Shown here: one piece after another, positions 1 through 64,000 of the stretch
How the letters are laid out: each line of letters starts with the position of its first letter
Position numbering within the stretch: position 1 is the first letter of the stretch
Source of the DNA: Manduca sexta
Taxonomy: Eukaryota; Arthropoda; Insecta; Lepidoptera; Sphingidae
Direction: 5' to 3'
Assembly: GCF_014839805.1 (NCBI RefSeq)
Contig: NC_051121.1
Coordinates: 1,967,116-2,031,115, forward strand
DNA length: 64,000 bases
Notes under the pieces: generated by a model
Seen by the model: the letters and a program-made list of their open reading frames with translations, nothing else
The model's database searches: none
What the model was told of the DNA's origin: nothing
Position numbers and translations under genes: made by a program

Positions 1-30
1 GGCGGATATAAAATATATCCTACTACAAGC
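1..30 (+). repeat. 3' end of a family A repeat
   Basis: GGCGGATATAAAATATATCC is identical to the end of the copy at 8951; the rest lies outside the window. Confidence 0.6.
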
Positions 31-954
31 AAATTAAAGAATGTAGAACAAGGAAGATACTGTCCTTTTGTCTGGCGTTGGACATCCTAACAATAAGAGA
101 TTTCGCGCAACATTGACCTTATGGTATACTTCATATAGGTGCAGTGACGTGCAATACATTTTTAAATTCTAGTATTACTATTCTATTTAAATTCGAACCA
201 CCAAGTATATGCCTATGAATAGCTTATACTTTATTTGCATAAAATATTTTAACGTCAATGGATGTCATAGAAATATAATGAATATACTACATTAGCTGAA
301 TACATACTTGTGATTTATTTCACAATTGCAAATTAAAGTCATGTCAACAAAATTAAGTCGGAGTACAATATATCACATTCTATGAATCATTATTCGGAAG
401 AGATGCCACGGTCACAGTGCAAGCGAGTAGCAATCATATTTTTTTTATACCACTTATTTTGAAAAAGGACTCATCGGTAGTTACTTACTGTTTGGCACAA
501 AGACAAAAGAATGTTATTGAGTCAGATTTTAAAGTGTTGATAGCGAGATATCAGTTATTAAGACGTAATCACAATAACCAAAATTTAAAGAAGTAAAATA
601 ATGTTTTAAATTTTTACATTCAACAATTATTAGGTACGCACATCTTAATCAATATAGATTATAGACTGTCTACCCTCACATATGAATTTTAAACGCTCTT
701 AGTATATTAGATACACCATGTTTAATGAGCATACATACAAGTATATTTATTATATATATCTTTATTGTACACCATAAGTATTAAAAAACAAACAAACGTG
801 TTTACATATGATGGAAATAGTTTAAACCCCGGTGGTACAAATGGCAGTCTTATCCCTCGAGGCGATCTCTACCAGACAACCATTGGATATTATGCACCAT
901 GTACAGATTTCTAACGAAGCTTACCGGATGAGCTTTTTCGCTTAGTAAACTTAC

Positions 955-1370
955 CATTTTTTATACTTGCATGTCAAAGTGGCCTTACTGCACCTGGGCC
1001 CTTATTCTGTATGATAGTGTAAACGCGTAACGCGGCCCTGTCATGTTATCTTCGAGAAATATGCGTGGAATGGTATTCTGTAAGCCAAATTTCTATAGTC
1101 CTAAACATGATGCGTTGTGTTACGTGCTTGTTACGCACTGTCAAAATAACGTGCGGGATAGAGAATAAGGCCCCTGATGGTAAGTGGATTAGGGTCCAAC
1201 AGAATGTCGGCTGACGAGAGATGATTATCTCTCGTCAGTCGCACACTATACCGGCCTGTTGCAACCAGACATAGGTTGATCCCGGAATGCAACTTGTTTA
1301 CGTGGGCCTCTATGGCGAGCTTTAACACTTTGAATGCAATGGTCGCATGCTGAGCGGATATAAAATATAA
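955..1370 (+). repeat. Interspersed repeat family A, interrupted by a MITE
   Basis: Shares GTCGGCTGACGAGAGATGAT, TTGATCCCGGAATGC and a 3' end GCGGATATAAAATATA with the copy at 8951-9193. The insert at 997-1172 splits it. Class unknown. Confidence 0.7.
997..1172. mobile_element. MITE nested in family A repeat
   Basis: 176 bases with inverted ends (GGCCCTTATTCTGTA and, complemented, GGCCTTATTCTCTA). It is flanked by CCTG at 993-996 and 1173-1176. The uninterrupted family A copy at 8951 has a single CCTG at the matching place, which supports a 4-bp duplication. Confidence 0.7.
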
Positions 1371-1372
1371 CT

Positions 1373-3060
1373 AATGAGTATATGAGGCAAACCAAATGTT
1401 TCAATACCGTACGAAGACTTGACCAAACTGGAAATGTCGTCTGATAATAACTGAAGTGAATGAAATACTATCTTTACCCGGTGATGTTGAATTAAGCACT
1501 AAAATGTGTATCTTTATAACATAATCGTTCTTACTTTCCTACGATTACTCTGGCACTGTAAGTGTTCAATTCACTTTGAGCGTCAAATGACACGATTCGT
1601 CGTTAACCGACTTCGGGCCATGAAAACAAAATCATCGCCACGGGATTAACTATGAATATGGTAGCCGTTTAAATCTAAAGCTATTTTTGGTTCATTTCGG
1701 AATAAATTTATTTTGTAATTTAAAAGTAGGGTAGACGCAAGACGACTTCCGGAATCAATCAAATTATTGTAAATAAATGAAGCCAGATGTATATAAATAA
1801 AACATTAAAATAAACGTATATTTTTATCTCATATTTTCGCAGTTCAGTACAGTTTTAAATTTCACGATTTTCACGTAATATCAATTTGATTTAAGACATG
1901 TTTGTCATCTTTATCTCGTCACGGATGCTTATCGCGACAGAGTTTATATTAGACGCTGAATCATATTAATATCCGCGGCACTCAACCGTGGAGGATGTTT
2001 GTAATATTTTACTTTCTGCCCGTCCCCGTTTCAATGAATGTTTTGAGTCTATTGTTGCGAATAAAACGGTTAGACGTTACGCCAATTAGTGATTGTAAAA
2101 ATAGATTTTACCTCGTTTATTTTTACTAATATCGTAATTTAAAAACCGGCAATGAATAGTACATTTAACATTGTGGCTGTTTATAAACGGCGGTATTTAT
2201 TAACCCAGAGAACTCAGATTGTCAGCTGTGACCTATTTAAACTAAAACTATCAAGATATTTTTATTTTACTACAGTTTGACGCTAAGCCCGATAAACAAT
2301 GTTAGTCTAAATTTCAGTAAATTCTCTTTGAATTAGTTAAGAAACAAACAGTTTTTTAAATGCATGCATGAATTCCGATGACAAATACAAAAATAAAAAC
2401 AAAACAACCCCAATAAGCATAGTAAACCGCGGAAGCTGGGAGTTGGCTCACACTCGCTCCCATCCACGCCAACAATTAAACACTGTGGGCAGAAAAACAT
2501 GTAACATGAGTCAGTGATGTTTAGGAACATTCGCTCGCAGTGTGACCGCACCCTAAGCCCGTATAGTGAGTCACAGCGCGACACCGTAAGCGTCTCGTCT
2601 GTATCACGCCTTATTTTCGTAACCAGACTTTGTGTCATTGGAATCATTTGTGCGTAATATCTGTTTGATAGGTGAAGCAGCTGGGCATTTGCACGTGATA
2701 TCGCTGCTTTAGATTGGTTCACTCTATCTGTGAATTGATCGGTGGATCGACCGGTGATCTCACCGAAGACCGACGATAAGGCATAGTTTTACTATTAATT
2801 GAGATTTCTTGAGTACTTATAAATCTCACTGAATTGGTAGTATATATATTCTTGAGAGGTGTAGTTGAGTTACTTAGGTCATTTAGCTATGATTTTGATC
2901 TTTACTATAAGTTACGTATGTATATATACACATAATTAAACACAGTGACAGGGGCGCAACTAAGTTCGTTGAATTTTTTTCAACTCAGCGTATGTTATAA
3001 TGAGTGCATATGTCAACTCAAGCACAAACCGATCCCGAGTAGCTTCTATATGTGTAATAA
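1373..3060. other. No gene seen
   Basis: AT-rich sequence. A 129-codon minus open frame at 2333-2722 has a Cys/Phe-rich end and no recognisable domain; codon use looks non-coding. Confidence 0.5.
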
Positions 3061-3280
3061 AGATATCCTAACGTATTAGAATAAAACAAAATCCGCGCCT
3101 CGTCTAGTTGAATGCGACAAACTCAAAAACTACCAAACCGATAAAATTTGGTATGAAGAGAGTTGAAGACTCCGGGACGGAAACTACTTCTACTACTTCT
3201 TATCTAGAAAAATATATAATATAGTGGTGCTTTTATCCCGGAAAAACTTTCAGACGGGCGAAGCTGTAAGAAAAAGCTAG
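3061..3280 (+). mobile_element. 3' part of a Helitron-like element
   Basis: AAACTCAAAAACTACCAAAC and AAAATTTGGTATGAAGAGAG match the tail of the element at 36382. It ends GGGCGAAGCTG then AAAAAGCTAG before T, with a degenerate hairpin. The 5' boundary is not defined. Confidence 0.55.
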
Positions 3281-3829
3281 TATGCTAAAACACCTATTGA
3301 CCTTTTTAGTTCCTAGAAATCAAACCCTGTACTTTAGCCTACATACTGCATCAGCGGCTGCTAATAATTACAACACTCGTACAAGACGTCTCTATAAATA
3401 TTCCACTTGATCGCATCTCTGGATCACATCTGCGGTGAGTGTGACAGCTATTTTAATATTGTATCAGTTATATGACACAGTCCGATCATAAAGCGAAATG
3501 ACGTAAGATTTTCGTTCACCATAGTCCAGGGGTGTAGATACCGTTGTATCAGCCGTGTCAGTGATACGGGGCCCCTGAGCTTAGGGGCCCCTATTGGCCT
3601 TAACCTTCATTAAACTAAGCGGGCGCCCAAAAATTCGCGCTGCGCTTAAGGGCCCCCAACAAATTAAGATATAGGGCCCCTGTATGGTAAGCTACGCTAC
3701 TGCCCTTGTCCACATCACCTCGGAAGTTGGTAATCCACTGCACTACATTTCTGCTGACATTTTTTACCACGTAGTATAAAACTATGGAACCTATTGCCGC
3801 CAGCAGCATACGGACAGATACGACCTGGC

Positions 3830-3955
3830 GACCTTAAAAAAAGAGCGTCTTTCAACCTAAAAGGCCGGCAACGTATCTCTATGCCCCCTGGTTGCAAATG
3901 GGCGTCGGTGATCTCTTACCATCAGGTGAAATGTATGCTCGTTTGCAACCCGGAC
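3830..3955 (+). repeat. Probable non-LTR retrotransposon 3'-end fragment
   Basis: AAAGAGCGTCTTTCAACCTA, AAGGCCGGCAACGTATCTC and GGTGATCTCTTACCATCAGG resemble a 3' end block I remember from lepidopteran LINEs. No coding remains. Confidence 0.5.
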
Positions 3956-4814
3956 GGAACCCACTTTAAGTGACTGCGCTCATAATATTAGATACATGGT
4001 CGTGAAATAACGACCAAGCTCCTTAAGTAGAAGTAAAAAAACAATAGTTGTATTGTAGTGCCGACTTAGCTGTAAGCTAAGTCTTTACCAATAAAAATGC
4101 CTCTTGGTGGCAAAAACAGACAACAATAATATGACGGTATCCATCTAGGACTTTCGCAAACATAACTTTTTGAAAAGGTCTTTGCCCAGTTCATAAGCGT
4201 TTAAGTCTTACAAAGACGCAGTTTTCACTTTTAACACTGTTGATATAAATCAATTGAACTACAGTTAAAATATAACCTAAACCAGTAAGATTTACAATCG
4301 CGTATATTTCGTAACATGCGCTTTCATGGGCTAATAGATTAAACGTAAAAACAACAGACAAGGCATAAAATTCAAAATGGCGATGTGCAAAAATATTCGC
4401 GTAGCCTTCACGGGGTAATAAACAAGGATGATTTAAACATCTCTTTGTGCCGTGCATCTGGTGTCGTAAACGTGGCTGACGTCAGCGCGCTTCCGGATCT
4501 GACGTCATGGCTGTGACGTCGTTGCGCTGGCGTCCCGAATTGCTAAGCATATACACTACGTTAGTGGTGAATTGTACGCTATTCATTTCTCCATTTTTAT
4601 AACTGACCAAGCCGATGATCGCGCCTCGTGGAGAAGACTACTTAATGACCTTGGACGGGATCACGATCCTCAGTAATGAGGGGCCGACTGAAGAGAGAGA
4701 GATAACTGACATGAAAAAAGAAAAAGCCAGTGCAAATTAAATCAATTTATAACGTTTTTGAAGTATAGTACATGTTGTTTTGAATAATTCTCTTACAGAA
4801 TGTGATAAATTAAA

Positions 4815-4950
4815 ATAAAATTATTTTGCGACTTTTATCGCGGTTTTTGTATTATTATATATTCTTCCGATGTTTCGCAGTTTGCAGTCTTCGTGGTCAC
4901 GGTGCATACTGGGATGTTGGTCATCCGAAAAGTCGAAGTTTTAGTATTTT
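4815..4950. repeat. Copy of the 'cgaaacgtcggga' repeat family
   Basis: CGACTTTTATCGCGG and TTCCGATGTTTCGCAG followed by CGTGGTCACGGTGC share order with the copies near 20715, 46010 and 58430. Confidence 0.45.
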
Positions 4951-5082
4951 CTTTTATTAAAACCATGTGAGAGGTTTCCCATATGGCTTGGTCCATGTGT
5001 AGGTTTCACTACTTACTACATTTGTCCCGTTAAGCTGCATGGTGCAAGCATTGTATTGTCTTGGTTTAAGGTGCAAAGACAC

Positions 5083-5124
5083 TAAAATGACCTCGTAATC
5101 ACCGTGGATTACGAGGTCATTTTA
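5083..5124. repeat. Perfect 18-bp hairpin
   Basis: TAAAATGACCTCGTAATC, a 6-base loop and the exact complement. Just downstream GCATGACACTTACT occurs twice. No other copy was noticed in the window. Confidence 0.8.
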
Positions 5125-6771
5125 TGACATAAATGCATGACACTTACTAGCATGCCCGTGCATGACACTTACTTCAGGATAACAAACGCAGGCGATACAG
5201 TGACTTGTAGCCGAAGTTTTGCGACATTATGTAGAATATCATAAGTGAAAAGTAAACAAATATGTTGTATTAAAACCTCCACTTACGTTTTACAAAAATA
5301 ACAACAATCATATTTTTTTTTATGCTACTCTTACATATACCTTATTTTTTAACAACTAAACTTCAATCAACAAACATTACCAAACCAATTCAACTGCATA
5401 ATATTTGCGTCGACGTCTTGCATTTGCAATACCGCCACGTTTTCACGTTTTCAGCATAACTTCCGCATAACCGCACGTCAGGTAAACATTTTTAAATATA
5501 ATCATTTATTTTCAGTTCATTAACGAACGAAAATATATGTGTGATGTAAATGTGACAGCGTAACCGGTTATTGCAGATGTTACGGTTATTTTTAACTTGT
5601 TTTTGAATACATCTTTAACTGTGGCAAGGGTACGAGATATTTAGTACCCGATTGCATACCTCATATTAGTGGTGAAAATCTCACTATAGTGGTTAGGTTT
5701 TGTTGACCTATTTGAAGTTCTTGATGATAAGGTGCAATGTAAAATATATATCATTATTAATGTTAGGTCCATTGGAAGTCGGCAGAATTATTCCTGGTCT
5801 TTATTATTTTTTTTCTATTTTACACATTTTTCTTATATACTTATTTGTTTGTCATGTTTTTAAATGTAAGTAATTGCGGTGAAAATATTTGAAATGAAAT
5901 CTATTATGTTTTCTTGACCACACCGGTTGATTCCGGAACACAACTCCTCAAAACAAGCTACTATCAGTACAAAACACCCAACACTCCCTCACCACATAAT
6001 TCTATTTGAAATATGGCTATCGTAGAATATAGTACAATTTACAACGTTCCACGTCATAGCCCGCGAAAATACACAAACATTCTGATTCATATTACTAACG
6101 TTAATACACGGATTTGTAGACATCACTGATTTTAATACGTTGGCAATGGTAGTAACAGTTAAATAGCAACTAAATTGCTAAACTCAACTATATCTTCAAA
6201 CAGTTCTACTATTATATAGAGCGGACATTGAGAATATTGTCATGTCAACTATACGATGGTTATTCAATGTACCGCGAAATAGCAAAACACCAATGTAAAA
6301 CATTTAATATTTTTTCCATAACATTATTGGCACGTTTTTATCCACAAATTAACATATTTTTTATAAGTATGTTATTTTTGTATTAATATTTAAGGACGCT
6401 GTGACTTATTACTAATTTATAATAACTTTTGACGCACAAATTTGGTCCTGACGTCCAGTCTATAACAAACTATATTGTTTAATGTCTGTATATCGTCAAG
6501 GAAACTGTGAACTACACTGTTGATTAGTTTAGCAAGTTGAAACAACTTTCAGAAAGATTTGTACCTTAATTATACTTAAACAAATATTGACTCACTGTCG
6601 CCATTTTGTTAGCATTTCTTGTCAATTGACAGCGTCTACAAATTCCTTAATATTTAATTGGTAGAACCACTCTGCAGGTTATAATTTGTCATTTGTTCCT
6701 ACTTTATATCTTAATCTTTTATAATCTACTAGAAAATCAGTCTAACGCAAACGATTGACAATTAGTCCATT

Positions 6772-7882
6772 GAAATGTTACATTTTTTAGGCCTTACCTT
6801 GCGTTTTTTAAAAGACGCAATTTTATTTTTTTGAAGTGTAGGGGGGGTCAGTGTAAAGCTAAAACCAAGTTTGTGGGGTCGCTATCCTTGTCCCACGGCC
6901 GCCATCTTGAAAATAAGGGTTGAAATGGTTTTTACGATGTATCTCTTAAACTATTTATCTGACATAAAAGTGTATAAACATTTTTTGTTGCAAATTAAAT
7001 TCTCTACAACTTTGGTCCAGTAACTTTTTGTCGTAGAACTATAAATAAAAAGTTATAAGCGAAAATGTTAAGAAATTCAATGTTAAGCAATGTCCATTGC
7101 AACGTCATCAGAACGTGTGTTTATAAGGTTCATAATACTTTTTTTTGTACTCTCATTACGTACAACACAAATCCGCGGTTGTCGGCTTGTACGCGAATTA
7201 CTGGGATCCTGAATCGCTTTGGCACAGATGAAGCAATTGTTCACAAAATCAATTTTTTACGAACCGTTTCGGAAGTTACTGTACATATTGCGTGTTATTG
7301 TTATTACGTGGACAATCGAACCGATAATGTTGTTCGTCATCGCAGCAGCAGCTCCAGTAGTTTATCGTCAATTTCAGAAGCTCCAGAGCCAGACTTTGAT
7401 TTTGTGAACAATTGCTTCATCTGTACCAAAGCGATTCAGGATCCAAGTAATTCGCGTACAAGCCGACAACCGCGGGTTTGTGTTGTAGGTACGTAATGAG
7501 AGTACAAAAAAAAGTATCATGAACCTTATAAACACACGTTCTGATGCCGTTGCAATGGACATTGCTTAACATTGGATTTCTTAACATTTTCGCTTATAAC
7601 TTTTTTATTTATAGTTCTACGTCAATAAGTTACTGGACCAAAGTTGTAGAGAATTTAATTTGCAACAAAAAATGTTTATAATTTTTTTTTGTCAGATAAA
7701 TAGTTTAAGAGATACATCGTAAAACCATTTCAACCCCTATTTTCAAGATGGCGGCCGTGGGACAAGGGTGGCGACCCCACAAACTTGGTTTTAGCTTTAC
7801 ACTGACCCCCCCTACACTTAAAAAAAATAAAATTGCGTCCTCTAAAAAACGCAACCCCAAATGTAACTTTTCAATGGACTAA
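6772..7882. mobile_element. Foldback element, ~480-bp inverted arms
   Basis: The left arm (6772-7252) and right arm (7396-7882) are near-perfect reverse complements, separated by a 143-bp spacer. Ends read TTAGTCCATTGAAA and its complement. Both arms carry GGCCGCCATCTTG, a YY1/Pho-like core. No target duplication can be assigned with confidence. An open frame of 143 codons spans arm-spacer-arm on the plus strand, but it has no recognisable domain. Confidence 0.85.
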
Positions 7883-8950
7883 ATGTTTATTAGCAAAACA
7901 ACGTAGCAATTATAATTTATACTTATAAGGTATTCTGTTGCATTTTGAAGAGCATTTAAATATGAAGGTAATCTAAAATATCGATAGATTAGTGCTGTGG
8001 AACTTATTTCGAATTTCTGTAATTATAGTTTATGAGCAACCAACTCCTCTCAAGATATAGTTATGTAAACAACTCCGTATGCTATTTTTACAGGTCGTCG
8101 ATCCTAACAGGAATCATAAATAAGCGCAGAATTTGCACGATATCAAAATATATTCGTCTGTTTAACTTAAAATCTGATGGAGAGCTAATAATTTGAAAGA
8201 GTAATCACATGGGGAAAGCTTTATAGGTAGTAATAAGCTATAATCTATGATGTAAGTGAATAAATTAGTTAGTTAATATGCCAGTGTGGCTTCTGGGTGT
8301 CGATACCTCGTTAATATTAACTGTATGAGAAATATAGCAGGGAGGAAAGGGTACTGGTTGGGTACGGTGTTTGATGTTGATAACGTAAATTTAAAATTTA
8401 TTGCAGTATTTGACAGCTTTAATTTATTTTTAAAGTAATTTTATTTGAGGTCTATCGATAATGTTCTAAAAATCTAATTAGCAGGCATTTTTACAATTCT
8501 GATTACATTAAATAGGAAAAGTAAAAAATCACGAACGTTGAAGACTTTTCTTATTTATAAATCCGAAAACCTCAAAAAACAGAAACGTAAAATATTGACA
8601 TTTTCATTGAACATTTGCCGAGCAGTTATATTATTGTATTAAATCGAACCGCGCTCCGCCCACGTGTAGCGTTATTTATCGACATTCAGCGCACACATCA
8701 CTACAGCGCGCCGACGGAAATCAAACAAAACCGCATCAACTGGTAATGTGACGTATTATAGCCCATTTCTTAAGGAAATTGTAAAGGTATCAATAAAAGT
8801 AAAAGTAATAAGAATTTCTTAAACAAAAACGTCGCGAACGTAAACCATGTAAGAGTCGTCACAACTCAAACGTCATTTAAGCAATATTGCTCTTAAACTT
8901 ACTGTCAATGATGAATGTGGATTTAAATTGAGACCTACATGGCTTGATAG

Positions 8951-9193
8951 ATTTTTTTATACGAGCAAGGCAAAGTAACCTTACTACACCTGATGATAAG
9001 AGTGGGGTCTAATAGAATGTCGACTGACGAGAGATAATTGCCGGGACAGTCGACTCAATTATGTCGGCCGGTTGCAACCGTTAGCACAGATTGATCCCGG
9101 AACGCGACACACTTACGTGGGCCACTACAGCGGGTTTTAATACCTTGTGTACTGTGGTCACTACCGGGCGGATATAAAATATATCCTACCACC
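8951..9193 (+). repeat. Interspersed repeat family A
   Basis: Uninterrupted copy with GTCGACTGACGAGAGATAAT, GGCCGGTTGCAACCG, TTGATCCCGGAACGC and ending GGGCGGATATAAAATATATC. Confidence 0.7.
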
Positions 9194-10429
9194 GTTTTAT
9201 ATATGTTTTTGCAGCTTATTTGACGTGTATTTATTGTTTAAATTGTTCGTTCCTGTTTCATTACAATTAACATTTAATTGTGTTTTGAATGTGGTTGTTC
9301 GAGGAATGTTCATGCGCGTCATTCCGAGGAAATTGCAAATCAGTGCTAAGTATTATTGTACTTTTGTTTATGATGTTTATTCGTTTTGGACCACTTAATG
9401 ATTATTGTTAGTGCATTCTGTTATCTATAGAGTGTAGACTCAATATTTTTTATTGTAACAATGAAAAACAAGCGTCAAAATGCTCATAAACTGTATTATT
9501 CGATTTCTCCGAGATTTCCTTATAAGAATTGCCCGCTGGTCACTATGATATTCTACATGCCAGGTAAATGAAAAATTGGTTTAATTTGGTGTTGCGTTAA
9601 CACCACTAGTTGATGCATAGTTTCATGTTAGTTCTACGTTAAGTTATGCGTAAGTAATGCTAAATACTGTATTAAATACACAATAGGTAACAGAAAAATA
9701 GTTGTTGCTTGAAATACATTAAGGCGCATCTTATACCATTTCAAAATCTTTAAGGGCAATTAACTACTATTTCATTACACGCGTAATTTCATATAGGCGT
9801 AAACAAATCGATCAGGGTCTCCACTACAAATAGAATTGCTAATGGTCTGCTGTAACCAACACATAAAGCAGAGCCGTTTTAGGCATGTGCAAGGGGAAGT
9901 ATGGTCCCCGGGGCCCACTACTCAATAAAAAAATACTCAAATGACTCGCTTGCCTGTTGCCAAATGCCACGACCATAAACAGCAGTAACACTATCCAGAA
10001 CTTTGATTATGAGTCACTACAAGGCAATCTGTTCATCACTCAGATACCTTAAATAAACTTCGTCTCATAATGCTTTGTAACAGGAAATAATTGTACAGTG
10101 TCGAACTTTAAGGAAGCAAGGCGAAGAAATGATCCTCTACTCACACCAAAAAAAAATGAGACAGTAGTAGTATTACCATTATCGAGTTTGTACTATAAAC
10201 AGGCTTCTACTACGTGGCTCTGCTAACAGACATAATAATCGTGTAATACCCCACCTAAAAAAAGTCTGCGTACACGCCTGTATACGAAAAATGGTACATC
10301 CGTCTGTATAAATTTGTATATTTGTAAATACGACGGTGATAAAATGCGAACTGCCGATTACACGTGAAAAACGAACGAATGAAAAACTTAGAAACAAAAT
10401 TCAGGGTTGCCAATGATTATAATATAATA

Positions 10430-10540
10430 TTCAAACAAAACTATCCAATTCAAACAGGCCAGCACAATTGTGTTGTAGCGTATGCGTGTCGATGATCTCT
10501 CATCAGTCGACATTCTCCACGTACCATCAGATGGCCATAT
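10430..10540 (-). repeat. Partial family A repeat, minus orientation
   Basis: The complement reads CCATCTGATGGTACGTGG, AATGTCGACTGATGAGAGAT and a GGCCTGTTTGAA segment, in family A order. Confidence 0.5.
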
Positions 10541-10799
10541 AATAAACTGTTTTTAGCTTTATAATGTTTAGTGTTGAAATAAATCACTTGTGTCCAGAGC
10601 CATAAAATGTCCAAGATAATTTGTTATAAATGCCTGGATAAAAAGTTGAGCAGCTGAGGACAAGCGTTCCTCGTAAACAATAGCAAGACTAAAAAATTTT
10701 AATTTTTAATTTACTGAATTATCTTTACCATCCAAAAAAAAAATGTGTGTTATAATTCCAATTCAAACATTATAATAATGCTAGTCCTATAAACAGTCT

Positions 10800-11035
10800 G
10801 AGAGATGGACAGAAGACTTGATAAAGTCAACAAAGAAACTCGTTGGCCGCCTCTATCGGTTCTGTGTAAAGATTTTCAGAGGAAGCCTATGTTAAGAAAT
10901 GGACTTCTTGTTATAAATGTATAACATATAATACACCGCATCTTTGGAATAGTTTGGCGGCGCGTGTGTTCCCTTCTTCTTATAATCCTGGGTCCTTCCG
11001 CCGTAGCATTAAGAAACAGGTCAGTAGACCGACAT
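10800..11035 (+). pseudogene. Non-LTR reverse transcriptase C-terminal fragments
   Basis: From about 10933 the plus strand reads TPHLWNSLAARVFPSSYNPG then SFRRSIKKQ, the tail typical of Jockey/CR1 reverse transcriptases. Just upstream RWTEDLIKSTKKLVGR looks like an RTE-type tail. Both are short and out of frame with each other. Confidence 0.6.
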
Positions 11036-14000
11036 GATTGTGTCTTATAGCATGAGATCTGTTGCTATTCAATACTCTATCTTGACGCCATCGCGCTTAC
11101 CATTCGGTGTAGTGTTTGTATTTGTTTCACTTTGTTGTACTGGAATGGAAAAAAATGTGGCTGATGGTGATTGTACCGTCTCACTGCTGAACCCGGATCT
11201 TTTCTACTTAAAAGAGGTTAGGATTTGTTCACCACCTGTACATTATTTTTTGTAGAGTTGGCAGCCCTACCCTAGGCAATGGTATATCTCCGTAATTTCT
11301 CATGTCTTCGCATTGCTGGATGGCAGTGAGAACTTTCCGTTTACTATTAATGTTGAGGATTTAAATGCAAACTTCAATTTATTCGTATTATCTATTCTAG
11401 ACAATTTCTTAAATTTCATCATCAGGTAACTGAATACAACTTTAGTAAAATGTAAATGTGACAAATACTGTAACACGAAATAATAACTCAGGTATAATTA
11501 TATTTCCGCCAATTGTACTTCCTGTTTGTTCATAATCTCTATGGTATATTTACTTTTCCATGACATTTGATGATTAATAAAGAGTTTAAATAATAAATAT
11601 ATTTCGAAGAGAGCTTCCACGATGTTCTCGTTTCCATCCTACAAAACTATGATCACATAGAACACAACCACTATCACACTGTTCAATTGAATAGTCAAAC
11701 CAAAATTGTAAACAGAATAACATCATCTTTCTAACATGTTTATTGTTTACAAATCACTGCACTTTAATATTATCTAATTATCTTTACTACTCTCAAAGTT
11801 TATGGATATCAATTTACTTATAAAGTTATTAGTTATAATCGATAAATCAAAAACGAGTTTATTTTGCCTTTTAGTAACAAGAGATCGATTCAGAAGTATC
11901 TTGTACGTTTGTTTGTTTGGACAATGAAGAGGCAATCAAGTTAAGTTTACACAACGCATTGCCGTTGAAAATATTTGCCAAACAACACATTTTACGTTTT
12001 TAAAACGTTCCTTTGTTGTCCATTCATTCTTATTTTGAAGTTAAATTGATTTAAAAGAAATAAATAATTATCTTCTTGTTGAATTTTTAATGTATTTTAG
12101 AACTTTGCAAAAAATATTATAATGCAAAAAATTATAAAAAAAAACACCTCGAAATTAATCAATATATATGATAGGATTTGTTATATCAACAGCCAGTGTA
12201 ACTACTGGACATAATAAGACTTAACACCTCATGTCTCAGAATGGCCAGCGCAGGAATACCAAACAATACTTTGTAATTCAGAGTGTTGGATGGGGTTTCT
12301 ACTATTAATGGGCGGTCGTATAGCTTACCATCAGGCGAACGGCGAGCTCCTCTCATCACTCAAAGCCAAAAAAAAAATATATTAAAAAGCTCGTAATTGA
12401 ATCCACTTTACCGTAAGTAATCCACGCCGCTTAAGAATGTCATATATCAGAAGAACAATATCTCCATATATATAATATAGTACTTGTAGAGTTTAATTCA
12501 ACTGTAAAAGTAATAAACCTTCTAGAGAGTTCTACAACAGCGATACGTCGCGAGGCGGACTGTCCAGCCGAGACAATAAATCTGTTTGAATTAATTAGCA
12601 GACAGGGAGCCAAGAAATCGTAGAATCGAGCGAAGGTCTTGCACAAGCCGCAATATTCTTGAAATGGGTTTATGAGCCGCTATAAACTCCGTATGTTGTA
12701 GGTTACGGCGGCTGTGACAGCGGAAATCGGTTACATCTTAATTAAAAAGACGAATGCATTTAAATATTATTAGTATGATATTATAATAACATTTATGATA
12801 ATATATTAATTAATGCATACAACGAAAAATTATGTACCTCCTTCACGAGAAATGAATATATATTTGTTTAAAATCCATTTGTAATAAGAAACTCAAAAAT
12901 CGCAAAGAATTATTTAAGCATCATTTCCGGCTATGTCAACACACCTTTATATCTTATTAAAATAACAATTTACAAAATTCTGTAATGTAATATACTTAAT
13001 TGAACGTACTAATCGTTTACGAAAGTTATTTGTTTAGTAATTTTCCTATATCCCTAGCAACTATCCTTATAATTCCAAGGCCAATTGTTATCAACCGACG
13101 AATCAGTTTGCGCGTGCGCATCCGCCGACAATGGCGCCCCGCCCGCCCGCTCATCCCATACGAGCTTCCTTTGACGTAACCACGTATGTTGCCGGAGACG
13201 TGGTACATGTGTGTAGGTTTGTTTGTAATTAAAATTAGTTTTCGATACAATAATGTAGTTTCTTATGTTTGATTTTGTATATTATTTAGAATGTTACAAA
13301 AAATTATAATAAAAAGGAATTCTTTTGCGAAATCTGGATTAAAATTGGTAGAAAAATAAAGTTATTAATATTTAAAATATTGTTGTGAGTAAAATTTGGG
13401 ACGTAGTGGGGTTATTGTGCCATCTTTTTCCAACGATCTCAGCTTTATGGCCGATGATACCCGATGACGTCACAGTTTGCTATTCCTGTTATTTGACAGC
13501 TAGCCCTCCCATCAAATTTCATAACTTTATAACTTATTTACTATTGCGTGGATTTTCATGTTAGATGATATATTTTTTTGATAAATGTATTTTTATAAAA
13601 GTAGTCAAGTTAACGAGCTAGCTACCTCCTATGAGAAGTCTCAGGTTGTTTTGGACATTCATGTGTACTTTACTTAGGAAGAAGTGATGAGTTTGTTTGA
13701 GATATTCGACAGTACTTCGATATTTTCAGAGTAATATTCGACTTCATCGCATAACCACACCTAGGTCATACACGCTACTTAGAAGCCGACGCTATGTTAA
13801 ACCACCAAACCATCCTGACAGTCACGTCGGGGTCACCAGTTTGCCATTAATTTATGGCAAGATGTAATGAGACACGAGATGGTATTTGGTCTGATTTATT
13901 CTATGACAAATGGTGCTTATATACTAATGTGGTACCTGACATACGTGAGTTAACACTCATCCAAGCATCTACGTAATACTATGTGCGACGCGGTCGCTAC

Positions 14001-16490
14001 AACAGTATTGCAGGATATGGTCAAATTGAACCTCATCCTAAAAACGAAGGAATAACCCCACAGTTGGTCATTTAAAGGCCAATGTAAAACTACATTCAGC
14101 CAACCTGCCCGACATGCAATTCGCGCGGTAATGCTCTGAAGTTTGTATATTTTCTCAACTAGTTTCGCACATCTTAAATTCCATGAACTGACGTTCTGTC
14201 TGTTCAATGTATCATTATTTTTCTTGGATTATTTAATTAAACACTACGTGTTACTTAAGATCGTTTAGCGCTACTGGTTTTTAGCACGTGGGCAAATAAC
14301 GATGTGAACTTATTTCTAAACGAATGTTTCATTTATTATGTTACTTTTATTTATACGGAAAATACAATTAAAATCCGTAAAAACAAACATAATAATTATT
14401 GCGGCAATACTGAGTGTTTACTGTTTAAAATTTGCTTTATAATATTAGTATTTTAAATGAAGATAATTATCTATAAATTTTATGACCTATCTAACCAAAA
14501 CTAACTGTATTTCTAAATAAATCCAGAGCTAATCTTGCAACTAACTTAACGCAGCAATCAACCAGCTCTTTCAACTAATTTCCCACAAAACCATCAACTT
14601 CACTACAAAAGCTACGGTTTCCAATTGACATAAGCCAAGCTCCTGCCTGTGGCGGCAAGCCAACTGCAATATCTGCACTGTGCACGTATGACGTCTATAA
14701 TTAGACATTTATTTCGGTGTATTGTCATGATATTTTTGTTTGGTGGGCGTGCTTGACCTTAAATCATTGTTGATGGCTTTATTAGATGACAACTAAATTG
14801 CTTTATGATAATTACATTTGAATCGGAGGGATTTGTTATGAATGAAGGGATGAGGAAATTCCTCGGTTGGAGATTATGCAGGAGTTAGATTCAGATGCTT
14901 TTGCAAATAGTTCAAGTCACCTCGCGTCTCAATTGGATCAATTCTTACCAATATTGCAGAATAACAGATCTCATACAAATTATTGTCATATACATATAAC
15001 AATATTTGTAAACCATTTAACCTTTTTGTTGAAGAAAACTCTGCAAACAGTTCTTAATTGGGTTTTTATTGGGCAAATGCTGGGTGCAGCAAACGACCCT
15101 TAAATATTTCACTATAATTCCTATATAAATTGCCATCTCTTATATTACCACCGCCAATGATATAAAAATGATATACTTAATAATTAAAATAATGATATCG
15201 TCAAATACAATCGCTATATCAATAAGAAATGTGAGCGGACATAACTGCCCACCTTTTGAGATCCAAGGATGATGATATGACGATCCGTGCAGGCGTTAGA
15301 GCTGTTGTTTTGATTCCTGGTTTAATCCCCGTATAATGACGTAAGCGTGACTTCAATTACTGGCCGGCTACCATTTCTTCCGCGTGATAAATTTTACGGC
15401 AAATAATGCAGTGTTCGCTTCACATGGCTAGAACTCCTAAAGAAATTGTATGTAAAAAGGAATCGAAATCCTTCCTGTAATGGACTTAAAAGAGTGTTGC
15501 GCCGGCCCATATCACATTTTTGGGAGACCACTGCATTTATCGTCGAGATGCTTTGCTAATGAATTACAAATCCTAGCTTAATAACTGCAGCCTCCAAGAG
15601 GAAGAAACAGGGTGGATTGGGCGAGGAATAGGAAGCTGGGTTAGTGGGTCGCCTACACCATATTAGCGTATGTAACATGGCAGGTAGAAAAAGATCCTCA
15701 TAAGATAAAGTTACTGCACGGCACCTTATATATGTATAATATAGGAAAGAGGAAATGTAATAGTCTCTCGAGGTATACCGGCTGATTCCAAAAGCCCTAC
15801 TTTTCGGAAGAAAGTAGTATAGCAGGATTTTCTGATGTCTTTTAAATGGTATCTTCGAGTACAATGTACATCCCATCATGACTTTCCGCTTTAATGTAAC
15901 TAGCATCACACTGCGCTCGATATCTCTATAAATACGCGTACGACAGACTTGCGAGTGCTGGCAGTGATGTGAAAATAGCCGCGGCATCAGCCCTGCGCCC
16001 CTGCACCGACGCAACGATGCATCGGCCTTTGCTTTTTGTCACGGGTGACAGTGGATGGTGAAACAGCTAGTAAAGTCTTTTCAAAAGCAAGTCATGAGAG
16101 GATTTCTGAATTCAATCAAATCAATAGAATATATTTTTTACTTTTTGGTTTGTATGAATGTGCATGACCGAGGAAATGAGAGTTTTGTCAATCTCTGAAT
16201 AATTAAGATGATATTTGGCTATTTGAAATTCTTACTAATCGTACAAAACGCAACAAAAAGTTATATTGTATGTGCCTAAAGAGATAGTGGAATATTCGAT
16301 ATTAAATTTATTAAAGGAAAATATAGATGTTCATTTGAACTTCAATTGGTCTGGCCACCTAACGTAGATAATTACGGAAATCTGGAAAAATTGTTTTATT
16401 TTAACTTCCATGAAAAAGTTGCTTAAATTTAGCATTACAGTTCCTCAATTTATCTTATTGGATATCCTATATCTGCTGCCCAACATCAAC
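11036..16490. other. No gene seen
   Basis: Besides family B at 12190, there is a GC-richer patch at 13100-13200 and a 152-codon minus open frame at 15556-16014 without recognisable domains. I see no splice-coherent exon chain. Confidence 0.5.
12190..12370 (-). repeat. Interspersed repeat family B, minus orientation
   Basis: The complement contains CGTTCGCCTGATGGTAAGCT, ATACGACCGCCCATTAATAG and GGTATTCCTGCGCTGGCC, matching the copy at 22395. Confidence 0.55.
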
Positions 16491-16494
16491 TGTG

Positions 16495-16605
16495 AGTTGT
16501 TTTCGTGACGAGCGCGCTACGTGTCCGTCCCGGGCGCGGCGCGTGTCACAGCTGGCGCGCGCGCAAGGCCGCAACGCACTACGCACGCTGACAATCCGCT
16601 CGATT
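16495..16605. promoter_or_regulatory. CpG-dense patch, possible promoter or first exon
   Basis: GACGAGCGCGCTACGTGTCC, GGGCGCGGCGCGTGTCACAG and GGCGCGCGCGCAAGGCCGC stand out from the AT-rich flanks. No coding exon is assigned. Confidence 0.3.
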
Positions 16606-17984
16606 CAATCAACACTTTATCACTACGGAAAGTTTGATTGTATTCATTTGGTTTTTATAAAAGTTTTATGGAGAACTAGCGAGTTTATAGAGCACGGGTC
16701 GCTTCCACAAGACTATTACTATCATAGAACACAGCTGTGAAATAACAGTTATAGCTCATCCGGCAGTCAGTCAAGTTATACTAAAACCTGTGGCATTACC
16801 AAACAAGGGTATTGCGTTGGTGAATTACGAGATGTTTTTAAATATAAAGGGACAAAAGAATGTTAATTATCCAGACAAGATATGCATTTAGCAACAGGGA
16901 AATAATTTGGACAGCTAAATACTGGAAATTCTATAAACTTCTATAGTTTACATTATGAACTTTATGAAACTACCGATGACTCGTCTAGTACGTGTTATGT
17001 AAAACAACATCCAGAAACGCTAAACACTACTAATACGCAATGTTGTGTCAGTATTATAAACGTAATATGTAATATCATATTTTTTATTTTAGCCTTATAA
17101 AATTAGCGAAAAAAATATTTCAAAGGAATCATGCACAATCGACTTGCCTTAAAGAGAAGGTAAAGGGGTTAAGAAGTAAAGTGGTAAGAATTTGTATCAG
17201 CCTGAATAGCGAGCACCGTACACAAGGTGTAAGACGAGTGGAGCACAGTGTGTATATCTGGTCCCGGACAGGCCGGCATATTGGGTCGAGTGGCGAGAGA
17301 TACTCTACTTGGAAGACTGGAATTACTTACCATCAACTACAATAAGAAACTTTGTCAAATCTAATGAAATAAGAATTTTAAATGCCTTAATCACACTCAT
17401 ACAAAACGCAACACCTAACTCCCCATCAGTTCTAGGAGAAGGTATTACTCCAATCTAGCATTACTCCACCATATCTCTACCACCTCAAACTACCACTTTC
17501 ATTATAAACATGATGTAAGTGTAGTGTGACGTGCTGAAACCCGACCATAGGAAACCACCAGCACATCCTGTTGCGAACTTTAATGCTCTTTTAATGTTAA
17601 TAAAATTTCTGTCAGCCGCGATATTTAGATCGGATGACATTTTATTTAGATATATGACGAGACCACCCGTGGGTGAATTCATACTTCCTATTTATCCGCA
17701 GCCAAAAATTTACTACTGAATAAAAAAATCTACGTTACTTTACTGGGTGTTGCTCGCGGCTTCGCGCTACGCTATTCCAACATGAGTTGAAAAATAGGGT
17801 CCTAGTTATGGTCATTGGTTAGTATTAACATGTTGAATCATATACAAATATTCTAACTACTTAAATCTAAAATAGTAAGTACTAAGAAGAGAGTTTTAAT
17901 CCCTGTTACTTTCCTTTAAAGATTACAGGGTTATTTCATAATGCTTTGGAATGCTAGGTATCAGTAAAGGTGTCCGCCCTATGG

Positions 17985-18290
17985 AATGGGGGCGTTTGGA
18001 GAATTCCACCACGGTATCCCCTGCCTGTCGTAAAAGGCGACTAAAAGGGGCCATCAGGAGGTCGTCGTACCTACGTACGTACGTCGCACTTAGTGTACGT
18101 TGTGCACATCTCGCACATTGTGATGACCCCCGGGATGGTCGGCAGCGTGGAAGGTAGGCCTCATGCTGCCGTTGACGCCGAGAACGTCCTTCGGTTACGC
18201 GGGGGCTTCTGAGCCCCCCCCCCCCCATAGGAGACGGACCTCAACAGGCGGCACCGCACAGGGACGACTGCGGACGAAAACTTAGACATT
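17985..18290 (+). repeat. Interspersed repeat fragment, possibly LINE-derived
   Basis: CCACGGTATCCCCTGCCTGT then CGTAAAAGGCGACTAAAAGG is a block I remember from lepidopteran repeats. A GTAC run near 18070 and a C-run at about 18216 follow. Class not proven. Confidence 0.45.
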
Positions 18291-19343
18291 TCAGTCAGAG
18301 GAATTTCAGTTAGTGGGGTAGCGAGTAATTCAGCAACTCAACATGTCTGAACATCAAAAAATCTATAGAGTAGATTAATACTTACAGATACGTTAGGCTA
18401 ATCATTACTAATAGAGCAAGAGCCCGTGAACGCCAGACCTTCGTTATTTTATAAAAGCTGAAAGTTTGCCAGCGTATGCTCCCAACACAGGTAAGAACGA
18501 TGGGCCATTATGAAGTTTGGGTTATAGTGGCTTTGGCAGGTACACGGTACTAAAGGTGTGTGAAATACCGATCTAGTTTCGTCAAATAATAAAGTGAGAT
18601 TTTTTGGTATTACCTTCAGAAAATTATTAAAAATCACCTTATTCATTGACAGACACTTAACATCGTGGCAATCCCTTGCCAGACACCCTTAATGTTCATG
18701 AAATTATAATTTTATTTACGTTATAGTATAAAAGCTGATTTTTATATATAGTACTTGGGTAATAAGTAAATGATGTTTCCTCGTTAACCAGACGTTTTTG
18801 ATAGTTCCAACCCCCTCCCAGACAAACATTTTAAGTCTTAAGAAGAGATTCATGATCAGAATGACTTACGCAAATAAACTTTTTTGCGCAGATTTATATT
18901 ACTGATAATCTATTAAAATCTTCTTAAGTAAAAACATTCGATGCTACAACTACCTTAAATTGTTAAAGTTGTAATTTATTCTGTCATTCCCTTGATAACC
19001 AACCCTCAGAACAATGACAAGCACCAACCCTCTGTATATTCCCGTGGAAGAATGATGTCACTATATTTAAGGCTATGTTTTGTTCGTAATTTTAAAATCA
19101 ATTCACATTTTTTCAATGTGTCGTCAGAAAATAATGTTACTTTGCCACTACTTTTGTTGCAAATAACACAAATTAATGTGTCACCCATGACTTGTTTTTT
19201 AACGGACACTTTTATTTAAAAGTCACATAAACAAATTTTAAACTTATAATTTACGTATCATACACCAATAATATAGAATTTATTTTATAGTCTGTAATAT
19301 TCGAAATCTTTTATGTTATTAATTAATAATGCATATTAATCTA

Positions 19344-19772
19344 TCTATACTTATAATAAATCTGTAGAGAGGTCAATTCTGTACATGAAATATATTTCCA
19401 AAATAACTATCAGGGGGTGATTAGGGATCGATACTGATGCCAAAAATGCAATTAGTAAAATTTTTTTCTGTCTGTCTGTCTGTATAACCGTTATAGAAAC
19501 AAAAACTACTCGACGGATTTTAACGAAACTTGGTACAATTATTTTTTATACTCCTGAGCTGGTTATAGTATACTTTTCATCACGCTACAATTAATAGGAG
19601 CAGTGCAGTGAAGGGAAATGTTGGGAAAACGGGAGAAGTTACTCCATTTTTTAAGCTTCCGTCGCTTGTGCATGCATACGACCATACATTAAAAAAAACA
19701 TCCCGACAAATTGAGCACCTCCTCCATTTTTGAAGTCCGATCCACGCGGGCGAAGCTGCGGGCGGAAGCTAG
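19344..19772 (+). mobile_element. Short non-autonomous Helitron-like element
   Basis: It starts TCTATACTTATAATAAATCT after A and ends GCGGGCGAAGCTGCGGGCGG then AAGCTAG before T. The interior has a TCTG microsatellite and CATCACGCTACAATTAATAG, related to the larger copy at 36382. It lies in the loop of the foldback at 18418-20673. Confidence 0.7.
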
Positions 19773-19782
19773 TTATTAATAA

Positions 19783-20060
19783 GAGACTGCCTCGGTGGCG
19801 CAGTTATACTGCATGTGCGGTACGACAGCGCTCTGAGGTCCTGGGTTCGAATCCCGAGTCGGGCAGGGATATTTGGGTTTTTCTGCTCAGTATCAGCCCG
19901 GAGTCTGGAATTTGTGCCCGATATGGCGATAGGCTCGCCCCCTATCATATTATGAGACGGAACACACTTGGTGAAAAGTGGGTGCCTTGGTTGTGCCTCT
20001 GCATACTCCTTCGGGGATAAATGCGTGATATTGTGTGTGTGTGTGTGTGTGTGTGTATAA
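19783..20060 (+). mobile_element. tRNA-derived SINE, type 1, with target-site duplication
   Basis: The head GACTGCCTCGGTGGCGCAGT and B box GGTTCGAATCC (19844-19854) are tRNA-like. The body reads ATTTGGGTTTTTCTGCTCAG. It ends in a (GT)n run. ATTAATAA flanks it (19775-19782 and 20061-20068). It landed next to the 3' end of the Helitron at 19344-19772. Confidence 0.88.
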
Positions 20061-20704
20061 ATTAATAATATTTGAAAATAGTAAGTATATAATACTATTT
20101 TAGCCGATGTAGATATGTGCTGAGTACTAACTACTAAACAACACATGCGCAGTAGAAATAACAACTGTGCAGCGAGAAATCGCGGTAGACTCAACTCGCC
20201 ATCTCACTCGCACCCACCCATGAATATACTGCCTCGCGCTCGCTCCTACAGCTACCCTACATGCTTGTCTGGCAAGGGGTTGGAACTATCAAAAACGTCT
20301 GGTTAACGAGGAAACATCATTTACTTATTACCCAAGTACTATATATAAAAATCAGCTTTTATACTATAACGTAAATAAAATTATAATTTCATGAACATTA
20401 AGGGTGTCTGGCAAGGGATTGCCACGATGTTAAGTGTCTGTCAATGAATAAGGTGATTTTTAATAATTTTCTGAAGGTAATACCAAAAAATCTCACTTTA
20501 TTATTTGACGAAACTAGATCGGTATTTCACACACCTTTAGTACCGTGTAGTCTGCCAAAGCCACTATAACCCAAACTTCATAATGGCCCATCGTTCTTAC
20601 CTGTGTTGGGAGCATACGCTGGCAAACTTTCAACTTTTATAAAATAACGAACGTCTGGCGTTCACGGGCTCTTAGACTATAATGTATTAGGCGAATGTTA
20701 GAAA

Positions 20705-20950
20705 TTGAAATATAACTTTTTTAGGATTTTATCGCGGTTTTTTTAATTAAAAAGTTTCTCCCGACGTTTTGAAGATTTTGCAACCCGCATGGTCACGGAA
20801 GAAACTGAGGTGTTGGTTGCCCGAAAAGTCAAAGTCTATCTACCTAAATTTGCAAAAAAAAGGGTATTTGTAAAAAAATGTAAAAAGGCTACGAAGTCTT
20901 CGAAACGTACCGAGAAAATTATACCGCAATAAAATCCAAAAAAATTATTT
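20705..20950. repeat. Hairpin-type copy of the 'cgaaacgtcggga' repeat family
   Basis: The left half holds GGATTTTATCGCGG and CTCCCGACGTTTTGAAGA. The right half holds the inverse in degraded form (GTCTTCGAAACGTACCGAGA, ACCGCAATAAAATCC). It abuts the right arm of the foldback at 20673. Confidence 0.5.
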
Positions 20951-23900
20951 ATTTCGTGTTAGTTTAGTAAATTACTTGTTACTCTAATTGTATAGCGTAG
21001 TCCGAACTAGGATTAAGTCAGGTAAATCATTTGTTTGCTGGCTTATCATAAAAAATCTAGAACAAATCATGAACTAGCGTACAAGTCGTGTTTAATGGTC
21101 ACCTTCAGCGCCGCGGTGCACCGTCGGCCGACACCGATGTTTGGTAAACATAGCCGCTCGCGACTTTACACGCTGTTTATATTGCTCAAGGCGTTCCAAC
21201 GTGGTTACACGGCATGCTTGTTAGCATCATGAGTTTTGTGGTTAAAGGGAAGACACGAAAGACATGTTCTTCTATGTAGTCTTTGAAATGAAGTCAGGTA
21301 GTTAATTCAGTATAGAAGGATTTTTATTTAATACAAATATTGGCAACTCAAGGAAGAACCACTTGGCTACAATTTAAGAACGTATTTTCCGTTCGTTCGG
21401 AGTCCGCTCAACGAAGGATAATTATTTATTTATTTCTAAATTAATTGAGTGATATACATAGTCGAGTATCGTTCTTCCTACTGCTTAATGTAAAATCTTA
21501 TTTCAACTGCCTCATAATCATGGTTTTCAGCCTTTGGAAGTCCATTGTTAAGCATAGGCCTCTCCTAGAGATAGGCCATAACACGGAATCTAAAGACCCA
21601 AAATTGTCCCAATTGGGACGTTTGCATTTGATCGGTTAACTAAACCAGGTAAATACAGTACACACAAATATAATGTTTATCAGTATGTTAATAACATGAT
21701 TTTATAAAATTTAAAATTGAAGGGCAAACTGCCTAGTATATAATGCTAATATAGTTATAATGCAATGTTCATAGATTGCACCCGTATATTAGATTGCTGG
21801 CACTGGCCTAGCTGTTGTTATGACATTCGAGACAGTTCCAGTAGTACGTTTCCAAATTGTAGGCGCCACTATAGCAATTAAACAAAAGATGTACTAACAA
21901 ATTACATAATCTTACCTATAAAAAATTCGCAAAGCTATGCCTTGTTAAAATACAAATTTATTCGATCAGCTGTAAGTCAAAACCCGCTTCTTGCCTCTTA
22001 ATAAGGTTTAAACTAGGAAACCGGTGATGTTTTTGACAACTATTTAAGCAATTCTTAAGCATCTCTTGACGCTAAACAAGTTTATAAGTAAGACTGTATA
22101 TGTATTTGCGATTGTTCATGAATTTAAAAACACAAAGAATAACCTATGTATATTAATCATTAATTCTAGCTCTTCTACAATAGACTCTACATGAATGCAC
22201 GTTGTATACGCTCCACCAGGTAACGTCGTACCAAGTCGTCGATTTCTTCTCGTACAATTTCTCTGGCTTTTTAAAACTCCCAGAACATCTACAAGAAAGT
22301 AATAGGCCTCTATTTACCAGCGCGATTGTGTACCAGTTTTTTACATAAAAGCTTTAATTCTCATAATTATTTGGTAAATCATATTTCCCCCGGACTTTCT
22401 TTTTTATTGCTGACTGAATGACGAGACGAGCTTACCGTTCGCCTGATGGTAAGCGATACGACCGTCCATAAACAGTACCAACACTAACCAACCTTGAATT
22501 ATAAATTGGTGTTTGGTATTCCACTGCGCTCGCCATCCTGAGACATGAACTGTTAACTCTCATTATGTCTAGAAGTTACACTAGCTATAATGTTCTTCAA
22601 ACCGGAACACAACAGTGACTACACACTGCTACTTGGCGGCAGAAATAGACATTGCGATAGTACCTACCCAGGGAAACTCTCATATTTGAGAGACCTCACA
22701 CCTGTAAATTGTATAGAACTATACTTAAGTAGGCCAGTAACGTAATTTAAGCACATAAGAACTAATGCATTGATCACGAACACGACCATTCTAAAGGATG
22801 CTGTATCCATTAAATAATATAAGTACCGATTGAGCCATCTGAGTGTAAGTCGGCGGGTTTACGCTCCTCCGAGTTTTATGAGATCAAAGATACCGCGATA
22901 CATCAAAGCGCCGCCGATACACGCTAACCCACATACAGAACGGACAATCACTCGATAGTACAAATTCATTCGAGTGTATGATTCAAAACCGTGTTTACGC
23001 GTGAAGTGATGCTTCTGAAGACTGTTGTAGGGTCTAGCCTGCCGGTCAGGTAATGAGACGAAAGGTTCATGGCAATTTGGGTTAAACGTTTGTGTTCAAA
23101 TCTATCAGGTGGACAAATTGCTTGGTTAGTCGTCGTTCCACTAAAGCTATATTTTATCAATAGCTGAAGGGTTTTATGTATGCTTTGATTTTTCGAACTA
23201 CCGCTCCGATCTTGAAGATTCGTTTTTTATTTTGGAGTACTATACGTTACTTTTTATACCAATCAGACATAACGTAGGCAGTGCCCCGAGAAAACGTAAT
23301 AAACATACAAATGTATTTACAATAATTATAATCTCATACATCCTACGCAACACTTCGTCGTTTTGACACAAGACACTCGACGCGACTCAATCAAAACACG
23401 AAGACGGACAGGATTAAAGTTTTCTAGAAATATTCAGTGTTTATATTTAGCGGTAATCATTGACAAGCGACCGGCCCACTTGGCGCCAGTATGCCACCTT
23501 AATGCTATTCTTTTATATTTATTAGCGCGAGTTGCACTGATCCAGAAAAACTGGGTAAACTACACAGAGGACGGTCGATGTTTGTTTTCGCAAATAATCA
23601 GTTTCAAAGGAAAGTAATGAGGTCTTGCAGCTTGGAAAAATAAGTCATTTTTATAGGAATATTTAAAATAAATCACAAATAGATATGCCATTGAAAAGCT
23701 CAATCTGAAGACTTGATATATATTTCCATTTGAGACGTTTGTATCTGAGGTTGCTCTACATACTTTAGGTGTAAATGACAATTACTAATTGTCCTTTTAT
23801 TCCGGCTGGAAAGAAAAACAACAAAAAAAAACCTATATAACCTCAATTAGAGTAGTGATTTTTACATAATATAACAAAATTGTAACAGGCCCATGTCAAT

Positions 23901-24352
23901 ACACGCAAGTAATATTAAACATTTAGTAAATATGGGATGATGATGATGATGATGAAATTGCCATACTTAATATGTCGATGACGAGATTATGTACGTGTGC
24001 ATATGGAATACCTTTTCGTTTAATTCATTAAGGTATTATCCATGTATACTTATCGAAATATTGAATTTTTACGCGAATGCCACTTACGCTAAAATATAAA
24101 AAAAACAGGAATGAAAAAGACTCTATAAATTGTAGAGCTGTTGGTAGGCAATGTCGACTATAACATGAATTGACCAGCTCGACTATTGTCCCATATGAAA
24201 ACGACGTGTGCTTTATCGCAAACCGGTCCATTTCAATCCAACTTCCCAAACAAATATACTCATGAATTTTTAGATTTATAGTCAGTGCCATTAACCATTT
24301 ATTTATATAATAATCCATTTTTTAATTACAAATTAGTCAATTAATCGACTAC
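20951..24352. other. No gene seen
   Basis: Only family B (22395) and a short repeat-like tail near 21538-21580 are recognised. The open frames are short and unsupported. Confidence 0.5.
22395..22600 (+). repeat. Interspersed repeat family B
   Basis: GACGAGACGAGCTTACCGTT, CGCCTGATGGTAAGCGATAC and GACCGTCCATAAACAG form a block I remember as widespread in Lepidoptera. A minus-orientation relative is at 12190-12370. Confidence 0.55.
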
Positions 24353-24365
24353 TACACAATATTAT

Positions 24366-24701
24366 GCGCTATAAGCGGCGATAGCCTAGTTGGGTGTGGA
24401 ACGGAATGCCGAGACGAATGTCCACAGGTTCAAATCCCAAGGGCACACACCTCTGACTTTTCTAAAAAATCATGTGTGTATTCTTTGTGAATTTATCGTT
24501 CGCTTTAACGGTGAAGGAAAACATCGTGAGGAAACCTGCACATCTGAGAAGTTCTCTATAGGAATTTCGAAGGTGTGTGAAGTCTACCAATCCGCACTAG
24601 GCCAGCGTGGTGGACTAAGGCCTAATCCCTCTCAGTAGTAGAGGAGGCCCGTGCTCAGCAGTGGGCAAGTATATAATACAGGGCTGATATTATTATTATT
24701 A
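24366..24701 (+). mobile_element. tRNA-derived SINE, type 2, with target-site duplication
   Basis: Same sequence family as the copies at 33117 and 63670. The 13-base duplication TACACAATATTAT flanks it (24353-24365 and 24702-24714). It has a tRNA-like head with pol III box motifs and a body containing GGTGAAGGAAAACATCGTGA that resembles lepidopteran RTE-type LINE tails from memory. It ends in (ATT)n. Confidence 0.88.
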
Positions 24702-25317
24702 TACACAATATTATTATTTATTTAATGTCGTTGGTGAGTATTGTCGAATCAGGAGTTATAATAAAAATTTCTTTGGCACAATCGATATCATTCTTTGAAC
24801 GCAATAAACCTGTTAGTCTTTCATTGCTACTTCATACCTTCAAATCTACATACAAATGAACATGACACATGATTTATTTTAAAGCATGATAAATAAAACA
24901 CGGTATAAACTTGACAAACTTACAAAGTAAAGAACTTTATAAATAAAACTCTTTCCTATTTTACAATGTGATTGCTGTAAAATACATAATTTATAACTGG
25001 TAAAGAATTATTTATGCTAAGTTATTTTGTGTAATTGTAAAATCGAGGTAGATATTTTAATTTTGACTTTTCGGACGACCATGAAGGCTGCTACATATCA
25101 ATGTCTAACAGTCGTTTAAACATAATAAATCATTTTCTATGATATTGAAATAAAGGCTGCTTAAGATCACGTTGTTGCAATAACCCAATGAGAAAGTTTA
25201 AATGTTTTCGTCTCCCTATCCTTATTTTTAAATATTTTAACTAAATAGCTGAACTGATTTTGATTTTACTTTCATTGGCAAAGAGTAATTATAATTTCTA
25301 TAATACATACACATTCT

Positions 25318-25347
25318 CACCCCCCCCCAACCCCCCCCCCCCCCCAA
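25318..25347. repeat. C-homopolymer tracts
   Basis: Two long C runs separated by AA. They could form an i-motif or G-quadruplex on the other strand, and are prone to assembly length error. A shorter C run lies at about 18216. Confidence 0.85.
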
Positions 25348-27409
25348 GTGGTAGGCAGCGCACTAATGCACCCACTTTTGCACCATTTGTATTTTGTCCC
25401 ATGATGTGATAAGGCTGAATCTATCGTCATATCAGGCACATATGTCAGATAATAAATTTGCTTAGTCGGAACCGCGAACAAGAACTAACAACAAACAACT
25501 GTTTTAAACAGCTAATTGAGTTTAACTATGTGGGTATACTGCGTCATACCCCGCGGTCAGTGCGTTTGAAGCGATGTAAACTTATCTACCGAAAGATGTT
25601 TCAAACGAATGTTTCTTTTTTGAAATGAACAAATATATCTCTTACCTACAACTCCACCTAGAACTTACTTTATTACAAGGCTTTCTAAGACATGCTTATC
25701 ATCCTTAGACATTAGTATTAATTCTCACGATGCTCAGTAATTACTGGTTACAACGATCTAGGAAACTAAATAGTACAGAGCCTGCAGATTGGTGTTTTTA
25801 TAGCATGCAGTAAAGGGGCAAATGAATACAATGATATTAAGCAATGTTTACAATATAGACATCTACAATATCAAAAAAAAGCACGAATAGACTGTCTGTC
25901 TTAAGAAATAGCAATTAAGGAACTAATAGAGATACTTAAGATAAAGGGAGTACTAATACAGATTAACTTATAAGATACATATAGCCCATAGTTTCTCAAA
26001 CTTATGTCGTCTACTGTCCCTTTTGAGAATCAATTATTTTCTAGCACCCCCGCAAATTACTTTATGTTGAATATACCTATTGACTAGATATTGTGTCATA
26101 TGAGTCTTACCATTTTTTTAATTAAATCTTACATGTTAGTAATAAATAAAATAAATGCCAAAGTGTGCAAGTTTGTCTATTTCTTACACTTGCATGGGTA
26201 AATTATTTAACCCTCTAATATTTTCTAGACTCTTTACGTTTCCTTTAAAGCCTCCAGCGCCCACAAGAGAGTTATCATCCACTTTGAGAAACACTATTAT
26301 AACCTAAGGATAAATCATTTCATATATCTTTAGTATACAACCCCAAAACCACAATATTATTAATAAAAAAATATATCATTATAAAACATGCATTCAGAAT
26401 GTTATACTCGAATTGGTAAGTCATTAAATAAATCAGATGTGTTTACAGCAGTTCGAAAGAAATATCTTATTGATACACTGAGGATCGTTATATAAAACAG
26501 ATTCGATTCGTATGTTTCATCGTAAAAGGTATTATTTCTATATGGAATCGCTCTCGACGGCATCGGCTGAGTAAATCTCACCGCCCCTACAAAACCGCCT
26601 GTAAATCTGATGTGTGCGCGGACGAACCATTTTTACAACTTTACACTCTTTGATCCCAATTTATGTTTACCGTTTGAGTAATGTGTAGTGTAAAGGCCTT
26701 CGCGTCCAGTCCCCACCACGTTAGCGGCCCACTTACGTAAAAACGGACATTTTTATTTGAGAAAAACCGAACGAAATGTCTATTTATACAATTGTCGTTT
26801 CCCAGTGACCGTGAATTTAACGTTCGGCTTGAGGTGTGTTTTTATTCATGCTATAATATCTTAAAAATAGTTGTCAATAGAAGTCAACCTGTTCTGAGTA
26901 ATAAAGTAATGGTATATTTTCATTGCGCGTTATAGGCCATTGTCTGCCAGTAGGACGGTGTGAACGTACGAGTTAATAAACTTTCTGCACGTAACGACCT
27001 CAAGTCACGTATACCGACGGTTACAACCAAAAATATTGGTTCACATCGCAATGTGTCACTATCAAAACCAATAAACTACTTATATCTTACACATCACGAA
27101 ACCCCAAAACACATAAAACCCAATCCCACACAGATAAACAAGTTAAAATTACACATGACTTATGAATTGCATTCGACAAATTCAAATAATTTATATCGAT
27201 ATACAAATGATTAACGATGAAAATTACCATATCGCACATCCTTGCGAATGTTCCGCGGATAATATGACAGGCCACTTGAGTATCAATCGTCACCAAATCA
27301 CTTTATCGTAAAACAATCGATTAAAAATATATCACATAAACAACACTCCGCGACAATAACGCACTTTCAAAAATCGAACGAAACGAAATATTGAAGTGTC
27401 ACTCGCGGT

Positions 27410-27540
27410 CAGTTAGGCGGGAAAACTGCGGGGCGGGCCGGCCGGCGCACGCGCGCTTGCCACTGAAACTGGCGGGCGGCGGACGGCGGGCGGCGCGCCG
27501 GGCGGCGCTCGCGTCACGGCCAAACCTTTGCCAAACATAA
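27410..27540. promoter_or_regulatory. CpG-dense island, possible promoter
   Basis: About 120 bases with very frequent CG dinucleotides (GGGCGGGCCGGCCGGCGCAC, GGGCGGCGGACGGCGGGCGG) inside AT-rich DNA. Such islands in insects often mark promoters or first exons. No adjacent coding exon is firm, so the transcript and strand are unknown. Confidence 0.4.
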
Positions 27541-30500
27541 GCGAACAAGTATGATACGCTCCCATTTCCCTACATCAGTGTTTATATTCGGGTAATTTGC
27601 ATTTAGCCGCCTAAGTTCGTCCAAGCACATTTTGGTCTGAAATAAATCTCATAAAACGGTCACATTTCGATGTCATTGTTTATAATAACAGGGTGTCGAT
27701 GCTAAACAAAGCAGTGCGGTGGTCGCGCTCGTTTGCTATGAATACAATGTGTGGACGACGGTTTGGCAATATTAACTGGAAAATTAGCATTATCATTTTT
27801 AACCCTGTTTCTCACGTTCGCTTCTATTCACAGCTAAGTTGTTACAAAAAGTATTAAACTTATCGAAGTGTAATATCAGATAAATCACTTTGCGATTTGA
27901 TTCATGTAATGAGATTTTATGACGCATGTAATAAACAAGTTTTTTCTCTTATGATTCATTTAAATAAATGTTTTGAGCTTTTTATGATGATCGATCTATG
28001 CTCAATCCGATGGAGGGTAGTCATACATTATCGTCACACGACTTTCATAAGATCTTAAATTATTTAGTGGTGTATTAAATGCCCGAATTTAAAATGGCTC
28101 TAACGAAAATGGGAGTTTGTGTTTACTACGAAGTTTAGATTGGCGTCCCATACAGTTTTCGATTTTCGATAGCGTTTACTTTTAACTTACATCCAAATAT
28201 TTTCGAATAGTTTCGCATTTATAATACTAGAAAGGTAAGAGATATATTTAAGGATATTTCCCAAGGTAATGCTGTAAATAGAAATTGGAGTGATTCTGAG
28301 AAACAATGCGTGTGCCGCGGCTCCCGTCTGCCATCAAAGTAGGTTACATTATTATTACGTGAAATGTATTGCGGATTTTTACAAGATCTAGTGTTTATGT
28401 CACTATTTATAAAAAAAACTAGGTTATTTAATTATTTTATACGAATCTATGATTTATAGAGAGAAATTCGACTAACTCTGACTCTACACACAACGACTCG
28501 CCTGTGATTTCGACTTCTAATGATAGCAGTAAAAAAAAATGCTGTTTTAGTAGATTTATAATATTTTAACGCTTTAATTTTAGTAGATTTATGATAATAT
28601 TCAATACTTTAATTATTTTATTTTTATTTTCAAAATTCCTATTTACCGCGTTATTTTAATAAGGAGATTTGTTCTTAATTTAAAATAAAGTGTTAATTTT
28701 TTAGTTATCAGTCTCTTCTTAAATATTTAGTTTAATAATTAGAAAATTGCAACACAAAAAATGAATATTCCAAGAAAGTCTGAATTTTAATCTTAATATG
28801 AAAGAATAGTTCACTGTCGCAGTACACGTGATATATGTACATAAAAACGATTTAAAAGTAGGTTAGTGCTAAAAACTTGATAGGGATACTAGAGATAAAA
28901 ATTATAAGCATAATATAATATTTCATGATTCCTGAGAGGGTTGTGCACTCGTATGGAAATTTAAAATTAATTTATTACTTATTTTGCGAGCAAATAAATA
29001 AACTACTCTTAATAACAGTAAAAAGACCAACTATATTTTTTTCTTCTCTGTATCATGTACTTTAGTTTATACCTTAAACTGATTTTGTAAAGAGCAATAC
29101 TAGAGTTTCTCGCCCGTTCTTCTCTGATGAGAACTGCTTTCCGAACTGGTGGTAGAATTAATATTGACGGAATCTAAATAATGTATAACATGTCACGGGT
29201 TCAAATAAATCATTTTATTTCATTTCAAACATGTTCCATGTCCAAACACAACAACTTGGTGGCCATTTCACCATAAGCTGTGTAAAATCTACCAAAACAT
29301 ACAACAATCACAGTCATTTATTTTTTGTTATTCTATTTAGTGTCATAACTAAAGAGAAATGAAGTCACGAATGATATCTAAGTAATAAACGTACGAACAC
29401 GCCATGTCATTATATATCACTACAATAAATTCAATCTCAGCTGACGAACTGATGAAAATATTATGTGTGCTAATTCTCTATGCCAAGCTATCTGAATTGC
29501 CCGGGGTTTTAAGACAAGGTATCGATAAGTCGCCAAGAATCGGAGACTTTGTTATCGAGACCAAGTCTCCGATTAAACCAAGTTGAAAACGTGTATTGCC
29601 TGCCTTGTCTATTATTGAAATACCGTCCGTGCGTGATGTTGATTTTTGGATTTAACCACCTCTTGGATTAATTTAACATGATACACAATTTTTTTAATAA
29701 TCCTGAAACCTGTGTCACAATGGATTCACAAATTTTTACATTATCCACGATTCATGCAAAAGAAATATCCGTACAAAGTAATTATCTACGTATTACATAA
29801 CAGAACTATCCTTGTTGCCTGTCGCCAGCAGAAAAAGTACCCACTGTTATATCCTATATATTGATGTAGATAACACATTAGAATTTCACGTGGAATCTTA
29901 ATTGTACACAATATGGTCCATAACGTACTTCTAAGTATATATTGTAAGAATTGCTGGCAAGCAATTGCTATAATTTCCATGTCATTTCTGTGAACCGTAG
30001 ACTTCCATAACACTTCTTCGAACAACATTCACGTAACATTCTAAGAAGTTGTGAACATCATACGCCTTTGTCTTAAATGCCAAGTTCGAAAATATATCTT
30101 GGAGCTTATTTAGAATGATTTACTGCAACAATGATTGCGTGTTAAAGCTACGTCGTACTGGCAGAGTGGATGAGAAGAGATAGATAAGACCATGGGTTTG
30201 ATTCAAGCACTAACAGAAATATAAGTAATAGTGTGTTATATTCGGATCTATATTGTAAAATAGATATAATTAAACAAAATCTCCATCTAAGCATAGATAT
30301 TTTCGAGCATGCTTCTGATTGCATGCTTCTTATTTAAAAGTAGTGTCCAAGTGTGATAAAAAAGCAATACATGCATACCTACCCATCTGTAATACTCATC
30401 CATGTTGTGATAGGTGGCTAGCCTATACCCATATCCCGCACAAATTCCAAACACTGGCGCTAATTTTAAGTAAAAAAAATCTTATAAATTATTACTTTGT

Positions 30501-31184
30501 CCGATCCATAGATCAACCCGAGACCTCAGCCACATGAGTAAGTAAACATACTCAGCACTGCAGTAGTACCGTAATACAATTACGCTACCGAGGAAGTTAT
30601 GGGTGTATTTATTTAACAATAGTGTCTAGATGTAATAAAAACAATAATTAACAATTAGTTCTGTGCTGTATCCACCACTTTGAAGTACTTAAATATAGTA
30701 GGTACTTGGCAAGCGATCTTCGTTTATAATCTAACTTGCTATCAGCTATTCTGCAAGTTATATTACAAGTTATAATTTATGTTTAAAGTTTACGAAAAAA
30801 ATCTATTTATTCTTTGTTCAGAAACAGTACAAACTCCGTCACAACATTAACATTTGAAGCAACCCACAAAGAGGATTTATTCAAAGACACACTAAATTAT
30901 AAAGTTATTATTTAGAGTCACTTTAATCTCGTGTTATTTCCATTTCCGCCTCATTTAATGTGCTGTCGGGATATTTAAACGGTGAGTTTATCATAACTGT
31001 TGTTCTGACGTCATAGAGTAAAGGAGAAGTTGTACAACAAGCTATAAGATAAGACAAGAACTTGAATTAGATACTCAAGAAATTTACAAATTAAAATAAC
31101 ACGAATCTTTTAATATTTTAAATCATTGTAAGGATATTTAGGAAGGTGTTGTGTGTGGTGCGTCTTACGTGTTTTGTTTTACGG

Positions 31185-31425
31185 ATGTAGGCGAAATCGA
31201 CACAGACCCTTTCCTAGTTTTTTTAGGTAGATCTACGTCCCTGCAGTCAACACCGAGGAAACCTTGTGATTGGGATACTAGAAATCCCCGACTTTGCGAC
31301 TGCAGGGTGAAGAGTGAGGAAGGAAATGGGGGGCGGATGGTAATTTTCTAGGATGGAAATTCACGTAGGACCTTATAGGCCTCAAAGTCGATTTTAACCG
31401 TGTGCCTGGGGCCACGACAAATGCC
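31185..31425 (+). repeat. Low-copy repeat related to 55380-55640
   Basis: ATACTAGAAATCCCCGACTT, GCGACTGCAGGGTGAAGAG and GTGTGCCTGGGGCC occur in the same order as ATACTGGAATCTCCTGGCTT, GCAACTGCAGGGCCCTGGAG and GTGTGCCTAGGGCC in the second locus. Confidence 0.45.
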
Positions 31426-33116
31426 CCCTAATGCATGCCGTTTCCTCGTTTAACATATCCCTACTTAACTTCCTTTTATCTCAGAAAATATCACAATGCA
31501 GCCGCAAGCAAATTTTAGATTTGTTGTCCTCATCGAATAATATTTTTTAAAAATCATGACAAAAATATGTTCTTGCACAAGATGGACTCATGCTGCATTT
31601 CTCCCTAATGATATTTTTCCAAAACCCGCACCATATCTATAGCATTCTTATTAGCTCTACAAAGACCACGCCTTCCTTCATCAACACTCTACCGAGAAGT
31701 AGACGATACACATCAGAATTTCTTCTCGAAAATACAATTTCGGCAATGAGTTATATTCTGTTGAAATTCGCAAGTCCGGCAACGAACGTCTGAAAATACT
31801 GAATATAAAAAGCTTGTTACTAACCTGTTACGGGGAAGTCGCGTTGAGCTTTTGTCTTCACAACGCGAGAGGAATGACCTTCCGACAACTTGTGATGAAA
31901 TTATTGTTTTTGTAATGTTACAGTATGCTGTCAGGTCAATTACATCGAGTAAGTCTGCCAAACTGATATTCTACAGTACGGAAGTAATGTTTACTCTTTA
32001 ATATTTGTCTCAAATGGTCCTTAGACAGGATTGAGGGACAAGTCTCCAATCATTTTCTTTTTTAAATATTTGAATCCACCACACAACAAATGGAACCCGG
32101 TATGATGCGCTTCCGTCACATCTTCGAACAGTAATGCTGTTGATGATTGTTGCATATAACGTTCCATTTTGCCCATTATTTAAACCCATATTATGCCCTC
32201 ATCGTGGCATGATAAATATATGATTTGGGAACATGATCTTTATCATATTTATATCGGTAAGCTCAGTAAGTATTAACATAATTACGCAACCGCAGTCTCT
32301 TACCTCTCATTATAAGGTAAGGAATTCTCTTCATTAAGGAATTTATTTAATAGGACATTAATTTCACCCCACCTGGCGACTATGATGAGTGGTTAGTTTC
32401 CTTAATTCAACAGTTTATCTGGGTGCTGGTTATCTTGGCTCCGAAAACATTATACACCACTATTTTCAATGGGAAATTGGATACCTTTTATTGTCATCTC
32501 TCGAATCAGGTTATTTCTACTGACTTTTTAAAGATAATTTCAAACAATGAACGTTGAATGAATTTCGTGCAGACGATGTTGGACAGACATCAGCCAACTC
32601 CCGAATTACCGCGCGATTTTAATCCCATACATCAGGGAGAGATATACGACGCGACGTGGACGATTTATGTTCATCCTGTAGTTCAACAAAGGCTGTTTTG
32701 AACGCTTCAGGTTCTGCGTTAGTAGGAACGTCATTTCTCTTGGAATGAGAGGTTATTACGTACTTATAATATCTACTGCTTGTTAGGCTGGTTTGATTTG
32801 TAGACGTTATTCTCGCTGTTTCGTGTATTTTCGTATACGTCCTCCAAAACCACAATGTATAATCTCCAGTTTGACGTCTTAGTAACTAAAACATTATTTT
32901 ACTACCATGTTTATAATAATAATGTATCTTGCCTTACAAAGATCTCCTTTATTCATAGAGACCTGCATTGCTAACAACTTAGCCTTCCTCAGCAATATTT
33001 ACAATCAACGCTCCTGAAATATTTATAAAAAATCTCCTTAACTTTTGGTGTCTCCGTTTACTTGGTAAAAAGAACACGATCTTTCTCTTACACCGTTTGT
33101 GGTGTAATGGATATAT

Positions 33117-33449
33117 AATAATAATAATATCAGCCCTGTATTATATACTTGCCCACTGCTGAACACGGGCCTCCTCTACTGCTGAGAGGGATTAGACCTT
33201 AGTCCACCACGCTGGCCTAGTGCTGATTGGTAGACTTCACACACCTTCGAAATTCCTATAGAGAACTTCTCAGATGTACAGGTTTCCTCACGATGTTTTC
33301 CTTCACCGTTAAAGCGAACGATAAATTCACAGAGAATACACACATGTGTTTTTTAGAAAAGTCAGAGGTGTGTGCCCTTCGGATTTGAACCTGCGGACAT
33401 TCGTCTCGGCAGTCCGTTCCACACCCAACTAGGCTATCGCCGCTTATAA
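33117..33449 (-). mobile_element. tRNA-derived SINE, type 2, minus orientation
   Basis: Reverse-complement copy of the element at 24366. The 12-base duplication TAATGGATATAT flanks it (33105-33116 and 33450-33461). The (ATT)n tail is at the low-coordinate end. Confidence 0.88.
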
Positions 33450-33461
33450 TAATGGATATAT

Positions 33462-36380
33462 GTCAATGTGGATTAAGGAACATATTAATTTTGTTTTTCA
33501 TCAAGTTGAGTATCAACATCCAAGTCAAAATCCCGATGAAACAATCGTGAGCAATATTCACACGCTGAGACGTGTCAATCTATTTTTACATGAGAATCAG
33601 AGAAAAATATCAAAAGCATACTATCACCCTTTCTTAGTAATAAACCGGAATCAATTCATCATGACGTCACTCGACTTGTCTGAATTCTGGCTGTGAATCA
33701 GACTGCATGTCTGCTAGATTATACGAAACACGTTAAAAATGCGTACAACATAATGACTACAATGCTTTAGCTGATGATTGATTCATTCGGCGCATATTTT
33801 GGCTAGAGAAATCAACTAGAAGCGATCTATTTCATAGAACTAAGAATTCGAAATAATTTTAAAGATGTAGAAAGCCTTCGTACAAGGGTATCCGAATTCT
33901 CATCTGATATAACAACGACCACCGACTGGTGCATAAATTGACTCAATACAAATCGCGTTTTAAAGCCTGCCAAATGCACCTCACTGACATAACTCTAACA
34001 ATCTTTGAGGGACGCGTTGTCTCGTCGCTCAACATTAAATTTTTATTACGCTCTACTTAGCAGGACATGTAGTCTGACAAAATAAAAGATCCGAAACACG
34101 ACCAACTCCCACAATGGTAATGCATTTGGCGTCCATCCAGCAATCGTGTGTGGCCCTTTGCAACTTCCTTATTTGTTCCATTTCTAATTAAATACATTAT
34201 GTTCTTTTACGATTTATTTTCCTTGAAATAATTCCCTTTTTATCGCGCGACGTGCGGACTGAGTGATTGATTCTGCGTTGGATTCCCAAGATAGTAATAA
34301 CTGTAACATTTGTCATGTTCATTTGCCTTTGTTTGGTTACTGGGTCAATGACTTGTACGAGAATTTCATTAAACATCCTTGTTTAGGAATTCCGCGTTGA
34401 ACAAAGGCCTGAGACCTGAGACTATTGACTATTTGAAAATTACGTATTATCTAGTGTCATTGTCGTTTTTACTCTACCCCAACAGCTCGTAGGATTTTGT
34501 CGTTTAGTCCCAGCCGTACCCAACGTAAACTCCTCTTCATACTAATTATGTTTCGGACATGCAGCATTCTACCATCCATCTGCGAGCACTTTCCTACATA
34601 GGGAATATTCAAACATAATGCTTACGAATTAGATTTGACTCGTCTAAAACATCTCAAAATTATGCCGGCCTGGCTTTAACATTTGACTTCTGGACGCAAA
34701 TGTATCATCGAACTACTATTGTAGGTTTTAAGGTGTCTATCCAGTTGCATATAAAGTACCTGCTTACATCTTATACAGTGTACACTCATATAAACATCAC
34801 TAATACATACCACTTCAAATTAGAATGAGTCACAATCCATCTCCATATATCTTCTATTTTGTTTCCCATGTATAAACACCGTCTGTCATGCATAAGTCAC
34901 TGCGGGTTATTCCAAATCGTCTTTATACGTTATAATGTCCGTAAGAAGCATTAAATCATATTTATACTCAATATATCGTCGTAGATTCTTGTCATACAAC
35001 TCAATAAGGAGAGAAAATAGTCGCCGTTCTTGTGATAAATGACAACTGCCCGTAAATGGTTAAAATAACTGAACTCTGATTTAGGAAGCACTACGTGCCA
35101 TTGCATACTTCCTAGGGCATAGGTTGTCTGGTAAAGCCCACAGCAGTCTGGGCAAAATTTGCAATTGCTAATTATTACCCAGGCGTTTCAGAAAACCTAC
35201 CACTACTACTAAAAAGAACACCCCTTTTTGTGTCAGAGGGTCAAAACAGACATTTCGTATGATTAATAAAAGCTTCTTACAAACATTTACAATTAACCCA
35301 GTTGTTACAGACCATTTGCTTTGAAACAACCGGTCCTTATTCGTAACCAAACTGAAAGTCGAGATCCTTCATCGAGCTTTCCCCAATGTAACATGTTTAC
35401 AAATTGTTAATCAGCACTCATATACGACTAAAGAATTTTGCTATAGTTATGTTGTAGACTATCGTAATTTACAATTGTTCATTTCGTAAATAGACTAGAG
35501 ATTCATTAATATATTGGACATATTATAAAGGTAGTACGGACACTGCACGGTGGCTAATCAATCAATCAATCTCGAGTTTTAGAAGTAAAGCAACCACCGG
35601 AAAATTATCGTCTATATATGGGCGTTAACCTTCCTGATAGCAGAACTTCCACTAGTATAACACTAACCCTCAAACTGGCCATTCATGTCGCCACAGAAAC
35701 ACTAGTTATTATTTTACAGGTACAGTGAAATGCGTTGATCGTAGTTATTAAGTAACAGTGACTCTCCTCATAAAAATGGTCTCTATATAAACCAAGCTAA
35801 AGCTGTTATTTAAAAGCTTATTCTCAGCTGAGGCGCTGCTTGTACATAAGCAAAACTCAGCCGTCAGAATTCGTCATATGATTTAATTTAAAATATCATT
35901 TGAGTTGTTGTTTATATCTGTTTCTATAGCTACGACCTTAAGATGCTGACTAATTTGACAGCGTTTCAGCTGATATTGCTCATGAGTGCGAAATTGCATT
36001 ATATCTATGAATACAACCCTAAGACAATTGGAAACTATCGTCTATATATAATTTAAAAGCTGCCACATTGCATAATGTCCAGTAACACATTATGTATGCA
36101 ACATATTAATTCTAAAATTAAATATAATTGAAAACAAGTGTAAACAAGTCCAATCTGTCGAGGTGTGAACGTCTCGTCCGTCCACACTCGCGGGCGCGCT
36201 ATAATCCGCCACTCATTATAACTACACTACGAAATATTAAAACACACCATTCATATTTATTCTTGGCTCTTTGAACATTTTATTTTGGTTATTTATAAAA
36301 ATTAACGCAATTTCAACAGTTTGTTTTTGGAATAAAAATTACCTCTTGTTAGCTTCCTTATGTCTCGCCAGCTGGGTTTA
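33462..36380. other. No gene seen
   Basis: AT-rich, no recognised repeat of size. A GC-richer bit near 36170-36200 (GTCCACACTCGCGGGCGCGC) precedes the Helitron. Confidence 0.5.
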
Positions 36381-36381
36381 A

Positions 36382-38019
36382 TCTATACTATTATATAAAG
36401 CTGAAGAGTTTGTTTGTTTGTTTGTTTGTTTGTTTGTTTGAACGCGCTAATCTCAGGAACTACCGGTCCAAACTGAAAAATTCTTTTTGCGTTGGATAGC
36501 CCTATGTTCGTGGAGTGCTATAGGCTATATATCATCACGCTATACCTAATAGGAGCGGAGCAGTAATGCCTAATCTCAGGAACTACCGGTCCGAACTGAA
36601 AAATTATTTTTGCGTTGGATAGCCCTTTGTTCGTGGAGTGCTATAGGCTATATATCATCACGCTATACCCAATAGGAGCGGAGCAGTAATGGTTAATCTC
36701 AGGAACTACCGGTCCAAACTGAAAAATTCTTTTTGCGTTGGATAGCCCTATGTTCGTGGAGTGCTATAGACTATATATCATCACGCTATACCCAATAGGA
36801 GCGGAGCAGTAATGCCTAATCTCAGGAACTACCGGTCCGAACTGAAAAATTATTTTTGCGTTGGATAGCCCTTTGTTCGTGGAGTGCTATAGGCTATATA
36901 TCATCACGCTATACCCAATAGGAGCGGAGCAGTAATGGTTAATCTCAGGAACTACCGGTCCAAACTGAAAAATTATTTTTGCGTTGGATAGCCCTATGTT
37001 CGTGGAGTGCTATAGACTATATATCATCACGCTATACCCAATAGGAGCGGAGCAGTAATGCCTAATCTCAGGAACTACCGGTCCGAACTGAAAAAATCTT
37101 TTTGCGTTGGATAGCCCTTTGTTCGTGGAGTGCTATAGGCTATATATCATCACGCTATACCCAATAGGAGCGGAGCAGTAATGGTTAATCTCAGGAACTA
37201 CCGGTCCAAACTGAATTTTTTTTTGCGTTGGATAGCCTTTTGTTCGTGAAGTGCTATAGGCTATATATCATCACGCTATACCCAATAGGAGCAGAGCAGT
37301 AATGGCTAATCTCAGGAACTACCGGTCCAAACTGAAAAATTCATTTTGTATTGGATAGCCCTTTGTTCGTGAAGTGCTATAGGCTATATATCATCACGCT
37401 ATGACCAATAGGAGCAGAGCAGTAATGGCTAATCTCAGAAACTAGGAGTTTGAACTGAATAATTCTTTTTGTGTTGGATAGCCCTTTGTTCCTGGAATGC
37501 TATAGGCTATATATATCATCACGCTATGCCCAATAGGAGCGGAGCAGTAATCGCTAATCTCAGGAACTACCGGTTCGAACTGAAAAAATATTTTTGTGTT
37601 GGATAGCCCTTTGTTCCTGGAGTGCTATAGGTTATATATCGTCACGCTATGACCAATAGGAGCGGAGCAGTAATGAAACATGATGCAAAAACGGGGACAA
37701 TTTATTAGTTTTGAGAGCTTCTGTTGCGTGCGCTGCGTAAACGGTTAAAGTTATGCAACAATAATGTATGACGGGATTGTTCCTCTTAAAAAGTTCTACA
37801 AAATTATATCATAAAACAAAGTCCCCCGCTGCATCGGTCTGCCCGAACGTGTTAAACTCAAAAACTACCCAACGTATTAGGATAAAATTTGGTATGGAGA
37901 CAGTTTGAGACCCTGGGAAGAACATAGGCTCCCGGGAAAATATATAGCGTGACTTTTATAACGGAAAACTTTAGCCCGAAAAACTTTATAACGCGGGCGG
38001 AGCCGCGGGCAAAAGCTAG
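36382..38019 (+). mobile_element. Helitron-like element, non-autonomous, with internal tandem array
   Basis: It begins TCTATACTATTATATAAAGC directly after an A (36381) and ends in a GC hairpin region (GCGGGCGGAGCCGCGGGC) followed by AAAAGCTAG directly before a T (38020). A 5' TC start, a 3' hairpin plus CTRR end and A|T insertion are Helitron hallmarks. No Rep/helicase coding is present. The interior is a TTTG microsatellite, the 123-bp tandem array, and about 330 bases of unique tail. Confidence 0.72.
36441..37675 (+). repeat. 123-bp tandem repeat, about 10 copies, with dimeric order
   Basis: Units start near TCTCAGGAACTACCGGTCC and recur every 123 bases (36451, 36574, 36697, 36820). The first several alternate between two variants (CCGAACTG with TTTGTTCG, and CCAAACTG with ATGTTCG), giving a 246-bp higher-order repeat. 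The later units are more diverged and do not alternate cleanly. Confidence 0.93.
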
Positions 38020-38316
38020 TGTTTTTATATGTACGAAGAAGGTTACAAATAAAAAAAAGAATCTAATATTTTATTCACATTATTTAATTTCAAAACAAAA
38101 GCAGTAAAAAACGGCAATAAAAGACCCATGAAAAATTATTCAAAAAATTTATACATTCGGCAGGTTTCGCACGTCCGCCGCATTATAATACCTACTATCC
38201 AGGTTACTATAAATTCATAGCTTGCTATAGATGTGCTTGCTGCACAATATTGGCATCCTGTGCATCTACAGCTCTTTTTATGTGAAATATCTTAATTACT
38301 ATAGCATTTGCAGAAT

Positions 38317-38497
38317 TCAAAACAATCGTTCGCTTGCGAATGGTATTCCGTCGAGTTCTGGTTGCCTGATACCTTCGGGCGGCAGGCCCCAGCGCGGCCG
38401 GCAGCCGTTGTGTGCGTAGTACCGCGGGATGCGATCGTCACGGATCAGTTCGTACGCCAGGCGGGCTATGCTCTCCTGGTACTCACTTATCCCCGTC
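38317..38497 (-). CDS. Candidate terminal exon of unknown gene
   Basis: A 181-base open segment follows a possible acceptor (TTTGTATAG|G) and ends in TGA. It encodes TGISEYQESIARLAYELIRD, DRIPRYYAHNGCRPRWGLPP and a short tail ending ASERLF. Its GC content and codon use contrast with the flanks, as real exons do here. The upstream half of the open frame is repeat-like and probably intronic. The single leading base needs a donor in phase 2. Exon 1 of the 149-aa gene ends in that phase, so an alternative last exon is formally possible, but a separate gene or a relic is equally open. I do not recognise the protein. Confidence 0.45.
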
Positions 38498-39591
38498 CTA
38501 TACAAACAGGGGCGGACGTAGCCTAAAACTGTGGGACAGGAAACAAATTTAGGAGCAGTGTGGGGGCACAAGGTACGTAACACAATTAATTTTAAATTAG
38601 GAAAAAAAATATAATAAATAGATATGAAAACAGTTTCGTCATAAGGACCTAGTAAAAATTCAAATGAATGCAAATCGCACCTTTAGAATGTATTTTACAG
38701 CCTAACATAAAAAAAATAACTATGAATGATAAGAACTAGATCTGCAAAGTGAACGGCATAGATTAATCCGAATTTCGTCGAAGCTCAACCAATATATAAA
38801 CTCTACCATCGACTATTAATTATAGAAAATCAGATTTTTTACTAAAATGGACATGATTTATTGAAAATGAAAATTGTACGTATTGTGTTTCTCTAATGTC
38901 TTTATAAGATCCCTTTAAAGTTCTACTTTATTCCATAACGCTGTTATGAACTATTGAATAACGATATCTTGCATTGTTCACATTATTGGCATTCTCCCGT
39001 GCCTTGTAATCAGCCGTCTTTAGTTTTCGTCCGCATTTCACAACACTTACCTCAAAATGCGTCACGTCCGATCAGTGGGCGTAAACAACAATATAATATC
39101 ATCATTCACTCAAAACATATCGATTAACAATACAATGAAAACAAATGTTTCAATTATGTTCCAAGAACAGTACAAACGATTACGTAAGAGTTTTGAAAAA
39201 CTATTTTTGACTGCCTTATCCTTTCCTAGATTTCCTTTTAATTAAAACTCGTAAAAAAATCCAATAGGGTATTCTTTTTCACAAAGATATGAGCAGAATA
39301 TGTCCATTAAGTGCCATTCTAAAATTTTACCGTTTTTTTTCTTAAGTTGTTTTATCGAGATGAAATGATCACTTCAATTTCCTTTGCCGAGATGAAGAGT
39401 TGCGAGCCGCGTGACTACTATTGTAAAAACATGACCAACAAAAGTTTATGTAGAGTGAAGAAACTAACTTTAAAGCAGCCAAAAAGGTTAGGATTATCGA
39501 TGTAAATTACATAAATAAATTGTACTGAAACACTATAGAAATCAGGTCTAAAGTCTATTGTAATAATGCTAAAGGAAATATATTGGGAGTG

Positions 39592-39803
39592 CTAACTTCT
39601 CAGATGCGTGGGCAGCGGCTCCAAAGTTGGTTTGTCCATGTCTCCCTCGTAGATCTCGCGCGCCACCTTCATCAGCTCGGTGTCCTTCATGGCGAGCTTT
39701 GCAGCCTGTGGCGGGGGAGCTTCCTCTTGCTCAACCTTCTCACTCTTCGACACGCATGGCCTCTTCTTCTTTTCGCGCGGTTTGAATGGACGGGTTTTGA
39801 ATT
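39592..39803 (-). CDS. Exon 4 (last) of the 149-aa gene
   Basis: 212 bases, acceptor ATATACAG|AA, ending at a TAG stop at 39592-39594. It encodes a basic segment (FKTRPFKPREKKKRP), an acidic/proline linker (EKVEQEEAPPPQ) and a helical C-terminus. No close AATAAA was found downstream. Confidence 0.85.
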
Positions 39804-41057
39804 CTGTATATTTTGGTTTGGAATTAAGTTATTACAAATTCATTACAAGGAAATCCTAACGTTACAAAAATATGATAAATATCGTGACGACGCAGCTCTC
39901 AATTAGACAAAATTGTTTCACACCGATGTATGAAGCGTTAAACAGTGATTTTGTACCATTGTTTAATAAAGTACTACCATCTTTTTAATACTATCATAAT
40001 TATTGATATGTTTAAAATTCTGTGTTTTTAAATACAATAAACCTGGCGATAAATGAGCACAGTAGTCGTTGTAGTAAGTTGACTGTCCGCGCAGGCTTCT
40101 CATCGTACTCTTTATGAAAGCTTCTATCTCCTCGTCCGTCCATGCTTTCTGGAAAAAAAGAACAATTGTTAAAGTACATAAGGAATCCGAATGAAAATGC
40201 ACTTACTAACAGGTTTGAAAACATGTTAAATTATAATTATTTATTCGATATTTGATACTTTAGACAAGATTTTATGTGTTTTTTAAAATAACTCAGTGGC
40301 AGGTGTGTGAAGTAGGTAAGGAAGTTGGCGGTGTGATTGATACCCCCGTGCCTCAGAAGCGCCTAAAGCCGTCGGTCCTGCGCCTGATCTCTCTCCGGTC
40401 ATGTCGGATCGCCGTCTCAGCGGACTATGAGAGTGAAGGAACAGAGAGTGCACCTGTACACACACACACCTATGCACTATATCCCGCGTACTTGGCTGAT
40501 CTACGTTGATATTGGCCGCCGTGGCTAAAATTCGGCTAGGTAGGAATCAATCAATCAATATCAAGAATACTTACGTCCTCTGTTCCCACTTTTGGATCCA
40601 ACCATTTTCCTTCTAATTTCGCCCACCTGTTCTCTGGCCGACACCTAAAAGTTAATAATGACTTAACTGCGTGCAGCGTCATATGGCTCGATGAATAAAG
40701 GTATTAGACACCTTGGAACCACATATCATTTTACTCAAGAATGGTTAAATTAATTAAGTACCAACTTGTCTTAAGAATATTCCTGTATTAACTACAACGC
40801 AGCCCCCATTTCGCTGACATCTGTGCATAAGTGGTGATCATTTTACAACATTAAATCTTCGTTCCTCTAATGTCATCGCATTAATAGAACTATGAACATG
40901 TTTCCTAGTGCATGTTATGCTTCGTCATACCTAGTTCAGTGTAACCTGCAAGAGGATAAGTTCGGCGAACTCCACAAATATAACCTAATACTCACATCTT
41001 AGTTTTCCTGATGGGATGTTGGCGAAATTCATCGAAATATTCCGTTAAAAACGACAT
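39592..41057 (-). CDS. Unrecognised 149-aa protein, four exons, complete
   Basis: Four minus-strand exons splice in phase to a 149-residue protein starting MSFLTEYFDEFRQHPIRKTK and ending EPLPTHLRS. Exons are 40996-41057, 40575-40644, 40043-40148 and 39592-39803. Donors are GTGAGT, GTAAGT and GTTTAT; all acceptors are AG; junction phases are 2, 0 and 1. Features visible are a Trp-rich segment (RWAKLEGKWLDP), an acidic helix (KAWTDEEIEAFIKSTMRSLR), a basic patch (RPFKPREKKKRP) that could be a nuclear signal, a Pro/Glu linker, and a helical tail (MKDTELMKVAREIYEGDMDK). No signal peptide or membrane segment is seen. I do not recognise the family and assign no function. Codon and splice coherence make it very likely a real gene. 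Confidence 0.85.
40043..40148 (-). CDS. Exon 3 of the 149-aa gene
   Basis: 106 bases, acceptor after a strong pyrimidine tract (TTTTTTTCCAG|AAA), donor CCAG|GTTTAT, which is a weaker donor. It encodes KAWTDEEIEAFIKSTMRSLR and then GQSTYYNDYCAHLSP. Confidence 0.85.
40290..40545. repeat. Interspersed repeat in intron of the 149-aa gene
   Basis: The segment with AAGCCGTCGGTCCTGCGCCT, CTCTCTCCGGTCATGTCGG and TTGGCCGCCGTGGC resembles a repeat I remember as common in lepidopteran introns. It sits between exons 2 and 3. Class is uncertain, possibly the end of a non-LTR element. A short CA run is included. Confidence 0.6.
40575..40644 (-). CDS. Exon 2 of the 149-aa gene
   Basis: 70 bases, acceptor CTTTTAG|GTG, donor GAC|GTAAGT. 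It completes Met and encodes CRPENRWAKLEGKWLDP then KVGTED. Confidence 0.85.
40996..41057 (-). CDS. Exon 1 of the 149-aa gene
   Basis: 62 bases from the ATG at 41057, ending in phase 2 before the donor AAGAT|GTGAGT. It encodes MSFLTEYFDEFRQHPIRKTK plus two bases of the next codon. A TATAAAT lies 38 bases upstream of the ATG, but a TATA-driven start would leave almost no 5' UTR, so the true start site is open. Confidence 0.82.
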
Positions 41058-42104
41058 CGTTCACACTTTAAAATTTACGGTTTCTTTTAATTTATAGCCC
41101 GAAAAATTATGCGTAAAATTCCATAATAAACGACCGCATGTAAATAAATGTAGATAATCAAATATTTTTTACTTGTTTATAGGTTTGTTTATGACGTTTG
41201 TTTGTGGTTAGTTCAGGTTAACGTTGTGGACTGAGCTTATATTTTTTTCTTTCAAACTTTCTTTCATAATGATGATCAATTTATCGCAGTTTCGCGTGTC
41301 ATTCGGTCGCGGTTTTTTTCCAGGCGTCGTAAACATTTTATTTCCCTACCGTAACTTTATTGCTCGCGGTTAAATGAAACGTCAGAAATCACAACAAAAT
41401 ATCCAATGCAGCAATGATATAAAAAGGTCGCATTAAAGGTTAATGCTCGCTTTAAGTCTTAGTGTTATGGAAAATACGAATAATAGAAGTATGCATTGTT
41501 AATTAGTCTATGCATATCCAGGTCAATTACGTCCGAATTCGGTGATAAGAGTACAAACTTGATTTCTTGATAGTATCTTTATAGAATGCGGTCATGTACA
41601 ACTCATTCAATAAAATGAATATGCGATGGCTACCAGACGAAGTCAATTCCTCAGCAACAATTCAAAGATAAATCACCAATTGACTGACTTTTTGAATCAC
41701 ATATTTTATTCAGACAGGTAGGTACAAACAGAAATAGTAACACCAGACTGATTCCACCACATCAATATAAACCAAGACCTTTACTACTCTCAGCCAAGAA
41801 AATAAATACATACGCAATAATGTTTATCTACGTTCATTTGAATTAATTTACTTAAATTACCAGCACCAAATAGATGTATACAAAATGCAAATACATAGAT
41901 ATAAATAGACTTTTCCTTCATTGATTATGGTTTCATGTACAGCAGTAGAAAACTGATTCAAAAAAATATGCCCAAAATTATTTCCTAATAACAAAGCGTG
42001 CTAAGATTATAACTGTTTAATGTCTGTGATTAATAATTACCTTGCAAAATGATTGTCAAATTCAGCTCAGCAATATTTGGTAACATATCAAATGTTGTCG
42101 TCCC

Positions 42105-42190
42105 CTGCAGCGGTTTCCTGCGACCTTTGCATCGCAGCTGCCGTGCCGCGCGGGCCGCCGCCGCCGCAGTTCGCGAGCGTGACCGCGACT
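42105..42190. promoter_or_regulatory. CpG-dense patch upstream of the 149-aa gene
   Basis: GCCGTGCCGCGCGGGCCGCC and GCCGCAGTTCGCGAGCGTGA lie about 1.05 kb upstream of the 149-aa gene's ATG on its strand. It could be that gene's promoter or non-coding first exon; a possible minus donor (GCAAG|GTAATT) lies near 42043. Confidence 0.35.
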
Positions 42191-42589
42191 CATAAATCAA
42201 CCAATCGTCGTATTTTTAGACTTACACTTTGTCGTAAACTTGTATCTGGTTTTTGAAGGTTATACGAATGAAAATATTCTGCAATCAACACAAACCTATT
42301 TACTGTTTAATAGGCAAGTGTGTAGCAATGAAATAAGTAGACAATAATATAATGAATTAAATGTCGACTTTTTAGAAACTGAGGCAGTTCGCAGTAAGTG
42401 TAAGTAACTTACTTACTTTAGCTATGATAAAACTTTTTTAGAAGACTACCATTTGTGTTTAGCGAATATTTGTATTCGTCAATACGTAAATCCAATATTT
42501 GTTACATCATGAATGAGACGAATCTAGTCCGCCCGAGAGCCCGGCTGGTACTGATGTGTCCAACCTCGCCATTTACTCTCACTCAGGCT

Positions 42590-44366
42590 CACCGCAACTT
42601 TCCGCGGTCCCCGTCGCTTGCACGTCCAAGCGACCTGTTTCGCCTGACCCCAGCGAATCCCAGTCTAGGGCCGCGACGTCGGACCCCGACGAGGACGGCT
42701 TCACGACCATAAGGAGCGGGGAAAGGAAGAAGTAGCGGAGCTCGAACGCCCCTGCTGCTCCGCGGCCTCCAAACCCCCACCTCGACGAAGTCGTCGCCAC
42801 CAACGCAATCCCAACCCTAGAGGCCTAAAAAGCCACCGAGGGTTAATATGCAGCTCCCCGAAGGTTTACCCTTCAAACACTCTTTGATGCGCTGACCAAC
42901 GAGCGCATCAACATTCCCACCAATTCGTGAAACAGTAGCCACAAACTACTGTCCCTCCAGCCCGGGTCTATCAACGACCACCGGGCGCTAACCAAGTTTT
43001 TAGATAGCAAAGGCTAATATTACTATACTTTCGCGCTCCCGGACGGGCGCCGTTACAGGTATGTCATCCGAGGCATACCTACACAAATGTCGACCAAGGT
43101 CCAACAAGGCCTCCAGGCCCCTTGGCCTAGAAATGCCCTTGCATTTCAGCCCTAGTGGTGCACCGGGTGCCCCGTCAACCCCGCGCGTCACGACCAGGCA
43201 CTCAATATGAGATGGTCCTGGTAGTTCTAGGTTCCCCAGATGACGTCAAGTCATTGCACGAGATCCGCGATATCTCGGGTCTCGGCGGCTTCACCGTCGA
43301 AACACCTCATAAGAAAAATCAGGTAGGGCAGTGTCACAACTGCTAAAAATTCGGCCACAATTCGCGTGGCTGTCGCCTTCCCGCCAGGTGCGTCAAGTGC
43401 CTCGGCGAGCACGGCACGTCTGAGTGCCCGCGTTCCAAAGATAGGTCCTAGTGTACGGAGCCGCCTTCGTACACAAATTGCCGGCAATCCGGCCATCCGG
43501 CCAATTACCGGAGGTGCCCACGGGCACCCAAGTACAGGTCTCAATTTAGGGCTCTAAGAGCCAACCAGGCCCCTCAGGCCGAGAAGTTCGTTTTGGCCTC
43601 TGCCCCGGTGCGTAATCCGTGGTTTCCCACCGCGGTACGCGCCGACTCGCTTTCTGAGGCCCAGGGCGGTGATTCTCCCGGAGAATCTCCCGCCACCCCG
43701 GCCACTACAGCCCCCTCATCAGTTGCGGCCCCAGGTTCCTGCTCCCGTCCCAACGCCCTCGACCTTCAAGGCTACCTCTTCCAAGGTAGCCCAGTCGAAA
43801 GCTCCCGCTCCCACTCCCAAACTTCAGGTGGCGGCGATTCCGGGATCTAATGGCACGGCTTCCTCACCACAATTCGCCTTCTCTCTGGCTTCTCCAGAGA
43901 TCATCCAACTGCACGCCATGGTTCACGACCGCGCGTGTAGAATGAGGGCTCTGGGACATTCGGATCCCGTCCTTCTTACCGAAATCTACAACATCCAGCA
44001 ACGCCTCTTCCAGCTTACGCTGAAATCCATTTTCTCTCCGTAATGGCCTCACCAAACGGAAATTCCCCTTCGCGGACCAAGCCCCGCTCCCTCAGAATGG
44101 GCTTTTTCAACCTGAACGTTATTAGCACTCGTAACGAACGTGTGTCTCAACGTGCATTCCCTGCAAGTGTTACATGAGTTAGACTCAGACCACAGACCTG
44201 TGATCCTCTAGGCCCCAAAAACGGTCCCTCAGACACAGGTCTTGACGAACAGGTGAAGATGTCGGCGAATTGGCGCCTCTTGAGCCCCAAGCTCGCAAGA
44301 TTCCGCCCATCATAGCGACTCGCCAGGAAACGACCGGCGCGTTTCGGCGCGACGCAGAATTTGACG
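42590..44366 (+). pseudogene. Jockey/CR1-type LINE relic: gag ORF1 and deleted endonuclease ORF2
   Basis: Decayed plus-strand coding sequence. From about 42682 it reads DPDEDGFTTIRSGERKK, as seen near the start of non-LTR gag proteins. Around 43210-43350 it reads MVLVVLGSPDDVKSLHEI and GGFTVETPHKK, the pre-knuckle PRE_C2HC region. Then come CCHC zinc knuckles: C-x2-C-x4-H-x4-C at about 43332 (with an in-frame stop inside), CVKCLGEHGTSEC, and a third with its first Cys lost. A Pro/Ser/Ala-rich tail runs to about 44040. ORF2 begins at about 44041 with LRMGFFNLNVIS, the endonuclease start, but jumps near 44155 to VLHELDSDHRPVIL, the end of the endonuclease domain. Most of that domain and all reverse transcriptase are missing. 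Several stops and frame breaks show it is dead. Confidence 0.85.
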
Positions 44367-44711
44367 ATAATGACTAATTGAATTAATATCGATATAACTA
44401 AATATCGATAATTTACCAAAGAGTAATTTAATGGTGTCCTAATAATAATTCTGTTATTAGGAGAATGCATTAAGGATAGAAAAAACACAGATTTAATACT
44501 TAAAATAGAAGAAGCTTTTATTTAAGTTATTTTAACGGTCTATTGGTCCTATATTACATAGCTAAAACACAATTGCCGAACACAATAACCGCAACTAATT
44601 TATGATTTAATACTTAATTCTACTTAACAATGTTTGATCAGGTTAGTGCATTTAGATCTTACAAAAAATATAACATTTATGCCTGTTACCAATCACCTTT
44701 CCATACCTTAA

Positions 44712-45063
44712 GGTGATAGCTTAAGGTCCATTTTCATACATTTTGTTTCACCTTTAATCTGGGTAACTAAACAAGTATTGACAAGTAAAGAATTTAAATT
44801 CACGTCTAGTTAGTGATTAGTTCTCGCAGTTGAAAACGTAAAATAATTAACATGCATGGATATTTCGGCCTTTAAAATTTCGTCGTATTAAATTTTAAAG
44901 GCCGAAATATCCATGCATGTTAATTATTGTTACGTTTTTCTTCAACTGCGAGAACTAATCACTAACTAGACGTGAATTTAAATTCTTTACTTGTAAATAC
45001 TTGTTTAGTTACCCAGATTAAAGGTGAAACAAAATGTATGAAAATGGACCTTAAGCTATCACC
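44712..45063. mobile_element. Palindromic MITE flanked by TTAA
   Basis: Two arms of about 170 bases meet near 44886 in an almost perfect palindrome. The ends GGTGATAGC and GCTATCACC abut TTAA on both sides (44708-44711 and 45064-45067). TTAA is the piggyBac target, but the ends lack the usual CCY start, so the superfamily is uncertain. Confidence 0.72.
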
Positions 45064-45972
45064 TTAAGAGGACACCTGTAGGTGAACAATGAACATATGA
45101 AACGCGTGTCGACGCAGCGCCAGTATGGGAAATGTCTCAACGCTCAGCAGTTAGGTGACCCTTAAAGAAGGAAGTAGACTGGAAGGCAGGCATTACTCTC
45201 CTTACAATAAGATTTAAAATAAGGTCAATTACTTAGAACACCAATTATGCTATAATTAAGTTACAATATACGAAACAATGCTATGAACGATACAGTACAA
45301 TGATGTGCAATATAATTCATGTTCTATATTATTTTCCATCTCATGCACACTTTTTTATGTCGTATTTAATTATTTTGCTTTAGAAAGTAATTTTGAAGAG
45401 CTTATAGATATTTTTCTACTTCTAAAACCAGGTTTCCAGTTCATATTAAATGTATTATACCACACTTAACGTAGTTTAGAGTAGAACAAATCAAAATGTT
45501 ATAAATATTGAGAATTTTTTGTCTGAATTTATTATGAAGGTTATATTAGTGCACGAATGTATTTCGATATATTATGTCTTATATAATGGTTATTGAAATA
45601 GCTAATATTATCATATAGTTTATGTGTTTTGGCCTCATTAGTGGTAAAAACGTAGTTACGTTACAAACTGCTTATAAAGATTTTTAAACAATACGGTTTT
45701 CATTCATACTATTTCCGAATCTCCTTACAAACAAGATAATAGTTTATTTTACAAAAATGACAATAATTATTTGCTATTAATTAGCTCGAATTCTACGTTC
45801 TTATATGTGGTAAAATTATATAAATATTTGTTATTTAAAATGTCTTACTAGAAAGAAGACATTATTTATCCGTGACGTCACATTTTCCTTTGCAATATAA
45901 ACTCTAATGAGGCACAATATTTTACAGATTTGATTAACAAATATTGTTAAATTAACATATTAATTTTATAAT

Positions 45973-46126
45973 TAAAGTATGTTTGTTAATATGCGATACG
46001 TTAGGTAGTCCGCCCCGACACCATGAAGGCTGCAGTCTTCGAAACGTCGGGAGAAAATAATAATATAAATTACCGCGATAAAATTCGTAGATTTATTTCA
46101 TAACACATGTTAACAAACATACTTTA
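45973..46126. mobile_element. Small MITE with 21-bp inverted ends
   Basis: TAAAGTATGTTTGTTAATATG at the left matches the complement of the right end with one mismatch. The interior contains CAGTCTTCGAAACGTCGGGA and ATTACCGCGATAAAATTC, also found in copies near 4830, 20715 and 58430. Confidence 0.6.
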
Positions 46127-46401
46127 CCTGTAAAATATGTTTACCACAATAAAATTTTACAACAGTACATTATAATTGTCATACTTGTACAGTATATACA
46201 CAATTTTAAAAGATAATTGATTCCGAGGGTATAAATGTTACAGATTAACATATTTAATGTAGAATACATGTCTGTTTGTTCTAAAAACTACTTCATTTAA
46301 CACCGCTAAAGCACACAACCAAAAATCTACAAAATAAATACACGGAACATAAGGTTAATCAATCGACACGTTAAAAGAAAACAAACGTATGTGTAAAAGA
46401 T

Positions 46402-46407
46402 TTTATT
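46402..46407 (-). terminator. Poly(A) signal of the NPAC/GLYR1 homologue
   Basis: AATAAA on the minus strand, about 80 bases downstream of the TGA stop. Position and strand fit cleavage and polyadenylation of this transcript. Confidence 0.6.
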
Positions 46408-46486
46408 TGGATCTATAATTATATTACATTATGATTAAAATGTCACTCGCACTTTGTGACGTATCGTTCATGGCATAGGGTTCAGA

Positions 46487-46686
46487 TCAGAACCTCGCGC
46501 GGATGTAGACGGCGGCGACGTCGTGGTTGGCGTAGCCGAGGCGCTTGGCGTGCTTGAAGATCTCGTTGGTGGTGGCCGTCAGCGGCAGCGACTGCTCCAG
46601 CGCGTCGCCCAGCCCCAGCGCCAGCTTCAGGTCCTTCTGCATGTGGGTCAGCGGCTGGTGCGTCGAGTACGACGACTCGATCATCG
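46487..46686 (-). CDS. NPAC/GLYR1 homologue, terminal exon
   Basis: 200 bases: two bases completing an Ala codon, 65 codons and a TGA stop at 46487-46489. The acceptor is TTCCACAG|CGATG. It encodes MIESSYSTHQPLTHMQKDLK, then LALGLGDALEQSLPL and ends DVAAVYIRARF. This is the helical C-terminus of the dehydrogenase-like domain. The GC-rich exon stands out sharply from AT-rich surroundings. Confidence 0.92.
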
Positions 46687-49600
46687 CTGTGGAATGCAAT
46701 CTTACTCATTATTCATCATTCCTATTTAATAACGATTTTAGTTAGTAATAAACTACAATTTGTCCTCCTGTCGCGTTGTTAAAATAACACATTATTTTTT
46801 TAAGCAACTGTTGGTACAATTAATCCCAAATTTCTTGAACATCTATATGTTATGTATGTATATGAATCTAATTTTTTTTTGTCTCTTGTGCTGCAGTGCG
46901 GCTCGCATAGCTTTAGCGATATAAAGCGCATGATATCGACAATAGAAAACATGTAATTATTTCACGCGCGTCATTGTATCTACTACAAAAAGTTTAAAAA
47001 TAACTACACTCAATACAATAAACTGATTAAATTCATAATATATATTTATAAAGCCAACACGTTTACTGTTCTTTCTGAGACCAATTCCAATTGGTCATAA
47101 GTGGGATAAAATATACTTTTCCCAGTACGTCGAGCAGGTCGGCCTGGTCGAGTCGATGAGTGAGTGGCACTGACCTCGTCCCTTGAGTATGAGGTGCGGG
47201 CTGGCGAGTGGCGTGAGCGCGAGTACGTCGAGCAGGTCGGCCTGGTCGAGTCGATGAGTGAGTGGCACTGACCTCGTCCCTTGAGTATGAGGTGCGGGCT
47301 GGCGAGTGGCGTGAGCGCGAGTACGTCGAGCAGGTCGGCCTGGTCGAGTCGATGAGTGAGTGGCACTGACCTCGTCCCTTGAGTATGAGGTGCGGGCTGG
47401 CGAGTGGCGTGAGCGCGAGTACGTCGAGCAGGTCGGCCTGGTCGAGTCGATGAGTGAGTGGCACTGACCTCGTCCCTTGAGTATGAGGTGCGGGCTGGCG
47501 AGTGGCGTGAGCGCGAGTACGTCGAGCAGGTCGGCCTGGTCGAGTCGATGAGTGAGTGGCACTGACCTCGTCCCTTGAGTATGAGGTGCGGGCTGGCGAG
47601 TGGCGTGAGCGCGAGTACGTCGAGCAGGTCGGCCTGGTCGAGTCGATGAGTGAGTGGCACTGACCTCGTCCCTTGAGTATGAGGTGCGGGCTGGCGAGTG
47701 GCGTGAGCGCGAGTACGTCGAGCAGGTCGGCCTGGTCGAGTCGATGAGTGAGTGGCACTGACCTCGTCCCTTGAGTATGAGGTGCGGGCTGGCGAGTGGC
47801 GTGAGCGCGAGTACGTCGAGCAGGTCGGCCTGGTCGAGTCGATGAGTGAGTGGCACTGACCTCGTCCCTTGAGTATGAGGTGCGGGCTGGCGAGTGGCGT
47901 GAGCGCGAGTTCGTCGAGCAGGTCGGCCTGGTCGAGTCGATGAGTGAGTGGCACTGACCTCGTCCCTTGAGTATGAGGTGCGGGCTGGCGAGTGGCGTGA
48001 GCGCGAGTTCGTCGAGCAGGTCGGCCTGGTCGAGTCGATGAGTGAGTGGCACTGACCTCGTCCCTTGAGTATGAGGTGCGGGCTGGCGAGTGGCGTGAGC
48101 GCGAGTACGTCGAGCAGGTCGGCCTGGTCGAGTCGATGAGTGAGTGGCACTGACCTCGTCCCTTGAGTATGAGGTGCGGGCTGGCGAGTGGCGTGAGCGC
48201 GAGTACGTCGAGCAGGTCGGCCTGGTCGAGTCGATGAGTGAGTGGCACTGACCTCGTCCCTTGAGTATGAGGTGCGGGCTGGCGAGTGGCGTGAGCGCGA
48301 GTACGTCGAGCAGGTCGGCCTGGTCGAGTCGATGAGTGAGTGGCACTGACCTCGTCCCTTGAGTATGAGGTGCGGGCTGGCGAGTGGCGTGAGCGCGAGT
48401 ACGTCGAGCAGGTCGGCCTGGTCGAGTCGATGAGTGAGTGGCACTGACCTCGTCCCTTGAGTATGAGGTGCGAGCTGGCGAGTGGCGTGAGCGCGAGTAC
48501 GTCGAGCAGGTCGGCCTGGTCGAGTCGATGAGTGAGTGGCACTGACCTCGTCCCTTGAGTATGAGGTGCGGGCTGGCGAGTGGCGTGAGCGCGAGTACGT
48601 CGAGCAGGTCGGCCTGGTCGAGTCGATGAGTGAGTGGCACTGACCTCGTCCCTTGAGTATGAGGTGCGGGCTGGCGAGTGGCGTGAGCGCGAGTACGTCG
48701 AGCAGGTCGGCCTGGTCGAGTCGATGAGTGAGTGGCACTGACCTCGTCCCTTGAGTATGAGGTGCGGGCTGGCGAGTGGCGTGAGCGCGAGTTCGTCGAG
48801 CAGGTCGGCCTGGTCGAGTCGATGAGTGAGTGGCACTGACCTCGTCCCTTGAGTATGAGGTGCGGGCTGGCGAGTGGCGTGAGCGCGAGTACGTCGAGCA
48901 GGTCGGCCTGGTCGAGTCGATGAGTGAGTGGCACTGACCTCGTCCCTTGAGTATGAGGTGCGGGCTAGCGAGTGGCGTGAGCGCGAGTACGTCGAGCAGG
49001 TCGGCCTGGTCGAGTCGATGAGTGAGTGGCACTGACCTCGTCCCTTGAGTATGAGGTGCGGGCTGGCGAGTGGCGTGAGCGCGAGTTCGTCGAGCAGGTC
49101 GGCCTGGTCGAGTCGATGAGTGAGTGGCACTGACCTCGTCCCTTGAGTATGAGGTGCGGGCTGGCGAGTGGCGTGAGCGCGAGTACGTCGAGCAGGTCGG
49201 CCTGGTCGAGTCGATGAGTGAGTGGCACTGACCTCGTCCCTTGAGTATGAGGTGCGGGCTGGCGAGTGGCGTGAGCGCGAGTACGTCGAGCAGGTCGGCC
49301 TGGTCGAGTCGATGAGTGAGTGGCACTGACCTCGTCCCTTGAGTATGAGGTGCGGGCTGGCGAGTGGCGTGAGCGCGAGTACGTCGAGCAGGTCGGCCTG
49401 GTCGAGTCGATGAGTGAGTGGCACTGACCTCGTCCCTTGAGTATGAGGTGCGGGCTGGCGAGTGGCGTGAGCGCGAGTACGTCGAGCAGGTCGGCCTGGT
49501 CGAGTCGATGAGTGAGTGGCACTGACCTCGTCCCTTGAGTATGAGGTGCGGGCTGGCGAGTGGCGTGAGCGCGAGTACGTCGAGCAGGTCGGCCTGGTCG

Positions 49601-52600
49601 AGTCGATGAGTGAGTGGCACTGACCTCGTCCCTTGAGTATGAGGTGCGGGCTGGCGAGTGGCGTGAGCGCGAGTTCGTCGAGCAGGTCGGCCTGGTCGAG
49701 TCGATGAGTGAGTGGCACTGACCTCGTCCCTTGAGTATGAGGTGCGGGCTGGCGAGTGGCGTGAGCGCGAGTACGTCGAGCAGGTCGGCCTGGTCGAGTC
49801 GATGAGTGAGTGGCACTGACCTCGTCCCTTGAGTATGAGGTGCGGGCTAGCGAGTGGCGTGAGCGCGAGTACGTCGAGCAGGTCGGCCTGGTCGAGTCGA
49901 TGAGTGAGTGGCACTGACCTCGTCCCTTGAGTATGAGGTGCGGGCTGGCGAGTGGCGTGAGCGCGAGTACGTCGAGCAGGTCGGCCTGGTCGAGTCGATG
50001 AGTGAGTGGCACTGACCTCGTCCCTTGAGTATGAGGTGCGGGCTGGCGAGTGGCGTGAGCGCGAGTACGTCGAGCAGGTCGGCCTGGTCGAGTCGATGAG
50101 TGAGTGGCACTGACCTCGTCCCTTGAGTATGAGGTGCGGGCTGGCGAGTGGCGTGAGCGCGAGTACGTCGAGCAGGTCGGCCTGGTCGAGTCGATGAGTG
50201 AGTGGCACTGACCTCGTCCCTTGAGTATGAGGTGCGGGCTGGCGAGTGGCGTGAGCGCGAGTACGTCGAGCAGGTCGGCCTGGTCGAGTCGATGAGTGAG
50301 TGGCACTGACCTCGTCCCTTGAGTATGAGGTGCGGGCTGGCGAGTGGCGTGAGCGCGAGTTCGTCGAGCAGGTCGGCCTGGTCGAGTCGATGAGTGAGTG
50401 GCACTGACCTCGTCCCTTGAGTATGAGGTGCGGGCTGGCGAGTGGCGTGAGCGCGAGTACGTCGAGCAGGTCGGCCTGGTCGAGTCGATGAGTGAGTGGC
50501 ACTGACCTCGTCCCTTGAGTATGAGGTGCGGGCTAGCGAGTGGCGTGAGCGCGAGTACGTCGAGCAGGTCGGCCTGGTCGAGTCGATGAGTGAGTGGCAC
50601 TGACCTCGTCCCTTGAGTATGAGGTGCGGGCTGGCGAGTGGCGTGAGCGCGAGTTCGTCGAGCAGGTCGGCCTGGTCGAGTCGATGAGTGAGTGGCACTG
50701 ACCTCGTCCCTTGAGTATGAGGTGCGGGCTGGCGAGTGGCGTGAGCGCGAGTACGTCGAGCAGGTCGGCCTGGTCGAGTCGATGAGTGAGTGGCACTGAC
50801 CTCGTCCCTTGAGTATGAGGTGCGGGCTGGCGAGTGGCGTGAGCGCGAGTACGTCGAGCAGGTCGGCCTGGTCGAGTCGATGAGTGAGTGGCACTGACCT
50901 CGTCCCTTGAGTATGAGGTGCGGGCTGGCGAGTGGCGTGAGCGCGAGTACGTCGAGCAGGTCGGCCTGGTCGAGTCGATGAGTGAGTGGCACTGACCTCG
51001 TCCCTTGAGTATGAGGTGCGGGCTGGCGAGTGGCGTGAGCGCGAGTACGTCGAGCAGGTCGGCCTGGTCGAGTCGATGAGTGAGTGGCACTGACCTCGTC
51101 CCTTGAGTATGAGGTGCGGGCTGGCGAGTGGCGTGAGCGCGAGTACGTCGAGCAGGTCGGCCTGGTCGAGTCGATGAGTGAGTGGCACTGACCTCGTCCC
51201 TTGAGTATGAGGTGCGGGCTGGCGAGTGGCGTGAGCGCGAGTACGTCGAGCAGGTCGGCCTGGTCGAGTCGATGAGTGAGTGGCACTGACCTCGTCCCTT
51301 GAGTATGAGGTGCGGGCTGGCGAGTGGCGTGAGCGCGAGTTCGTCGAGCAGGTCGGCCTGGTCGAGTCGATGAGTGAGTGGCACTGACCTCGTCCCTTGA
51401 GTATGAGGTGCGGGCTGGCGAGTGGCGTGAGCGCGAGTTCGTCGAGCAGGTCGGCCTGGTCGAGTCGATGAGTGAGTGGCACTGACCTCGTCCCTTGAGT
51501 ATGAGGTGCGGGCTGGCGAGTGGCGTGAGCGCGAGTACGTCGAGCAGGTCGGCCTGGTCGAGTCGATGAGTGAGTGGCACTGACCTCGTCCCTTGAGTAT
51601 GAGGTGCGGGCTAGCGAGTGGCGTGAGCGCGAGTACGTCGAGCAGGTCGGCCTGGTCGAGTCGATGAGTGAGTGGCACTGACCTCGTCCCTTGAGTATGA
51701 GGTGCGGGCTGGCGAGTGGCGTGAGCGCGAGTACGTCGAGCAGGTCGGCCTGGTCGAGTCGATGAGTGAGTGGCACTGACCTCGTCCCTTGAGTATGAGG
51801 TGCGGGCTGGCGAGTGGCGTGAGCGCGAGTACGTCGAGCAGGTCGGCCTGGTCGAGTCGATGAGTGAGTGGCACTGACCTCGTCCCTTGAGTATGAGGTG
51901 CGGGCTGGCGAGTGGCGTGAGCGCGAGTACGTCGAGCAGGTCGGCCTGGTCGAGTCGATGAGTGAGTGGCACTGACCTCGTCCCTTGAGTATGAGGTGCG
52001 GGCTGGCGAGTGGCGTGAGCGCGAGTACGTCGAGCAGGTCGGCCTGGTCGAGTCGATGAGTGAGTGGCACTGACCTCGTCCCTTGAGTATGAGGTGCGGG
52101 CTGGCGAGTGGCGTGAGCGCGAGTTCGTCGAGCAGGTCGGCCTGGTCGAGTCGATGAGTGAGTGGCACTGACCTCGTCCCTTGAGTATGAGGTGCGGGCT
52201 GGCGAGTGGGCGTGAGCGCGAGTACGTCGAGCAGGTCGGCCTGGTCGAGTCGATGAGTGAGTGGCACTGACCTCGTCCCTTGAGTATGAGGTGCGGGCTG
52301 GCGAGTGGCGTGAGCGCGAGTACGTCGAGCAGGTCGGCCTGGTCGAGTCGATGAGTGAGTGGCACTGACCTCGTCCCTTGAGTATGAGGTGCGGGCTGGC
52401 GAGTGGCGTGAGCGCGAGTTCGTCGAGCAGGTCGGCCTGGTCGAGTCGATGAGTGAGTGGCACTGACCTCGTCCCTTGAGTATGAGGTGCGGGCTGGCGA
52501 GTGGCGTGAGCGCGAGTACGTCGAGCAGGTCGGCCTGGTCGAGTCGATGAGTGAGTGGCACTGACCTCGTCCCTTGAGTATGAGGTGCGGGCTAGCGAGT

Positions 52601-55600
52601 GGCGTGAGCGCGAGTACGTCGAGCAGGTCGGCCTGGTCGAGTCGATGAGTGAGTGGCACTGACCTCGTCCCTTGAGTATGAGGTGCGGGCTGGCGAGTGG
52701 CGTGAGCGCGGAGTTCGTCGAGCAGGTCGGCCTGGTCGAGTCGATGAGTGAGTGGCACTGACCTCGTCCCTTGAGTATGAGGTGCGGGCTGGCGAGTGGC
52801 GTGAGCGCGAGTTCGTCGAGCAGGTCGGCCTGGTCGAGTCGATGAGTGAGTGGCACTGACCTCGTCCCTTGAGTATGAGGTGCGGGCTGGCGAGTGGCGT
52901 GAGCGCGAGTACGTCGAGCAGGTCGGCCTGGTCGAGTCGATGAGTGAGTGGCACTGACCTCGTCCCTTGAGTATGAGGTGCGGGCTGGCGAGTGGCGTGA
53001 GCGCGAGTTCGTCGAGCAGGTCGGCCTGGTCGAGTCGATGAGTGAGTGGCACTGACCTCGTCCCTTGAGTATGAGGTGCGGGCTGGCGAGTGGCGTGAGC
53101 GCGAGTTCGTCGAGCAGGTCGGCCTGGTCGAGTCGATGAGTGAGTGGCACTGACCTCGTCCCTTGAGTATGAGGTGCGGGCTGGCGAGTGGCGTGAGCGC
53201 GAGTACGTCGAGCAGGTCGGCCTGGTTGAGTCCGGCGCGGTCGGCGAGCGCGAGTCCCTCGGCCAGCGCCGCGAGCGACACGCCGCCCACCACCTGCAGC
53301 ACCGAGTTCATCTTCGACGCGTTGCCGATGTCACCTGCCACACACGGTACATAAGGTGAATTACCTTACTCTTTAGCGGACCATTACTAGCGATCCCTCA
53401 CAATAATTATATTGAATAAAGCTTGCCGGATCTATGCTTTTAACCGATAGACAATTAATATTTATGACCTTGAGTCACAAAATAGGACGGCTAACAAGGA
53501 ACTTCATGATTACATCTTTAGTATAGATTCTAAGACAAGATAAGCAATTTTATCCAAATACTTAAAACCTGTAACGGAAGCTCAGCCTAAAATTTGGCTT
53601 AGAATTAATCACAAGGTCATTAATAAACTAGCGAAAAGCATTCTAAATGCCAACATTTTCTTTCCCAATGTTTTATATTTCTGGCAAGACAACATTAAAT
53701 ATTAATTAACATAAGTTTTTTTTTTGTATAATATCAATATTTTAATGATGTGACTTTTTATTATAAAAAACAAGATTACACAGTACACACACGATATTAT
53801 AATATAAAGTAAATGAGTAAATAACCCCCATGCATCTGATGGTAAGACTAAGAGAAGTGGGGTCCTAATAGTGTGTCAACTGAGGAGAGATATTTACTAC
53901 AGAGGCTAGTTACTCTAACCAGTTATATGGGCTACTGTGGGCGGTTTTTCACGGATGTTGCTATCCGGGCAAATACAAATATCCTACCACCAGCATTAAA
54001 TTAACAATTAAACAATCTTCATGTTTAGACCTGTAAAAAAACATTGAAACGAAACACAGACACACATCCATTCACTATTCGACCTACATGTGCATTCCAT
54101 AAATACATCATACTGTACTAAATACGTGTAAAAAAATATATCATGCAAAAGACGCTCAGATTTGATCGTTGACATTTAAAACGTAAAAAAAGCCGTGCTA
54201 AAATAAATACTTAAAAAAAATATAATAAGTTCTAACTAATCATGCCAAAATTATTTTAAATAAAAAAAAAACTAATCATTCAAATAATGAAAAAAAAAAC
54301 TGTGACGAATGTCCAAACACGTGTCTCGTGCGCATCATGCTCTATTTGTAAAACATAACCAGAAGTAACACACAGAAGTGATCAACTATATTTTAATAAG
54401 AAAAAAACTAAGATGAATTCAATAACCCAAGAAATAAAAATCAATAAATACAAAACTGCTACAAATATCGTGTGTTGCAGATAGGGGATATAACTATAAT
54501 AATATCAGCCCTGTATTATATACTATATAATAGGGGATATAGGGAGGAAAATTTCAACTTCACAAATAGTGAATTCAAGTCTTCTTTAGTAACAAGTAGA
54601 CAATGATACGTCTTGTTATTAGTTATTATTGTTACCCCTATTCTGCAACACCCTGTATGCTTATATTACATTTTATTCTTTCCTACAATAATACCATACA
54701 GTTCTATAAATCGGCATGCTTAAAATGGCACTGTTCAAATCCTTTACGAATAAACGTGTCTTACAACAGCTCGGTCGATAAACGTATTTTCTTCACAAAA
54801 ATTTCCCAAAAAGCATACATCAAACTGCCACGTGTACCGTTCAAAGCCTACGTATTTGGACAGCGTGCATCAGTGTGTGCGAGCAAATGTCAACGGCCAA
54901 CGTTCCTCGCGCCGGCAAAAGGACAAGCAGACTACTACCAAGGTAAAAGGAGTTCTTGCTCATCGCCTTGAAGCACGACTGGCAGTCGTCGAACAGCGTG
55001 CGGTCGCCGGCCGCCAGGATTATCAGAGTACCCTCTTCCGCTTGCGTTTTTGATCCTTGGATCTGAAAAGGAATTATGTTTTATTATTTTTTTTATACCA
55101 ATGCATAGATGAGCTTGACGCTCTCCTGAGAGTAGGCTAACCTTTATTCTTTAGACGTATCGATTTCTGGAAACCATTCCTCGTTAAATAGCACTCATAA
55201 TAAAACTAGGATATAAAAGCCGCAAAGGATTCGATAGCCGTATTGAATTAACAATACATGCAGATTATTTTTTAGCTAATTGGGTGTTCGAGATCACAAA
55301 TTCTATATGCACGCTATAATATGTCATCTGTCAATATTATTTAGGTGTACTTTTAATTATTTTCTTTGTGTATCATATCCCGCAGACTACGTCGGGGGAT
55401 TAACCTGCATATGGAATACTGGAATCTCCTGGCTTAGCAACTGCAGGGCCCTGGAGGAAAGTTGGGAGGGGATATCTGAGGCAGGAAATGTGGGGCAAGG
55501 ACAAGGAACCTTCATAGAATAAGAGAAGTGGAGATGGTCAGGAAATGTAGGCGAGCCTTCGTACACACTGGACTGTGTGCCTAGGGCCGGGACAAAATAT

Positions 55601-58600
55601 GGTGTGGAGACCGCGCATAAAAGTTCGGTCAGGGGGGAAGTTTTAATTATTAACCGCAGTAACGTGGGCTGACGACTTGAAAAAGGCGGCGGGTAACGCA
55701 TGGGTACGGGCCACTCAAAACCAGGATTGGTTTGGTTGGTGGTTGGCGCTCATTTGAACCCTACGTTTAGCAATAGATGACAATAGACTAATAGACCAGA
55801 TATTTTTAATATACGGACACGCTAAAATGATACCCTGCATCGGTTGGTAAGGGTCGAGTGTCGACTAACGAAAGATGATTACGTCTCTCCAGTCGCCACA
55901 TTTAAGGCATCCTATTTGAAACTGGACATACACAGACTGATACTGGAACACGACACACTTATATGAACTACTATACCGGTTTATCCGGTTATTAATACAA
56001 ATATCCTACCACCAGCACAAAAACTAATTCCACGTACCTGAGCTTCAAGATACCGTCCTCCCTTCCCGCTGATGGCCTCGACGATGTCGTGAGATGTGTC
56101 CGCGTCGATGGATGTCATCTCAACGTACCCCTTCGATTCCAGCGAGGGACAGTGCAGCACGCCGCAGTTGCCGAACACCATCTGAAATATATATCACAAG
56201 GTATTAGTATCATTACGATTGGAAATTAAATCGATGATCTGTTCTAGGTGATGCCTTTTTACGTCTGGTGAAGAGATAGATATTCGCGAATGGGTTTATA
56301 ATATTTTTTTAATTACATAGTAACTAGTAAGTTAATTTATGTTTTGTTTTTTTTTGTTTTGACTTCTTATATGTATATGACTTTTATTTATGTTATTGAT
56401 ATTTTTATTGAGTGACGCTCCATTGCTCGCGTCGAACACGGACATTATATAAAGTTTCACGCCACGTAATTACGCCAGCTATAATATCAAACATGAGCAC
56501 GACACAACAGCACAGACCTTTACAAAAAAAAATGCAATACCGGGGAACCTACCCAGGCAGACGAACAGCAGTACACACTTACAATACAGAACGGAATATA
56601 ATGCAATAAAATGATATTCTTAACTATATTATACAGAATAGTCGCTATGAACATTCCTGCAAACGGGACTTAGAGTTGTGACCACTCGGTGAATTCTTCA
56701 CCTCACCTCACCGGGGGATGCTACACATCAGGAGGTCCATTTGTTCATTTGCCTACTACGTTAAGAAAAAAGTTCTTTTAAATTTCTTATACTATATAAA
56801 TAAAATCAGAGGTCATTCTACAAATATATATCACAGACCACATAAATCCACGACATATCAATGTAATAATACCATAGAACGTTCTCGTCGTGACAAAGAT
56901 TATAATAGTAAAGGTCAGTGTGGATTTGAACTCGGGCTCCCGCGGCGCGACCTTTGAGCCACATCAACGCTCGACATAAAACATAATCGACCTATAAATG
57001 TGACACAGGAACATGCCTCCATGGGCTTTATTGGGAGATTTAAGTCATAACGTATATAACAGTATATAAACTTATATAAGACCAGCTTTTGCTTGCGTAT
57101 CCGAAAGAATAGGTTTTCCCGAGATAAAAAGTAGCTCATATTCTTCTCAGGGTTTTAAACTATCTTCATAGCAAAATTTATCGAAATCGGTTCAGTGGTT
57201 CAACCGTGAAAGCGTAACAAACAGCAGTGACTTTCGCATTTATAATATAAGTATGGCGGTATATAAAATCATCTACGAATTATGCATTACAGCATGGTGC
57301 CTTATACAGTGTTGCATAATCATCATCTGTGGAAAGAATAATTTGTAACCCGTTTTGATAGACAGGAACAAAAATGACATTATTATTTTACATTTTCTAA
57401 TAAAATTTTCGCCAGATTCACATAAATATATTATGTGTAACGGAACCAATTTAAGGATAACAATAATGACTTCTCGTGTTGCAAGTCAAAATCTAACTTG
57501 GGTCGATGCACCACTCTACCTTTGCGACCCCTAAAAGTAATTCGCCCTTAAAATGAACTAAAGTAACTAACAACAATAATTAACTAACAACCAATGTTTT
57601 ACACTAAACATACTTTGATTCAAAGTAATTTGTTAACGTTTACTAATTGATTCAAGGGTCACAATACGAATGTTAACCTCAACATTATTTGGAAAGTATG
57701 AAACAAAAGTTTTTTTCTTGTAACATCATTCTCTTGTGGCTTTAATAGGTAATTTATATAGCAATATTTTGCTACAGTCTGGTCACCAAGAACGCATACG
57801 CCATGCACATATATCCTACATTTAATATTGAACACCATGATAGATCAATTTTCTAAAACTCGCTCTTATCTTTGAATGAACATCTTTTAGATATTAATAG
57901 TTTAAAACGTCGTGACTGAATTGGTGGCTAAGCTGTATTGCGCACGCAGTACGACTATCGCGTTGAGGTGTCGGATTTGAATCCGGGAGTCTACAATTGT
58001 CACCGTTAATGGCAATAGACCCGCCTATTACATGAGACCTAACACTGCTAAATTAGTGTGTATTACATATCTGCCTATTTTCAAAAACGTAAAAGGCTGA
58101 CCCTATGTATATATGAGTATATATAAAACAGAACAGTCAAAAGGTAAAAAAAATTACTGTCGCCCACTCAACCTTATTACTTTCTTTGAAAATTAACTGC
58201 GACGCGCCCATGAACTCTATGACATTGTAGGCGTTTATTGGAGAGGTAATAATTTACCATCCGATGACCTATTAGATCATCTACTGGAATGCTATAGAAA
58301 AATATATTTTACATAAAAGTCTACAAGGCTACTCCTCAAAATCCGACTACAAACTACAATCCTGTCTCAAAGTAGTAAAGGTAAATAGGCAGATTTCGCA
58401 GATTTATTTATCTATTTGTTTGTCAGTCCACCCCGTGACCATGAAGACTGCGTAGATGAGAATTATAATGTAAAAACCGCGGTAAAAACCACAAAATAAT
58501 TTTATTTTAATGTCTAACATTCGCGTAAACATAAGAATTCATTAGTAAAGATGGCATTGACCATAATGTATCCTCAGTCCTCAGAGTGCACTGCGAGGAA

Positions 58601-59908
58601 GTTATGATGCCTTAGTACACTGAGATATAAGCAATAAAGGTCGTACATAAAACGGGCTATAAACTCAACGTCCTCGCGATAGACGAAGCGTTATGACTAC
58701 GGAAAACAACATAAAACCCACCTGATAGGTGTATGAACCTCGGCGGTATTAAAAAGTTATACGCCAAGTATTAAAACTTTTGTCATTAGGAAGACTTCGA
58801 GGATTCGTTTCCTTGAATTGTAAATACAATAAATGCATTTTGTTATGGATTTAGACCACGCTTCATTTTAGATAAACACAATTTCTTTAGCATAAAGTTT
58901 CATCAGACTGCCTCGGTGGCGTAGTTGTACTGCATTCGCGGTACGACAGCGCTCTGAGGTCCTGGGTTCGAATCCCGGGCAGTGATATTTGGGTTTTTCT
59001 GCTCAGTATTAACCCGGAGTCTGGAATTTGTGCCCGATATGGCGATAAGCTCGCCCCCTATCACATCATGGGACGGACCAAACTTGGCGAAAAGTGGGTG
59101 CCCTGGTTGCACCTCTGCATACCCCTTCGGGGATAAATGCCTGATGTTGTGTATAATGTTTCATCTAAATATCTTAATTATAATATTAAGGTATTACAAA
59201 TCATAAAACTTGAATATAGCTGTTATTGACACAGATTTAAATTATATTCCGTAGTGTAAACAGATCAATAGCCCCGTACCGAGCTACTCCAGTCTGCGTA
59301 GCGTCTTACATTTCCATGAAACCTCTTAAAAGCGCGAGCTTCTCTTGTGAAAGGATTAAGTTTCATTGAAGACTGAGTTACGTTCAATATTTATTTATTT
59401 ACTACGTAGACTACATTTTAAGTAGGTAAGGCATCGAGGTAAGGTGAACATTCCTATAACTTTTTTCTGTTTTGATTTGTATTCGTTGTTTATCCAATAA
59501 AAATATTCTTCAACGATTTTGTACAACAAAAGTTTAAAAATACCCATTTTATTATCAAACGCTTTATGAGTTCATCTAAAACAGAAACTAATTCAAAATT
59601 TATTTTCTCAAGTTTGTTTTCTTTTTGTATCATGATATTAATTCACATATTTTCTCAATATAGGAACGAACGCAGTGCAGTAAGCAGTGTCACGCAGAAC
59701 TTTCATTCTTCACTTTTCACATCTTATAGGCATTTGCATCTCTTCATTCAACAGACTTACGGGCACATTATTCAAGTGTGTGGAAGTAAGTCATTACCTC
59801 CTTAGCAGCCTGAGGATCCGCCACGCATGAGAATGTGATATCCGCCTCCTCCACCACGTCGCACGGCGTGACGGCTATCGTGGCGCCCACCTTCTCGAAG
59901 TCTTTGCA
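46487..59908 (-). CDS. NPAC/GLYR1 (nucleosome-destabilizing factor) homologue, 3' part, five exons
   Basis: Five minus-strand exons join in phase to give about 252 residues matching the C-terminal beta-hydroxyacid-dehydrogenase-like domain of NPAC/GLYR1. Recognisable stretches, in order, are ADITFSCVADPQAAKEMVFG, KGYVEMTSIDADT, GGRYLEAQ, GTLIILAAGDRTLFDDC, LGDIGNASKM and MQKDLKLALGLGDALEQS. In animals this family is a chromatin protein: a PWWP domain reads histone marks, and the dehydrogenase-like domain tetramerises and supports LSD2 or nucleosome destabilisation. The PWWP domain, AT-hook linker and Rossmann GxGxxG region are not in the window, so the 5' exons should lie beyond 64000. Each junction has GT and AG ends and consistent phase (0, 0, 1, 1). 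A poly(A) signal (AATAAA on the minus strand) lies at 46402-46407, about 80 bases past the stop. The last intron carries the 98-bp array. The family assignment is strong; orthology versus paralogy is not tested. Confidence 0.9.
47124..53232 (-). repeat. Exon/intron-junction satellite, 98-bp unit, about 62 copies
   Basis: A perfect-phase tandem array of about 62.3 units spans 6.1 kb and fills almost the whole last intron of the NPAC/GLYR1 homologue. On the gene's strand each unit holds the end of the upstream exon (QADLLDVLALTPLASPHLILKGR), the donor GACGAG|GTCAGT, and about 25 intron bases, before re-entering exon sequence at GACTCGACCAGG. The first unit overlaps the real exon end. Units are nearly identical. 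Variation is mostly a Val/Glu codon change (GTACTC versus GAACTC), five units with CTAGCG instead of CTGGCG on the plus strand, and two single-G insertions near 52210 and 52710. There is no ATG on the minus strand within the unit. Because 98 is not a multiple of 3 and the unit lacks stops, all three minus frames stay open for long distances. The array is GC-rich inside an AT-rich region. Confidence 0.97.
53155..53334 (-). CDS. NPAC/GLYR1 homologue, penultimate exon (source of the 98-bp satellite)
   Basis: 180 bases. The acceptor is GTGGCAG|GTG and the donor GACGAG|GTCAGT at 53154-53153. It encodes DIGNASKMNSVLQVVGG, then LAEGLALADRAGLNQADLLD and VLALTPLASPHLILKGR. The last base G joins CG of the final exon to give Ala (GRAMIESS), which fits the family's KGKAM-type junction. 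A lysine is present in GNASKM; whether it is positioned as a catalytic beta-HAD lysine needs an alignment. Its last ~78 bases, with the donor and ~25 intron bases, are the founder of the tandem array downstream. Confidence 0.9.
53825..53995 (+). repeat. Diverged family A repeat in an intron
   Basis: CATCTGATGGTAAGAC, GTGTCAACTGAGGAGAGAT and an end ACAAATATCCTACCACCAGC follow the family A order. It lies between NPAC/GLYR1 exons. Confidence 0.55.
54493..54528 (-). mobile_element. 3' fragment of type 2 SINE
   Basis: A short piece reading AATATCAGCCCTGTATTATA matches only the tail end of the type 2 SINE in minus orientation. It lies in an NPAC/GLYR1 intron. Confidence 0.5.
54939..55062 (-). CDS. 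NPAC/GLYR1 homologue, internal exon
   Basis: 124 bases: 41 codons plus one base. The acceptor is TTTTCAG|ATC and the donor CTTG|GTAGTA. It encodes IQGSKTQAEEGTLIILAAGD and then RTLFDDCQSCFKAMSKNSFYL. The final G joins GT of the next exon to make the Gly of the LGDIGNA motif. It matches the family's GMLVILAAGDRGLYEDC region. Confidence 0.9.
55380..55640 (+). repeat. Low-copy repeat related to 31185-31425
   Basis: The shared blocks are those listed for the partner copy. This copy lies in an NPAC/GLYR1 intron. Confidence 0.45.
55815..56018 (+). repeat. Diverged family A repeat in an intron
   Basis: GTGTCGACTAACGAAAGATG, ACTGATACTGGAACACGAC and ACAAATATCCTACCACCAGC match family A. It ends 20 bases before the exon donor at 56038. 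Confidence 0.55.
56038..56181 (-). CDS. NPAC/GLYR1 homologue, internal exon
   Basis: 144 bases, exactly 48 codons. The acceptor is TTTCAG|ATG and the donor CAG|GTACGT. It begins MVFGNCGVL and ends GGRYLEAQ. The KGYVEMTSIDADT segment corresponds to the KGYVDMSTVD segment of vertebrate GLYR1. The ATG at its start is internal to the protein, not an initiation codon. Confidence 0.9.
57916..58045 (+). mobile_element. Diverged type 1 SINE relic
   Basis: CTGAATTGGTGGCTAAGCTG, a B-box-like GATTTGAATCC and GGCAATAGACCCGCC keep the order of the type 1 SINE, but with many changes. No duplication is evident. Confidence 0.5.
58425..58510. repeat. Degraded copy of the 'cgaaacgtcggga' repeat family
   Basis: CCGTGACCATGAAGACTGC and AACCGCGGTAAAAACC keep the order of the copy near 46020. 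It is intronic in the NPAC/GLYR1 homologue. Confidence 0.4.
58905..59157 (+). mobile_element. tRNA-derived SINE, type 1, with target-site duplication
   Basis: Second copy of the family at 19783, flanked by GTTTCATC (58897-58904 and 59158-59165). It lies in an NPAC/GLYR1 intron on the opposite strand to the gene. Confidence 0.88.
59798..59908 (-). CDS. NPAC/GLYR1 homologue, first visible exon
   Basis: 111 bases, 37 codons, phase 0 at both ends. The acceptor is TCCACAG|TGC and the donor GAG|GTAATG. It encodes CKDFEKVGATIAVTP followed by the EEADITFSCVADP segment, which in the family belongs to the nucleotide-binding half just after the first beta-alpha units. The preceding exon should end in the sequence equivalent to the human WNRTAEK segment; I did not find it between here and 64000, so the upstream intron is at least 4 kb and holds a mariner and a SINE. 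Confidence 0.88.
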
Positions 59909-60339
59909 CTGTGGACAAACAGAGGAAAACGTTAAAACAAATTTTATATATTACTTTTTATTATTCTAGACAGAGTAGTTATCCCACAAGCTAGGAATAG
60001 CTTATTCATAATAATTCTAATTGGTGGATTATAAAAGTGTCTTATTAAATTTTCTACAACTCCATAAAAGACTTTGCAAGCTCTACAATGCAAATCAAAT
60101 GTAAAATTTTAATGGTTTACTACAAGTTTAGATCGTTAAGAAAAGAGCTATCCGAGGGCTCTACGTTTTTAAGTCACTCCTTAAGAGAAGTTTTTATGAA
60201 AACGTTTTAGAATTATCTAATGATATTTTAAGTAATTTACTAGTTACACAGGAGTTTATCGAAATAATTATTAGAAAAGAAAAATATATTTTCCCTAGAG
60301 AAATTAAACTGAACAATAAATTTCATAAAGCGCCCTCTA

Positions 60340-60600
60340 TGCATCCATAATGAAACCCCGTTTCCGTTATATTCCACCAGATGTCGCCCAACGTTTGGGA
60401 CACAGCTCAAACGTAATCGATAGACGCGCCACGCGAACCGGCCGCGTCAACGACCGCCCGCTCGCGATGGCCGCCGAGCGACGCCGACGCGCCGCCATTT
60501 TGATAACGGCTTCTATCTGCACCGCGCACCGAATGACACCGGCAGACACTGTGTCGTGACCGGGAAACATTGCGCACAAATGAATAGCGCACCGTGTCGC
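60340..60600. promoter_or_regulatory. CpG-rich intronic patch with a YY1/Pho-like core
   Basis: CGCGCCACGCGAACCGGCCG and GCGCCGCCATTTTGATAACG lie in the first visible intron of the NPAC/GLYR1 homologue. GCCGCCATTTTG resembles a YY1/Pho site. It may be an internal promoter or enhancer, or a decayed element. Confidence 0.3.
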
Positions 60601-62236
60601 ATTGTGCCCGTAAATGGAACACATTTACAAACACGTTCGAATGCAGTTACGTACTTACTGATCGGTTTTTGCAATAACAAATTACCGAAGAGTACGTATT
60701 GTTTGTTGATTAAATTTGGTGTGGAATGAGTTCACCGGATACTGTTCAAGCCGCAAGCAAACTATAAAACGCGTTATTTCTGGTGAATGCGACCTCCCAG
60801 ACGCGTTATTTCAGTTGACACACACATAAAGTCAACACTTTTCGGACATCTATTTATGTCGAAAAGAAACATTCAGAGTTGCGACAAGGATCTGCGGCAT
60901 ATTTATACGTAAAATAGTTATCTAGCTAGTTCGGCTTGTTCACAATTGCTTACTAGTATCAGGTGAAGATAAAAGCTAGAAACATTATGCTAGGTCCCAT
61001 GATCTCGAATAATGGTGTAAAATGCATGGGGTCACAGTAAACAATCAGTTAATTTAACATACATCTTAACAGTCCATTTTACATGTAGAAGAGTGATAAA
61101 TACAACTACTAATTAGTACAACCATCGTATGTTTATAAACTCGAGACAAAAATAAAACAAGACAACACAGATACAGTGAACGACAAAAAATCCATCACAA
61201 ATCAACTAAATATAGCCTCGAATAATCCCACATAGAGCTTCTAAACGTACTATAAAATATGTAGTACATTAACCCACTTCAAACATCAACACCCACACAA
61301 GACAAGTTATAACAAAAGTTACCTAACACCACTTCTGAGAAATAATCTAGAACATCGGGGAATTTTCGGTCATCCACGTAATTTTATTGTGACGATCGCG
61401 ACTCTCAGTCTGGACTGGGATAATTGTAAGTGCGTAATAAAAATATTATAGGACTCATTTAACAGGGCGACGAATTTTCGACTTAATGTGTATTATCATT
61501 TGCACACCGAAAACAAGCCTAGAAAATTAAATGGTGCAACTTTTACAAATTGCCTCGTTAGTATACTTACTAATGTGGTTTTATTATTTAAGTAAATGAC
61601 TACGCAAATTATTATCGTATCTATTAATTCAAGCAATACACATTGTATATTTTATATAAAAAATTTTAACGAAAAATTCTAGTTCAACTCGGTGAGAACA
61701 TATTGTAATCAGATCATTAAAATAGGGCATTATAAACACGTATTACAATCCATTCAGCATGACCCCTATCATTCCACATTATTGTCACGGAACCGTTCCT
61801 ATCAAAAGGATAACAATCTTTATTACCAACCAATGGCAAGATCAATAAATCCAGCATCTCCGCGACGAGACCCCGACGTGTTCTCTACACGTCACAGTTC
61901 TATTTCCATCCGGTTTACGTCTCGGATCAAAGAAGAGGGATGTTGATAATAAATGTGCAAATACGGCGCTCGTTTCGCGACAGTCGTGCCGTGTGGAAGG
62001 TCAATGGCGATGTTTGGACAGATTCCGTCACGCACCACGGCGCGAACGCTGTCACGCTGTTACAAAACTACTGTTTTAGCACAATTTTATATTATATAAA
62101 ATTAAAATTCGTTGTAACCGAGAATAATGGCGTTTGATAGCTTCACATATCCAAATTACTTTATTAATGTTTTTGATTAACGTAGTTTCTGTGTTGGAAT
62201 TTTAAACGAATAAATCATCAGACACTTATTACGATA

Positions 62237-63544
62237 CTTAGTCTGGCCATAAATACTGTTACACTTAATTATAAAAAAATATTACATTTGAATTTCGAAT
62301 CTGTCATTTTTATACGATTGTTCATTGTGTTTTCTCATTTTGGCGCCAATACATTGTAAAATATTTTGCGATATTAAAATGGTGTGGGGTGATAAAGAGA
62401 ACCGAATCGCTGTGATAGCATTACACAAAGTAGGTATGGAGCCAAATGCAATTTTTAAAACTCTCCATACACTTGGTATTAGTAAAATGTTTGTGTACCG
62501 GGCTATTAATAGGTACAATGAGACCTCCTCTGTTTGTGACAGAAAAAGATCTGGCCGTCCACGTAGTGTTCGTACGAAAAAGGTGGTCAAAGCAGTAAGG
62601 GAAAGAATTCGAAGAAATCCTGTCCGAAAGCAAAAGATTTTATCTCGGGAAATGAAGATAGCACCTAGAACCATGTCGCGTATTTTAAAAGATGACTTAG
62701 GACTTGCAGCCTATAAGAGACGCACTGGCCATTTCTTAACTGATAATTTAAAGAAGAATAGGGTGGTAAAATCGAAACAACTACTGAAGCGGTACGCAAA
62801 GGGAGGTCACAGAAAAATTTTGTTTACGGATGAGAAAATTTTTACAATTGAGCAACATTTTAACAAACAAAATGACCGTATTTATGCTCAAAGCTCTAAG
62901 GAAGCTTCCCAATTAGTCGACAGAGTGCAACGTGGACATTATCCGACTTCAGTGATGGTTTGGTGGGGTGTTAGCTATGAAGGAGTGACTGAGCCATATT
63001 TTTGTGAAAAAAGGTATCAAAACATCGGCACAAGTGTATCAAGATACCATTCTTGAGAAGGTAGTTAAGCCCCTTAACATCACCATGTTCAATAACCAAG
63101 TATGGTCCTTCCAGCAAGACTCGGCGCCGGGTCATAAAGCTCGGTCCACGCAGTCTTGGTTGGAATCGAACGTTTCGGACTTCATCAGAGCTGAAGACTG
63201 GCCGTCGTCTAGTCCCGATCTTAATCCGCTGGATTATGATTTGTGGTCAGTTTTAGAGAGTACAGCTTGCTCTAAACGCCATGATAATTTGGAGTCCCTA
63301 AAACAATCTATACGATTGGCAGTGAAGAATTTTCCCATGGAAAGAGTGCGTGCTTCTATTGATAACTGGCCTCATCGTTTAAAGGACTGTATTGCAGCCA
63401 ATGGAGACCACTTCGAATAAGCTTTTTATATTTTTAATTGTTTTATATTTATGTATTAAACTGACACACTGTAAAAGTAATAAATGTTATTTGCAGTTAA
63501 CAATTTTCTTTTTTCTTTATTACAATATTTATGGCAAGACTAGG
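62237..63544 (+). mobile_element. D37D (maT/Bmmar1-like) mariner, 1308 bp
   Basis: Imperfect terminal inverted repeats of about 25 bases begin CTTAGTCTGGCCATAAATAC on the left and, reverse-complemented, CCTAGTCTTGCCATAAATAT on the right. TA dinucleotides flank both ends (62235-62236 and 63545-63546), as expected for Tc1/mariner insertion. A transposase reading frame lies inside. The element sits in an intron of the NPAC/GLYR1 homologue, in opposite orientation to that gene. Confidence 0.88.
62379..63420 (+). pseudogene. Mariner transposase, frameshifted
   Basis: The frame opens with MVWGDKENRIAVIALHK (ATG at 62379) and carries an N-terminal helix-turn-helix region and a GRPRS linker motif. 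It then has the catalytic blocks TDEKIF, QQDSAPGH and SSSPDLNPLDYDLW. Between the second Asp (QQD) and the third (LDY) I count 37 residues, placing it in the D37D group rather than D34D mariner or D34E Tc1. An extra A in the A-run near 63007-63012 shifts the frame: the first part ends early at 63054-63056 and the rest continues in the next frame to the stop at 63418-63420. Both halves are otherwise intact, so the copy looks young but non-autonomous. Confidence 0.88.
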
Positions 63545-63669
63545 TATAAACACTCATAAAGCGAGAAGATTTTTAGATTGCGTTACTGCCTTTTAGGGAA
63601 TGAAATGAGTGTCCGTGAACGTATTTTTTGGTGAATTAAAGGATATCAATTTTCTAAAAAAAAAAAAAA

Positions 63670-64000
63670 GCGGCGATAGCCTAGTTGGGTGTGGAACGGA
63701 CTGTGAAGACGAATGTCCGCAGGTTCAAATCCCAAGGGCACACACCTCTGACTTTTCTAAAATCATGTGTGTATTCTTTGTGAATTTATCGTTCGCTTTA
63801 ACGGTGAAGGAAAACATCGTGAGGAAACCTGCACATCTGAGAAGTTCTCCATAGGAATTTCGAAGGTGTGTGAAGTCTACCAATCCGCACTAGGCCAGCG
63901 TGGTGGACTAAGGCCTTAATCCCTCTCAGTAGTAGAGGAGGCCCGTGCTCAGCAGTGGGCGAGTATATAATACAGGGCTGATATTATTATTATTATTATT
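63670..64000 (+). mobile_element. tRNA-derived SINE, type 2, copy cut by window end
   Basis: It begins CGGCGATAGCCTAGTTGGGT after an A-run, with an A-box-like GATAGCCTAGTTGG and a B-box-like GGTTCAAATCC. The body and TTATTA tail match the copies at 24366-24701 and 33117-33449. The 3' end lies at or beyond 64000. Confidence 0.85.

Follow-up and report, generated by a model that had tools for sequence, protein, structure and literature searches.

A 98-bp minisatellite copying an exon-intron junction within the last intron of GLYR1 in Manduca sexta

Introduction

Minisatellites that span an exon-intron boundary have been described in amphioxus as "mirages" in Adh3 and in the globin genes BflGb6 and BflGb9, where the clusters are unstable in length and the data are said to indicate that regular splicing is left undisturbed (PMC3087553). 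Arrays with a dual-specific splice site (AGGT) are described for the polyubiquitin gene UBC and for VCX3A, with dual use shown by RT-PCR (PMC10809524), and in the potato RdRp case a new intron arose by tandem duplication (PMC4974935). Among the titles and beginnings of abstracts listed from the open-licence literature, no exon-border array of an insect was found.

The window described here, the whole stretch of 64,000 nucleotides of Manduca sexta DNA that was analyzed, contains an array with features of a mirage: its unit spans an exon-intron boundary, the authentic boundary adjoins the cluster, and AG/GT signals lie within the repeats.

GLYR1 and the 98-bp array

The window contains five exons that join into 252 amino acids (aa) of GLYR1 closing with a stop codon, and the joints have AG acceptors and GT donors.

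59798..59908, minus strand, exon e1 (CKDFEK...AAKE)
56038..56181, minus strand, exon e2 (MVFGNC...LEAQ)
54939..55062, minus strand, exon e3 (IQGSK...FYLG)
53155..53334, minus strand, exon e4, 180 nt (GDIGNAS...LILKGR), the array's first member being formed by its final 78 nt
46687..53154, minus strand, last intron of GLYR1, phase 1
46487..46686, minus strand, last exon, e5 (AMIESSYS...YIRARF, stop)

A Manduca sexta protein matches the joined exons at 100% identity over the 252 aa, and the best PDB match of the product is 2uyy ("N-PAC PROTEIN", E value of 1.2e-64). One GLYR1 gene was found in the genome (69 matches, each on C7 within GLYR1 or the array), and its exons span from e5 up to one on the start side that lies ∼85 kb upstream of the array. 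A normal GLYR1 protein of Manduca sexta is also on record (P0005), with a regular e4/e5 joint and the NAD_binding_11 domain kept; viral contigs scanned with P0005 yielded no relative.

The last intron is largely occupied by the array, and four features describe it.

47124..53232, minus strand, 98-bp tandem array, 62.3 copies (TRF)
53149..53154, minus strand, authentic 5' splice site GTCAGT (context GAG/GTCAGT, the slash marking the exon end)
52664..52762, minus strand, unit 5, 99 bp with one extra C, a reading also found in isoform P0038
52173..52271, minus strand, unit 10, 99 bp with one extra C at a different place

In this single assembly, representing one haplotype, TRF gives a period of 98, 62.3 copies, and 99% matches over exactly 47124-53232. 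Read in the gene sense, the unit consists of 20 nt of intron start and the last 78 nt of e4; the exon-derived part has a single mismatch at its sixth base, and the 72 nt beyond it are identical to e4. GAG/GTCAGT occurs 62 times on the gene (minus) strand, at the authentic exon end and in 61 further copies, and the donors are spaced 98 bp apart in 59 of 61 intervals and 99 bp in the other 2, such that every full unit carries the motif. The GC content of the array is 0.64, against 0.30 in the 437 bp of the intron that lie beyond it.

A preliminary description made from the sequence had claimed a head-to-tail 98-bp array of ∼62 units at these positions, within the last intron of an NPAC/GLYR1 homologue and beginning seamlessly at the real exon end. 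All of this holds: span and period are the same by TRF, the PDB match and the 252-aa identity identify the gene, e5 is its final exon, and the exon end at 53155 is the first of the 62 evenly spaced donors. The composition of the unit as exon end, donor, and intron start also stands, although the proportions given (∼73 plus 25 bases) need correction to 78 plus 20.

At its far end, position 47124, the array breaks off inside the exon part, in a different phase from its beginning; simple tandem duplication by itself does not produce such an end, so that a later deletion must be assumed. A hairpin-driven origin was considered and rejected, as neither the unit nor the exon end folds better as single-stranded DNA than do shuffled sequences (z scores of −0.37 and 0.30). 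In 194 kb of the scaffold, this is the one array that reaches both 20 copies and a 20-bp period.

Unit variation and genomic distribution

The units are nearly identical, as the preliminary description had noted: among the 59 units of exactly 98 bp, mean pairwise identity is 99.4%, the minimum is 98.0%, and only 3 columns vary. In 5 of 5 cases, ".T" comes next after a unit of type "s", an arrangement reached in 13 of 200,000 shuffles, and blocks of at least three units have therefore been copied together. Concerted evolution within the array, a further mirage criterion, is evident in the 99.4% identity and in the five-of-five "s.T" blocks.

As far as the genome search extends, the unit is confined to one locus. 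A 201-base query has at least 62 matches in the 470-Mb genome, every one of those found lying inside the array, and a short-word BLAST across the window matched neither the exon end nor the unit outside it. This is the genome-wide check that the preliminary description had proposed, and its term "satellite" is apt for the tandem, near-identical units but not in the genome-wide sense, the array being a single-locus minisatellite.

Splicing signals and isoform P0038

Each 98-bp unit contains one AG/GT, located at the donor. Splicing between units would hence excise whole units, and removal of any number of them leaves an identical junction. One annotated Manduca model, isoform P0038, apparently placed on the scaffold of the window, lacks exactly three units (294 nt).

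52861..53154, minus strand, 294-nt stretch (three units) absent from isoform P0038, one of two GT-AG solutions
52592..52594, minus strand, first in-frame stop (TAG) when e4 is read on into the array

There are five single-intron solutions for the missing 294 nt, of which two are GT-AG, both running from AG/GT to AG/GT (the other at 52763-53056), and three are GC-AG. P0038 is annotated as a read-through, truncated form without an NAD_binding_11 match and belongs to a cluster of six member sequences; it could instead stem from a shorter allele or from spurious spliced alignment within the repeats. Reading e4 on into the array adds 187 residues past the exon before the first stop (246 counted from DIGN), and the unit is free of stops in all three gene-strand frames. 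Selection for stop-free units was rejected as an explanation, since stops are likewise absent from 1,769 of 20,000 base-shuffled units.

The donor itself is not exceptional. The pairing energy of GAG/GTCAGT with U1 is −6.1 kcal/mol, compared to −6.7, −7.4, and −4.8 kcal/mol for e1 to e3, and the idea of an unusually strong donor at the array was discarded. The pyrimidine tract of the AG preceding each unit's GT is weak (0.50 over 18 nt), though that of the authentic e5 acceptor scores the same (0.50). Used as the sole change, 60 of the 61 internal donors would shift the frame or truncate the protein and the remaining one would add 98 residues, and thus neutrality of the array requires accurate splicing.

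Copies of the exon end in other moths

Gene models of other moths also run into copies of the e4 end, in Chrysodeixis, Scirpophaga, and probably Phthorimaea. The Chrysodeixis model contains roughly fifteen units of 100 bp, solved uniquely from its three-frame protein, with 100 bp alone fitting among the five lengths tried (98 to 102), and the Scirpophaga unit is about 101 bp as counted from the peptide. The left breakpoints in e4 differ, with 78 nt of exon included in Manduca, 64 nt in Chrysodeixis, and at least 117 nt in the model that we take by inferred name to be Phthorimaea; the local intron start is included in both Manduca and Chrysodeixis. Read-through models of Chrysodeixis, Scirpophaga, and Ostrinia also imply the position of the last intron, and the Ostrinia model P0059, one of four donor read-through models, has no copy within 14 residues after the exon.

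A search with the Chrysodeixis repeat peptide returned three proteins, the query included, among 7,988 candidates scored, and one with the Manduca repeat peptide returned none but the query itself among 2,064. A regular e4/e5 joint is present in 33 of the 39 moth proteins scanned, and such joints are uninformative on intron content. On this evidence from gene models, amplification of the e4 boundary seems to have occurred in several moth lineages, or since a distant ancestor. Models P0001 (Phthorimaea, name inferred) and P0002 (Chilo) duplicate the end of a different exon, e2.

Discussion

The array is probably a near-neutral minisatellite of the mirage type, spread by multi-unit exchange and tolerated through its removal by splicing. 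DNA across the e4/intron border would have been duplicated in tandem, with the copies multiplying through exchanges of several units at once, and intronic position together with removal as a whole would make the array nearly neutral. Splicing may act in either of two ways: the first donor may be used, its position as the end of a 180-nt exon determining the choice, or whole units may be excised between AG/GT sites, regenerating the same exon end.

A second possibility, doubtful but not negligible, is that the array is ancient: a common ancestor of several moth families would have acquired the duplicated junction, and the constrained exon, as a lasting seed, would have kept renewing it, the period holding close to 100 bp despite drift of unit borders and intron parts. 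Copies of this exon end with units of 98 bp in Manduca, 100 bp in Chrysodeixis, and about 101 bp in Scirpophaga, and probably in Phthorimaea, agree with such an origin, as do the local intron starts in the Manduca and Chrysodeixis units, which renewal from the local exon predicts; however, the disparate left breakpoints and the copy-free Ostrinia read-through speak against it, and the regular joints in most of the proteins scanned are silent on the intron. A stronger version, which we consider unlikely, is that the GLYR1 e4 end is a self-renewing array seed across moths, where a constrained exon re-seeds its own intron and stepwise splicing of whole units at AG/GT hides the array from the mature message. 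If so, splicing would both permit and shape unlimited array growth, with the truncated GLYR1 form as a by-product.

It is improbable that the array is functional, with its 62 like U1 sites controlling the last splicing step or yielding a regulated GLYR1 without the C-terminal domain (isoform X2). The annotated truncated isoform, the stop-free unit, and the 187-residue read-through would fit such a role, but stop-free units are unremarkable among shuffles, U1 pairing is ordinary, and units differ from species to species. An assembly artefact, in which a few real copies were inflated by the assembler, is very improbable: although the copy number comes from a single assembly and P0038, apparently annotated on the same scaffold, provides no independent check, the units carry differences arranged in blocks, with 3 substitution columns and two separate single-base insertions, Chrysodeixis also has many units at the same junction, and the 194 kb of scaffold that were inspected, including the array flanks, contain no N. 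The idea of a genome-wide satellite, older than the gene, that landed by chance in a GLYR1 intron is rejected within the limits of the search, as all of the matches found (at least 62) in 470 Mb are in the array and the unit is made of e4 itself.

The array is a naturally occurring test of how a 5' splice site is chosen, with 62 donors of the same sequence and near-same exon context competing in one pre-mRNA, and its host, GLYR1, is a gene for a chromatin protein. It also raises the question of whether mutational hotspots exist at certain exon borders, or whether tandem arrays can have a functional exon as their permanent seed. Whole-unit splicing at AG/GT, if real, would explain concretely why such arrays are allowed to grow and would offer a path by which new introns arise.

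Among known systems, satellite DNA is similar in its head-to-tail, near-identical, homogenized units but differs in that here they form one 6-kb locus derived from its own host gene, with no further copies found in the genome searched. The UBC and VCX3A arrays likewise have AGGT in the unit, an arrangement in which inter-unit splicing removes units whole; dual use is documented there by RT-PCR, and in Manduca it is implied by one annotated model (PMC10809524). Repeats in UBC are coding and spaced at 228 nt, which is a multiple of three (a property not common to all published cases), whereas the Manduca units are intronic and 98 or 99 bp (PMC10809524). The potato RdRp case likewise involves a tandem duplication that spans an exon-intron boundary and provides splice signals, but it produced a new intron, whereas the Manduca array sits within an intron whose position is implied in other moths (PMC4974935); a new 294-nt intron within the array is implied by the annotated model P0038.

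The closest relatives are the amphioxus mirages, which have the same anatomy (PMC3087553), and an array that copies a coding exon end, called unusual in the preliminary description, is therefore not the first of its kind. Amphioxus units are 150 to 160, 157, and 10 to 72 bp, compared to 98 bp here, and the Manduca array is larger than the globin examples, with 62 units against 6 and 3 in two haplotypes of BflGb6 (PMC3087553). The present array is in an insect rather than a cephalochordate, and with the orthologous exon end copied in gene models of several families of Lepidoptera, exon-border minisatellites are extended from amphioxus to moths.

GLYR1/NPAC is the host of the array

Five exons of GLYR1/NPAC, e1 to e5, lie in the window:

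59908-59798, minus strand, e1, GLYR1/NPAC exon
56181-56038, minus strand, e2, GLYR1/NPAC exon
55062-54939, minus strand, e3, GLYR1/NPAC exon
53334-53155, minus strand, e4, GLYR1/NPAC exon
46686-46487, minus strand, e5, GLYR1/NPAC exon with the stop at its end

Joined, these exons code for 252 aa followed by a stop. The gene product matches Pfam NAD_binding_2 and NAD_binding_11 (the query included a few intron residues after e1), and its best solved-structure match is 2uyy 'N-PAC PROTEIN' (E 1.2e-64), a human protein. With 100% identity to the regular Manduca sexta protein, P0005, across 252 aa, the gene is NPAC/GLYR1, as the preliminary description had it. A genome search with P0005 gives 69 matches, all on scaffold C7 within GLYR1 or its array, and the gene therefore appears to be single-copy in Manduca. 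Additional upstream exons are present on C7, the next one separated from e1 by ~67 kb and the farthest found ~85 kb upstream of the array. The e3 donor (54930-54945) reads TTG|GTAGTAGTC and has two GT sites 3 bases apart, which could give rise to the YLGDIGN and YLGSDIGN forms seen among homologous proteins.

Anatomy and growth of a single-locus array

In the last intron, TRF reports a 98-bp period with 62.3 copies at 47124-53232, and GAG|GTCAGT occurs in gene sense at the authentic e4 end and at 61 more positions, spaced by 98 nt in 59 of 61 intervals and by 99 nt in the other two, bearing out the proposed head-to-tail array of ~62 units. Each unit does span the e4 end, the donor, and the intron start, and the proposed split of ~73 plus ~25 is corrected to the first 20 nt of the intron followed by the final 78 nt of e4. 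The commonest unit has one mismatch to e4, and among the 59 units that are 98 bp long identity averages 99.4% with three variable columns, consistent with the near identity first noted. The last unit is partial and ends within the exon part, so the two ends of the array are out of phase; GC content is 0.64 in the array versus 0.30 in the AT-rich intron beyond that end. A palindrome-like 18-bp sequence, GACCAATTCCAATTGGTC, is located at 47079-47096, 27 bp outside the far end.

The genome-wide search suggested in the preliminary description places the unit at this locus: a 201-base query combining the exon end with the unit has 62 matches in the 470,002,661-base genome (counts are lower bounds), all inside C7:2014239-2020415, which is the array and its exon. 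Among tandem arrays with periods of at least 20 bp in 194 kb of C7, this one alone has at least 20 copies.

Two other repetitive features share the window. A 123-bp tandem repeat at 36446-37675 (10 copies, 92% match) is a dispersed repeat family, because three related arrays of 4 to 10 copies each, mutually 91-95% alike, lie along the 194 kb of C7, the other two ~39 kb and ~82 kb past the window end; the 98-bp unit has no match to the 123-bp array in the window. Open frames with transposase domains are present at 62292-63417: one contains HTH_29 (winged helix-turn-helix), another has a DDE_3 match that falls below the curated cut-off, and the region resembles a decayed mariner-like element.

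Labeled by variant from the exon side, 61 units read TT.T+s.T.iT....s.TT......Ts.T....s.T.....Ts.T..c....TT....... and all five 's' units are followed by '.T', an order matched by 13 of 200,000 shuffles; multi-unit blocks have therefore been copied together. This unit order suggests growth by unequal exchange or segmental copying, and not by single-unit slippage alone. Single-strand folding of the unit is no better than that of shuffles.

Splicing across the array

The e4 donor is ordinary in strength, with a U1 pairing of -6.1 kcal/mol compared to -6.7, -7.4, and -4.8 for e1 to e3, computed against the U1 end. Every array copy has an identical donor and a nearly identical upstream exon context. 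When all 62 donors were joined to e5 in silico by script, only the authentic donor and that of the third copy (adding 98 residues) gave the normal frame and C-terminus; the other joins meet a stop in the array (56/62), an out-of-frame stop in e5 (3/62), or no stop within e5 (1/62). Either donor choice must therefore be accurate or aberrant products must be removed.

AGGT occurs exactly once per unit, at the donor, and splicing between units, with GT as the donor in one and AG as the acceptor in another, would remove whole units and restore the e4 end identically. Dual-specific AGGT sites are in use in human UBC, and dual-specific introns are overrepresented among tandem-repeat genes (PMC10809524).

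An annotated Manduca isoform, P0038, is taken to be annotated on C7, since its listed contig has the same length of 12,803,118 bases. Its tail matches the genomic read-through except that exactly 98 residues are absent, and it retains the reading of the 99-bp unit 5. All five single-intron solutions (GT or GC donors, AG acceptors) are 294 nt, two with GT (both AG|GT to AG|GT) and three with GC (AG|GC to AG|GC). P0038 is an annotation and not RNA, and the same picture would result from a spurious alignment or from transcripts of a shorter allele. Its product has no match to NAD_binding_11.

Copies of the e4 end in other moths

Among the best 120 of 821 homologues, 39 carry the moth e4 motif; 33 of these have the regular e4/e5 joint, where intron content is invisible in the protein, and six do not. 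Four of these six irregular models, P0037, P0116, P0001, and Manduca's own P0038, contain an e4-end copy. P0037 (Chrysodeixis includens, Noctuidae) continues for 510 residues past e4. Demanding that its first 100 read-through residues represent one DNA unit in three frames yields a solution at 100 bp only (98, 99, 101, and 102 fail) with all 100 bases fixed: 36 nt of intron starting GTACGT plus the last 64 nt of e4. An alignment of the read-through to repeats of this unit has 461 identities in 490 aligned residues, but it is split into 18 blocks, contains large gaps, and matches poorly over one stretch; this pattern is as expected for a gene model forced through repeats, and the 510 residues would represent about fifteen units if all are array.

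In P0116 (Scirpophaga incertulas, Crambidae), donor read-through leads to an e4-end peptide in another frame; one of 12 offsets fits, and shuffled peptides fit at any offset in 0 of 20,000 cases. P0001, which we read as Phthorimaea (an inferred name), contains two copies each of 40 e4 residues and of 38 e2 residues. There is no e4 copy in the 14 read-through residues past e4 in P0059 (Ostrinia nubilalis), nor in P0097 (Colias croceus), whose C-terminus is the last exon read in a shifted frame; both are evidence against a universal array. Among 7988 candidates scored, the Chrysodeixis repeat peptide matches only P0037, P0116, and P0038; among 2064 scored with the Manduca repeat peptide, P0038 is the only match.

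The e2 border may be a second duplication-prone exon border of GLYR1, judging from predicted proteins, because the e2 end is doubled in P0001 and also in P0002 (Chilo suppressalis; 28 residues), where an apparent read-through of the e2 donor precedes the second copy. In P0036 (Eumeta japonica), e2 is followed by an insert with no copy in it, and no e2-end copy was found within the window (e2, 56038-56181).

Copies in Manduca include 78 nt of exon, those in Chrysodeixis 64 nt, and that in the Phthorimaea model at least 117 nt. The periods are close, at 98 bp in Manduca, 100 bp in Chrysodeixis, and, counted from the peptide, ~101 bp in Scirpophaga. Differing breakpoints with close periods fit repeated origin at a hotspot, and they also fit an old array with drifting borders. 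What causes the same e4 end to be copied in several moths is the more exciting question raised.

Relationship to mirage minisatellites

The observation in the preliminary description is confirmed, and its interpretation is supported with the qualifications described here. The array is most likely, and with reasonable confidence, a mirage minisatellite that is neutral, unstable, and tolerated by splicing. Among matches listed in the open-licence literature, as judged from titles and the starts of abstracts, we found no insect exon-border array. We classify the array as a mirage minisatellite because of its anatomical features, and relative to the amphioxus mirages (PMC3087553), the Manduca case adds a larger size than the globin examples, an insect host, e4-end copies in several moth lineages, and an array of AG|GT sites.
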